DNA of 64,000 nucleotides from Tubulanus polymorphus (lineage: Eukaryota > Nemertea > Palaeonemertea > Tubulaniformes > Tubulanidae): contig NC_134025.1 in the NCBI RefSeq assembly GCF_964204645.1, positions 1,741,001-1,805,000 on the forward strand, read 5' to 3'. The position numbers and the translations under genes are program-made. Every line of letters starts with the position of its first letter. The stretch's first letter is position 1. Of this stretch, positions 1 through 64,000 are shown one piece after another. The notes beneath the pieces were generated by a model that was given only the letters and a program-made list of their open reading frames with translations, did no database searches and was not told the DNA's origin.

Positions 1-3000
1 GAAATTCCGTTGAGGTTGGAAGGAGTGAGGAAGCGTTCCGGAATCCGTTGCGCCATATGATCGGCGAGCGCCTGAGCGCCGAAACCGAGATTCATTAGAA
101 TTTCTTCGGGGTCACCTTTTCGCTCGTCCAACAGAACGTCGATGCTACAAAAAATTAAACACAATTAATTACTTTAAACGACGAACGGCATCCGGTAGAT
201 TCTAGCGTTATTAGCTCAGCTGCATGCAACAAGTCCGACCTAATGAACGACCACGTTACATGAAACTGGTTATAAATACATGCATTTTCTCCCAACGTAA
301 TTATATTATTAATACACGGTTCACGCTTGATTAAGTATATCTCAGTGTACACTAGTGTTGTCGATATGAATTACTGTTTTGTGGTCGGATTAAGAGAGGA
401 TGTCAGGCCTAACACGGGATAATTGCTACAATTCAAACCACACCCTCCCGTCATCATCATCATCATCCTCTAATCATCCTCTGAATTTCCGGCAGACTAA
501 CTACATCAGCGTCATCGCAGTCACTTGCCTCGATAAGTACGATCCTGAGGTTTGTAATGAGAATTCTGAACTGAAGCTGTCTCCGTGTAATCTCTTGTTT
601 TTTAACCATGAAAGACGTTTATCAGACATTGCTTCCCGTCGAGCATTAGGAGACTGTGAAGGGGGAGGCTCCGCGGGTTTCCTAAAAAATTAAACATAAT
701 CGAATTTATAATCGAAATATCAAAAATCCTACACTAGAAATGTTTCCTTCAGCAAGCTTGTAGTTCATTCAATGTTTCAACTATATACAGTATTGCTCCC
801 GGAAGGTGACTATTATAAACGATAAAAGCTTCAAAGTAATATTTGTCTTAACGATTACAAATATATTTAGTTCATATTCTTACTACAAAATGAAATACCA
901 GTATATGATAGCGAAATTCCTAAAGAGTAACAGATAGTGAAATTGAAGGATTATCAAAACCAAAACGTTTCAGATGTTTCCTAACAGCCATCAATTGGGT
1001 GTCATATTTTTCACAGATAAGCGCGTATCAATAACTCATAAATACCAGTATATCTTACACCAATAATCCTATCATTTACTGACACACATCATTTACTACA
1101 ACTAACTGACATTCATTATTTCTGTACCTTTCTTCATAATTAGAGGTAGCTTTTGTTTCCAGTTCTTTCTCTTTTCTGTCAGTCATACTTCTAGCTATAA
1201 ACAAAATGAAAACATATATATTTCAATTTCTCGTACGATACAAACTCTGGTCAGTGATATATATAACTACTATATGTATGTATTTACTATATATAACTTT
1301 TTACTGTCCACCTTTTATAAACCTTCTCAAGTCTCCTCGCACAATAGAAAAATAGCATACCTTCGGCTCCTAACGACAGGTCATCCTCAGAACTAGGTCC
1401 ACGTTCTACTGAAGGTCTTTGACTCGTTTCTAAGTAACTGTTGCCATCATCTTTACTGTTGGTTTTTATTCTTCAAGAAGAGAAGTTTTCGTTATCAATG
1501 AAAAACAATGAAATACCTGGATATACACTTAAAATAACCCCTACGTGAAATATAGACATGAATAGATTGATATTTGATAATTCTATAAAACGGAGGGTAT
1601 TTCATAGAACACGAAATGACTCGCGACATCGAGTTTTTAAGCAGAAACCTTCTATTGTTAGGGTTAATATCTTACTTTGTTATTATAAGTGGTTTCAATT
1701 GACCATTACATTTTAATGAGTAAACCATTCATAGGCCCAAACCGTATTTACTTTAGTGCTCATTCACAATAAAACAAATCGTTTTTGGAATCGTTACAGA
1801 AATAAATCCACTTTGTTGTTTCCATTTTATCATAACAATTTTTAAGTTTTGAATTCCATTAATCCATAACAAAGTTATAGGAAGCGCATTTTATTTCTAT
1901 ATCAATTGCAAAAACAATTTGTTCTGATGCAAATAGGCAGAATATTCGATGTAAATAACGAGATGAAATCAAGTCTGGTTTGAATGAAAATAAGACCAGA
2001 ATGTGTGATTAGATAAGTGAGAATTTAACAGCTGACGAACAGTTAAGTTTATAAATGTATGAATGTACACCATATGTCAGAGAAATAAGTGATATGAAAT
2101 TAAAATTCCATTTTTACAAAATCTGTTTACAACAAGAGTACACAAGTAATGTAGAATGACGCTGGTCAGCAGGGGGAAGGTTTAGAGCCTATTTCTTGCC
2201 AAGCGTTTTTTTGACCTGATCAAATTAGGCCCGTGTCAGAAACGGTGTATCAGATAGTGATTATTGATACTTACAGTTCCTGCTCTTTTGAAGCTTGATC
2301 TTGCGGTAGATTATTCACCCATTCACAAACAGCTCTCTGTTTAGTTTTAGTCGAAGCAGTGCCTGTAATATATACACACAACAAGTCAACAGAAATAGAT
2401 ACATCATTTTATTGCAGATACGTACGATGTATCTCATATATCATCTCCGCGGAATATCATATTATTAATCTGACTTCACTGGCACCCGTACAGTGCAGAA
2501 AAGCGGAGGTAGATGTCAAGTTTTAAAGCCATAAAAAAACCTGCAAAATCCACGATTTTCACAGCTGACTGTTAAACCATAAACCCGAGGGAATTGACGC
2601 TCGACGCATACGGAATTTGATAAAGATTTACGACGCATTACGGAAGATGCATTAAGAAGATGATAATTTGCAATTTAAATTTGATGTAAAATAATGATCG
2701 ATTAACGACGTATCTTTAACATCGGCGTCAGAAACTATATCCAGGTAGTGATTTCAGGCATTACCTCTGCTACTTGTTGTGAATTATAGTAGAAATGTTT
2801 ATCTCGTAAATGTTTCGAACTGATAGTTCAACTGGGAGGTAATATCTCTCAACAGGGGAGGTTATATATCTCCCACTCAGCTTCAAGGTAATTTCATAGC
2901 TCGCGATGTTTAGATATGTTGTCTATTCTCATTGAAATGAACCGACCTTCATAACCCAGGATAATGAGCTTAGGGGATCGGATATAGAGGAATCCGACAG

Positions 3001-6000
3001 CTCAGATTCACAAATGTTTAATGTAAAAGTGAAGAAATCTGAAGTGATCATGAATCATGATTCATTAAACTAAGTGTTCCGTGCAGAGGGTGGGGGGGTG
3101 TAAAACCTCCCAACAAAAATTTCATATTGCCCTGAAATCTTAAAGGAAAAAAAGAAAAAAAAAAGAAAACTTAAAAGAAAACTATCAAACTGATTCATAA
3201 GCTCGTTCTCTGTACTTCGGAAAATGAATTAATATTCTCCGATGAACTCTCTTATGGGGGGAGGGGGTGTGCACTTCTAATGATATGCACTGTTCCCAGA
3301 ATCAGACCCTCAATGACATATTCATTTTAATCATATTAATACAATCCAATGCAATATAACACATTATCATTCAGTTAAAATTCATTATCTGACAATAGAA
3401 ATCGATACGGGTTTATATTTACCAGTATTTCCTGTTCATATAATCAAAGTGAGGATTGTGACAAAACCTTCATGATTGAATGAATGAATAATATCCTGAC
3501 TCCTGTAGACTGTTATTAGTTCCGTTACGACTTCCTCTTAGAAACAGGATCTCAAAACCCGACAATAGATTTTCAAATAAAATACCAGGAATTATGAAGA
3601 GAGCCGAACCTTCAACAGGTTTTGCACATACACTATATACCTATCTGTTGTAATATATTACATAATAAATCCCTGGCTATAGAAATGAAATACTAACTAC
3701 TAATAGACTCTAAACCAGTACTAACCCTGCAATTATTATTACATATACCAAGCGAATTCCAAGTTTCGTTATGAAAACTGTTAGGCATAACTCACCGCAG
3801 CAAAATATTCCCTTAGGGAAACAGCAGAAATGCCAGGCTGCATAAAATTATTGTTGTAAATGCTAATCTTTAATATATTCACTCGTATTTTGGGTAAAAA
3901 TTAAGAGAGAACCTTTTCTACATAACTACAGGACGCGGTTCCACAGTTCTGAGTTCTGTCTCTCGAAATCATAAATAACGAGTCAAACTTGTGAACTGTG
4001 GAACAGATTCCTGAACGTTGAGCGTGAAATCAGGATGGCCACTTTCCGCTCATTTACAAATCCCAGAGTTTTTTTCATGTGATTACACAAAATTCCCAGA
4101 GTGAATCAGAGAAATTTCTAGGCTTAAAAGGTTATAATTCATTCATTTTTCGTTGAATCTCCGCAAACTGATAAAGAAACATGAGGTCAATAGCATCATC
4201 TGAATTCCCTGAATTGTCCAGGCTTAATTAAATTTGGTTAAATAGGTCAAATTCCTTCAGATATCCTTTGAGATTTGCCTAATTTTTTCTTTCTAGGTTT
4301 TTCTGATTCCCTGAGTTGTCGGTGGCCACCCTGGAATATAAATCTTAAAAATTTTCTTGTAATTTACCTATTATATTAAACAGTGATATCCACTGAGTTA
4401 AGACGCTAATATTTGATTCTATTGCGAAACTTTTCTTACCTTGATGATTCTCTCTCGATTCATCGTCTGCTGGGTGTCTGATTTCCGGCATCGTGACCGT
4501 AGCGACCGACAATGAGTCGTTGTTGTTCGCGGTGATTTGATGATTGTCTCGTTTAACAATCGCGTCCGGACTGTAAGAATCCCTATCCGTGTACGGCATC
4601 AGTTTATCTCTCTTGAATCGACGAATCAACGCATCTTTTATCACGGCGTAAGAAACTTTTCCGACGCGTTTGGCATTTTTCAGAGTTTCCGATTCGTTGA
4701 TAAAACTCGATGATTTCTGCGTTGAATCGTTCGTCTGATCAGTCGGATGATTCTCTTTATATTCACAGTTCGTCGTCGTCGGTTTCGTTCCTCCGTTCGA
4801 CGCGAACACCTTCGACGTAACGGGTAAAAACGAACGAAACGAATTGCGTAATTTTTGAGCTAACGGAACCTGCGTAACGGTCGACGCCGGCGATATTCTA
4901 CCTCCGTCGCTGTTGTTACGAATGACGGATTTTAACGGAGCGAGGTACTGAGATCCGTCACCAGGCGGCGCTTCCGTCTGTATCGCTATAGACTGACTGC
5001 CGTTGTTGTTATCGATATTGTTGGATTTTGAATTTTTAAGGATTCCCTTCGTCGACGCATTCTGCGATTCCGAAGACGAGTTTAAAGTCGCCCCGCTGCG
5101 ACTGAATGAACCGGTCTCTCTATTATAAGTCGTAGATTTCACGTAGGTTTCCGTGACGTCCGCGCTCAACGAATGAGGTAAACGACTGGAATAGATAGCG
5201 TGGTAGATCGGACATTCCTCTTCGCTCGAATTACAATCATCCGCCGTCGGAGACAAATGATAATAACTTTCAACTTTCTTTTGATATTGTAAATCCCACT
5301 CGGTCGAGTTCTCGCGTTCCCGATACGTCGGATGATACGTTCCCCAAGGCTCGTCTAAATCCTCTACGACATCTGGTTTGGTCAGGAGGTAATTCTCGCT
5401 TTTGCTCGTCGGGAAATTCAAACACGAATAAGAAGAGTATGCATAGTCTGTATAAGGTGAATGTATAGTAGGGCTATAAGTGTCGTCAGGTAGTGAAGAT
5501 TGTTGAATTATACGATGTCGTAACGAAGGCGACTGATTTTCCTGACCTACAATCGACGGTATTGGACTGATTGATAACTGTGATAACCTCGCTGGACTGT
5601 ATTGTTGTTGTCTGGAAGGCAGCGGGCTCGATTTAAATGAAGGTGTAGGACTGCGTGATGGTAGAGGACTGTGATGATGATGATGATGATGATACCGATT
5701 TACGGAAGGAGAATGCGGCTGCTGCTGCTGCTGCTGCTGCAGCTGCTGTTGATATTGCTGTAGTTTAGGACTATAATGAGGAAGTACAGGCGATCGATGA
5801 ATCTGAAGTTGTTGAAATTCACGAGGTGATAAACGAGGACTGAGACTCGGAGGTCGATACGGAGGACTCTGGTCTCGACTCGGAGGTCGGTATGGAGGTA
5901 ACTCTCTGCGATCCGGTACGCACTGAAGTAGGTCAAACTGGCTCGCTGAAAATACACAACAAAAACAACTTCAACCCGTTATAACCGATGATATAGTTTT

Positions 6001-6962
6001 TCATTCCCAGGGCTTCCAGGAAGTTAGACTGAAACACTTGTGTGCCTTGTGTATCACAAGTGTGCAAAATGCCACATGTTGTATTATTATAGACCCATCT
6101 GGATCTATGTTCTACCGATAGATATATCTATAGCTCTATCCATAATTCAAAGCAAAATATGAAACATGATATTAAACTCTTCATCATTCAAAACTTGATG
6201 ATGAGAGAACTTTTAACTTTAACTTAAACATACCCTGAAATATAGTAAGTAAAGTCTAGAAATAATGATTCTGTTTACCTGAATAGAAAACCCATTGATA
6301 CAAGATCTACAAGCACTAGTTTAAATATCCTTCCAACTGATGTGTCTGATATTAATGATATTTGTAATGTTTGTAACGCGATAATGAAACGACCAAAAAC
6401 TATGTGTACGGTATATAGCACGCAGTCAGTTGACTCTTGAGAACAGTACTGTGTCCCTGGTACACAAACATATAATAATACACCAGTCAGTGCTAGGTTA
6501 TTATCAGTTAGCTCGACCCATATCGTGCGTTATACCTTGTAAGGTCATTGATAGTCGATGATATGAAAAAGCTGCATTTTCATTTGTTAAATATCATCAA
6601 ATCATTTCATATTATATTATATCATATCATATCATAATCACAAAACAGTAGTAACTCAATCCTTTCATAGAAATAACAATACGTAAGTAGAAAGTTTGAG
6701 ATTAAATTTTTCAAAATTTTTTAATTAAAATTTTGATATCGCGCAAAAATTTCAATCAATTTCTTTTCGATGATCGGTGAATATAGATGAATGTTAATGA
6801 TATGGTGCGGTACCCGTGTCTTTTGTCCGATGAAGGTGATTAATCAACCTAGAAAATATTATTAGTCTCGAAAATAGATTTGATTATTACCGCATTTTGA
6901 GACACAGACAAAACTCAACATCTACAACATCCATTTTCGCACAACATCATCTTACCTGACAT
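1..6962 (-). CDS. ITPRID: ITPRID/TESPA1-family (KRAP-like) protein, 3' end beyond window
   Basis: Exons on the minus strand: 6956-6962 (start ATG, two codons plus one base), 4441-5945, 2275-2362, 1361-1455, 1128-1194 and 1-144 (cut by the window edge). Every junction keeps phase and uses GT-AG. The 1.5-kb second exon encodes about 500 residues rich in Pro, Gln, Ser and His, with Gln and His runs, and has no domain I recognise. The later exons carry family signatures: EDDLSLGAEA near residues 557-566 (the family has EDDLTLGAEA), DPEEILMNLGFG near 599-610 and QRIPERF near 620-626, the core of the KRAP inositol-trisphosphate-receptor-binding domain. In vertebrates this family tethers or regulates IP3 receptors; that role here is inferred by homology. 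The long low-complexity N-terminus ahead of the KRAP region is unlike TESPA1, where the domain sits near the N-terminus. An alternative first exon is listed separately. Confidence 0.85.
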
Positions 6963-7154
6963 TTTAGCAATGTTAGAGACCCGGTTAAGTTACTAAAAAT
7001 ATGGGCAAGAAATGCCACTTTAGAAGTGAAATTCAACAGCATTAAGCCGAAGTCTATCATCTGAAAGACAGAAATATCATTTTTATCAGATATACGAAGT
7101 AGCTGTTACTAAGCAACACAACACTTATTAAAGAGGCGTCTCAAAATAATTCTA

Positions 7155-7195
7155 AATGAGTTGAAATGAGTTGAGATGAGTTGAGATATACACGC
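7155..7195. repeat. short ~10-bp tandem repeat
   Basis: Four imperfect copies of a GAGTTGAGAT-like unit. It is non-coding and lies just upstream of the proximal ITPRID-like start. Confidence 0.6.
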
Positions 7196-7403
7196 AGGTA
7201 CTGAAACTGGATGGATAATGATTGATTAAAAAGGTTTTTGAATGACGCGGAACATGTTTCAGTGAAAATACCCGCAGCAACATCTAGAATCATTACCGCA
7301 GCCATTATAACAATGAATATCACTTAAATCACATCGCTGAGTGGATCGCAGGGGATCGGTCTTAAATACAACCGACCTAGAGAAAAACTCTTCACTAGAG
7401 TCA

Positions 7404-8250
7404 ACACCAAAACAATGGACTCTAAAACAAATTGTTTTAGAGTCCATGAAATGTCAACGCCAAAACAATGGACTCAAAAACAAATTGTTTTAGAGTCCAT
7501 GAAATGTCAACGCCAAAACAATGGACTCAAAAACAAATTGTTTTAGAGTCCATGAAATGTCAACACCAAAACAGTGGACTCAAAAACAAATTGTTTTAGA
7601 GTCCATGAAATGTCAACACCAAAACAGTGGACTCAAAAACAAATTGTTTTAGAGTCCATGAAATGTCAACACCAAAACAATGGACTCTAAAACAAATTGT
7701 TTTAGAGTCCATGAAATGTCAACGCCAAAACAGTGGACTCAAAAACAAATTGTTTTAGAGTCCATGAAATGTCAACGCCAAAACAATGGACTCTAAAACA
7801 AATTGTTTTAGAGTCCATGAAATGTCAACATCAAAACAATGGACTCTAAAACAAATTGTTTTAGAGTCCATGAAATGTCAACGCCAAAACAATGGACTCT
7901 AAAACAAATTGTTTTAGAGTCCATGAAATGTCAACATCAAAACAATGGACTCTAAAACAAATTGTTTTAGAGTCCATGAAATGTCAACGCCAAAACAATG
8001 GACTCTAAAACAAATTGTTTTAGAGTCCATGAAATGTCAACACCAAAACAATGGACTCTAAAACAAATTGTTTTAGAGTCCATGAAATGTCAACGCCAAA
8101 ACAATGGACTCTAAAACAAATTGTTTTAGAGTCCATGAAATGTCAACGCCAAAACAATGGACTCTAAAACAAATTGTTTTAGAGTCCATGAAATGTCAAC
8201 GCCAAATCAGTGGACTCTAAAACAAATTGTTTTAGAGTCCATGAAATGTC
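7404..8250. repeat. 53-bp palindromic satellite, 16 copies
   Basis: Sixteen tandem copies of a 53-bp unit. Each unit is a 33-bp inverted repeat (16-bp arms, one-base centre; arm ATGGACTCTAAAACAA) followed by a ~20-bp spacer reading roughly GAAATGTCAACGCCAAAACA. Copies differ at a few diagnostic sites: CTCTAAAAC or CTCAAAAAC, CAACGCC, CAACACC or CAACATC, and AACAATGG or AACAGTGG. Several central copies alternate CGCC and CATC, which suggests growth by a 106-bp dimer. The array lies between the two candidate first exons of the ITPRID-like gene, so it is probably transcribed as intron. Confidence 0.97.
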
Positions 8251-9864
8251 TATGAGTGTGAAAGTGGCTAGTGAAACAAAACTATATAAGATTCTAAGTT
8301 AATAAGACCGATGCGACTAGGTACGATAATTAAATGGTCTTATTTTTTTTTTGTTTTTTTTTCGTATTTCTCCAAAAGATCGCGTAGTATTTAACTGGAG
8401 TTTTTATGTTGCCAAGCAACTGGCTAACCTATGACTAATGGCTACTCGGATACCTCTAACCCTGCACCCTCAACCCGTATCAATAGCGTAATGAATACCC
8501 GGTAAAAAACCGGTAGAAATCCACTTCACCGGAAATCTCCTACCGCAAATCATAGTTCATAGACGTCAACTCAATCAAAATCATGACTAGTTGACAGCAG
8601 TGGATAAATCAGTTACTGTTCTATATAGAACCCGAACACTTAGAGATAGTTACACCTGATAAACAACGACAATCTCCATCTATTCTATTACAGCATCGTC
8701 AGCAGCTCAAACTAGTTACCGGATCATTTTTATAAACCGGGTTATTAATGAACATCAGCTCGGTTGTGGTTAAACTGATTAGCGCCGTGATGAATGTGAA
8801 GACTCAATCAGCTCAACACAAACGCTACAAAATACTGTGCCCGAAATTCTGATTAATGACGAGATAGTTATTGATTCGCGAACACTGGTTATACTAAACA
8901 AGTGAACCACGATATAGGATAAAATCCAACACTGGGAAAGAACAAACGAGTGCGAAATGATGAGCTAGTACAGTTTCCAATTCATCCTAATAGTCATTTT
9001 CACGAATACTGAGGATTAAGTCAAAACGTCGAATAAAATATCAGCACCCAAGGAAACCTTTCAGACTTGTTTTTCATTTCTGAATTTGGGATTTCATCTT
9101 AGCTTATCGTTAGGACACAGACTCAATGTGTTTTTCTACTATTATTAACTTTATTTATAAGCTTGAAAGCATTAGACGACATACATTTCAAGCGTTACAA
9201 AAAGTGAACCCCCGAGTTGATCGACTGTCAATTACATTCACACCTGACAATAGTCTCTCTAGAGAGAATTCGCATTCTCTCAGAACATCATCAGGTGTGT
9301 AGAAATAAGTGAAACAAGAGATATTTTGGCACAGGCCAAATTAAGATTTGATCACGGCTTATCTTTCCTCAAATTTTAATTCTTAATAGATTTTGTTTAA
9401 AATCTTTTAAATTTATGTATAGTGGGTTTGAATCATATTTCATCAAATTTGTCTAAACGCGATGTAATTCTAAACTTATGAATAAGCTTCATTGCTTAAG
9501 TGAAGATTGATTAAATGAACACGTCTGCAGGAAATAATCACTATATATTAGAAATCTATATCAATTATGTTTGTGTGAGTAAAACCATCCATCTCAACCA
9601 CCAGACTGACAGTATATATATATATAGCTGAGATAGATCATTAGTCGGAGATGTCAACCTGAGGACAGGTTTTTCTATATGCAGTTTGTTTACCGGTGCA
9701 CTACTATCACACAGGGGTATTAGATAATTAGTGACTTCTCTCGAGGATGTCTCACATCTGCCTCAATACATCTTCATTATTTAAAACGACACCAATTTGA
9801 GAATAGAATTTTTTATATAGACACTCATTAAACTTATATTCACTATTATTGATTTATGTAAGTA

Positions 9865-9886
9865 CCCCCTCCCCCCCCCCCCCCCG
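9865..9886. repeat. poly-C tract with one interruption
   Basis: Twenty-two bases, all C except one T near the left end. Low-complexity, with no further support for function. Confidence 0.9.
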
Positions 9887-10536
9887 CAGTTGCTTTTTTA
9901 AGCTAAGTTTAATTTGTTACTTTTTTATGTTGTATTTATTACCTCTTGCCTGTTTCTCACATTCTCTTTTGTTTATTTCATCATGCTGCGATAGATGTCT
10001 ATAAGGATAAGTAGAAATGTTGAAAATAAATCATTAAATCTTTTCGGACATGTTCTTTCTTGATCTTAAAATAGGGATTTTCCCCGTTATTAATTCATTT
10101 GGTCGGTGAATTTAGTTTGATTTTTCGATAAGTGTCCCTTACAAACCCACCACACCGGACGGCCGGGAGCGAAACAGGGGGTTTGATTGACATGTTCTTT
10201 CTTAGCAAGGGGTTTTGTGCGCTATCATACACACTCAAGAATGTTTCATCAAAGTTTAAGATGAACAACTTCTCACCACAAATATTTATTTGTAAAAAGA
10301 GTACTTGAAATTGTAAATTGAGCTGATGACCCGATGCCGGTAAATTAGATTTGAATACGTTATCCGTCGTTGATTGCTCGCGCGTTACAGTAATGAATAC
10401 AATCTTAATTGAATCAACTCACTAAATGACGGTCGGAAGATGCTTATTACGAGGCAACTAAAACTTGGCTAAATAGTGGTTTGATTAGATTTCAAGACCA
10501 GTCAGTCTTAATGCTACATGAAATCATCTTTTCTCA

Positions 10537-10541
10537 ATATA

Positions 10542-10582
<41 letters not shown>
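10537..10582. repeat. (AT)n microsatellite
   Basis: About 46 bases of alternating A and T with one C interruption near the middle. Confidence 0.95.
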
Positions 10583-12517
10583 CTCGTATTACATTATCGA
10601 CATTCTGAAGTCCATTATCTAACCAGCCACATTTATGTAGATTCCAGACTTATTTACAAGCACTCAAACTGTCTGGGATAAATGGGTTTGTCACATCTTT
10701 AATGAACCAAAATCAGTCGTATTGCAGAGGCTGTTATGATTGACGGTTCATTCGAAGGATAGGCAAATATAGACTGGAATATCAGTGTATTAACATGAGG
10801 AAGCACAGTACCAGCTATCCCACCAGATGGCGTGATGAACATTCAGTTTACTTTTTCACACTATATTTTACTTATTGTAAATAACCTTGATATGTTTTTA
10901 AACGTTATTTTTTTCCATCATATACAATTATTAACAAAATCATTGTTCCCTCCACATACCATAGATATGGTAGCAGAGGAATTAAACTTATTTTCATGTA
11001 GTCGAAAATTAGTTCATTATCATTCAACGTTGAATCTTTCAATTTCTATTCAGTGGTCAGTGTAGCTTTAATGATTTGTTTAAAAAGAAAAGTTCATTAA
11101 ATTTCAAATGAAATGTAGAAGAAACTGAATGCGAAAGATCGAATAACTACTGATACCTGGTGGATCCTTGCTTGCTATAAGTGGAATCCTTGCTTGCCGC
11201 CTCCCCGTTACTAAAGCCACATCTCATCAGGTTTTACAATAGATAAAACCAGTGCTGGTCGTAATGAATGAAGAAGTCACTGCTGAATACCAGCAATTAT
11301 TTCTGTTAAATGACCAATCACCGACAATCACTGACAATTGCCGACTTATAGAAACAAATAAAGCCATGTTACCCACCATCGCGATCAGCTTATTCAAGTG
11401 AAATAACTGTCACAGCCAGTGCAGGCGAGGGTAGACGAGGGCAGGCGGGCGAACTGCCTGAATTTATTGATCACTGTTTTATCATAGCACGATTGGTAAT
11501 AATTGATACAGCAGTGCGTGAAACTGCAATTGACTCTCACAGTAACATGAACAATAACAGCAAACATCAGCACTCGATATCAATCATCCAACAACTCAAA
11601 CATCTCCAAAACAACTCACTATATCATTCACATATCCAACACGCTCACATTGATTTTCGTAGCTTTTATTTTTTTTTCTTGATTACTTGATCTTAACCCT
11701 ATATCTAAAACTCAATTCAATGTATCTCAGCCTATTCCGCTTTTGGAGATCTCCTTTCAATTGTCTAAAGCATATAGATGAATATCATGTAATCGTATAT
11801 ATCATATAGTAAGATGGATCAAGGAAGGCAGGTCCAAAAAGGACATTTATCAGATAAAGCAGGCCACATGCTGCAGTATCAGAAATACATCTAAAAACGC
11901 ACTATTTCCAAAAGGATAAGTGTCAAATTTGCAGGTTTTACTGTCATGACAAAATGTGCAACGTCAATAGGAAGGAAGGGGTGCGAACACCTTCAATCCA
12001 CCCCTGCTTTCACATACACATTGAAAAATAAAATCCATTCATTTCAAGAATCAGGAACTGGATCTTAAACTCAACTGCGAGATCGTTTTATGTCAAGATA
12101 TTGATGAAATTTGCTTTTATCTCACGGCAGAAAGAAAAATACGACCGTTAAAACGAGCGGATGTTGAAACTTTCCGATTGTTCGACGTAGAAAAAATCTC
12201 ACACAAGAAACATTCTATTAATAATCAATGTATTGAACGAAGCAGCGTTCTAATAGCTGCGCGACGGCGCTCGAAATCTAAAAGGCAATCCTATCCATCA
12301 AAGCCAACAGCTTAATGAAAATAGAAATCAATTTCAGACCGAATGACATCGTCCACATCTTCTATAGATCACAACTCACCGTGCAGCAGTCCTGGATGTC
12401 ATTGCTTACTTCATGGTCAACTACTTCACACAAAATATATATCTTCACTGCCGATCATCAGGAGCTCGAGCAGCTTACCTACATTCAAATAACTACTCAA
12501 AACTCATTTCACATTAA

Positions 12518-12805
12518 CCCTTTCAGTGCGTCTACACCTCAGTGCGGTGTATGAATCGGTGATGGATTTTGCGAGTACACCGCACTGTGGTATATTGATT
12601 TAATTAGTAATTAGTAATTATCTCTCTTGAAAAATGGCAGCACCTGTCAAACATAGTGAAATACTAGTAACTAACGATACACCGCGTCGCGGTGTAGACG
12701 TATTAAAGTGGTATTCCCGTTATTCAACACACTACGGTGGAATTTCTAAAAAATTTCAAATTATCTCCAGCACTATAGGGTATTGAATAGTCAGCACTGA
12801 AAGGG
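12518..12805. mobile_element. piggyBac-type MITE with TTAA target duplication
   Basis: A 288-bp element flanked on both sides by TTAA (12514-12517 and 12806-12809). It ends in a perfect 12-bp terminal inverted repeat, CCCTTTCAGTGC and GCACTGAAAGGG. A TTAA duplication with CCC...GGG ends is the hallmark of the piggyBac superfamily. It has no coding capacity, so it is non-autonomous. Just inside the left end a second perfect 12-bp inverted repeat (CAGTGCGGTGTA) forms a subterminal hairpin. The element at 62116-62689 shares the CCCTTTC ends. Confidence 0.85.
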
Positions 12806-12809
12806 TTAA

Positions 12810-13959
12810 TCTATTGTTTTGATACAGTTTCTGTGATCACTGATCACCACATGTAGACACATAATAACAATGATAATCAGGGGACAGTATATAAATTCAG
12901 GAACTGTCCCTGAAATCAAGGCATATTGAACCTTTTTAGAGACTATTTTGTGACAATCAGTGAACAGAAATCCATTTTCATGAACTATCCTGGCAATAAA
13001 GACCAGTATCCTCAAAGACCAGTAAATCATTTTCAAAAACTGTTGTCGACAATCAGGGGACAGGAAACCATTGAAAAAAACATCAATGGATACATATGCA
13101 TTATGATTATTCACATGATTATATAAAAAAATTAAATTTGGTTTTTCCTAATTCCGAGTAAAATATTTGTTAAGAGAAAAACCGATCAGGTTTTACTACA
13201 TACCTGAACCAGTGTCAAATAAATGAATAAAAATGTAATCGTATTTCACAGGTGAACCGGTAATGAGTTTAACAGCAGACACACGCGCGTGTGTTCAATG
13301 AATTCAACTAGAAATATCAATTTAAACGCATTGATTTATTTCAGGTTTATAAATGATCGGTGAAATTAAATGGATTATTATTGAATTCCTCGTGACGCGA
13401 GATCGATATCTCAACGACTGTGAAATTCTTTATTGATCTCTATCGTATCATACGAGAATATCATTATACATCGAGAGTATACCTGCATATATCATACAAA
13501 CAACTGAAATCACAGAATCAACTAAAATAATTCCAAAATGCACAATCAAGCAGCAATCATACTACGAATGTTCTATTTTTGATGTTCGATTGTTTGACCG
13601 AAACCGAAATTTCCAAAACCAGGAATATATTCAACTGACCATTAAACTATATATGTACGATTTCCGAAATCAAAATCGACTGTCTTATTCCAGGCAGCTG
13701 TGGTGGGTTTAGGGAAATCAAGCATAAAATCAAATCTAATCAACCACATGAATATCAGAGATAAATGCTACAGTTTTGGCCAAAATATGGTTTTTGCTGG
13801 AAAGTTTTTGCTCAGAATTAGGAACTCATCCTCAAAATTCCTGGCAATTAGAACATGTGTTATCGAAGAATGATTGGATAGTCATCAGGCCTGACTGGTT
13901 ATCACACATCTGACTGGTCGGTCGGTCGTACTACAAACACAAACTTTCCAACCCGACTA
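12810..13959. other. non-coding, nothing recognised
   Basis: AT-rich sequence without a supportable exon or clear repeat. Overlapping open frames near 12.8-13.1 kb on both strands resemble no protein I know and lack splice signals. Confidence 0.5.
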
Positions 13960-14110
13960 ATCGCTGTGATTCAGTGGGCAAGTGGTTAGCATGAAGGATT
14001 CGAAAACAAGAGCCCCAGGTTCAAATCCCAGAGGGGTTCAGGTTCTGATGACCTCAGTATATATCCACTTACACGCTACGTCTACATCTACTGTCATATA
14101 AAAAATGTCT
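13960..14110 (+). mobile_element. tRNA-derived SINE candidate
   Basis: A tRNA-like promoter is visible: A-box-like TGGGCAAGTGG at 13975-13985 and a B box GGTTCAAATCC at 14018-14028, 43 bases apart, as in tRNA-headed SINEs. No cloverleaf with a complete acceptor stem was found, so I do not call a functional tRNA. The boundaries are approximate because no poly-A tail or target duplication was defined. Confidence 0.5.
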
Positions 14111-14944
14111 TTGCCTCCCCCTCAGTCATATCCAATTATTTTGCTGTACATGAGCACAAAATGACCATCATTACAGCTACCTTACACCAGATATGGGAGT
14201 AATAATAGACAAATCATAAGTTCGGCAAAATTACTCGTAATGTACCCATAAAATACATGTGTATATCATAAAGCTGAGAAACAGTAAATCTATAAAACAC
14301 AGGGACAATAGAACTAATAAAACAACGTGAAATATCTAATACCTTTGACAATTCTTACACAACTGAATGACTGTAACGATAATTGCACGGTTACTAACGC
14401 AGAAACACGGCAACTGAGGTAATCATTGTTTTATATTAGCATTTCCATGAAAGCAACGAATAAGGTATAAACTCAGACGCGGAGAATAGGTAATAGAATT
14501 AAAACCTACAGTAACATTTATCTATCGAAAGTTTGACGACACAACGTGATTTTTGGCACTCTTAGGTATGAAGAAATAACTAATCTCATGGGTAACTGGG
14601 GAGAACAGGTGGGAACCCGAATGGAAATAATCGGTAGATTTTTAGTCATTTTATTTCAACAAACATATCATTGAACATAAATGACGAATGGCTCACACAC
14701 AATAAATTCTGAAAATGTCGATATTGGACAAATGTTCTCTTTTTCTCATATGAAGAATCGTTATTTCAGCTCAACAGAGATTTCAACGCCAGACAGGAGG
14801 AGATGACACCGTAAATACTTTTCGGACAATTATAATCTTCGTATTTCAGTCGTATGACAGTTGATGAATTCATATTGCTGTAAATTCCTTGGCAACGAAG
14901 ATAATACCGAAGAAAATCCATACACGCACCACTGCACTGGTGTT

Positions 14945-15012
14945 AGAGAGAGGGAGAGAGGGAGAGTGGGAGAGAGGGAGAGAGGGAGAGAGGGAGAGAG
15001 GGAGAGAGAGGG
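14945..15012. repeat. (GAGAGG)n simple repeat
   Basis: About 68 purine-only bases of GAGAGG and GAGAGAGG units on the plus strand. Apparent open frames here are artefacts of composition. Confidence 0.95.
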
Positions 15013-15136
15013 CGACCATTGCATGAATATATTCTGCCAGTAAAAGGTGTCTGGCGCAGCTTTGTCAAATATGTATTAACAGACAGTACAGGTGTCTGTC
15101 TACTTACAGTTAACTCATGATAATCTCCCCCCATAG

Positions 15137-15149
15137 CCCCCCCCCCCCC
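15137..15149. repeat. poly-C tract
   Basis: Thirteen consecutive C bases, preceded by a shorter C run. Confidence 0.9.
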
Positions 15150-15652
15150 AATGCCAGATCCTTTAACATCTATATCGAGACTAGTTCAAAGTCGTCTTAA
15201 ATCTCGATGGTTATAGAGTGGTATAGATGGTTATAGAGTTATATAGTGTAACCTGCCCCTGATTTCTGAAGAATATTCTTAAGTATATATAAACAGAAAG
15301 GAGAGAATTTCTAAATGATAAAATGTCAAGGTTTCGAGCAAGCGTGGTCCATATGACTGCAGCATCTATAATCAACTTATATTCCTGATTTTAAATTGAC
15401 AGAACCAATCTTCATATTCATCGTGTATACTACACAGTCTGGGATATATATCGTGTGATATAATCACCTGTCATCATCAGCTACAGCTCGTGGTTCATCT
15501 TCATCAATTCTATACAAATTGATATCTATAACTCAAATATTTAGATATTCAAATTATTATTCAAAATTGTATAATCTGCAATTTACTGCATGCATCGGTA
15601 CAGAAATCCATTAAGAATTCTGAAGGTCTCGATAACAATAAATGTGAGCCCT

Positions 15653-16313
15653 AAAGTTCCGTGGTATATGGAAAAGTTCCGTGGTATATGGAAAGTTCCG
15701 TGGTATATGGAAAGTTCCGTGGTATATGGAAAGGTTCCGTGGTATATGGAAAGTTCCGTGGTATATGGAAAAGTTCTGTGGTATATGGAAAGTTCCGTGG
15801 TATATGGAAAGTTCCGTGGTATATGGAAAGGTTCCGTGGTATATGGAAAGGTTCCGTGGTATATGGAAAAGTTCCGTGGTATATGGAAAAGTTCCGTGGT
15901 ATATGGAAAGGTTCCGTGGTATATGAAAAGGTTCAGTGGTATATGGAAAGTTCCGTGGTATATGGAAAGGTTCCATGGTATATGGAAAGTTCCGTGGTAT
16001 ATGGAAAAGTTCCGTGGTATATGGAAAGTTCCGTGGTATATGGAAAGTTCCGTGGTATATGGAAAGGTTCCGTGGTATATGGAAAGTTCCGTGGTATATG
16101 GAAAAGTTCCGTGGTATATGGAAAGTTCCGTGGTATATGGAAAGGTTCCGTGGTATATGGAAAGTTCCGTGGTATATGGAAAAGTTCCGTGGTATATGGA
16201 AAGTTCCGTGGTATATGGAAAGGTTCCGTGGTATATGAAAAGGTTCAGTGGTATATGGAAAGTTCCGTGGTATATGGAAAGGTTCCGTGGTATATGGAAA
16301 GTTCCGTGGTATA
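15653..16313. repeat. ~20-bp minisatellite, about 33 copies
   Basis: Tandem copies of a 19-21-bp unit based on GTTCCGTGGTATATGGAAA, varying mainly by one or two A/G bases at the join. The unit has no stop codon in any plus-strand frame, so all three frames stay open with repetitive peptides. No start context, splice signals or homology support translation. Confidence 0.97.
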
Positions 16314-18590
16314 CGGCGTAAGAAGATCAAAATATTTTAATGGACATTTTCTTGAATTTTTCACAATCTTTTTTTACAAGCAGATATCCATTTTCGGAGT
16401 TTTTCTCACAGTTTCCACATTAATCCTATCCCTGGCATGTATATGCATCTTTCCAATCGGGATGACAAACTACTGTCCTCTACATACACCAGTAGAAAGG
16501 TAGTTTAAAACAGCGTGATTAACAGCGAGACTATTAGACAGGTAGTGTTTAATGGGCTACCCCGAGGGAGATGGGAAATCACTGGTTGAATGAGCTCAGT
16601 AAATAACAATAATCATCTTACACCATCCACCGGCACCAAACTGCTTCACCAACATTATATTTTTCAAGCTACATAACACACTGTTAACCTTAGTTCATCT
16701 TTTGTTTGCCAACCACAAAAAAAAAATAAATCAACTTAGAATAATGAGGTTTGTTTAGAAGATGCCTGTAAGCTTTATCAAAACCCTGCATAAAAATGTT
16801 CATCATCAAAAAAGCATCAGTTTTTAAAAACAGATCATGAATGCTGATGTGTCATTGGGTGTGGTATAAGAATGTATGACCAGTATTTGTATCATATAAA
16901 TAGGGGGTCGATTCCCCATGGCATCATCTATTACAGACACTGGCATTCACATAATATTCACTGATCTTTTTAGAAACATCGCAGAGATTTACTGCAACAA
17001 CCTGTCTAATGGTGAAGTATCCCCGTAGCTACACTCGGCCAGTTACACCAATGACATCAAAAGAATTCTATAATTGCAGTTATAGTCACAGAGTCAGTAC
17101 GTCTTAGTGCACTCTGTGATAAAATCATTAAATATGGTCCAGAAATGCAGTCGAGTATTGACCAAATCTATAAGTCTATCTACAGTCATTCTCTTAAACC
17201 GTACAAGACACTTCAATAAACCAGTTTATCATAGATATAGAAGACAATTCGCCGATAATCAATCAGATGAATATATATTTTTGATAGCCCCAGCGGCCAC
17301 CACTCCAGGAAGCCATAAACGAGAGGCAACAACATAATTCATATCTGTAAAGCGTTATAATCTTGATGAAAAACTCTTGAGTCCGCGTTTTAATGATAAT
17401 ATGTGATAAAATCCTACACAATACTAATATCACCATTGATTACTGAATTATTCTCTTTATTCTATATTGCATATTCCATGAAGACGACTATCGGGATATT
17501 GTGGAAATGTTCAGATAAACTATCAGCTCAAGGAAACATTTCAGGAATTCTATTGTATATTACTGTTAGTTATAATGCTCATTTTCATATACGTTCCTAT
17601 CATCAGATCGATGTGTCTCGATATTTAAAGCACGTTTCCGATAACTGCGATGGAGAAACATGTTTGAATGGACTTGACGAATACCTCGGGAATGATATCA
17701 ATAGATTTATAGTGGAGAACAGTAAAACGTGATTGAAAATTCATGCTACTTTCCCCACGCACACTAACACATAGATAGACACTCAACGTCTTCAATGATT
17801 TTATCTACTGAAGTCTTAAACTCATCCCACTGAATCCTATTGATGTTCCTTATTTTTTAACCTTTCTTTCTACGGTTTCGTATAGATCAACAGGATGTAT
17901 CGTTTTGATAAAACTGATCGGGCTTCAAAATAACTTAACTTCGATCGTAGATTTTCTTCCATTGTAAACCGGTTCAAGACGAGGAGATATACCTGCATAG
18001 GAACTATTAAATAGTTGTCTGGGTAAAACTGTCAAGCGTCGAGTATTCTCATTGTATCAGAAATTCTGTCGATGACATCTTCAGAGGTTTTTCAGCGCCA
18101 CACGACCGAATGATACACCGGTACAGAGAGAAAATAAGAGCTATTTCTGATACGGAGGAGATAAAATGACAACCTCACATGAAATCTAATTCGTGTAGTA
18201 TTGGGAAGGGATGAACATTGTCCCGATGCAGAAGACACGGAACAGGAGGCGGCTGCAGCAGAAATCAATTTTCTGTTGGATTCAGATTACAGATGATGAT
18301 GATGATGATTTGAGATGGATTAAATCAGTCCCGAGGGTACTAACATTCAAACTGTTATAAATCCTGTTATATATATACAACAATCAGATTCTATACAGGC
18401 AATCTATTAATTTATCAATATAAGTTCCAACGTTTCTTAACAAATTAATAGAAAAACTTCAAAAAAGTAAATTGCCTCCACTGATGAGCGTGCGATATAC
18501 ATCGATGCAGAATCAATTAAATCAATCAGCAATAGAATTATTGATTTTCTGTGTTAGAAAACAATATTCCCATACAGGCAATCGTTTCAA
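16314..18590. other. non-coding, nothing recognised
   Basis: AT-rich sequence with short open frames only (for example near 17.1-17.3 and 17.4-17.7 kb, plus strand). None has both splice sites and a recognisable product. A short GAT run lies near 18.29-18.31 kb. Confidence 0.5.
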
Positions 18591-18593
18591 CCC

Positions 18594-18668
18594 CCCTCTC
18601 CCCTCAGTATTCCCTTCAACCCCCCTCTCCCCTCAGTATTCCCTTCAACCCCCCCTCTCCCCTCAGTA
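18594..18668. repeat. ~29-bp tandem repeat, about 2.5 copies
   Basis: Near-identical C-rich units containing CCCCTCTCCCCTCAGTATTC follow each other directly. Confidence 0.85.
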
Positions 18669-18679
18669 ATCTATCTACA

Positions 18680-18870
18680 TGGTCTAAACCACCCAGTCTA
18701 ATCCACCCGGTCTTATCCACCCAGTCTAATCCAACCAGTCTAATCCACCAGGTTTAGTCCACCTGGAATTATCCACCCCTTCTACATAAATCCACCCAGT
18801 CTAACCCACCTAGTCAAATCCACCCAGTCTAATCCACCCAGTCTCATCCACCCAATCCAACCCGGTCTAA
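18680..18870. repeat. ~15-bp imperfect tandem repeat
   Basis: Many diverged copies of a unit like CCCAGTCTAATCCAC. With the C-rich array next to it, this forms a single low-complexity block. Confidence 0.85.
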
Positions 18871-19835
18871 TGTGTCCATGGTCTAATCAATCAAAGTCTA
18901 ACATGTTTATCGTGTGATTTTGTTGCGTGCTGAAAACAGTTTCTTCTTTCACAAACGCAGGAATTATTCAGAGATTATTTCCATCAAGATCAGTGATTAG
19001 TTGAAAGATTTATAACTCGAACAAACACAACACGCGCGACACAGATTCTTCTTATAGAATCAATGTTTTTCCGGCACAAAAAGAACATTGAAGTGAAGAG
19101 TAGTAATTCCGGTCGCTGTTGTATTACATAGACATCACAAATAAACATTAGAATGACGTGAATAATAAATTACTGCGAGGAAGAAGAATGATTGTTTAAT
19201 TAAATGATCTCGTTGGTTTTACTTTACATCGAATAACCATAAATAACATTCTCTGATTTCCATCAACGGATTATCATAGTAGACAAAATAAACACTAGGG
19301 CAGTCAGTAGTCCCCTTAACACCCTAGCGCTTTAAAACTGCAGTTACGCCTAATTTGGTTCAACAACACTTAAGATCTTGTCTTAGCCCGTCTTATCTAA
19401 CAACATAAGACTGGCCTTAGAGTTAAGACAATTTTGAGCCAGTTGCCTAATAATAGCTTTGTTTGAAGACCAGCCTAAGACGAGTTCTATAACCGATCAA
19501 CACCAGTCATAAGACCATGTACAGACTTAAGTCCAGCATGTTCAGTAATAGGGAATGATTCACTTTTTATGAAATAAGAACAACTTATCACATAGAAGAT
19601 AATGACTGAATGTATCCTATCAGTAAAACCCAATGAGATGAATTCATTTACCGGTTACTAAAACCCATACAGTTTACTAAATCACGATGAAATGTTATAA
19701 CGAAGCCAAACAAAAACGAAGCAATCGAACATCGAACGTAAAATAGCTTCAAACCGACGATTAGAAAATTAAAGAAAGAATCCCGACATATGCGAGTCTC
19801 CGCTAAACCCAGCCATACATAAACACACGACTTAC

Positions 19836-19857
19836 CCGTATTACTGAATATCGCCAT
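19836..19857 (-). CDS. ITPRID: candidate distal first coding exon of the ITPRID-like gene
   Basis: On the minus strand an ATG in a good start context (ACCATGG) opens seven codons (MAIFSNT) and ends in phase 1 at a strong donor, GG|GTAAGT. The large ITPRID-like exon at 4441-5945 needs a phase-1 partner, so this exon would splice to it in frame, as would the short exon at 6956-6962. If real, it adds a 14-kb first intron and a second promoter. Only phase and splice-site quality support it; no homology is available for so short a peptide. Confidence 0.45.
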
Positions 19858-22087
19858 GGTGACAATGTGGTGGGTAGGTATGCGATTATCAAGAATGGAT
19901 TGAAATATCCTTATCAGATAAAGTGAAATGATAGTTATAAAGATGAAGAAACTGCATAATATCAGCTGGTATGAGTGTCACACTGACAGCGAGTAGATTG
20001 TGCGCGAGAGTGCAGTAGCTACTGTACCACTCACTGTCTGTGTGTGTGTGTCCTCGTAGTACATGTAGCTCAGTTCATCGTTGTCATCTGGTATAATCTA
20101 TCCTTAACCCCCTCACTGTCGCCACCACCCGTATGCTTACAATGTATCAAAAAACAACGTCCAAAAGAATTATTCTGAAAATGCTCAGAATGTTTTAGAA
20201 ATCAGATTAATTGCCTGTCTATACAACGCTCTGAATTCAATTCTCACACAGGACCATCTCGCAAAACAACATCTCGAAGAATTCTATTCTATTCTTGAAA
20301 TGAATCTAGAAATTATTGATCATCGATGTCTTTAAAGTTCAGCATTAACTAACTATAAGCAAGATTCGCGAGTCCCCAAATCATAGGAAAACAGACAATC
20401 GAAAAAATGATTAGTTCTATGAAAATAGAAATTCTATAATCCATCCAATACGTACTGACAGTCAATTATTGATTTCATCGTCACATATTGGGTTGGGTTT
20501 GAGATCAGTCAATATTTCAAAACTGTTTACTCAATGTGTATGGAGTTAAAAATCTTGGTCGTAGACGGCGTCAGTTGGCGCAATAAAACCGAGCGTGGTA
20601 GCAGATGATCGCGCTACAATACCATCTTAATTAACATTTTACTGAATGAATCTAACATTAATTTCAAATTTTAGAAAATCTAAAATGTTTACCACTTGTT
20701 ACTGCTGTAGTTCTGTATTCAGTAATATTTCAATGATTTATGAAATGTCACGCTCTGTGTTATTATTATTACTACTATTCCTAGTCTAGTCTCCAGAAGC
20801 GCGAACATGAAAATGCAATTTTTCAGTAATCATAACTCATGTCCAGTTATAGCGTGACAATAATGTTTTCCTTCAACAGACACGCAGACTGATTTGATAT
20901 TAGTTGCCCCCGTGTGTCTAGTGGCTATTCACATCTTACCTGTAGCTCATATAAACATATATATATCTTCACTCTATAATCATGTAGTTTGTTATATACC
21001 AGCCACAGTCCCTAGACAAAGATACCAAAATATGATAAAAATCTATGATAAAAATTAACTCTAATTCAAACAAACAGTATTTGTTGCAGTGAAGGGTCTA
21101 CATGTAGCACCACAGATATGTAAAATGTTTTAATAAATTAATTCTAATTTGAAAAAGTATTTTTTTCAGTGCTTGAATGTGGACCTTCATAGATTTTTGT
21201 CCTCATAGTAGCCTACTGAATTACTACATTTGGGGGTTTTCACAGCCCATAATGTCAGATCAGGTAAATACATATTGTGGATTAAAATCCACTAGAAAAT
21301 AACTGGCAATAAATTGGCAATGTTTGGGAAACTCTTACAATCAAGAGAATACAATAGAGTACGACTGGTAGGTTGTGGATAAAACTACAGTCAACCAGAC
21401 TGGTCATACCTGACTGGTCACCAGACTGACAACTCCCAAAAGGGCTCACACCACTCAGTGACTTCTAGTCTGAGGCTGAGGTTTAGCATGCACACACTTG
21501 CCTGGGGCCCCTCTATCTTGGGGTGGGCTAGTAAGTTGATTGAATTGAAGCCCCAGCAGGTTCAAATAGTTGGATGGGCTAGTGTTAGATTACAATCGTT
21601 AATCACACCTATGTCCACTGTGTGTGTACTAATGTGCAGTACGGACTCTGCCGCTCGTGTAGTAGTTTACAGAACGGTATAGCAGCATCGCGCCCCGGCT
21701 CCCCACACGACATACACTAGAGCCAGGCAGAGGGGGTCCACCAAGAATGTCGTTTGTTTGTTTAATATTCGGTATTGTCAGGAAGGTTTAAATACGGGTT
21801 TGAAGCATATAGTGAAAAATTAAGCAATTGGTTCAGTAACTTACAGCTGGATATTCACCGTAGTACATGAAATAAGCGCTTTTCAGTGGTAAACATTGAC
21901 ATGTGCGCTCATTTCATTTCCGGGATAGTTACTATTATATACCGATAGATGGCGAAACCAACACAATGAAAAATAACCCACATTCTCGTTTCATACCTTT
22001 TATTCGACACCTTTTCGTCATTATGCCTCGATTAAAAATATATAAATCAGCACCAATACATATTCATTACTCATCTGGCAAGAATCT
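19858..22087. other. intergenic, upstream of distal ITPRID-like exon and downstream of legumain
   Basis: No exon is supported. A short GT run lies near 20.04 kb. Any promoter for the exon at 19836-19857 would lie here, but I cannot define a TATA box or initiator with confidence. The right end meets the legumain 3'UTR. Confidence 0.5.
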
Positions 22088-22093
22088 TTTATT
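22088..22093 (-). terminator. LGMN: legumain polyadenylation signal
   Basis: AATAAA on the minus strand, about 280 bases after the legumain stop codon. It is the nearest canonical signal I found. Confidence 0.6.
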
Positions 22094-22369
22094 TTCAATT
22101 AGTATAAAATTCATGACAATTAAAAAGCTCTGCTAATTTAAATACATTACAACATTGTTACAATATCACATTATAGTTTGGAATGCATGCGTTGATTACT
22201 AAAAACTCGATTAAAATCTATACAAAAAAACACATCTTTGGGACCTCATAAGTACTTTCATAATTTCATAATTAAGTACAATCATCTAAAATATATCAGC
22301 AATTTAAAGGCAATAAGAACTGGTTTATAAAATCAACATTCTGGTTTAAAAGTGTGGTAGAAAATAAAA

Positions 22370-25300
22370 TTAGTGTTTAACACAAGTGGTGAAAATAGCT
22401 CTTTCGATCAGGTCGGCGTCTATACCTTCTTCGCACAGATTCAATAATTTATACATATTTCTCAGCGCATAATTGTTCTACAAGTAAAAAGAGAATGACA
22501 TTCAATTATGACCTCATTAATCACATGAAATAACGGGAATTTGATCACAAACACAAGATAAATTTTGATCAAACTCCAGGGAAGGTCAGAATATATCAGA
22601 ACAACTCGAATTGTGTCAATTGTTTGATAGGGAAGTCTCTTGTGATTGAATACAAAAGTAAGAACAAACATTTCAATATCAAACAAGTAAAAAATATGGC
22701 AAAAAATGAAATCAGACAAAATGAATATATCAAACCAGACAATAGATAACATCCTGATCACTTTCATGTGACTGATAAAGTTTATAATGACTGCACTGTC
22801 TATTCAAATTCACTAGTTTATATGAAGTTGATGTCAATCCTCGAGTTGACAACGAAAAATTGCAGATTGCACCAAAATCAAGCTTAATTTTCAATATGAA
22901 AAAAAGCTTTGCTATTTCATACACTAATAAAAGCAGCTGTTTAAAAACTCAGGCTTAAAGAAAACATGAAACCCAGTCTTACCTGTCCCAGATTGTAACA
23001 GATATCATGGAATCGATTTACAGCAGTTTTATAGCACGTATGTTTCGTCAATTCAACTCTTTGTCGATTCACGCGATTTGCCTGTTCACGATTACGCGTT
23101 ACTCCTTTGATGATTTTGTCCATTTTCTTTTCGACTTCCATTCTCAACTAGAATTACAAAATTAGACGTCGTCATTCAAGCAGCTGAGAATTATTACAAT
23201 CAGGACAGATAGATATCTCATGATGGTATTGACTTACTTTATATAATTCTAAAATCTGTTGATTGATTATCTGTCTCTCTTGCACACTTGTAGAATCGTG
23301 TAGTTGATGATACAGAATAGCTAGAGGGACGTCTTCTTGTGGTACAGCATCGCTCTTAAACAACAACAAAAACACTGTCATATATAAATGTATACATCAT
23401 ATATATATCAGGGTCTGATCTAAGGAATGTAAGGGGGGGCAAGCATATCTGAAATTTCAATTGCCCCCCTCCAACAGCTACTTGCCCTACACAGGCAGTA
23501 TAATTGGTGGCACTATCATCCATTGTATCGAGTGGGAAAAAAAGCTTTGAGACATAAAATTGCAAGTTAGCCCGGCGGACAAGTGAAAATGATAACCTAC
23601 TTGCCCTGATGAGAATATACTTTTCCCGGGCAATCGGACAAGTGCTTAGATCGGAACCCTGTATATATAACTAAAGCCGCCTGGTTATAAACTATTGGTG
23701 ATTATTACCGGTACAACAAATGATTGTTCAGCCGGTCGAATATTCCTCATACCATCCATATTTCCTGCAGCTTGGAAATCAGCTACGGGCAACTTGGAAA
23801 TTTTCTGAAATTTATAGATAGATACTTTATGCATATGATTGATATTTCACTTGTGATTAAACCATTCGAAGTAGTGAAAGATGCCCTACCAAATCTCCAT
23901 ATTCCATTACATGACTGGTGTTAGTCTGTTTCTTCACAATCAAGAACTGCTCTTGAAGCGTTTCAACTTTCAAGTTTTCCTTAAAAAATCATATTAAGAG
24001 AAACTCAAAACAGTACAAAAATCTGTTCATTTTATTTGAATCGACATCGATTGGAGAGAATAAATAGGACAAAATAATATCGATTAATAATTTTATTACA
24101 AGGTTCCTACAATTCCTGGTATCCAGAATTCAAGGACTTTTCAAGGAATTTTCAAGGAGTAATTTTCAAAATTCAAGGAGGTTTTCGCGGTCATATATAA
24201 GGAAAAAAAGTCGAAAATTCAAAAACAAAATCCATGTTTTTCTCAAATTTTGATCAGTTGTTGTGTGTGCCATTTTGGTTTTACATGTTTAAATGTTTTA
24301 AATCTCAAAGTGAAACAACTTTCACTCAAGTCACACAATGAAGAATAATAGAATACACTGTCTTCTGAAAAGGACCTTTTGAAAATTTTTAATAGGACTT
24401 TCCCAGAATTTAAGGAGTTTCAAGGAGTTTATGGATATTTCTCAAAATTAAAGGATTTTCAAGGACCTTGAAATATATATTCAAAAATCAAGGAGTTTTC
24501 AAGGATTCAAGGAGTTGTAGGGACCCTGTATTAAGCGAATATAGAGGAGTGAAGTTAATTGGATGATTGTATATTTACCGTTGTAGAATCATGTAACCAG
24601 TTTACACTGTACACATCACCTAAGTATGTCTTACGTTTCTTATCGTAATAACAAGCATAGGAAGATTGATGTGAGTTTGCAGCAGTACTCGCAAATACTG
24701 GAATATTAAAATCATGCTTATCTGATTATTTATCTAAAAAGCTGATTAATTTACAAGCATTGATTAGATATGCATTAAATACGTATCATTTTCTGTTTCC
24801 GACTGATTTGATTTCAATTCATTCAACACGGAAACTTAATACATATTTCAGAATTCATTTATGGACAATACTTTGAGTTCACTCTATAAACATAAGCGTT
24901 ATACAAAGAGGGTCATTGTCCACTTCTCTCCATGTACATAATCCATGAAATGTCATACGTGTCGAGTGATTGAAAATCAGCCAAATTTTGCGTGCTGTAC
25001 ATACTTCATAAACAGCCCCTTACCCGGCAAAGTCAAACCCTAATGAATACCACTGCATCATTTGTAAAAAGCCAAATCATTATATCAGGGTTAATATAAG
25101 CTCCTCTCCTTCATACTGAAGTAAAGTGAAGCAGGTCTGGTGTAGGAGGTGGTACATGGCGAGTACAGACAAGATCGGTCAATACCTTATCAGAATCTTC
25201 CATCCATTTTACGCTATAAACATCACCTAAGAAGGTTTTCCTCTTCCTGTCGTAATAACAGGAATACGACGACTGATGGGCGTTGGCAGCCGTTGTTGCA

Positions 25301-27150
25301 AATACTAGACATTGTATAAAATTCTCCATTCACATAGGTACATTCTTTCAATGAACCGACTAATAATTCAAACACATACATCAAATACTTACTATTCCAA
25401 TCACTAGGTAATGAACCTTCAAATATAGACCCTGATTCACACGCTTCAACGTAGAGAACCATCTGAAAAAGACGTTAATCTACATATCATTACTGAAATT
25501 ACTGAGAGTTCAACAAACAGAGAAGTTAAGTCGATGCTAACCTTATTAAACTGTTTATTTTCATACATCTCTTCTAAAGCCATGAGGAGATCAGCTTTAT
25601 GTAACTATAACCGAACGAATTAAACAACTTATATTAAACCCGATATTAAAAACATCATTCCAAAATGATTTATAATACGAAACATCAAATAAATACCATT
25701 TCATGGGGAAATCCGAGAATTCCAGGAGCTCCGTGATCCACAAAGTTTACGAATACATTGTCTTCAGGACCACTAAAAAATATCATTCTTTTATTAATGG
25801 AAAGCTCTTCGAAATGGAAAGTTCTTGTTTAATTGAAATAGTTGGTCACAAACCTGGCAATAACTTTCCCACTTCCGATGCCTTCCATAGCATGGCTTTT
25901 ACCTCGGAGAATATCGAGAAAATTTTGTGGAGTGACATCCTAAAAAAATATCGATAATCAAAATGATGAATGATAATTAAAAACTGAAATGAACTACTTA
26001 TAGTGAAACCAGTGCCAGGGGCCGATCCAAGCTATATTCCACTGGATTCTATTATTTAGTCAGAAAAATGTGATTAACATATCATTTACTAGAAGTACCA
26101 AATCTAACAGGTCCAGAATGCCTTTAAATACAAGAAAATTGAGTCATTTCGTTGGGGACGAACCCCAAACCCCCTTTAATGAGCTCCGTCGCCGGCATAT
26201 CATTGAGCAATAATTCTTCGGAATTCACCACCTGGATCCGCCCCTGAGAGCATTTTATAATCTATGACTGACCCTTCTTGTATAATCCTTAGGAACCCCA
26301 TGATAAACATCAAAACCGTGGGGATGGTTTATGATAATTCCTGGTGTTGGATTTCTGAAAGTGAAAATAAATAAAACATTTTTATCGGCTGCATTATTTT
26401 CAATGAATTGAATATTTGTTTGTATGAACTTACAGCGTGTTTTCTGCTATATCATCATACATCATAACGACGATATTTTCATCTTTGAATCCATTCGTTT
26501 TCAGAATTTGGTAAGCGTGACAAACATCAGCCTGAAATGTATATCATTAAGGTATCTTTCTACTGGTTGTAACTACTCTAGTGCGTCTGTGGTTTAGCGT
26601 CATAATGGGACATTTTCACAAATCCATCCATTTTAAAAGCTTACAACCACAATTAGTGTGCTTTACTATTTCAATACCAAGTGGAAACTAAATTTTGCAA
26701 TAATATTGGTTTTTAAGAGGGTCATGCTTGAATAGAACTCTGATCATTAGTCTGAATACGAGACGTCGTTACACTACAGTCCCCTACAACTTGTTTGGGG
26801 AACAACGGCTAGATACTAAAATTTTAGACTAATAGATCAGTTAGCAGTGACAACCCCTTTTGATTTGAGTTGAGACGTAGTGTTTGTAGTGTTATTTGTA
26901 AGGCCTAACTGCACTGCAGTTGCAATCAATTACTTTTAGTATTAATTTGCCTTGATTTAATCAATTTGCCTTCGATAATTACCTGATGACGGTAGTTGTA
27001 CCATCCACTCGATCCGGCCACTATTAACGCCCAGTTCGTTCCTGTAGCTGTATCTGATTTATGTTTCTTCAGAATTTCCTCGAAAGGACTACACGAAGAA
27101 AAAACGACGAGACACAGCAGCAATAACAAACACGATTTGACAGCAGCCAT
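22370..27150 (-). CDS. LGMN: legumain (asparaginyl endopeptidase, peptidase family C13)
   Basis: Thirteen coding exons per transcript: 26983-27150, 26434-26531, 26273-26354, 25854-25939, 25697-25772, 25542-25604, 25393-25462, then either 25186-25304 or 24579-24697, then 23890-23979, 23709-23804, 23238-23354, 22983-23147 and 22370-22477. All junctions keep phase, giving 445 residues against 433 in human. The protein opens with a hydrophobic signal peptide ([16 protein letters not shown]). SGWYNYRHQ, the catalytic His158 in NFVDHGAPG and the nucleophile Cys199 in EACESGS are all present. The C-terminal prodomain follows, with its conserved cysteines ([20 protein letters not shown]). Legumain is an endolysosomal protease that cleaves after Asn and is activated by acid autoprocessing. 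Mobile-element remnants occupy two introns. The gene is divergent from the USP16/45-like gene. Confidence 0.96.
23409..23661. mobile_element. MITE-like element in a legumain intron
   Basis: About 253 bp with inverted ends CAGGGTCTGATCTAAG and CTTAGATCGGAACCCTG, inserted in a TA-rich run. A diverged copy in the opposite orientation lies at 33771-33994. CAGGG...CCCTG ends suggest a hAT-like non-autonomous DNA transposon, but I could not settle the target-site length. Confidence 0.7.
24099..24527. mobile_element. MITE-like 'TTCAAGGA' repeat in a legumain intron
   Basis: About 430 bp, dense in TTCAAGGA/TCCTTGAA words. The ends are imperfect inverted repeats (AAGGTTCCTACAATTCC and, reversed, CAGGGTCCCTACAACTCC). 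TATTA is found directly on both sides, a possible target duplication. Partial relatives ending in TGTAGGAACCCTGATA lie near 52.57-52.70 kb and 57.56-57.63 kb. The element sits between legumain exons 8b and 9. Confidence 0.6.
24579..24697 (-). CDS. LGMN: legumain alternative exon 8b
   Basis: A 119-base exon with an acceptor in phase 1 and a donor in phase 0, just like exon 8a, encoding [26 protein letters not shown] and the ending WLHDSTT. It lies 488 bases downstream of 8a in transcript order. Neither copy has a stop or a broken splice site. Because 119 is not a multiple of three, joining both copies would shift the frame, so a functional mRNA can carry only one. Confidence 0.92.
25186..25304 (-). 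CDS. LGMN: legumain alternative exon 8a
   Basis: A 119-base exon, entered in phase 1 and left in phase 0, encoding residues 215-254. It contains [17 protein letters not shown] and KTFLGDVYS and ends WMEDSDK. It is homologous to exon 8b, with the same length and same phases, and differs from it at 10 of 39 residues. The KWMEDSD ending is closer to vertebrate legumain (NWMEDSD). Confidence 0.93.
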
Positions 27151-28459
27151 TTTGAAAGTGTACGAAACACATGACTGTCATGTGGCTTTATTTGTTTTTC
27201 AATGTATTACTACGCCGAGCAACCATTCATCAAAAGGATGTTCACAAACGCTTTATCTACTAATTTGCTAAATAAATTCATTTACGATGTATATGAAATA
27301 GAGGATAACGTTAGCTTGAGGAATAAAAAGGGACATTTCGGAAACACGGCATGTTGCTATTCTATCTCGAGCGTATTCATATTAGTTATTTGGTGATCAA
27401 TGTCACATGCGTCACATGCGCAGGTCAGGTGCGACTGACGTTCAAGGTTGGCTAGGCCGCGTTAGGGCCGGGTAGATCACTCATTACATGTTTAGATCGT
27501 TTGTCGTTAACGATTACATTAGTTTGCAACGCTATACTAGGATCAGGAGGTGCGCACCTACTTGGCAAAATGTGACAAACAAAGAAAACCGATGTTAACA
27601 CTAAATTAAACATTGAATTAAAATAAAACATTTAATGCGGATCGGAGTAGCCCGTTCCAAATTCCATGGATTGAATTGAATCATAGAAATCCCGTAAAAA
27701 TGACGTCACTAGAAAAACCCTCGAACAGGAAGATGGCGGATGATTAGTTCGCTTAACCACACCGTTACAAACGTTGAAAATCCTCGTCAAATCAATTAAA
27801 TTAGAAGGTGATTATTTGATAAGTTTGTTAAGATTAATTCTTAGAACTTAGAAATATTTCTGGTGATTGATAAACCCCAACAACACGGGGAGAGGGGGCA
27901 AGGAGAGACCAGCAAAAGCGGATGTGCCGAGCGAGACAGAGACAGAGTCAGAGTGGTGGATGGATCGGATGGATGGACTGGTCGTGACTGTTTTTAAGTC
28001 TCAGTCTGAGGCACCACCAATCAGGTGCCTGAATCGTACAAGCACTGCACAGCATATCACTGCTCAGCCCACATTACTCTCACTTACTCAGTGAGTGGGC
28101 ATGACTGTCACTGTCACTGTCTGTCAGTGGTGTCACTGACTTGTCAGTATCTTATGGAGACGATTCATTTGACTTGTACAATTACATAAAAAATAACCTG
28201 CTGAATACCAGACAATGAAGTACAGTTTCAAATGCTAGCCATGATTAAACCTACTCTGAATACCAGTCGTTGTTGTTACCGGTTCCCTACAACCGCTGTT
28301 TGTGGAACGACAGCTAGGTACTAGACTAGATGAAACCAGGTTCAGAGGGTAGCCAGAGGGTAACTGGGTAATACTAGTATCTGCTCAATACCTGGAAGAT
28401 AGGAATTAAATCGAATAATTATTTGAATTTTTCAGTCGTAATTGCAGCAGTTGATATAA
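27151..28459. other. intergenic region between divergent legumain and USP16/45-like genes
   Basis: A 1.3-kb shared upstream region. It should hold both promoters and 5'UTRs, but I see no certain core element. A block at 26.78-26.84 kb (CCCTACAAC...GGCTAGATACTA) resembles one near 28.27-28.33 kb, which looks like a diverged dispersed repeat. Confidence 0.5.
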
Positions 28460-31400
28460 ATGAGAGTTCCTGAATCGAAAAACTTTTCATCGGACAGTAT
28501 GGGTAAAAAACGGCACAAACTGAATAAGAAAGATCTGGAAAGATCGCGTTGTGATTCGTCAGATGATAGCGTTAATAATACAGGTTCGTTTTCAATCATT
28601 GAGGATCCTCAGTACCCACAGCTCACCCGCTAGATGGCGTGTCCATCAATAGGATCACTATCATAATTTAACCTAGTTCATTTTTCTATTAACTTTCATC
28701 TAGATTTTTAGCTTCCCACAAAAAATTTGGGAATTAATTTCTCGCACTGATCTTTTCATTCATCGAATTTGAGAAAGTATCGATATAGAATTTAATTGAA
28801 TTTCAGAAGAAAATACTCACTAGAGACACCTGGTGGATCCTCGCTTGCCAGAGTCGAATGTAGAATCGTTGTATTTCACGGTTTTTCTTTTTTCGTAATT
28901 TCGATGATTTAATTCTAGGAAAGAAAACTGTCGGTGCCGCTTCGAACGAGAAAGACGAGAAATGTCGCAAGGAAATGATTATGAATTTACCGAGCGTAAA
29001 AGGATTGACGAATCTCGGAAACACGTGTTTTTTCAACGCGGTTTTACAAGTTTTATGTCAAACAGAAGAATTGGAGAATATTCTATCGACTCAGTGCAAG
29101 AAAGGTGCCGTATTACATCTACCGGCCACGAGAGGTAAAGAGGAAAATGATGATGATAGACTCAGCGATGAGGAGGATCGAGTGGATGATGATGTTGATG
29201 ATGATGATGATGAAGAGGACAGCGATGATACAGAATTATATTCAAATCTGGTAATATTTCAATAATTTTTATTCCCTGGTATTAAAGGGGTAAAAAATTG
29301 GTCAGTTCTCTCCAAAAAAAAACTAGAAAATCGAATTTTCTTCGATAGATATTACTTGAAAATCATTTGTTTTGTTGTTTTTTTTTTCAGTTACCAATCA
29401 CGCTAACATTACCAGAAGGTGGCGCTATGGCGCAAGCACTCGCATCTGTTCTCAACGATATGAAAACGACTAGAAACGGTTCAATAAGTCCCAGTACATT
29501 ATTCCGTCAAGTTTGTAAGAAGTGAGTATCGAATTAAATCCTATCGGTTGCGCTTTCAAAAAGTCGTAACGGTAAAAATGTTTCGATTTGTCTGTTTTTA
29601 GAACGCCACAATTCAAGGGCGCTCAACAGCAGGATAGTCATGAATTATTGCGTCATCTTCTCGATGGAATGAAAGTCGAAGAAATCAGGGTAAGTTTTTA
29701 TTCGAACGAACGAAAAGATTTGCTGCATATTTGATTTGTTGACGTTTTAACGGTAAATAATAATTGATATTTTCTGTAGAGATCGCAAGCGTCCATATTG
29801 AAACATTTCAATTTACCTCAGAATGTGAATCCTAAAAATGTGCCCGAAGATGTGAAACAGAAATTGAAAGGTATTTTTTCTATCAAATTGTCCGGTTATG
29901 AATTAGCCACGTGTATATTTATAGTACATACATTTAAGGTGTTAAATAAGCTTTGCTGATGTAGTTTATTGATTGAGTTATATTGATTTTTAGCGTCTGG
30001 TCGTCTAGCAAAGAGTAATACATTCGTTGATAAGTTGTTTGGCGGTTACCTCATTAGTACAGTAGTCTGTGAAGAATGTAATATCGTAAGTAGTTTATAT
30101 CCATCGCAAATAACTTTGATTATAACAAAAGTTTTACCTATTCGTTTCTGTTGCCCGTTGAAGCCGGTTCCAATGAATGCTTTAAGCCTTGTCGATGTTA
30201 AGTCATGTAAATTGGCCCAAAAAACTCATAGAATGAAAACAGTCATTCGGAGGCTATAAACTCTAAAATGATGATTTATACCGATTTATCCTTTAGGCAT
30301 CTCATGTATTCGAGCCATTTCTCGATCTGTCGTTACCAATTAGTGAAGAAAAGGTAACAATTACGAATATTTTCCCGAACTGATAAACGTACAATCATCT
30401 CTATCGTTTATAACGTGTATTCAATTCTCTATTTTAAGCCGTCGCGTTCTCTACCAATTCATAAAAAAGACACAAGCGGAGGTGGCAGCGTTGAACAGAG
30501 TATAATCAGCTCATCGGTGAAAGATGATATCAGCGATAAATACACAGCACCGATCAGTAAACATAAAGAGAAAATGGCTCGCAAAAACGCGAAAAAAGAG
30601 GTCAGTTGATGACCCAGTTCTACAGTTCATTTTCACTTAACGTAGTTAAAAGAGGAGGCGCTAATAATTCCGGTTGAACCTGAGACAGATAGATTCCATA
30701 AATAGAAATCGGGAAGATACTGCACTCTTTAGGATTGTTCTCTACCAATTCGGGAATTCTCTTCTGGCGAGAATTCATTCAACCTAATTGCGCTCTATTC
30801 TGGAATTGCGTAATCTGAAACTATAAACTTGATAGAAGTGACCAGTAGAGAAAACTGCAGTCCTCGTTTATGATTCGTTCAAATTTTGATTAATGTTCAA
30901 AGATCTTACGGTAATTTATCGTTTATTTTTTATTCAAGGCTAAACTAGCGCGGAGAAAGGCACGACAAAAATCTGTATCATTGACTGAAAAAGTCGACGA
31001 GGCTGATGATAAAGAGGAGGCAGATGATAAAGAGGAAATTAATGATAAAGAGGAAGCTGAAAATAGCGATGATAAAAACATTGAAGATGATGAACAATCT
31101 GAATCAGGTAAATTATTATAAAGCACTAAATTCAACATCCCAACTACGCAATTAATGGAACTACAGTAACAACAAACTTCATCGAAGTTGTTTTAGCAAG
31201 ATTCTGCTGTTTATGTTGTCAACCCTGGATTATCCAGTACCGTCAGTTTTACGCCCAAATTTGGAATTCTGATTACAAAGAAAGTATGAGGGAACTTTAG
31301 ATTCTCTGATGTGTAAGATTTTAGAATGAAATGTTGTTTTGTTTTAGATGATGGAGAACATGAACAGACTGGTTTCGCCGATGTTGAAGATAACACGGAG

Positions 31401-33479
31401 AGTGACACGTCTCGCAGGTTCAGCCTTACAGGAGAATGTCTCGTGAAACCGAGTTCATTGATAGCTGTCGATGAAACTGATAACGACAACCAACTACAAA
31501 CCGTGGAAAAGAAGACGGACGATGAAAATGAAAGAAAATCATCGAATTCAAACGAGAAACCGTTGATTAATGGAACGTTGGAAGAAACAATTGATGGTGA
31601 AATACAAGCAGAATCTAATCACTCACAAACTACTGGGGCTGGTCTGTGTGAAAAACTCTCACACCTCTATTTGGATGAACCGAAGGATACGAGTAAAGAA
31701 ATCATTTGTAACGGAGATGTTTTAGTAGAAAGCACGGATGATTCTATAAACACATCGCAGCAGCAGCAGCAACAGGCTGGTCTTAACGATAATAATTCAT
31801 CAAATTGTATCGAACGCGATGATGATGAGGAAGACGAAGAGGTGAACTATAAACTGTGTAACTCGACAAATGACGCCGCTCCAACCGACGACAAAAATGA
31901 AAATAATCAGCAGCAGCAGCAGCAGCAGCAGAAGAAACCGAATTCACGACAAGAAGCGATTAAACAGTCGATGTCGACACTAGCTCCTCGTAGTCAGTCT
32001 ATAGGTAGTGAATGTTCAATTGAGTCGTGTTTACGTCAGTTCACGTCACCCGAATTACTCACCGGCAATAATAAATTCGGCTGCGAACTATGCACTAAAC
32101 AGAAATATCCGGATAAAAATCAAAAAGGTAAGCGATATAGTTTATACAGAAACGAAATTAGAAGCAATTACGGGTTCGAGTTCGGTCTTTGTGGACCGTG
32201 AATATATGTCGGACAATATTTATAATGCAGAGTGCCACGAAAATATTTAGACTCAATTCTGGATGTTAGAATGTCGATAGCCCCTGCACTATTTAAACGT
32301 ATTCCCGTCTGGCAGTTGACTATAGAGTTGTTTATCACTAGTGATATCTTTTTCAATTTACACAGCTGCTGCTTACTGTCCTTACACACTAGAAATCGTA
32401 ATATTTCCAGTTATTGTTCTCATTCAATACGACGATAACATGCCACGTTTTCTGATCTGAAATATTTTCTGATTTCAGGATATCACACGGTTTATACAAA
32501 CGCCTCCAAACAGATATTATTGTATAGTTTACCTCCTGTTTTAACGCTTCATTTGAAACGATTTCAACAAGTCGGTTATTCACTACGAAAAGTCAATCGA
32601 CATGTCAACTTTCCACTAGTTATGGACATTGCGGCGTATTGCTCTTCTATGGCTCAGGTAATTATTCAGATCGGACAAGATGGCCACATACCTGGAAATC
32701 AGGGGATATTTTTCTTTTTAAAGAGTCGGGGAATAGTCAATGGAATTAGGTTAAAAAGCTTAAGCTTCAAGGAAGTCAGGGAAATTTGTTGAGATTGCTA
32801 GATCGCGCGTAGCGTCAATCAGTTATCGTCTTACATATCTTACATATTTGACCGTATTACTTGATTGGATTCTTAGCAGGTAAAACATGTATCAGGGAAA
32901 AAGCAAGTCAAAAAGTGACAACCCCGAGTTGCTTCTTGCGGGACCAATGACTTTCTCTGAGGGAAGCCAATTCAGGGGCAGTCGGGAGTATGGATGGGTT
33001 AGGGTTAGCAATCAGAGTCCGAGGGGGGCAATAATCCGATAATTCGATGCTTCCAGGACAAGCCAATTCCAGGGCAATAGATAATCAGTAGCAATCAGCT
33101 GCTAAATGTTTGAAAAATCTCCATTGAATTTTGATTTAAATTTCAGGGAGTTCAAGATACGAAGGTGCTGTACGGATTATACGGAATAGTAGAACACAGC
33201 GGACGACTTTCCGGCGGCCATTATACCGCGTACGTCAGAGTACGACCGAAATCAGAGAGATCGAAACAATATTTACAAAGAACTTTACGCATGAAATTAA
33301 CATTACCCGCGAGGAAATTCGATTTGAAGAACTCTAGTCAAACGGATGATTGTAAAATTAAAAACATTGTGCAAACAGGACGGTGGTTCCATATAAGTGA
33401 CACGTGTGTACGTGAAGTATCTGAATCGACCGTATTGAAATGTCAGGCTTATTTACTCTTCTATGAACGTATCTTGTAA
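28460..33479 (+). CDS. USP16: ubiquitin carboxyl-terminal hydrolase, USP16/USP45 type, without ZnF-UBP
   Basis: Twelve coding exons: 28460-28583, 28919-29250, 29391-29521, 29602-29689, 29780-29870, 29994-30085, 30297-30353, 30439-30600, 30939-31107, 31348-32127, 32479-32657 and 33147-33479, all in phase, giving 845 residues. The Cys box [16 protein letters not shown] holds nucleophile Cys78. [15 protein letters not shown] follows, then the zinc-ribbon pairs CEEC and [23 protein letters not shown], and the His box [13 protein letters not shown] with His760. The C-terminus YLLFYERIL matches USP16. These enzymes remove ubiquitin, USP16 notably from histone H2A. A 260-residue exon of acidic, Gln-rich sequence forms the family's variable insert. 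The N-terminal zinc finger (ZnF-UBP) is absent: exon 1 joins the catalytic domain directly. The family start MGKKR is at the second ATG, 28499, an alternative start. Confidence 0.94.
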
Positions 33480-33526
33480 CTTGTAGTAGATTTTAATGGT
33501 TCTGGATTATATTTCTATATGAATGG

Positions 33527-33532
33527 AATAAA
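33527..33532 (+). terminator. USP16: USP16/45-like polyadenylation signal
   Basis: AATAAA about 48 bases after the stop codon. Confidence 0.75.
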
Positions 33533-33770
33533 TATATCTATCTCTGTGATACAAATGATCTTTGTTAAATCTATTGGATTTAGTGTCATGGAGTACACAT
33601 CAATTCGACAGTCTAGTTGGAGCTTTTTAAAGTTGTTGGGACCGTGATCATTATGCAGACTAAGTACAAATTTTCTTATTGGCAACAATATGTCTATGTC
33701 CGTCTACTCTGATACTATTTGTAACTCGCCTCCGACTCATCCGCCATGTGAACATCTATGTTACACTACA

Positions 33771-33994
33771 CAGAGTCCGATCTAAGCACTTGTCCGATTG
33801 CCCGGGACAAGTATATTATCATAAGGGCAAGTAGGTTATCATTATCACTTGCCCTCCGGGCTTGTGCAATTTTATGCCTCAAAGCTTTTTGCCAATCGAT
33901 ACAACAGTTGGACTGCTTGCGTAGGGCAAGTAGATTTTTGAGAGGCCAAGTTAAATTTCAGATAAGTGGCTCTTATTCTTTAGATCGGACCCTG
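33771..33994. mobile_element. MITE-like element, copy of the 23409-23661 family
   Basis: About 224 bp related in inverted orientation to 23409-23661. Both share CTTGTCCGATTGCCCGGG-type sequence, repeated CTTGCCC words and ends that read CAGAGTCCGATCTAAG and GATCGGACCCTG. CTACA occurs directly on both sides. It lies 290 bases after the USP16/45-like stop. Confidence 0.7.
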
Positions 33995-34256
33995 CTACAG
34001 GCACTAATAGCTCTTGTCAGAGTAGTTGAAAAATACAGTCATGCCCGATATACCGGCCACATCGGTGCAGAACGATTTCGGTGGTATATCGGGTGTGTTT
34101 TACTATATATTTGTATAGAGATGTACACTGAAAAAACCTTGGGGTGGCGGTAAATAGGAGGGACTTCAGTGCGAGGACTTCTGTATGTCATTGAAGAGAA
34201 TTATTGATTTGGAGAAGTCTGAGCAGGATTCATCTATAGTCGTCACAAAATAATCA

Positions 34257-34413
34257 GGGATCATTCATTTATTACGTACGCATTAGGGGAGGGGGAGGGG
34301 TCAGTGCAATTGCATACTGTAATACTTAATGTATATGAAAAAATGGCCGATTTTGCCTACAGAGGGGGTTGAAAAATTCAAATTTTATGCGTACGTAATA
34401 AATGAATGATCCC
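34257..34413. mobile_element. MITE with ~27-bp perfect terminal inverted repeats
   Basis: A 157-bp element. It begins GGGATCATTCATTTATTACG, and its last 27 bases are the exact reverse complement of its first 27. A second copy lies at 42951-43109. The core (GTGCAATTG...CCGATTTTG) has no coding potential. Confidence 0.9.
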
Positions 34414-36199
34414 TCAGCTTGCATTATAATGGTTTTACACATGCCTCGTACAGCCACTGCTCGGCTCACCTTAGATAATAATGAAATTGATCCCAATTAA
34501 CATCATTCAGTACTTCATTTGTCGGTCGGTCCCCGCCTAACCACCCATTGATTTTAATACAACTCGCATTTCCCGTTCAATAACGTGAACTTGCGCACAG
34601 CACATGTACTAATGGAGGAGTCTGATGAAATAGTCGGTAACTTTTATAAAATAGAGCGGTGAAATGAAGCATTAGCAGAATAGATGCCTATGCTTATTTA
34701 AAGGACAATCCTCGTGACAAAGAACTATTTAACAACACGGAAGACATCGATCTAATCTACTATGTTTACGTAATATGAATGTTCTTTACAACAAAATAAT
34801 TTGTCCAAACTGCTGCAGACGTAACAGTTCACAGTTAATCCTTCAACAACAGTGAGCCGATAATAATACAGTATTATACACAGAAACACTATCAACAAGT
34901 ACCTTTAAAAGGTTAATTCTTCATACAAAATTCCAATTATTACAACTACATGTATTCAAAGCGACAATTTATCAGACAGAACCTTCAGACGTCGTAAAAA
35001 TTGTCATGAATATGCCCAAAGTTGACCGACTACCGGACTGGATTGAATGGGTATACCTTACAGTAACCACACTTTTAATTCTAACTCAGTTAAGTAGTTA
35101 CATCAATGAAGTTGTTTCTATTTTCAATTCCAATTCAATTTACTAAGTTAAAAGCAACATTAGGATTAGTCTCAACGTAACGATTCTAGCTATGATGACC
35201 TAACTGAGTTCGATTGTTATGACTCAAAAGTTGTGCGAGTTAAGACTCAAGGGGGTAACTGTCATTTGAGAAAAACATGACATATGAAATGTTGTCTAAG
35301 CCGGGACGGTGATATTTCTTACAGTAATAACAAGAGACAATTCTGTTTCAATTTAGCAAAATTCAATATCATATATATTGATACTTCACATTTGCTCGTG
35401 TTACAGGTGGATGGGCGCCACACTAAACGATAAGACATATTCTATAATACAGTATGAATAGTATGACATACAATACTCATTATATCACATGTCACTTAAT
35501 AATGCAGGTATTAATCTACACTGCCTGGACACTTTAACTCCATTCAGACTATTCAATTGATGATCATCTAGACTTAACATGTTTTCAGGGCCTCAATCCA
35601 GAGACTTAGACTGTAAGCGTCCAGCCTTCACATCACTGATGGTGCATGTCCAACCCGCAGATTGATAACTGCATTAAAGCAATCTACACCTTTATAGTGA
35701 AAACCAGTTCTTTAAACATGCTCAAGTGTTACTTCTGTGAAAAAAAACATTCATGACATCAGTGAGGCCATTGCCCTTGCTAAAACATTAAGCTCTATGC
35801 AAATAAAAGGCGTCAAAACAACAGTGTCAATAAACTTTCACCCGTCATGAACAACCCATGATTTGCTGAAACAGGTGATTTTCAAAAATATCAATGAATA
35901 CAACTTCGAATCCATAAAATCAATGCAGTATTAAACTCAAACCATTTGATACTCAATATCACAATTCAACGACCATTATTTCAATAATTCAGCAGTTGAA
36001 TGGAAATACAGGATTCGGAACCCAGTTCTGTCCTCGGCCGTTTAGTTTGACTTAATTTGAATTACCCGGGAAAGATGAGTTCATTATTCAATATCTTAAC
36101 CCGGAATCAGATTTTAACCAGAAAACTTTGGACCGGGTTCTGAGTGAGTGCAGGTACATTTGTGATGAATTTCTACTAGAAAATAGAATAGACTATTTT
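34414..36199. other. intergenic, nothing recognised
   Basis: AT-rich sequence between the convergent USP16/45-like and FOXO genes. No exon or repeat could be supported. Confidence 0.5.
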
Positions 36200-39100
36200 T
36201 ATTGGCTGGATTTATTTCAGTAGCCTAGCACAATTATATTCTTGTATATACACATATTTCATATAATTCATACTTTCAATGGCAAAAATGATAATTCATG
36301 TTCTTTAAATTCCATGATTTTTCCAAAAACATTCAGTAATTTTCTGAATCAAGTCTGCAAGTCACTGTAGTGTTAGTAATAGGCACAGCATGGCCAGCAT
36401 ACATTATTAACACATATTACATAGAAATAGAAATATAAAAGCCGACATAAAATTCACTAAAATCTTTCAATCTTTTAAAATTATTCATAATATTCATAAC
36501 AGCTATTTACAATATTCAGAATCTTAGATATCTTCTTATTTACAGTAGTTTAAAACATGTTTTTAACAATCATATTTTACAAATAATAACAATAATGTTT
36601 TTTTTTAATGAACAAGTTTCTAACTGACTATATACAAGTATTTATTTACATTAGTCCGTGATTACGTCATTATCTTACCACAAATAATCAATTAATAAAA
36701 TCTGATGCTTCGTTTGAAAGATCGCATTTCAGGATTGAAACAAAGTTAGAAGTGGAGCTAAACCAGCCTCAGATATAACGATTCATCGGAACCTAGAATT
36801 TCATCCGTAATTCGATAATTTCATACTGAACTATCGGATAAAACAAAAACATTTTTTTCTGGTCCTCTGAAGTTTTGTTGTATACAGGTAAAATGTGATT
36901 CAATCGTTTCCAGACATGTGGCCATGAGAATTCCATTCTATCGTTTGCTTGAACAATTTTAAAGGTTAATCCGTAGTGGGGCTGTAAAGAGCGTGTCCCA
37001 GTAGTGACCACCCTGGCAAATCACTCATGGGTAAAGGCTAAAAGGCATATGACCTAAAGACAGCGTGAGCTATACATATACAGACCAATGTAATAATCAT
37101 ACATAAAACTAGGGGATTATTGCATTTAGTAGATTATACATGCACCATATATATGGAAATAAGGGTAGGGTAAAGGGCACATTGAATATCATTTAAGATA
37201 CGCTTTAAAATCATCCATTTCTTCACCAAAATAAACAAATAAAGTGCTTGCCTTTTTTCATAAAAATATAAAATACAGAGAAAAAATTTCATTTGAAAAG
37301 AAAGAAGATTTTTAAAAAGTCTAAAACAGGGATTGCAAATTGAATGGATCAGCATGAGAAGGCTGACATAATTCACTGCTGCAGCAACATCAAATCTTGT
37401 TTATCATATCAATTCTTATCACTAGGCAATTTGCGGATGCGTCCAGGTTTATACATAGGACGCCAGCTAACTAACTGAGAATAGCGATAATCATAATGAA
37501 ATAGCACGTAGACAATAACAATTCATATGAGTTCGATGAGAAACTATTTTATAGATCGACTACAGATTACACTGCACTATATAACTGAAGAGCTCTCTAA
37601 AAACTCGGCAAATATTCGCAACCAACGGCTTTTTAAAAAACTCATTCCTATTCAATTTCATTACAGTTAGTCGAACCATGTATTATTATCACTTATAGAA
37701 GGTTCGCCTCAGATAATCAATAGAAGCAGCCAGGTGCATACAAAGTTCCGTATAACTAATGCAATACTTATTTCAATAGCCCGGGCCATGTATTAACAGT
37801 TATATAATGTGGAACAAACCGTAAAAATAAACTCAATATTCCTTGTATATGTAGGGCTATTGTAAATATGTCTCATCCTACATCACGGCTGCCTGTGTCT
37901 ATGTACTTTAAACTGTACTTACATTTGAACAAATAGGGACATTAAGACCCAATTCTACAGTAAAGTGTCATTTTTCATACGTAAAAAATCTCACCACTTC
38001 TTCGCATATATACATTGTACATGGGTTGAAAATTTGCTACTAATTAAAAATGGCCCTCAATACCTAACAGTAAGTCAAATTTAATCAAGAGGTTAAATGT
38101 ACGCATATTTCTTGACCACAAACGATTCTTCGGTTTTTACATAAAACGTAATAAATCTGTCAGAAAACGATCGAGCGCGAATGAATTGAAAATCTAAAAG
38201 ACAAGTGCGACAAAAGATTGAATTGAATTCCCAGGCGCAGCGAGCGAGCGAGCACCGCACGATTATGAATAGTAACTATGAATAGGGTTGATTTTTTATA
38301 TACATGTATTCAGCAGCAGTGCGCTGTGGTGCTACACAACATGTGTCTGTGTGTATATGCAGAAACAGACTGAGATATTTTTTCACTCATCAGAGGATTC
38401 AACGCGGCGGCACAGCACCTCGTACAGCACTATCTATCCTCCTCGCCAGCTAGCACAACTCTATACCGTCCTCATTAAACACGGTCTATGTGACGACATA
38501 CGACACAGATATAATTTCTACTCTTACGTCATTCATAAGAATACTATTTACACAGTGGACTCAGGTGCCGATCCCCGGTGCCGATCCGGGGGTCTTTTGT
38601 TTCGAGTTGCCCTTTACCTAATAAACTGCTAACTTTTTACTGCCTTATCATATGGTATCTTATAAACTGCTCTTGTATTATTGGGAGGATCAGGAAAAGT
38701 CTTCTACTGAAAAATTATGTCTAATGCATCTAACCCATCGACCAATTTTTTAGGCGGCGCCTAAATCGCTTATACGCCTCCAAAACGAACAAAAATGTCC
38801 CTTTAATGTGTCATAAGATCTACAAAATTAGTCCCTAAATCTACCTGACTATGACTACCATTCTCGTTCCCCAAATTACTTTCAAAATCAAATCCGTCCA
38901 ATCCGAACAGACATGTGGATCCGTCGGATCCGAACAGACATGTGGATCCGTCGGATCCAAACACACATGTGGATCCCGCAGATCTGGACACACATAGATT
39001 TCTCAGATCACTCGGACCCAAAAGTTCCGCTCTCACTTCAAATTTGTGCATTCGTTCGTCTGCTACAGTTGCCATGGAAACATTATACTGGCACAGTTTT

Positions 39101-40441
39101 TCTGCGAATAAGGTTTCAAAGAATTCTGACTGTAAATTACTCTTTACGCGTTCTTGACGGCCTCGAAGCAAAGACCGACAATGTCGTCTCGAGACATCAG
39201 TGACGCTCTTTCTCTCTCTCCATCCTCTATCATCACTAACTGACATAAAAATCCCAGCAAGCAAAAAACGTTTAAACATATGGTGGCCGATTCGGGCCTC
39301 ACCAAAATTTTTTACCAAGGAAAATCCGAAAACAAATTTGATAGCAAAAAAATTAATATTAGCGCGACGATCATTTCTTCAACAATCATTCTTACAAATA
39401 TTTCTCGCGCTAAATTTTTTGTTTTCGCATTTCTTGCGCTCTAAAAAATTTCAGCGCGGCCTAAATCAGCCCCACATTAAATACTGTGATTTCACCTCGA
39501 AAAATCAACATAAAAAATCTCTGACCACATTGACTCTCGAAAAAATAATTTTCTCACAACGCATTTTCCGATCCTTAACATTCGCTCAACTCTTCTGACC
39601 AATTTATCTTGACCGAGTTTACTGGATATCTATCCCTGAAATTTTGTAATGGAAATTTGGTATGTGTGAATCAATGCCCATATTACTGAACCATTCATTT
39701 ATAGGCTACAGAGCTTACAATACATGTAATAGCTCTATAGATGAATTCATTATTAAACCATAGAATACATTAATATGAAATCAAATTCATCATCATCTTC
39801 AAAATACCATCAGGTATCTTCATTATGGATAACACAAATAAAAGCAGTCGCATGTACATACAGTATGGTACCGGTACCTGACAGCACCTGATCATACTAA
39901 CAACTCTAGCAACACTGCTATCAACTGAATACATGCTGAATAATTTCAGTGCAGGTTCTCCATTCCCTTCATTGTGTAGCTGGCTAATTTTATGGACGTA
40001 TTCAAAAAGGTGATGATTCAAAAATAGGCAAAATGTTAAAGCTCATTTTGTTAAACATTCCTATTGACCTCATTGAATTATGAGAAAATGCTAAATTCTC
40101 CCATCTTGAAGATTGAAAACCTAGTTCAATTAGTCTGCAATGATTTATTTAACCTAGTTCAATCAGTCTTCGATAGAAACGCATTAATTAAACCTAGTTC
40201 GATATGTCGTCCTATAGAAACAGATTCTGCGAACTAATGAGCATTACCAGTTCAACAGTTCATACCAACACTAATCAATACTCGCTTTTTATGCTGATGA
40301 TAATTTCCAAATGTTTTGAAAGAGTTTGTGGCTGATAATATCATTATCAACTATTATAGCACATTATAACACTGACATGACGTATCATAGAATTAGAAAT
40401 CAACTCGGTAACGATAACAATTGAACTATGATAACCCGTTT
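36200..40441 (-). other. FOXO: probable FOXO 3'UTR and downstream sequence
   Basis: There is no coding exon here that I trust. On the FOXO strand the region is AT-rich, with candidate AATAAA signals near 36.2 and 36.64 kb and three TGTAAATA (Pumilio-type) motifs at 36504-36511, 36537-36544 and 36643-36650. FOXO genes often have 3'UTRs of several kilobases, so one transcript could reach this far, but continuity is inferred. A 171-residue open frame at 38803-39318 (minus) resembles nothing I know. Confidence 0.35.
38904..38995. repeat. 27-bp tandem repeat, about 3.4 copies
   Basis: Units read roughly GAACAGACATGTGGATCCGT followed by CGGATCC. The last copy is degenerate. Each unit holds two BamHI-type palindromes (GGATCC). 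Confidence 0.85.
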
Positions 40442-43400
40442 TCAATGTACGAGACCGTTCGACGATTGCCCGATGCTGTCGAATTCACAATTCAAGCTGC
40501 CCTCTACGTTTAACTCGTGTTTTATCACTTGATCGATGTCGCAATCGAAATCTTCAAACGTATCCAGTGAGAAATCTAAATCTTGCGGAATACCGGAAGA
40601 ATAGTTTATCTGTTGTTGTTGTTGTTGTGAGACTTGTTGTTGTAATTGTTGCGGTTGTCCAGTCGTTGTTGGTAACATCGTGAATTGTTGGTTGTCCATG
40701 TTTAAGACGGTCTGTTGTTGAAGCGCGGCCATCTTTTGAGTAGTTAAGGCAGTGCGTAGAATAGAACTATCGGGAGGTCCGCTCAGTAAACTGATATTGT
40801 GTCTCGCCGCTGTTAGTTGCGAACGTAACGCCTGTAATTGTTGTAAACGTTGATCTCTTCTGATCAACGTCGCGTTATTCAACATTTGTTGCTGGTTCAT
40901 CGAAACCGGGACGTTATTCAAACAGGTGGCGCCACCGTCGTCCTGTATCTCCATATCGCCGCTATCGATCATTGTCAGATCCGTATCGTCCATCAGATTG
41001 ACCATACCCATATTACCGGCCGTTGCCGAGCTGGTCATCGTACACGTACCTCCGGCCATGTTTATCATTTGTCGCGGAGGACTACAGTTAATCTGGTTTG
41101 GATAAGGCGGGGGCGGGGGTAACGCGAATGAATTATCGTAATCTTGTTGTAAGCCGGCGTACGGACTGTTCGTGCGATTGTAACAACTGTTGTCGAACTG
41201 CGACGCGATGTTGCGTGACGTTTGTTGTTGTAGAATATGAGGTTGAGGAATCGAAGTCGGACTGCAGGAATTAGTCGCGCGCGCCGCGTTTGAATCGATC
41301 AGATTACAGTCGTCTATAACCGTGCAATCGGCTAGTTTAACGATATCGGCTAAACTATCGGTCAGGTGATCCGTAAACTGATCCGTAACCGACGAATAGG
41401 GAGTACCGAGACTCGTACGACTCGTCAGTTCGTTCTGCCACGGGATCGGCGATATAGACGGTACCTGGTTGTCATGGAGATCCGGCTCCATTGTTGAATG
41501 TATGGGCGACAGTCGGCCGCAGCTGCTGGCGTTAGAACTGGTTCGAGGTCGGAAATCGGGGCTCAGTTGGAAACTGTGCAGAGCCGATGTTTCTAGCAGA
41601 TCTCCCGCGCTATCGGACAGCGTAGACGTCGGACTCGAGTGGTTCCCTTCCAGAGCCGCTCGCATCGCTTCGACTTTCTTTTTAACGCGGCCGCGCTTTT
41701 TTTCGTAGGTTTTTGTGTCCATGCTGGTCGCTCGTCGTCGCGGTGATTTACCAGGTTTCGCGTCCGGATTCAGAATCCACCAGGAACTCTTACCGGTTCC
41801 TTCGTTTTGTATGCGCATGAAACGATTGTGTAACGACAGATTGTGTCGGATCGAATTCTGAAATTATACAAAATGTCGATATTTCAAATTTTTGAAATCA
41901 GATACAGTAGAACTAACACTCGCTTAATTCAGATTTTTCTATACGGATTTTCAATTAATTCCGATGAAATATTTAGTCCATTTAATCCGGAAACTATTAT
42001 TCATGATTCCGATTTTACTTAATTCGAAGAAGTCTACGCGCAGTCCCTAGTCATCCGAATTAAGTGAGTTTTACTGAAAATACATTCAATCTCAGGTAAT
42101 TCATCACCGGATAAATCGTCACGTTACTGAATTCATCCTTATTTTCGAATTCCAGTCGAACTTACTTCAGTCATCATAATACTTCAGTCATCATAAATGG
42201 GACGATCATTACGTCGATGACTTAAATTCAAATGACTTGCAAATATGAGAATGGAAGTAATTTGAATCGCAAATTGAGACTTGAAAATAGAGAAGACTTC
42301 GGTAGTGTGACAAATTTTCCTAACGTGATTTCAACTAAATTTCCAATTCAATTAACAAGTAGTCATTTGGATCGTCATTTTAATCAGTTTCATCCAGTAA
42401 ATCTTAAAACTGTTGACATGAAAACCTACAATCTTCATTTCTCCAAAATGTAGGTGAAAATGATTTCCATAAATTTATGGGTTTTTAAAAAAACAATACT
42501 ATCTTGAATTGATAATATATGCAAGTTGATAAATAGAACATGAACCAATACTAAACCAACTCTCAATATACCATAACGATAAGAAAATCAAGTCCGAAAT
42601 ACTTGGATTAATTACACATAAAATATGTCACGAAGTATCACCATAGCTACGACGACAGTCTATTAGCAATATCTGCTTCATGACTATCGCCACTAATATT
42701 GCATTAAACCCTTTAAACAGATTGAAATAAGATAAAAGTTGGACGTTGAATATTGAAATACATCACTCCCAGGGTCGGGCAAACCAAAAGTGCGGAACCA
42801 AAACTAAATAGCTCTTAATTCTGAGGTATCTCAGCATCTCTTAGTAGTAAATTGACTAGTAGTGCATCTAGTTGGACCAGTGATAACAGATGATTTAAAG
42901 ATGTGGGTGAACGTACAGCATTAATTTGGTCCATTTCAGGTATTGGCTTAAGGGGTCATTCATTTATTACATAGCATTGGGGGAGGGGTCAGTGCAATTG
43001 TGTACTGTAATGCTTAATTTATATGAAAAATGGCCGATTTTGCGTACAGAGGGGGAAAGGGGGTTGAAAAATTCAAATATTATGCATACGTAATAAATGA
43101 ATGATCCCTAATTAGAATAGACTGACTAGTGATAGCGTGAACGTAGCTTTATACACATGTGAGGTCAGGATCCACCATCCCCATCATGAACAGAGTTGGG
43201 GTCAATACCAGCTTCCCATTTGTGGCAATTTTGGAGCATGCATGCAGAGACTGAATTTGGGTCGAAAGCTCTGGTGGGCATTCTCAAAAAATGTTTCGAA
43301 ATTATTTTTTCAACATTTTCAAACTTTGTCACTAAACCGTTGGAATTCTCTCTCTTTCCTAAGATGAAATATAAGTTAGTCATCTGAGATTTACTGATTC

Positions 43401-44380
43401 TTAGTGATAACTACAAAGTGCTAATCAATCAATCATACCATAACGTGATATTAGTACCTTTCCATAGTGTGCCTTATTAGGAATTATCACCTTTATTGCG
43501 AATCAGTAGATACCCCCCATGAAGATACCAATTCACGCATAGGTGATATTAGCCTACATCTTGTTCTGTTTAACAGAAATCAATCCAAAGATCATCAAAA
43601 TTTTGCGCAAAATAATTTCTATAGGCCTACGTACAGATGGTGTCTGTAGAGAAATCTCTTTTACCCATGATTAAATTAGGCTGAATCTTTTTAGTTTTTA
43701 TTGTCATAACATGTTCATCAGGTTTGAATAATGGAATTTTCGGGTCAAGTACAATAATCAATAGAACTTTTTAATGATTCCAATAAAAGTTTGACTAATG
43801 CCACATGTAGGTAGGCTATAGGCCTATGACAGGCTATGGCTTGTCAAACCTTTATTGGATTCATTTCAAAATTGCTCACTTATAAATGTAAAATGATTTG
43901 TCTCTATCAAACTGAGCAGTATCATATCCAGTTCCAGGCCACAAATTGTTGCTCAAAAGTTGGTTAAAGATAACCAGTGGATAAATACCATAGTTACAAT
44001 GAACTTTTAATTGACACTATATCAATTTAATTGTCCATTTGGTTAACTCTAACCAACTTCAGAGCAACTGGCCCCAGAAGTTTTGATCACAGGGACCAAG
44101 ATATCAAAGATATTTGGATATAGTAGAACCTGTTCAATTCAGATCATTTGACACCGATGAAATTAATCGAGCTTATGAGAGATCACATTTTACAAGACTG
44201 TAGTAGGTGAACCATTGATATGAATAGTGGAATTATACTGATCCTGAGGGTACAATGTTTGAGAGCCCTCCTGTTTTCTGATATTGGATATTTGGTAGAG
44301 CATCAATTATTCTATAAGTCGATTTGTGGTTTGTTAAATAATATAAATAAAACCATTATGCCTATATAGGCTAGTGTGAC

Positions 44381-44422
<42 letters not shown>

Positions 44423-44825
44423 AACTAACCTTCCACCCGGCTGAACTGTTACTGTCGCCCTTATCCTTAAAATACGGTACATTTTGGACCATCCAATCGT
44501 AGATTTGTGACAAAGTCAGCCTCTGTTCTGGAGAACTTTGAATGGCTTTCGTTATTAGATCGGCATAACTCAAATTTCCCCATGCATTTCTCCTCGATGA
44601 ACCTTTAGTTTTCTGTTGAACTGCAGTCGTCGACGAAGGGCTATTCGCTATGGGTTCCTTACAATCCCCGCTTTCATCAGTGACAGTCACTGATACTGGC
44701 TGGTCCCCGGGCGTATTTTCAGCCGATGGTACAGCATCTTCCCTTCTTATCGCTGGCCATGTGTTAGAACGAGCTCGCGTTTGAGGCTCGAAATTTGGGT
44801 CGATCTCTAACTCCGGTACGTCCAT
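40442..44825 (-). CDS. FOXO: forkhead transcription factor FOXO
   Basis: Two coding exons, 44430-44825 and 40442-41857, join in phase 0 to give 603 residues. The forkhead domain runs from about residue 81 to 175 and is split at the usual FOXO site ([18 protein letters not shown]). The FOXO-specific [13 protein letters not shown] and [13 protein letters not shown] are intact. All three AKT/SGK motifs are present: RARSNTWP (Thr22), RRRATSMD (Ser177) and [10 protein letters not shown] (Ser239). A Gln-rich stretch precedes an acidic C-terminus, [19 protein letters not shown], which resembles the transactivation region. FOXO is the nuclear effector of insulin/PI3K-AKT signalling: phosphorylation at these sites drives 14-3-3 binding and nuclear export. 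The single intron holds a MITE and a microsatellite beside the donor. A long 3'UTR is likely. Confidence 0.97.
42951..43109. mobile_element. MITE, second copy of the 34257-34413 family, in the FOXO intron
   Basis: About 159 bp, same orientation and same internal order as the copy at 34257-34413. One terminal repeat has decayed (GTCATTCATTTATTAC at the left, AATAAATGAATGATCCC at the right). It therefore looks older or more diverged at its left end. Confidence 0.85.
44381..44422. repeat. (CAT)14 microsatellite beside the FOXO splice donor
   Basis: Fourteen trinucleotide copies (GAT on plus, CAT on the FOXO strand) begin within eight bases of the exon 1 donor GTTAGT. Retained intron would add a His run after Lys132. 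Confidence 0.97.
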
Positions 44826-46640
44826 GATTATTAATATATAACAATATTAATATTAATATATATCTCCCGATGATTCGATGATTGAACACTAACACAACTC
44901 TAGTCACAATTTACATCCTTTAAAAACCATATCCTATCCGTATAATGTTGGTAAAGCTCGTCATTATTCCTACTGACTGACTGTGATATAGAGAGAGTAG
45001 TAGTGCAGTGTATATGCACGGTGTGGTGTTGGTGGGTACTTCACTATGAGTGACGTCGAGCTGTACATAATACATGTGTGCAGATCTGACCTGGTTACAT
45101 ACACTAGATGTAGGTTAAACTAGAACTCGTTTTCCAAATCGATATATTTAACAGACAAGATATAATCTTTGAAACGATTGTATATCATCAAATGTAAATC
45201 AAAATTGTGAATTAATAACGATAAATAGCCCTATTCAAAGAACGGTTAAATTTACTGAATTAGGAAGGCTCCAAATGAATAATCTGAGATATTGGAATTT
45301 TAGGGTTTCGCATCTCTCTTTATATCTAGTCATTGCGCATGTTTAAAGGTTTTATTCCATTACATGGCCTATATTTATTACAATATTTCGTTTATGGTTT
45401 ATGGTAAATAAAGAATTTAATTTGATTGAATTACTGCATATGTGTCAGTGCATATCACTGAGAAATGTGCAGCACAATCAAAAGAACCCTGAATAAATAT
45501 AATACAAAATAAATGGGGCTCGTAATAGATTAGTCTATTCTTAAAACGATTTCCAAATAGAATAGTGGACCGGTATTTTTAGGAGAGGTCAATGGTGGTG
45601 TTGGGCAGGAACCAGTTCACCAATATACTTCAATATGAACACACAGACACTACTGCCAGCACTGCGTGGAATGGGCATCATCAGGAATCCAGGGCAGATT
45701 AGTGATTGAAAAAAGGGTAAACTGAAGATAAACTGAAGATGAACCCTGAAACGAAGACCAAAGTGAAGGAAAAATAGGAAGTTCAAGGAAACTATGATTA
45801 CTAAACAGTTTTGCCATTTTGTGCGATCACAGTGGAGTTCATCACCCAGAAGCAGTTCGAGTACCAGTGTCCAAGCTATCACTACTATACTGCACAACAC
45901 ACCCATTTATTATTAGGTTCATACTGTGTGTATAATCAAGCCATATAAAGAAGGGTTGACCTCGGGTTATCGCACAGATTCATTTCATAAACACAGGACA
46001 ACTATATCCATTATTTATTCATTATCTACATCCTACTAACTGCTACACATATATCACGAACACACGTGTCTATAATTTTCAAGAGAAATCCCAATTAAAT
46101 GCTACCTCATTGCCTAACTAAACGCACATCATTAGCTAATTGCATTTCACTTAGTCATCATAAAAGATCCTTTGATTTTCATCAGAGTTTCTTCCAGAAC
46201 TTTACGCAAAAGACGTTCTTTCATTTGGTATTCATAGACAGTCACTAAATCCCTCAACAAAAAATAAATCATTCACAAATTTAAGCTTATTGACCTTTAT
46301 GTCTATCCGATATCAATGTCATCTTCAGGAATACTTTTTGGACGACTATTAGGATATAAAGCGGTACATTGCAATTCTTTTAATGCCACTGCTCATCTTT
46401 GCCCAATCTAACTCAAATTCAATGAAAATACCATTCTTAAAGATGACAAATTCGCCTTAAATTCCATGTTTTTTAATGGTCCCGGCAACAATAAATGACC
46501 TTTCCTGTAATTCAATCATCAAATCGAATATCAGCTGAAGGAAATATTCCGAACACTATTTTCATTTCTTATTGTGGGATTTCATATTATTATCACAACA
46601 CGAACTCGGGTTATTTATAGACAGTATTCAGGTGCAGTTA
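44826..46640. other. FOXO upstream region and intergenic sequence
   Basis: This should contain the FOXO 5'UTR and promoter on the minus strand, then the 3'UTR of the small gene at 46641-47746. A hydrophobic 105-residue open frame at 45589-45906 (minus) is not supported by homology. Nothing else stands out. Confidence 0.5.
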
Positions 46641-47746
46641 CTACTCGTGATAAACTCGTTGCGACAATGACGCACTTATATTAGATGTTGCTGTAAGAAT
46701 TTGTATCAATGCTGTATACTTATCACCGGACGGAAGCCTAAAATATTAAAAGCAACAAAAATTACTTTCCATCAGTCATAATGATAATAAGTTCATTTTT
46801 CCCGCATCAGACTTTCTTTTTCATCTTACCTTTTCTCCTCATTTTCTTTCATCTTCATCTCGTTGTTATCTGAAAAAATTACGATGACACACTTGAATGA
46901 TTAACACCTGCATTTAGGCCTAATTAATCTAAATTAATTTGCATGAAATGAAAGTAGGTCTTACCGCCTTCTAAAGAACATCCACCAGTACAGCACTGAC
47001 TTAACTGAAATAGGAAATACGGACGAATTAGTTGAAATGTTCCTCAGCTTTTTAACCAGATCCAGAGTTCTTTATAGATTTCATGGAGTTGAAACTAATT
47101 CATCAAATCTTTCAAGGCTTCATTTATTAAATAGGGAGTAAGTTTTTTAGGTTACTAGACTCTCTTCATTTTCCACATCAGAGTTTAGTTTCGCAGCTTG
47201 CCTTTCATTTATATTTCTGAATCAGATGAAATATTACATTAATGGCGAAATTAGAAATTTCTTGTGTTACTTATGGGGATAGTTTCATTTCAATCTTATG
47301 TATCCAAACAAAAATCTAGTACCCTCGAGTTACCAGGATCCTGCATCCAGGATGCAGATCCTCAACTTACTGGCGTTCTCATTGTTATATTCAACAATTC
47401 CTGGAAACTTGATTTTGTTTCATCTAAAATCGAGTCAACTGAATTCTTAAACGTGTCCAATTCAAGGTACATCTTTTGTCGTAGAAATTCATCTGAAAAA
47501 ACGTTAAAAATTCTTCGAACTTTATTTATCAGAGTTTGAATTCACACTTTTTTGTTGTGATTTGACCTTACGTAAATGACAAAAAACTTTATCAGTTGTA
47601 AGATCGCAGTTAGTGAATGGGTCATCTAAACCACTAACACCGACTACATCAGGTTGAGATGAATTAGTTTCTGAAGTTCCTGATGAACTGTAAACTTCCT
47701 CTCTGACTATTCTGTAGGGTTGATAATCAAGGGGTTCTTCGTCCAT
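46641..47746 (-). CDS. unrecognised small protein, 157 residues
   Basis: Five coding exons: 47572-47746, 47371-47492, 46965-47004, 46830-46869 and 46641-46737, all in phase with GT-AG junctions. An intron acceptor lies a few bases before the ATG, so the 5'UTR is spliced. The protein starts MDEEPLDYQPYRIVREE. It has a Ser-rich acidic N-terminus, a helix-prone middle (CHLHEFLRQKMYLELDTFK onward), then a short cysteine motif LSQCCTGGC encoded by a 40-base exon, and ends SASLSQRVYHE. There is no signal peptide or membrane segment. I do not recognise the family. It is divergent from the TEX11-like gene, with about 760 bases between start codons. Confidence 0.75.
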
Positions 47747-48505
47747 TCTTTCTGAAAATGAAAAAAGGCAACACAATCAGCAGTGCCTTGCCTTGTACAC
47801 AGTGTCGGACCTCCCAAAGGACCGACTGTGTGGACGTGGAGTGCCGAGTCAACATCCACATCTGTACGAGAGAAATCCCACAATAACGAAGCTAAGATTG
47901 AAAAATTCTATATCAGAATGATTGTATATTCTGATATAGAATTTTTCAATCTTGGCTTTGTTATTGTGGGATTTCTCTCGTCATCATCATACACGGATAT
48001 TGTGTATCTTCTCGTCTAATCTAGATCTGTAGACTATACGTCACTGGTCAGTGGTGTGTCGGTGTGACGACTTTTGACATTTGTCATTTGAGAGTATCAC
48101 TGACTGTATGGACGGTTCGGGTTGGACATGGAGCAAATAAACCGACTCAAAGATTATCTCGGTATTTTACTACTAAACTCATCGTGATATACTAATCAAA
48201 TTAACAACATACCTACTTAATGCAGACAGAAAGCACCCTAAAATATGAGGAAAAAACAAAACTGCATTTCAAAAATTTGCCAGATTCCACGCGACCTTCG
48301 TACTTGACAACCAATCCCTAGTATATTGGATTTAACACCAACCTTTCTGAGCGTATGCACCAGTTCAGTTCGAATCCCGTTAACCACTTCAGCGTCTCAT
48401 TAAATGGTCTTTTACCGCCTAGGAATCGTAACGCTTGCTCAAAACTTCGACGTGTAATTCTAAACGAGTTACTCCGATAGGTTTTTGGCCGAATAAACCG
48501 AAAGA
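47747..48505. promoter_or_regulatory. shared upstream region of two divergent genes
   Basis: The start codons of the small gene (minus) and the TEX11-like gene (plus) face away from each other across 760 bases, so both promoters must lie here or in upstream 5'UTR introns. The interval contains the foldback at 47867-47980. I see no unambiguous core promoter motif. Confidence 0.55.
47867..47980. repeat. 53-bp-arm inverted repeat (foldback)
   Basis: Arms at 47867-47919 and 47928-47980 match at 51 of 53 positions around an 8-base loop (GATTGTAT). The arm begins CGAGAGAAATCCCACAATAA. It is probably a small foldback MITE, but no relative was seen in the window. Confidence 0.95.
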
Positions 48506-50997
48506 ATGGCACATGAAGCATCTGCAGGATCAATTATTTCATTTTCTGACGAAAGATTAGAAAATGTATTAGAATGTATGAAGACGAGTAAGTGTTTTTT
48601 TCAGAGACGGGTTAAGACTGATGTGTCCTCTCGTCCTCCTCGATCGACTTTTTATTTTTCATCTTAGCTTATCCGTACGTGGAAAATTCCTTGTCTGAAA
48701 AATGCAACCAGCACCAGCAGCAACCGATAAAAGATGATGTAGTTTGGTTCATGAAATGCGGTAAGAATTATTAAAGCGTAAGGTGAAATGTTACTGTGAG
48801 AAATCTGAAGGCGGTCTCCCTAGCTGCTGTAGAATCGTTTTAAAGTGTGCCCCGGGCGACGAGAGCGATTGATTTTTGACTTCAAAATGCATTTATTGAC
48901 CGGTGATAGCATTTCCGAGAACCATTATTCGATATAATAAGATTGTGACTCCATGTGGTAGCTCTGATTTGATTTGAATGAAGAGCAGTCTTCCTAAACC
49001 CTGGATCCACCCGGTGGTCCGTTTGAGGTACCCCTCTAGCTATTGCATCGATCAATATTATTGAATTATTTTCAGCATGGAATACTGCTTTACATCTTGA
49101 GCGTAATCCTCGTATGATGTATGAATTCTATGAGATCAGTAACAAATTTGGTACTCTGGTCGCCAAGCAAGATTTATCTAGCTTTCTGAGACAGAAAACA
49201 AACTTATTAATGTCAATAGCTGCCGGATTGAAAGTCATTAGAACTTCATCGAATACAGATAATGTAATTACAAGTCAAGGCAAACAGAAAAAACCGTCTA
49301 AATTGCACCAACTACAACATCGTTACTTTGAGTTTCAGCGATCAACTATGACAGCAATTGAAAATGATATCGAATCTTGTAAACAGATCGATCTCAAAAT
49401 GAGAGAAAAAAAGAAACTTTCTAATTGTTCAGGTAGGATCACAGGTTCCTTCATTCCCTTGTGCAGCATGATTGTGGGGGTGAAAACGACTGCTCGGGAC
49501 ATTGCATCGTACATGTTATAATATATTGTCTGCCTTTGTGATTAATGTTCTGTAGATAAAGTTGAAATAGTGCTTCATCTTTATGAATTTGAGTTGAGAT
49601 GTCGATCTCGCGATGTTCAAAAACTATCGGATATTATTGAACAAGTTCGTCAAAGATCATCAAACATCGATTCGAAAACGTACCTTATAATGGCAGGTAA
49701 AAAACGAAATTGTTGGATATTTTTAAATTCATTTTGAAATCATGATTATCTGTTCATGATTAACCACGAATCAGGGGAAGTTTGAGTCGAGCCATGTACT
49801 GACCCTATTTTTGCCAAGATGTCATTTTCACAACATTGGCTTAAGAAAGTTAATACAAATATTTGTAAATTGTCATTACTGTTGATTTAGTGCGTTAGAA
49901 TCGCTTATGCTTAAGGAATGATCCACTTCCAAATTTCCCTCAGGGATCGAAACCCAACTGCCTACCATAGACTTCAATGTAATCATGCACCATTTACTCA
50001 ATTCATATAACCATCAGCCTAGGAATTTCTGCCCCCTCCCCTCCCCGCCCCTCGCATCTTATTCTTGGACCCATCCAAGCGAATTGTTTTATGTGGTAGG
50101 TCTTATTATGGAGAATGATACAACAGAGCTTCAGGAGACGTATAAACAAGTTCTCAATTTAGCCATCAATCATCTTAACATTGAGAAGGATTATAAAACG
50201 ATTAGGTGAGGAGGGAAAATTCGCAGAAAACTTAATCTTTGTAAATATGAAATGTAAACGAGAATGTCGATAAGAGTTGTTTGTAATTTATATATTCGCA
50301 CACGGCGCAGTAAAGCATATCGTAGTTTGGTACAATCGTATCTAACACAACACGATGATTTATGGAATGAAGTTACTCAAATCGTTGATTACATCGAGAA
50401 TTTAAATCCAGCCGGTTTATACCCAGAAATAGAGATCGTTTGGTTAATGACGAAAATGTGGAATATTGGAATACATTACATCAGGCAAGTTATCATCAGT
50501 ACAATGAATTCTATCTCTTCGCGGGACGTCAGGCCCACAGTCAAATTGGACCTCAATTTCGTAAAATACTAAATATTCTACAAAATATATATAAAATATA
50601 TTCAATTGAGTCTAATTAATACGAATCTTGTGAAATTGTCAGGTTTCGTCCAATTTTTCATTGGTATAATTATCTTAGTTTGAACATGCTAGAAATCATT
50701 GAAATAAACGAGGTTCCCGGCGTCGAAATAATGTGAATAACGCCGTGTTTTATTGCAGTTGTTTGGAGATAAAGTCTGGTATTTCATGGTGTACACTGGC
50801 AATGCGATTCCTTCAACAACTCAATACACTGAAGAAAAACTATGAAGTTCAGGTTTTTATGAAATTTCGATTTATTTATTTCAAAAGTAACTTTTGCACA
50901 TTATTTACGTGATAAACATGTTGTGTTAATTTGTTTGTAGATGAATGATCATTTCACCGAGATACTCTGTATGGGTAACCCAAAGAAACATCAATAG
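48506..50997 (+). CDS. TEX11: TEX11/ZIP4 (SPO22-family) meiosis protein, C-terminal half only
   Basis: Eight coding exons: 48506-48587, 48668-48760, 49076-49432, 49556-49696, 50100-50205, 50311-50484, 50759-50852 and 50941-50997, giving 367 residues. Family matches: AWNTALHLERNPRMMYEFYE (human TEX11 AWNLAVQCDKDPVMMREFF), FLRQKTNLLMSIAAGLK, LHLYEFELRCRSRD, YPEIEIVWLMTKMWNIGI and ALAMRF-like LAMRFLQQLNTLKKNYEVQM. TEX11/ZIP4 is a TPR-type protein needed for meiotic crossover formation in animals, yeast and plants. Full-length proteins run to about 900 residues; the N-terminal TPR half is missing here. An in-frame TAA 12 bases before the ATG, with no good acceptor between, supports this start. 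Intron 6 has a GC donor (CAG|GCAAGT). It may be a shortened functional gene or a partial copy. Confidence 0.85.
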
Positions 50998-51194
50998 ATC
51001 TCAGTAATTCATTTTGCATACGACTAAAAAATGACAGCAGCGAATAAACCATTAGAGTTATTCGTAAAAATGCTATGAACAAATATTGCGTATATGTTAA
51101 CAAATTTTTATACAATATAAATAAGTAACTTACTCATACAACATTCATACATTATGTATACATTTGTATTATGTCTACAGTCCCAGTTTTATGG

Positions 51195-51200
51195 AATAAA
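51195..51200 (+). terminator. TEX11: TEX11-like polyadenylation signal candidate
   Basis: AATAAA about 200 bases after the stop. Another candidate lies at 51043-51048, so the choice between them is uncertain. Confidence 0.5.
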
Positions 51201-51427
51201 AAGACATCGTTGCAAGTATGTACAAGAGGCACTGATCTGACTGAAGAGAAGACCCGCAATACGAAGTAAAATGAATATCAAGGATTTTTAAAACATTTCC
51301 CAAAACAGTTGAAACAAACAATTGAAAGAAAGGTCCAAAATCTCCTTTTAGATTTACTTCACATTGTGGCTTGTCCTAAGTTGAATTAGACAGTGCTTGT
51401 CTATTAGTCGAAGCCCTGTTTTTAAGT

Positions 51428-54385
51428 TCAAGTTTTCACCGGAACATCCTTCGCGTAATTTATCCAGAAACTACTCGGACATTTTGCTTCCTGAAAAAAA
51501 AACAACTTATAATATGTTATACAGTCACAAAAGAATTGAAAACTAACTGAACCAATGATAATTACTATAATTTTAGCTCCATTGATCATTGCATTGTATG
51601 TGAGATGTTGCGGCAAAACTTGTTCTTCTTTTTCATCAATTTCATCAAATTCACGTTCGCTGTAAATAAATCATCAACGCGTGTTGTTTACTACTCGTTT
51701 TGTTTTGAGAAAAGAATAAAGTTCATGTACAATCAATTCGCGATTATTTCCAAAAATTCAGATCAATGTTATTTAGGCGAAGGAACTGAACATCATCTTA
51801 ACCGAAAAAATACAGACTGTAGTGAATTTATCTTTACCTGACTTGTTGTTTCATTGAACCGTTTGATGAACAAATTTCCGATTCTCTTTCCTCGAGTATC
51901 GTACGAATAGGATGCAGAGTTTCTAATCTATCAATCGATATTTCCTCTCGGATATCGTCCTGTCTTTGTTGAGATTTATTTGACAGTTTCTTAAAGGAAG
52001 TTTCATCAATCTGAAAAACATCGAGAAAGAAAATACATTTCAATCTTTCAGAAATTGTGTCCAAAAGTGATTTTTCTATGAGTCTTATTTACAATATCGC
52101 TTAGTTGTGGACCTTCCAGAAACAGAAACAGATCATCCATTCCGTGTTTATCCACTATCCTACAAAAAAATATAGAAATTATTTCCATTATACCAACTGA
52201 TCATGATTATAAAAGACCAACGATATTGAAGATTGAGAATGATAGACATTTCGGGTGCTTCTAAAATCTTCAGATTAATTAGAAATGACTGGATACAGTT
52301 AATAGAATACCCAACACTTGGAGGAATGTAATGAACACAAACTACATTTTCTTTAATATACATGAGAGACCATAAAACCAACTGATCATGCAGCATACAC
52401 TGAGACACTAATGAATAGAATTTGAAAGTACCTTTGAGTTGATGCCGTATTAGTCAACGCTAATTGATACATTTTTCTCAAACGTTGCACAAACGTTTGG
52501 CGGTAGAATTCTCGCTCTTTCATTTCAAATTTTTCAGCCTCCTACAAACAATGATTATTGATTACTATAAACTAGGGTTTAGAACGTGGAAGAGTTTTGA
52601 AAAGTTTTTGAGGGACCACAGGCTAAAACTTTGGGGGTTTTTGTAAGGCCCTCAAAATTGAATTTTATAATTTGAAGGGCTGTAGGAACCCTGATACTGC
52701 TCGGGTTTAGATCAAGGAGGAATATTATACCTACCTCAATAGGATCAGGAGGTGGTTTTGATAAATCCATCGTAAAACAGTGAAGTTTCGGCATTTCAAT
52801 CTATAAATATATAAAGATAAATCTAAAAAGATATCTTCTATTTTGTCAAATAATTCAGTTTAAGATACGGAATGCAATTTTACCTTTGGAAATATGAGAT
52901 CCGCATCTAATTTAGTTGCAGATTTTGAAGATAGATTTAATGCAGAAATTCTGTTTTTGCCTCCTTTCGTCCTTCTCTGTACAGGAATCGCTGGTTTCTA
53001 TCATCATAAGCATAAACCATAATAACAAAATAAAACTTGAATCACTGATAGCCGTTAATGAAATTATGTTTACCCTGTTTTTAGGAGGTGCTTGTTGCGT
53101 GACGGCCCAACCTGGCCTAGGACCTTCTTGACTTCCAGGACGAGACGATTCTTCTTCTAATAAGGAAAGCTGCCTCGATTGAGTAGATATCACAGGTTTA
53201 TCCATCACTGGTGGCTCATTCCCTGAATCTATCAATAAAATTCTAAATAATTTCATTTGAATAATAACCATTGATGAAACACTGAGTTTGTGTTATGATG
53301 ACAAAAAGAATGAAAATAAGTATCCAGAACATTTCCTTACACCAAAAACTTATTCAATGCTTTGACAACTAAGGAAACATTTTTGATTCTTTCTATTTTA
53401 AGAGTGGGATTTTATGTTTACTCTGAATAAATTTATAATAAAAGAATTAATTTGTTGGATTAGCAATCCATACCTTCCTCAGGTTCTTCCTCTCCATCGA
53501 CATCTGATATAAATCTACCATGGTTTTCCCAAAATGCATCGGAATCTTCTGCGTTTTTTATTTTTCCAGTTTTGTATAAATTTTCTTCCAATTTCACCAT
53601 CTACATTGAATTCAATAGAAATATTCTTACCACACAAATATCGAGGCAACATTTCGGTTGCTTCTTAATCGTGCAGCTTTTAAATTCATTAATAAAGATA
53701 AGGGCAAATTTAGCTTTTCAGAGCAGTAGATTACTAAAAATTACCTGATAGTAATAAGATTTTGGAAGATCTCTCATGAAAGAATCATCGTGAATGAGTT
53801 TGTGTTTTAATCTCGGTAATCGCGATTTCGACCGTAATCGTGTAATTTGTAATCTATTCTCTGATTCGATAGAACGTTTTTTTATTTCCTGTCTCTGTTT
53901 GTTCACTTTATCCGTTAACATATCCATATACTGATGATAATAATAATGTTTCAGCTTTTTCAAGTCATCATGAACTTGCAAATATTTCTGGAATCGATAA
54001 TTATGAAATAAATTGTGAGTTATTGTGTGTACAATATCATTGACCTATCAGAGCAAAAATACCGTAGGCTAAATTTATTTACCTCTTCATTTTGTTTCCT
54101 CTTTCTTTCCTCTTCCTTTTCATCATCTGTATCATCTACAAATGATTTCTTTTTTCTCCTTTTCGGTTTTTCTTCCTTGATTCGAACCTGGAATTAAATG
54201 TTCGATCGCGTAAGTTTCAAAAGAACGATATCTAAATCACATCGATTGAAAAATGAACTCACTGTTTTCTTCTTTGGTTCCTTGAACCCGTATTGCTGTA
54301 AGACGCTGACCATTGACGATTTCGCTTTGTTGTTGCATTTTGATTGTATTAAGGGAAACGTTTTCTCCTTTTTAACGGTAGATTC
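51428..54385 (-). CDS. unrecognised charged coiled-coil protein, N-terminus not found
   Basis: Twelve exons found, 3' to 5': 51428-51490 (stop), 51566-51659, 51838-52010, 52093-52159, 52432-52541, 52735-52800, 52884-52997, 53074-53228, 53474-53600, 53745-53987, 54083-54187 and 54263-54385. They encode 479 residues in one frame, and every junction keeps phase. The 5'-most exon has an acceptor, so the start codon lies further upstream and was not found. From the N-terminus it has a Lys-rich stretch with a basic cluster (KPKRRKKKSF, a likely nuclear signal), a long charged helical section, an acidic linker (DVDGEEEPEE), a Pro/Gln-rich segment and another helical, acidic section. No catalytic motif or named domain was seen. 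It is tail-to-tail with the TEX11-like gene, 430 bases apart. Confidence 0.8.
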
Positions 54386-56319
54386 CTGTTTAAAAAAGAG
54401 AAGCAATATGGAAAATTAGCCGACGAGTTAAATTTAGTAGGAGTGACAAGTCAACAGGATATAGGCCTCTGTGTAGATGAAGTGTGTACTGCCTGTAAGC
54501 ATTGGATAAACTGTTTGTTGATTGATGACAGGTCACAGGGACTTGGATAAAACCAGTATCATCAATGACCAACTCCAGTGCCTCTGTTTTTTATCATAAA
54601 CAGGGGCACTGGGCCCTGGAGGTGATCATACTCAAAATACTGCCACTGACTGAGACTGAGTGACTGACTGCGGACGTGTGGGTGTTCTGTTTGTTTGATG
54701 GTCCACTCCACTTTCAATTGTGACGAGAGTCCCTTAGATTTTACATCTTAGATTTTCTTAGATATTTAGATCTTAGATTTTCAAATTAAATGTGCTCCAT
54801 GAAAGCGAACAACCTCGAACATGCATTTCATAATCAATTTGGGGGGTTTAACATTTTTGTAGATATATAGGTACCATGTTTGGTCGTCACGTTGATTTTT
54901 GGAATTTTCTCTATTCTAGGCCGCCATGTTTCCTGTTGTCAAAACAATCTAAAGCTCGCACTGTGCCCCTAGGGGCACTAGGGCCCTGAACGTGTGAAAC
55001 ACTATCCATATTCGCTTACGGTTGACCGTCCTGTGCTGCCCCTACGTATAACGATAGCGGGAAAAACGCGAACTAACTCAATGTTCGCTTGCCAGACCCA
55101 TTTAATGTCCGTAGTGGAGAAACTAATTACCGATTTGCGGGCCGGATCCCGCGAAAATTCACAAACAACGCGGTCTGCAGCAAAATCAACTGGCAACTTT
55201 TTCCGTATTAAAATTTGTTTTGATAAAAGTAAATTTGTATCGTAATATATATTTCTAATGGGGGAGAGAGCGACAGGAGTTTACAAACCGATATAAACCG
55301 GCTTGTACACAAACCGATTTCAAACAAATGCGCCTCTACTAATTTAGTAGAGGCGCATTTGTTTGAAATCACAAAAATATAATGGAATAAAAGAAGCCTC
55401 TTGAGTTTAAATTACAGAAGTTCATTTCCGATGTCCAATTCCCAGGTCTGAGTCACTCGTTCGATCCAATCTTCAAGATACGAACAAAATACATAAATTA
55501 TTTGGGCACAAGCTAATTTATTAGAAAACGCTGGTTATTTACAAGGGCAATTATTCTATCATAACAGTGTTCACATTAACATTTCTTGAATATTCAGAAT
55601 TGTTGAGAATCAAATTAGAAAAGCAACACCACTAACAGAATGAAACAATTATAACATTGATGATGATGTATTTTGAGCTGAAATGTGATCAGTTTTGCAT
55701 AAATCTTAACTGTCATTAAGTAATAATAAATAACTCATGAATTCTGTCGGAAATTTTTCAATATAATTCTACAATGTTTCACGCGGTTTTCTTTTATACA
55801 ATAAAACATTCATAGTGAAAATGAAGCTATTATACAACACTTGTTCATTCAATAGAACGAATATCAGAATAGAAAAACATCACTCTAATAATGTACATTT
55901 CAAATACACAACTTTTACATTTTTTCGTATTATACATTAATTTACATTTCTCATAATAAGATGTTATTCGTGTAGTTTTGTGCCGAGCCGCGAATGAGCG
56001 TCTTCCAGTAGTAACTAGTGACTTCCATCTCACACAGTGAATTATTTACAGCATCATCCAACAATCCGTTACCTAAAAATAAATCACGTAACAACCCTAC
56101 AAAAGTATGTAACAATTTAATCTCTGATCACCTACCTTTTAGCGATTGTGGGATAAAGTGGATTTCGGCATAAAAATAAAGCTACAAGGGTACGAAATAA
56201 TGGTGACCAAAAAAAAAAAACAAACAACGAAAACAAACCTTACAAAATACTGCAAAAAAATTCATTATTAAATGATTATATAGAAATAGATTATCCCACC
56301 TTTATTTCATCAATTCTCA
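54386..56319. other. region holding the missing 5' exon and the PNISR 3'UTR
   Basis: The first exon of the unrecognised gene at 51428-54385 should lie in the left part of this interval but could not be identified. The right part is probably PNISR 3'UTR: an AATAAA on the minus strand lies near 55.52 kb. The perfect hairpin at 55316-55370 sits between the two. Confidence 0.45.
55316..55370. repeat. perfect 27-bp-arm hairpin
   Basis: A 55-base palindrome with two exact 27-base arms around one base. The arm begins GATTTCAAACAAATGCGCCT. No mismatch was found. Confidence 0.96.
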
Positions 56320-59300
56320 TCACGACTTGTGCTTTCTTATCTTCTTACCAGAATAATGTTCATCATCGACTCCTCGTGATTCGTACGGACTTTCAGAGCG
56401 TTTACTGTCGCGATGTTTACTGGTGCGATGTTTACCGCGAGAACTACTCGGAGATCTACTACGCCTCGGAGATCTACTGCGCCTCGGAGATCTACTACGC
56501 CTCGGAGATCTACTACGCCTCGGAGATCTACTGCGTCTCGGAGATCTACTCCGACGAGACGACTGACGCGAATATTTCCGTCGATCGTCCGGTGATTCCG
56601 AGCGTCTGCTGCTGCGTTGTTTTTTCGCCGATTTTTTACTCGTCGATCTCGGAGGTGAATCACCGCTCACGCTATGGTCGTCGCGATTACGACGTTGTTT
56701 ACTATCATCTGTTGAATAACGATCTCTGCGATGACCCTCATCGCGACTCCGATGGTTACCCTCATCCCGACTGCCGCGGTTACCCTCGTCCCGATGAACC
56801 TCGTCTCGATCTCGAGATCGTTTACGACGACAGTCCTTCGAGCGACTTCTCTCGTCGCGTTCGATTGATTCAGATTCCCTCGATTCATACTTACTACTCT
56901 TACGTCTATGATCGCGTATCGATCCTCCCCGATCATCCCTATTTTTATCCCCCCGATTTCGCTCCCCCTCATGATCGACCGAAACAACATCGGATTTATA
57001 CAAATATTCCTCTATCGGATCTTTTTTATGTCCCTCCCCCCGATAACTACTACTATGATGTTTTTCCCTCGATTTCTTTTTCGACGACGAACCGTGGCTT
57101 TTACTTTTACGTTTGCCCCGAGAACTATCAGAACTATCCGATGAACTACTACTCGAACTATCGCTATCCGAATCGACCGAACTTTCCGAATCTTTCCTTT
57201 TCGATTTTTTGCTACGTTTTTTGGCGCGTGTTTTTTTCTCGTGCTCAATCTCGATTCCCGGGATATCGTCTTTGTTGTGTTTTTTGTTGTCGATATCATC
57301 GTTTTCCTGTTTGATCGCTGGTTGTAAAACACGATCAATCTTCTCTTTCTCTTCTATAAAATATAACGAAGATGTTCAGCGAATATTCTACAGAAACTCA
57401 GTTCCACGATTCTCGTTAAACGCCGATGGTTTGAATACACATACAGAGAACTTTTTATAAGATTATTAGTTAGATTTTGGCTAATCGCTAATTGTTACAT
57501 GAAATTGGCATTTGAGTACCATATAGTATTGCGTATCGTTATATAACATTATATATGGAGTTTCAAGCACCTTCAAAAGCATTTTCCACTTTGAAGGAGT
57601 AAGGAATCGCGGTGTTGTAGGAACCCTGATAGACTGGTATCAAACATTCTCGCTTGCCAGGGGTCCAGTATCACTCCCGAACTCGCTTCCACCAGCCCCC
57701 TGGCCTCACGAAGCGTGATTTCATTACTGGCGCTGTTGCGCATGACGTCATATATCGAATTGCGAAATACTTCCTTGTTCGGTAAAACGTTCGCTGATTG
57801 GTCCATTTAACGGGAAAACCAACAGAAGTCTACTGTCGGTTTGTTACAAGCGCTGTGATTGATACGACCGGATTCTGGTCGGCTAGTAACGACTCCAACG
57901 ACTCGTGAGGTCAAGGGGTTCGGGGAACAGCTTTAGCGTAGTGGGTTCGAATCCCTTGACGGGTGAAGATGGGTATCAAATAGGGTTCATCAAATTCATT
58001 TATCAATTGGGTTAACCTCCACGCAGGTTTTACAGAGGAGTTTTCAAGGAATCAAGAAGCGTCGTATAAAACTCACCTCTTTCTAATCTCTCTTTTTCCT
58101 CGTTTTCTTTCATTCTCAACAAAAATGCCGTTTTCTTTTCCTGAATCGTACGACGTAGTTCCTCGTCCGAGTCGGGTTCATCTTCATCTTCCTCGTCGTC
58201 GTCGCTCTTCTCTTCATCTTCGCTACCAGAACCGTACAACACCAGACCTAAAACCAGCGTTTAATCGATTACGCGTAGAACATTAACGCGACGACCGTCT
58301 AAATCTTCCGAACACCGAAATTCAGCGAGTTTCATTCGACAAAATTCTGCTTCTCTGCTTATTAAGTGAAAATACTCACCACTGCGATTGCCGATTGATG
58401 CCAAGGCTGTAGACCTGGCCAGCTGCTTTGCTGTATATACACATAATAATTTAGTTAGACATTTCAAGAAACTGTAAGAAAACAGGAGCCGTAACCGCAG
58501 TAGAGTCTCGATCAATCAATCAATCAATACTTTAGTGCAGCTGAAATTAATTTGCTTGATTCCATTTCAGCTGAAAAATCATGGATTATGTAAATACACT
58601 AGTAATAGATGACCACGAAATAAACAGACATGATTCTTAAACCGGTTTCATTCGCTTTCCATGATTCCTTTCTCTTTTTGTACTTACGACTTCGAATTTA
58701 CGCTTTAAATACAGTTTTAGTAATAGACAATTTCACAAAAAATTCTACCTTTTTAAAATGATTTTCTTTTTAAATGTTCATAGCATTTACTGCGGTAACA
58801 TACCGTATTGAAAATATCTCCAGTTACCGGTAACTTATTACATGCCTTGTATCGTTTGGATATCACCAGTCATGAATTATTCATTCTAAATATTTCATTT
58901 GGGCTTCAATTTATGATACATGTCTACACCATATTATGCTTACACAGCTATACTTATATCGTTGTCAGTGTCAGCCAATACGATAAGCTTAAACTTAAAT
59001 CACGGAATTCAGAATTCAATCCTACATAGATTGTTCAAGATATTTTGCAGTTGGAGTAGAATTCTTTGTGAAACGAGGTCATGATATTAGGAAATTATGA
59101 TAATATATCCCACATATATAACATATTCAAAAATAAAGCGAGCTTCTTCATAATATAAACATGAATATATATTATCCCACTAGAATTCATACAAATATTT
59201 ATACAATACAATTTACATGATTGTTTCATACCTACCGATATCAAATTTCTATAATCAGTTTGAAATGTATCATCGATGTGATTATTATTGTTTACTAATT

Positions 59301-60336
59301 TCAATCTACCTTGTTTTTGTTTGGATTTTTCTCGCATGAAAACCTCTTGTGCCACGGTTTCTATTTCTTCAGACGTCACTCCCAATAAAATTTCCGTCAA
59401 CCAATTACGAGTTTTCATCGCCTTCAAAAATACATCAACGGTAAATACAAACATGGATTTGTGGCGACCTCGTCATTTAATGAAAAGGAAATGTTCATCT
59501 TACCAATTCTTGCTTCTTTTCCTCCTCAGTTTTTACCGGTTCTTCATCGAATCGACTTTTTCTCGCCTTCTTTTCAGAAGTTTCATCATCATTATCATCA
59601 TCATCGTTGTCGTCGTCACTTTCCTTTACATCGGGTTTAACGTCCTCCTTTTCTGACTCATCATCAGAATCCTGAAACAATTCATTTTCATGATTTACGA
59701 TCAAAATACGGTTGGAATCTATGAAATATTGTAATCAATAAATGATTACTTACAAATCGACTTTTCCTAATGATTCCATCTTTCTCCAGTTCGTTCATTG
59801 TTCGTTTCTCCTCCTCTTCGCGTTTCTTATCGGCTTCTTCTTTTTCTTTCTTTAATCGTTCTTTTTCCAATTCTTTTTGTTTCGCGTGCTCCATTTTTTC
59901 GAGTCCTTCTCGAATCCACGCGGGTAAATTTCTCTTTTTAGCCGCATCTACAATTGATTAAAAGACTTAAGACAAAGAGACGAACAGGTTTAGAATGATT
60001 GAAGGCTTTTAAGTCACTTTACTCGAAAATGATAACTAATTCTACAAATTACACAACGTCTCCAGAATTAATAGTTACAAAATTATGAAATTACTAAATA
60101 CCTAAAGCGGCTGGATCAGGTGGAGTATCTGCTGCTGCTGCTGCTGCTGCGGGGTTAGATGATGTCGAATGATGATGAACTGTTTTATAAGATGCTCTGT
60201 TATTTCTGCCATGGTTGTGATTAAATGTTTGTAATTCTGGTTGTTGTTGTTGTTGTTGTTGGACTGGTTCCGGTCTCTGATTCCAATAATCTCCAAACTG
60301 TTGATTATCAACCACATTCTACAATAAGCAAAATTA

Positions 60337-60367
<31 letters not shown>

Positions 60368-61648
60368 TCAGACTGAATGAGCTTCTAATTTATCTATTTA
60401 CCTCCTGAAAGTTATTGTGTTGATAATCGAAGGTTTGAGTCGTAAATGAACCGTGATTATAATCAACTCCATGCGGCTCATCCTGAAAATATATCAACCA
60501 CAAAAACAATCAGAAAATCCATAAAACCCTTGTTGGAATCTGTGCTGCCCTCTCAGTTGAACAAATTGGTCTTTGATAGTTCATTCTGGTCATGTGATGT
60601 TGAATTAACTCATTACTGAAATTTCAAAATCTAAGTCTCAAACAGAAACTGAACAAACTGGGAACAAGGAGAAACTGAACAAACTGGGGACAGGGAGAAA
60701 CTGAACAAACTGGGGACAGAGCGAAACTGAACAAACTGGGAAAAAGGAGAAACTGAACAAACTGGGGACAAGGAGAAACTGAACAAACTGGGGACAGAGC
60801 GAAACTGAACAAACTGGGAACAAGGAGAAACTGAACAAACTGGGGACAGGGAGAACATGAAACATTGTTTCATACTTTTTCATCAAGTTGATTTTGTTGT
60901 TCTTGTTGTGCTCTCCAGTTCTCTCCGTAGATCCACTGTTGAGCGATAGCAGACGGTGCCAGACCTGCCGCCCAACTCCAATCAGAACCAGGTGCGTTAT
61001 GTCGTATCCTTGGTGCTGCAGGTGCGGGATGAACAGCTGCTGAAATATAATCACAAACCAAATATTGATTACTGAGTTTACGCGATATTTGATAGCCTCG
61101 GGTCATCATCTACCCCACCTAACTGTTTATTACAATTCACTAGCAGATTGTACCTCAGAGAGAGTTAAATCAGTCCGAAGAGATCTGAGGCCGATGCAGC
61201 AAACGTATTATCAATTCTATCAAGAAGGTTCATAATAAACCGACCAAAACAGATTTCAACCTTAAAAATCACATCATTATCTCTACTTATCAATTAATGC
61301 ACAAGGGATAAGCAGTTTTAGTACCTGGTGGTAAATGTCTATGTTGTATAGAATGATTCGAGTTGTTTATTGGTGGTGGTGGGGGTGGGTAACTAATATG
61401 CAACGTCGTCGGAACATCTGAAGCTTCTTTATGAGCGATCCACTGTTTTGCTAAAGCCGCCCAATCAACTACAATACAATGTAAAAAAATACACGATGAA
61501 CGATAAGATAAGTTGAGATTTTATTTGAAGAACGGTGTTTCTTACCTTGTTCATGAGGCATACTTTGATACATTTGTTGTTGCATTTGCCACGAACCACC
61601 AGGTCCTGGTCCTGGTCCTGGTCCTCCCCACGGCTGATTAGACCACAT
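56320..61648 (-). CDS. PNISR: PNISR, arginine/serine-rich splicing-associated protein
   Basis: Eleven coding exons: 61546-61648, 61325-61468, 60876-61039, 60402-60482, 60102-60318, 59754-59947, 59504-59671, 59310-59421, 58380-58430, 58077-58247 and 56320-57353, all in phase, giving 812 residues against 805 in human. Signatures: VDWAALAKQWIAHKEAS (human IDWAALAQAWIAQREAS), LPAWIREGLEKME near 244-256, NWLTEILLGVTSEEIETVA, AKQLARSTALASI, and an acidic SGSEDEEKSDD block. A long last exon carries RS and SRSPRR repeats (about residues 735-775). PNISR is a nuclear-speckle RS-domain protein linked to pre-mRNA splicing. Gln and Ala runs come from CAA and GCA repeats. Introns contain a 26-bp minisatellite and a tRNA-like hairpin, and a foldback element lies just upstream of the start. 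Confidence 0.95.
57910..57960 (+). repeat. tRNA/SINE-like hairpin in a PNISR intron
   Basis: An imperfect 12-bp stem (TCAAGGGGTTCG paired with CGAATCCCTTGA, one mismatch) encloses sequence with an A-box match, TAGCGTAGTGG at 57934-57944. The A box overlaps a B-box match, GGTTCGAATCC at 57944-57954, by one base. A real tRNA has about 30 or more bases between the boxes, so this is a degenerate tRNA-derived remnant at best. Confidence 0.45.
60337..60366. repeat. (AATC)n microsatellite
   Basis: About seven tetranucleotide copies in a PNISR intron. Confidence 0.95.
60643..60857. repeat. 26-bp minisatellite in a PNISR intron, about 8 copies
   Basis: Tandem copies of GAAACTGAACAAACTGGGGA plus a variable six-base end (CAAGGA, CAGGGA or CAGAGC). 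The variants are shuffled between copies. Minus-strand open frames here are repeat artefacts. Confidence 0.95.
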
Positions 61649-61740
61649 CTTATATTACTGAGCGATCGAAATATCTGGAAAATTAATCGCACGTTGGGTC
61701 TGGGTGGGGAACTGTCTGTAAAAAACGATTAAAAACAGAC

Positions 61741-62865
61741 TAATGTCTATTTATTAATGGATGAGACCTGTTTTTCTTGGATATTTTGCTTAATTTTTGG
61801 GGTACATACCTCATTTATGTCTTAACAGAATGCCAAAAATCGCGGACAACAACTGAATATCCGATATATTTCCAGTTCTGTACCAATTAGATGGATTGGC
61901 AAAAAGACTCCTTAAGTCCAATTGAATGAGAGAGAAAATCCTCCATTTTGTGAAATTTCTTGAATTTTTACATTGTCACCATGCCTACGTAATGAAGTTA
62001 TTTTTCTTGTGGGGTCTCAACAACTAAATCAGGGTGGCGTAGGCATGGTAACAATGTTCAAATCCAAGAAACTTGACAAAATGGAGGATTTTCTCTCTCA
62101 TTCAACTGGACTTAACCCTTTCGCTGCGTACACGCTTGCACCGCCCCCTACGTAAGGTATTTTCCGAAAAATTCGATTTTTTTCAAATTGTTTTTAACCC
62201 CGATTTTTCGCGTTTTTATCGAAGATTATGATGTTATTTAGTGAAAATCAGTAAAAAATCATACCAACAGCCTTTTCTGTAGGGGGGGGGGCGTGTTGGG
62301 GGGGTCAGGATGGGTTAAAAATTTTTTTTTTTCAGTTTTTCACCCAAGTGCCTATCTCAGTCTTTGGTGATTGATGCTACGGTGTGGATGAAAGAAATTC
62401 AATTGATATGGGATATCCTTTTCCGCTGGTAGAGGTACGTAAGTGGGGAGCCATCTCAATCCCGCGCAAATTACCATGTGCTCAACAGGCTGACAGCACC
62501 AACTACTGACGCATTTTCGCCATCTGTTGTTTAGAAAGCTAACTATCTTGTCTTACATGCGTTTCCATACTGTTTGCTGTGTACGCGTTCGAGTTATAAA
62601 TCAATAGGTGCATGACGTTTCTACAACGTCATACGCACAGCAAGTGTCACTCATATGACGTTTCCAAAACGTCACAAGTAGCGAAAGGGTTAAGGAGTCT
62701 TTTTGCCAATCCATCTAATTGGTACAGAACTGGAAATATATCGGATATTCAGTTGTTGTTCGCGATTTTTGGCATTCTGTTAAGACATAAATGAGGTATG
62801 TACCCCAAAAAGTAAGCAAAATATCCCAGAAAAACAGGTCTCATCAATTAATAAATAGACATTAA
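61741..62865. mobile_element. foldback element with ~250-bp arms, interrupted by a MITE
   Basis: Left arm 61741-61989, loop 61990-62037, right arm 62038-62115 continued at 62694-62865. Without the insertion the arms are 249 and 250 bases and closely matched; the outer 170 bases differ at only a few positions and the inner 75 bases more. The ends are TAATGTCTATTTATTAAT and its inverse, possibly with a TA target site. It lies about 90 bases upstream of the PNISR start codon, so its left end falls in the PNISR 5' region. I saw no coding capacity. Confidence 0.92.
62116..62689. mobile_element. piggyBac-type MITE inserted at TTAA in the foldback arm
   Basis: A 574-bp element flanked by TTAA at 62112-62115 and 62690-62693. 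Its ends are CCCTTTCGCT and AGCGAAAGGG, a perfect 10-bp inverted repeat. Removing the element and one TTAA restores continuity with the opposite foldback arm, which carries a single TTAA at 61912-61915. It is non-coding, with a G run near 62.28 kb and T runs inside. Its ends resemble those of the MITE at 12518-12805. Confidence 0.92.
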
Positions 62866-63636
62866 TAACTTAAGTAAAGAAAGTAGACACTACATTTTGC
62901 GGATGTTTTTGATCAGTTCTCTGTGAACTGTGCATAGATTTCAACAAACCGAATGAAAATTGAAATGATTTATAAATTCTTTTGAAATACTTACACTATG
63001 ATTTATGGATATAAACGCTTAGAATTATGATCTAATTTTGTCGATATAGCCTCACTCTTTTCACTATCTAGGGCTCGCAATGGCTGCCGCGTATCAGTCA
63101 CTTGCCAGGGCGGGTTTCTATGTCCGCTCCGTAATCCGATTACAACTGTCAGCCGCGCTTGCCAGGGCAAGTGTTGCGGGAGCGATCTACGTTTTATGAA
63201 AAATATTACTATAACTCCTCATTCTGATTTATTGTTGTAAAGAATTGAACTTTTGCTTATGAGATTAGTTTTATGTATGTATATGTCTCATTATCTGCCT
63301 TCTGTATACCTGAACTTGGCAGTCGCTAATAATTCAAATACACTACAGTAATTCAAACTGTTGAAAAATTCAGAACGTAAATTTCAGAAAAATGGTTTAA
63401 TCCAGTCTGAACGATCCACAGGTTACCGATAACGAACCACAAATATCAACAATGAATATCGGAATAGTACGAATAAAATCAGTGTTTTATTTACAGATTC
63501 AACCATTCATTTTCCAAACATAGAGCGACGATAACTATAAGCAATGATTTAATCAGCTATTCAGTGTGATTAGATATATAAATTATCAATTTAAACATGA
63601 TGACAGATAGTTATAGATCATTGTAGGAAATAATAA
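62866..63636. other. intergenic region between PNISR and the next gene
   Basis: Only short unsupported open frames. A GC-richer patch near 63.07-63.19 kb repeats CTTGCCAGGGC-like words and may be a dispersed repeat fragment. Confidence 0.5.
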
Positions 63637-63750
63637 CTAATGACTGGTCAGCTCTTCTAACACCAACTCCTTCTGATTCTGAAGTTCACCAAATTGTTTT
63701 TGAAGTTCTCTTTCACGTTCCTTCTGTCGAGTGACATCTTCAGTAAGAGA
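63637..63750 (-). CDS. last coding exon of a coiled-coil protein, rest beyond window
   Basis: A phase-0 acceptor (TATTTCAG) opens 37 codons ending at TAG: SLTEDVTRQKERERELQKQF, then a helical heptad-like stretch ending LVLEELTSH. The charge pattern and leucine spacing indicate a coiled coil. The rest of the gene lies to the right. I cannot name the protein from this exon. It is in the same orientation as PNISR and about 2 kb upstream of it. Confidence 0.65.
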   Translation of the reverse strand, partial: SLTEDVTRQKERERELQKQFGELQNQKELVLEELTSH

Positions 63751-64000
63751 CTGAAATAATAAGGGTGGCCACTTTTATTTCACTTGTTTAATACTTGGGT
63801 TGTATATACAGCTGACTCCGCCGGTCTGGAATATTGCAGGACTGATAAATTCTTTCTCTCCCCGTGAATTCCGGGACAGTTGGAGTAGGGGGAGCTGTTA
63901 TCACAATGAATTGGAGAACATTTTATGGTACAGTCAAACTCCGATATACAACCCCCTGATAAACCATCATCCCTGCCTAATACCAGGTTCTGAGAACAGA

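Follow-up and report, generated by a model that had tools for sequence, protein, structure and literature searches.

Tandem duplicated exons for the substrate-cleft segment of legumain in Tubulanus polymorphus, probably used mutually exclusively

Legumain, an asparagine-cutting enzyme, is a key protease of lysosomes and of digestion, and it can ligate peptides as well. Its c341 segment builds the S1 pocket's north side together with the non-primed substrate cleft. This segment also shapes S2–S4 (PMC5995516). In the human enzyme, Ser216 and Asp231 are part of the S1 pocket (PMC4357240), and the c341 residues Arg213, Ser215, Tyr217, Tyr220, Tyr221, and Tyr228 line the non-primed cleft and contact inhibitors (PMC9579014). 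The equivalents in Arabidopsis legumain gamma are Ser247 and Asp269 (S1), Trp248 (S2), and Cys252/Cys266 (S3) (PMC5995516). For plant enzymes, a gatekeeper residue within LAD1 has been proposed to bias the protein toward ligation or hydrolysis, with some exceptions (PMC7101308). Tandem mutually exclusive exons, for their part, are a known phenomenon. The parallel best known from related animals is COQ2, in which rhodoquinone-making helminths, annelids, and molluscs choose between exons a and e, two mutually exclusive versions that differ by an invariant Phe to Leu and an invariant Ala to Ser change (PMC7434440).

The window analyzed here was a 64,000-nucleotide stretch of the T. polymorphus genome (contig NC_134025.1, positions 1,741,001 to 1,805,000), and positions are counted from its first letter unless another contig is named. 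A complete legumain (peptidase C13) coding gene was rebuilt on the minus strand at 22370..27150, with 13 coding exon positions from the signal peptide to the stop codon (ATG at 27150, stop at 22370) and GT-AG boundaries at all introns. Membership in family C13 was indicated by the catalytic His and Cys motifs in the translation (DHG and EACESGS) and by Pfam, where the isoform containing exon 8a scored 371 bits against PF01650 (Peptidase_C13) and 50 bits against PF20985 (legumain prodomain); the isoform containing exon 8b matched both models as well. The predicted product aligned over nearly its full length with mammalian prolegumain structures in the PDB (E ~1e-130), and the equivalents of the S1 residues Arg44, His45, Ser216, and Asp231 (YNYRHQ, SSY, LGD) could be aligned with human legumain in both isoforms. 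In the 268-Mb genome, whose assembly gaps could hide a further locus, protein searches found no second legumain locus or processed copy and returned one weak match (E 0.16, contig C7). To the extent of this search, the animal has one legumain gene, so exon choice would be its sole route to two catalytic domains. A ubiquitin carboxyl-terminal hydrolase gene (Pfam UCH; it looks like USP16/45) lies in divergent orientation on the plus strand at about 28460–29230, starting approximately 1.3 kb upstream of the legumain ATG.

Two copies of the eighth exon, 8a (25186..25304) and 8b (24579..24697), are found on the minus strand, each 119 nt long and separated by a 488-nt intron (24698..25185). The common upstream exon 7 (25393..25462, minus strand), which carries the catalytic Cys, ends in phase 1 with the donor gtaagt; the first residue of either copy, an Ile, is encoded by a split codon, and the common downstream exon 9 (23890..23979, minus strand) begins at a codon boundary. 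An earlier note on this DNA had proposed the pair as mutually exclusive exons, and its coordinates, lengths, and phases (intron 7 in phase 1, outgoing phase 0) were recovered as it gave them, together with the GT-AG sites and the absence of stop codons in both copies. Its description of the splice sites as clean is fair, but they are not uniform: scored with an approximate consensus matrix, the 8a donor (AAG/gtattg) is among the weaker ones in the gene, whereas the 8b donor (ACG/gtaaat) is average and scores above it. By reading, the sites of both exons look U2-type. With either copy as the sole eighth exon, the prolegumain open reading frame is intact at 445 aa. The claim that the frame itself enforces a choice was borne out, as inclusion of both exons leads to a stop after residue 279 and inclusion of neither to a stop after residue 219. 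With phase 1 in and phase 0 out, exactly one copy is usable per productive mRNA.

No direct repeat in the region is longer than this pair, which spans 127 nt at 74% identity with a spacing of 607; the two are adjacent homologous exons of equal length and phase, with 75% amino-acid identity. Both translated segments match solved legumains along their whole length. This, with the intact full-length reading frames obtained from both copies, argues that their similarity is not due to chance. Degenerate CTTGAA/TTCAAGGA repeats (families D2–D5) run through about 24100–24530, in the intron that separates 8b from exon 9, and are perhaps an old mobile element.

Exon 8 codes for c341, a segment of the caspase-like catalytic domain that corresponds to human residues ~204–243 (numbered by counting from Cys189 of the human chain in the alignment), and all of the human and Arabidopsis cleft residues listed above map within it. 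The S1 Ser and Asp (Ser216 and Asp231) were said to be retained in both copies, and they are, in agreement with PMC4357240; both isoforms should be active asparaginyl proteases. The changed residues had been described as concentrated at the C-terminal end. Four of the ten changes do fall in the last six residues, but positions 218 and 228 (human numbering) lie in the substrate cleft. Residue 218, which by alignment is the plant gatekeeper position, is Ser in 8a and Ala in 8b, and the aromatic residue 228 of the S3–S4 loop is Phe in 8a and Tyr in 8b. The gatekeeper of OaAEP1 (Cys247) lies 30 residues past the catalytic Cys217, as does Gly249 of AtLEG gamma past Cys219; the human equivalent is Ala218, next after Ser-Ser-Tyr, with one residue fewer between it and the catalytic Cys189 according to the alignments. 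Related plant chains in the structure database differ from Gly to Val at the aligned position. The gatekeeper logic comes from plant enzymes and need not carry over to animals.

After the loop, the MEDSD stretch common to the mammalian and plant structures shown (its last residue being variable in plants) is kept in 8a and replaced by LHDST in 8b. With this departure from MEDSD, the 8b isoform might in principle have reduced activity or none. A separate likeness was observed between the 3′ end of 8b (24583–24600, LHDSTT; TACATGATTCTACAA) and exon 11 (23238..23354, minus strand), the activation-peptide/prodomain linker, which contains LHDSTS (TACACGATTCTACAA) close to where the human autocleavage stretch aligns. 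The two agree at 14 of 15 nt in the same frame; the score was reached by 1 of 150 codon shuffles, uncorrected for several comparisons, and the likeness is possibly due to chance.

The age and constraint of the two copies bear on the strongest competing explanation, which is that one of them, most likely 8b, is a non-functional relic or a rarely spliced cryptic exon and that 8a alone is used. The missing MEDSD residues of 8b and its downstream position in a longer intron context are what such a relic might show. The copies differ at 32 of 120 nt (6, 5, and 21 at codon positions 1, 2, and 3) and at 10 of 40 residues; the earlier count of ten changes stands, with a denominator of 40 rather than 39 when the codon split with exon 7 is included. 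By NG86, dN was 0.17 and dS ~2.7 (saturated), for a dN/dS of ~0.06. Codon bootstrapping gave dN of 0.07–0.29 and dS of 0.7–3.7 or saturated, a range so wide that the dS of the pair is known only to be large. In simulations, the pair was allowed to diverge until it reached the observed 32 differences, one copy being free of selection. The neutral copy accumulated a mean of 17–18 amino-acid differences, and 10 or fewer were reached with P < 0.001; an omega of 0.5 in one copy gave P = 0.02, and an omega near 0.1 in both copies fitted well. The flanking introns are unalignable (27% and 33% identity, near random), which, together with the simulation, indicates that the duplication is old and that both copies have been kept as protein-coding sequence. 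Judged from one genome, both are under purifying selection. Decay of one copy, which the earlier note had named as a result that would count against its proposal, was not seen in this genome, where the simulation rejected a neutral copy.

Comparison with the enzyme family points the same way. Exon 8a matches human legumain at 28 of 40 residues and 8b at 27 of 40, and at the differing sites each holds family residues that the other lacks (T207, M238, E239, and D242 in 8a; A218, Y228, and N236 in 8b). By this comparison, neither copy is simply the original, and such reciprocal loss and retention is expected if both exons are used. A relic would hardly hold family residues that its partner lost, keep its exact length, frame, and both splice sites despite saturated synonymous sites, or carry the better-scoring donor, and we consider this explanation improbable.

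A positive control was available in the same genome, where the COQ2 a/e pair is present on contig C5:20099500-20105500, with exons at ~1940–2110 and ~3011–3190 of that piece. The upstream exon encodes SGITLNWGVLLGWSAVQGSC (e form) and the downstream exon SGMTFNWGALLGWAAVHGSC (a form), and the pair bears the diagnostic Phe to Leu and Ala to Ser changes. Its dN was 0.26 and its dS 2.4, and at this level of comparison the divergence signature of the legumain pair matches that of the established COQ2 pair. Given its COQ2 a/e exons, the animal probably makes rhodoquinone. Exon structure of this kind suggests a spiralian, for example an annelid or mollusc; a search of the assembly for mitochondrial COX1 found none.

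The second exon could also serve mainly as a poison exon, with double inclusion leading to a frameshift and decay and so setting the dosage of legumain rather than its protein sequence. The stop that both exons create together would suit this role, which needs no constraint on the protein; yet third positions account for two-thirds of the changes, dN/dS stands at about 0.06, and both copies retain the active-site residues, and we rate this explanation as less probable still than a relic. An assembly or haplotype artefact, or an exon belonging to another legumain gene, has nothing beyond general possibility in its favor and is highly improbable in view of the 27% nucleotide difference, a likeness that ends at the splice sites (which also excludes a recent segmental duplication), the failure to find a second legumain exon set in the genome, and the single genomic place of both 8b and the middle 262 nt of the 8a–8b intron.

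We infer, with a probability of roughly 0.87, that the two exons arose by an old tandem duplication and are used mutually exclusively, most likely tuning the enzyme made from a single legumain gene. Their mutually exclusive splicing is strongly supported on sequence grounds. Each legumain mRNA would take exactly one of the two exons, and products of double inclusion or skipping, with their frameshift and early stop, would presumably be removed by nonsense-mediated decay. Exclusion would then be enforced by the frame itself through decay of the wrong products, with regulators setting the choice; the weak 8a donor against the average 8b donor could leave room for such regulation, and exon choice may differ by tissue. 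At 488 nt, the intron separating 8a from 8b exceeds what simple steric exclusion would allow, and RNA pairing between the three introns, as in a docking/selector system, was not above that of shuffled sequences.

Such splicing would probably yield, from one gene, two enzymes whose active sites are lined differently. The choice would most likely tune substrate or inhibitor preference, or stability and zymogen behavior. A stronger version, in which the c341/gatekeeper differences switch the catalytic character of a single animal legumain gene (for example between protease and ligase/transpeptidase, or between a digestive and a lysosomal substrate range), is possible but doubtful. Exons 8a and 8b are alternatives for precisely the loop that decides substrate fit in legumain. 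Should mutually exclusive use be borne out, it offers a natural pair of enzymes identical but for 10 residues in a substrate-cleft segment, which would make the determinants of cleavage versus ligation and of substrate range in animal legumains directly testable. It would also place a protease among the enzymes in which mutually exclusive splicing exchanges the core.

Among other genomes, no relatives were found in viral contigs and no match was found in plasmids; bacterial genomes held only distant Bacteroidales C13 proteins, which are uninformative on exons. In gut Bacteroidales, the legumain-like C13 domain lies C-terminal to a long N-terminal region that resembles, by eye, a periplasmic ligand-binding protein. 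No earlier report of mutually exclusive legumain exons was found in open-licence literature; mammalian legumain is not known to have a mutually exclusive exon at this position, and the literature searched contained none. Homology to the mammalian enzyme (PDB 4fgu, 4aw9, 4d3y, 4nok) extends across the catalytic domain and prodomain.

Like previously described mutually exclusive exons, 8a and 8b are ancient, tandem, and homologous, with key residues kept and subtle differences elsewhere; among those described cases, functions in brain and muscle are over-represented and ion transporters stand out. The COQ2 a/e exons (PMC7434440) resemble the legumain pair as tandem homologous exons in an enzyme core with few active-site residues changed, although the gene and the enzyme class are different, and RNA-seq and genetics tie COQ2 exon choice to its quinone product whereas for the legumain pair exclusive splicing and a functional effect are predicted from sequence. 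The plant enzymes AtLEG beta and gamma, OaAEP1, and the butelases draw their diversity from the c341 loop and the gatekeeper, the very segment that is alternative here, but the plant c341 has a proline-rich insertion and a disulfide that are absent from 8a and 8b. The plant legumains and ligases are separate genes, whereas here there is one gene with two exons; if exon choice does switch catalytic character, splicing would do in this animal what gene families do in plants.
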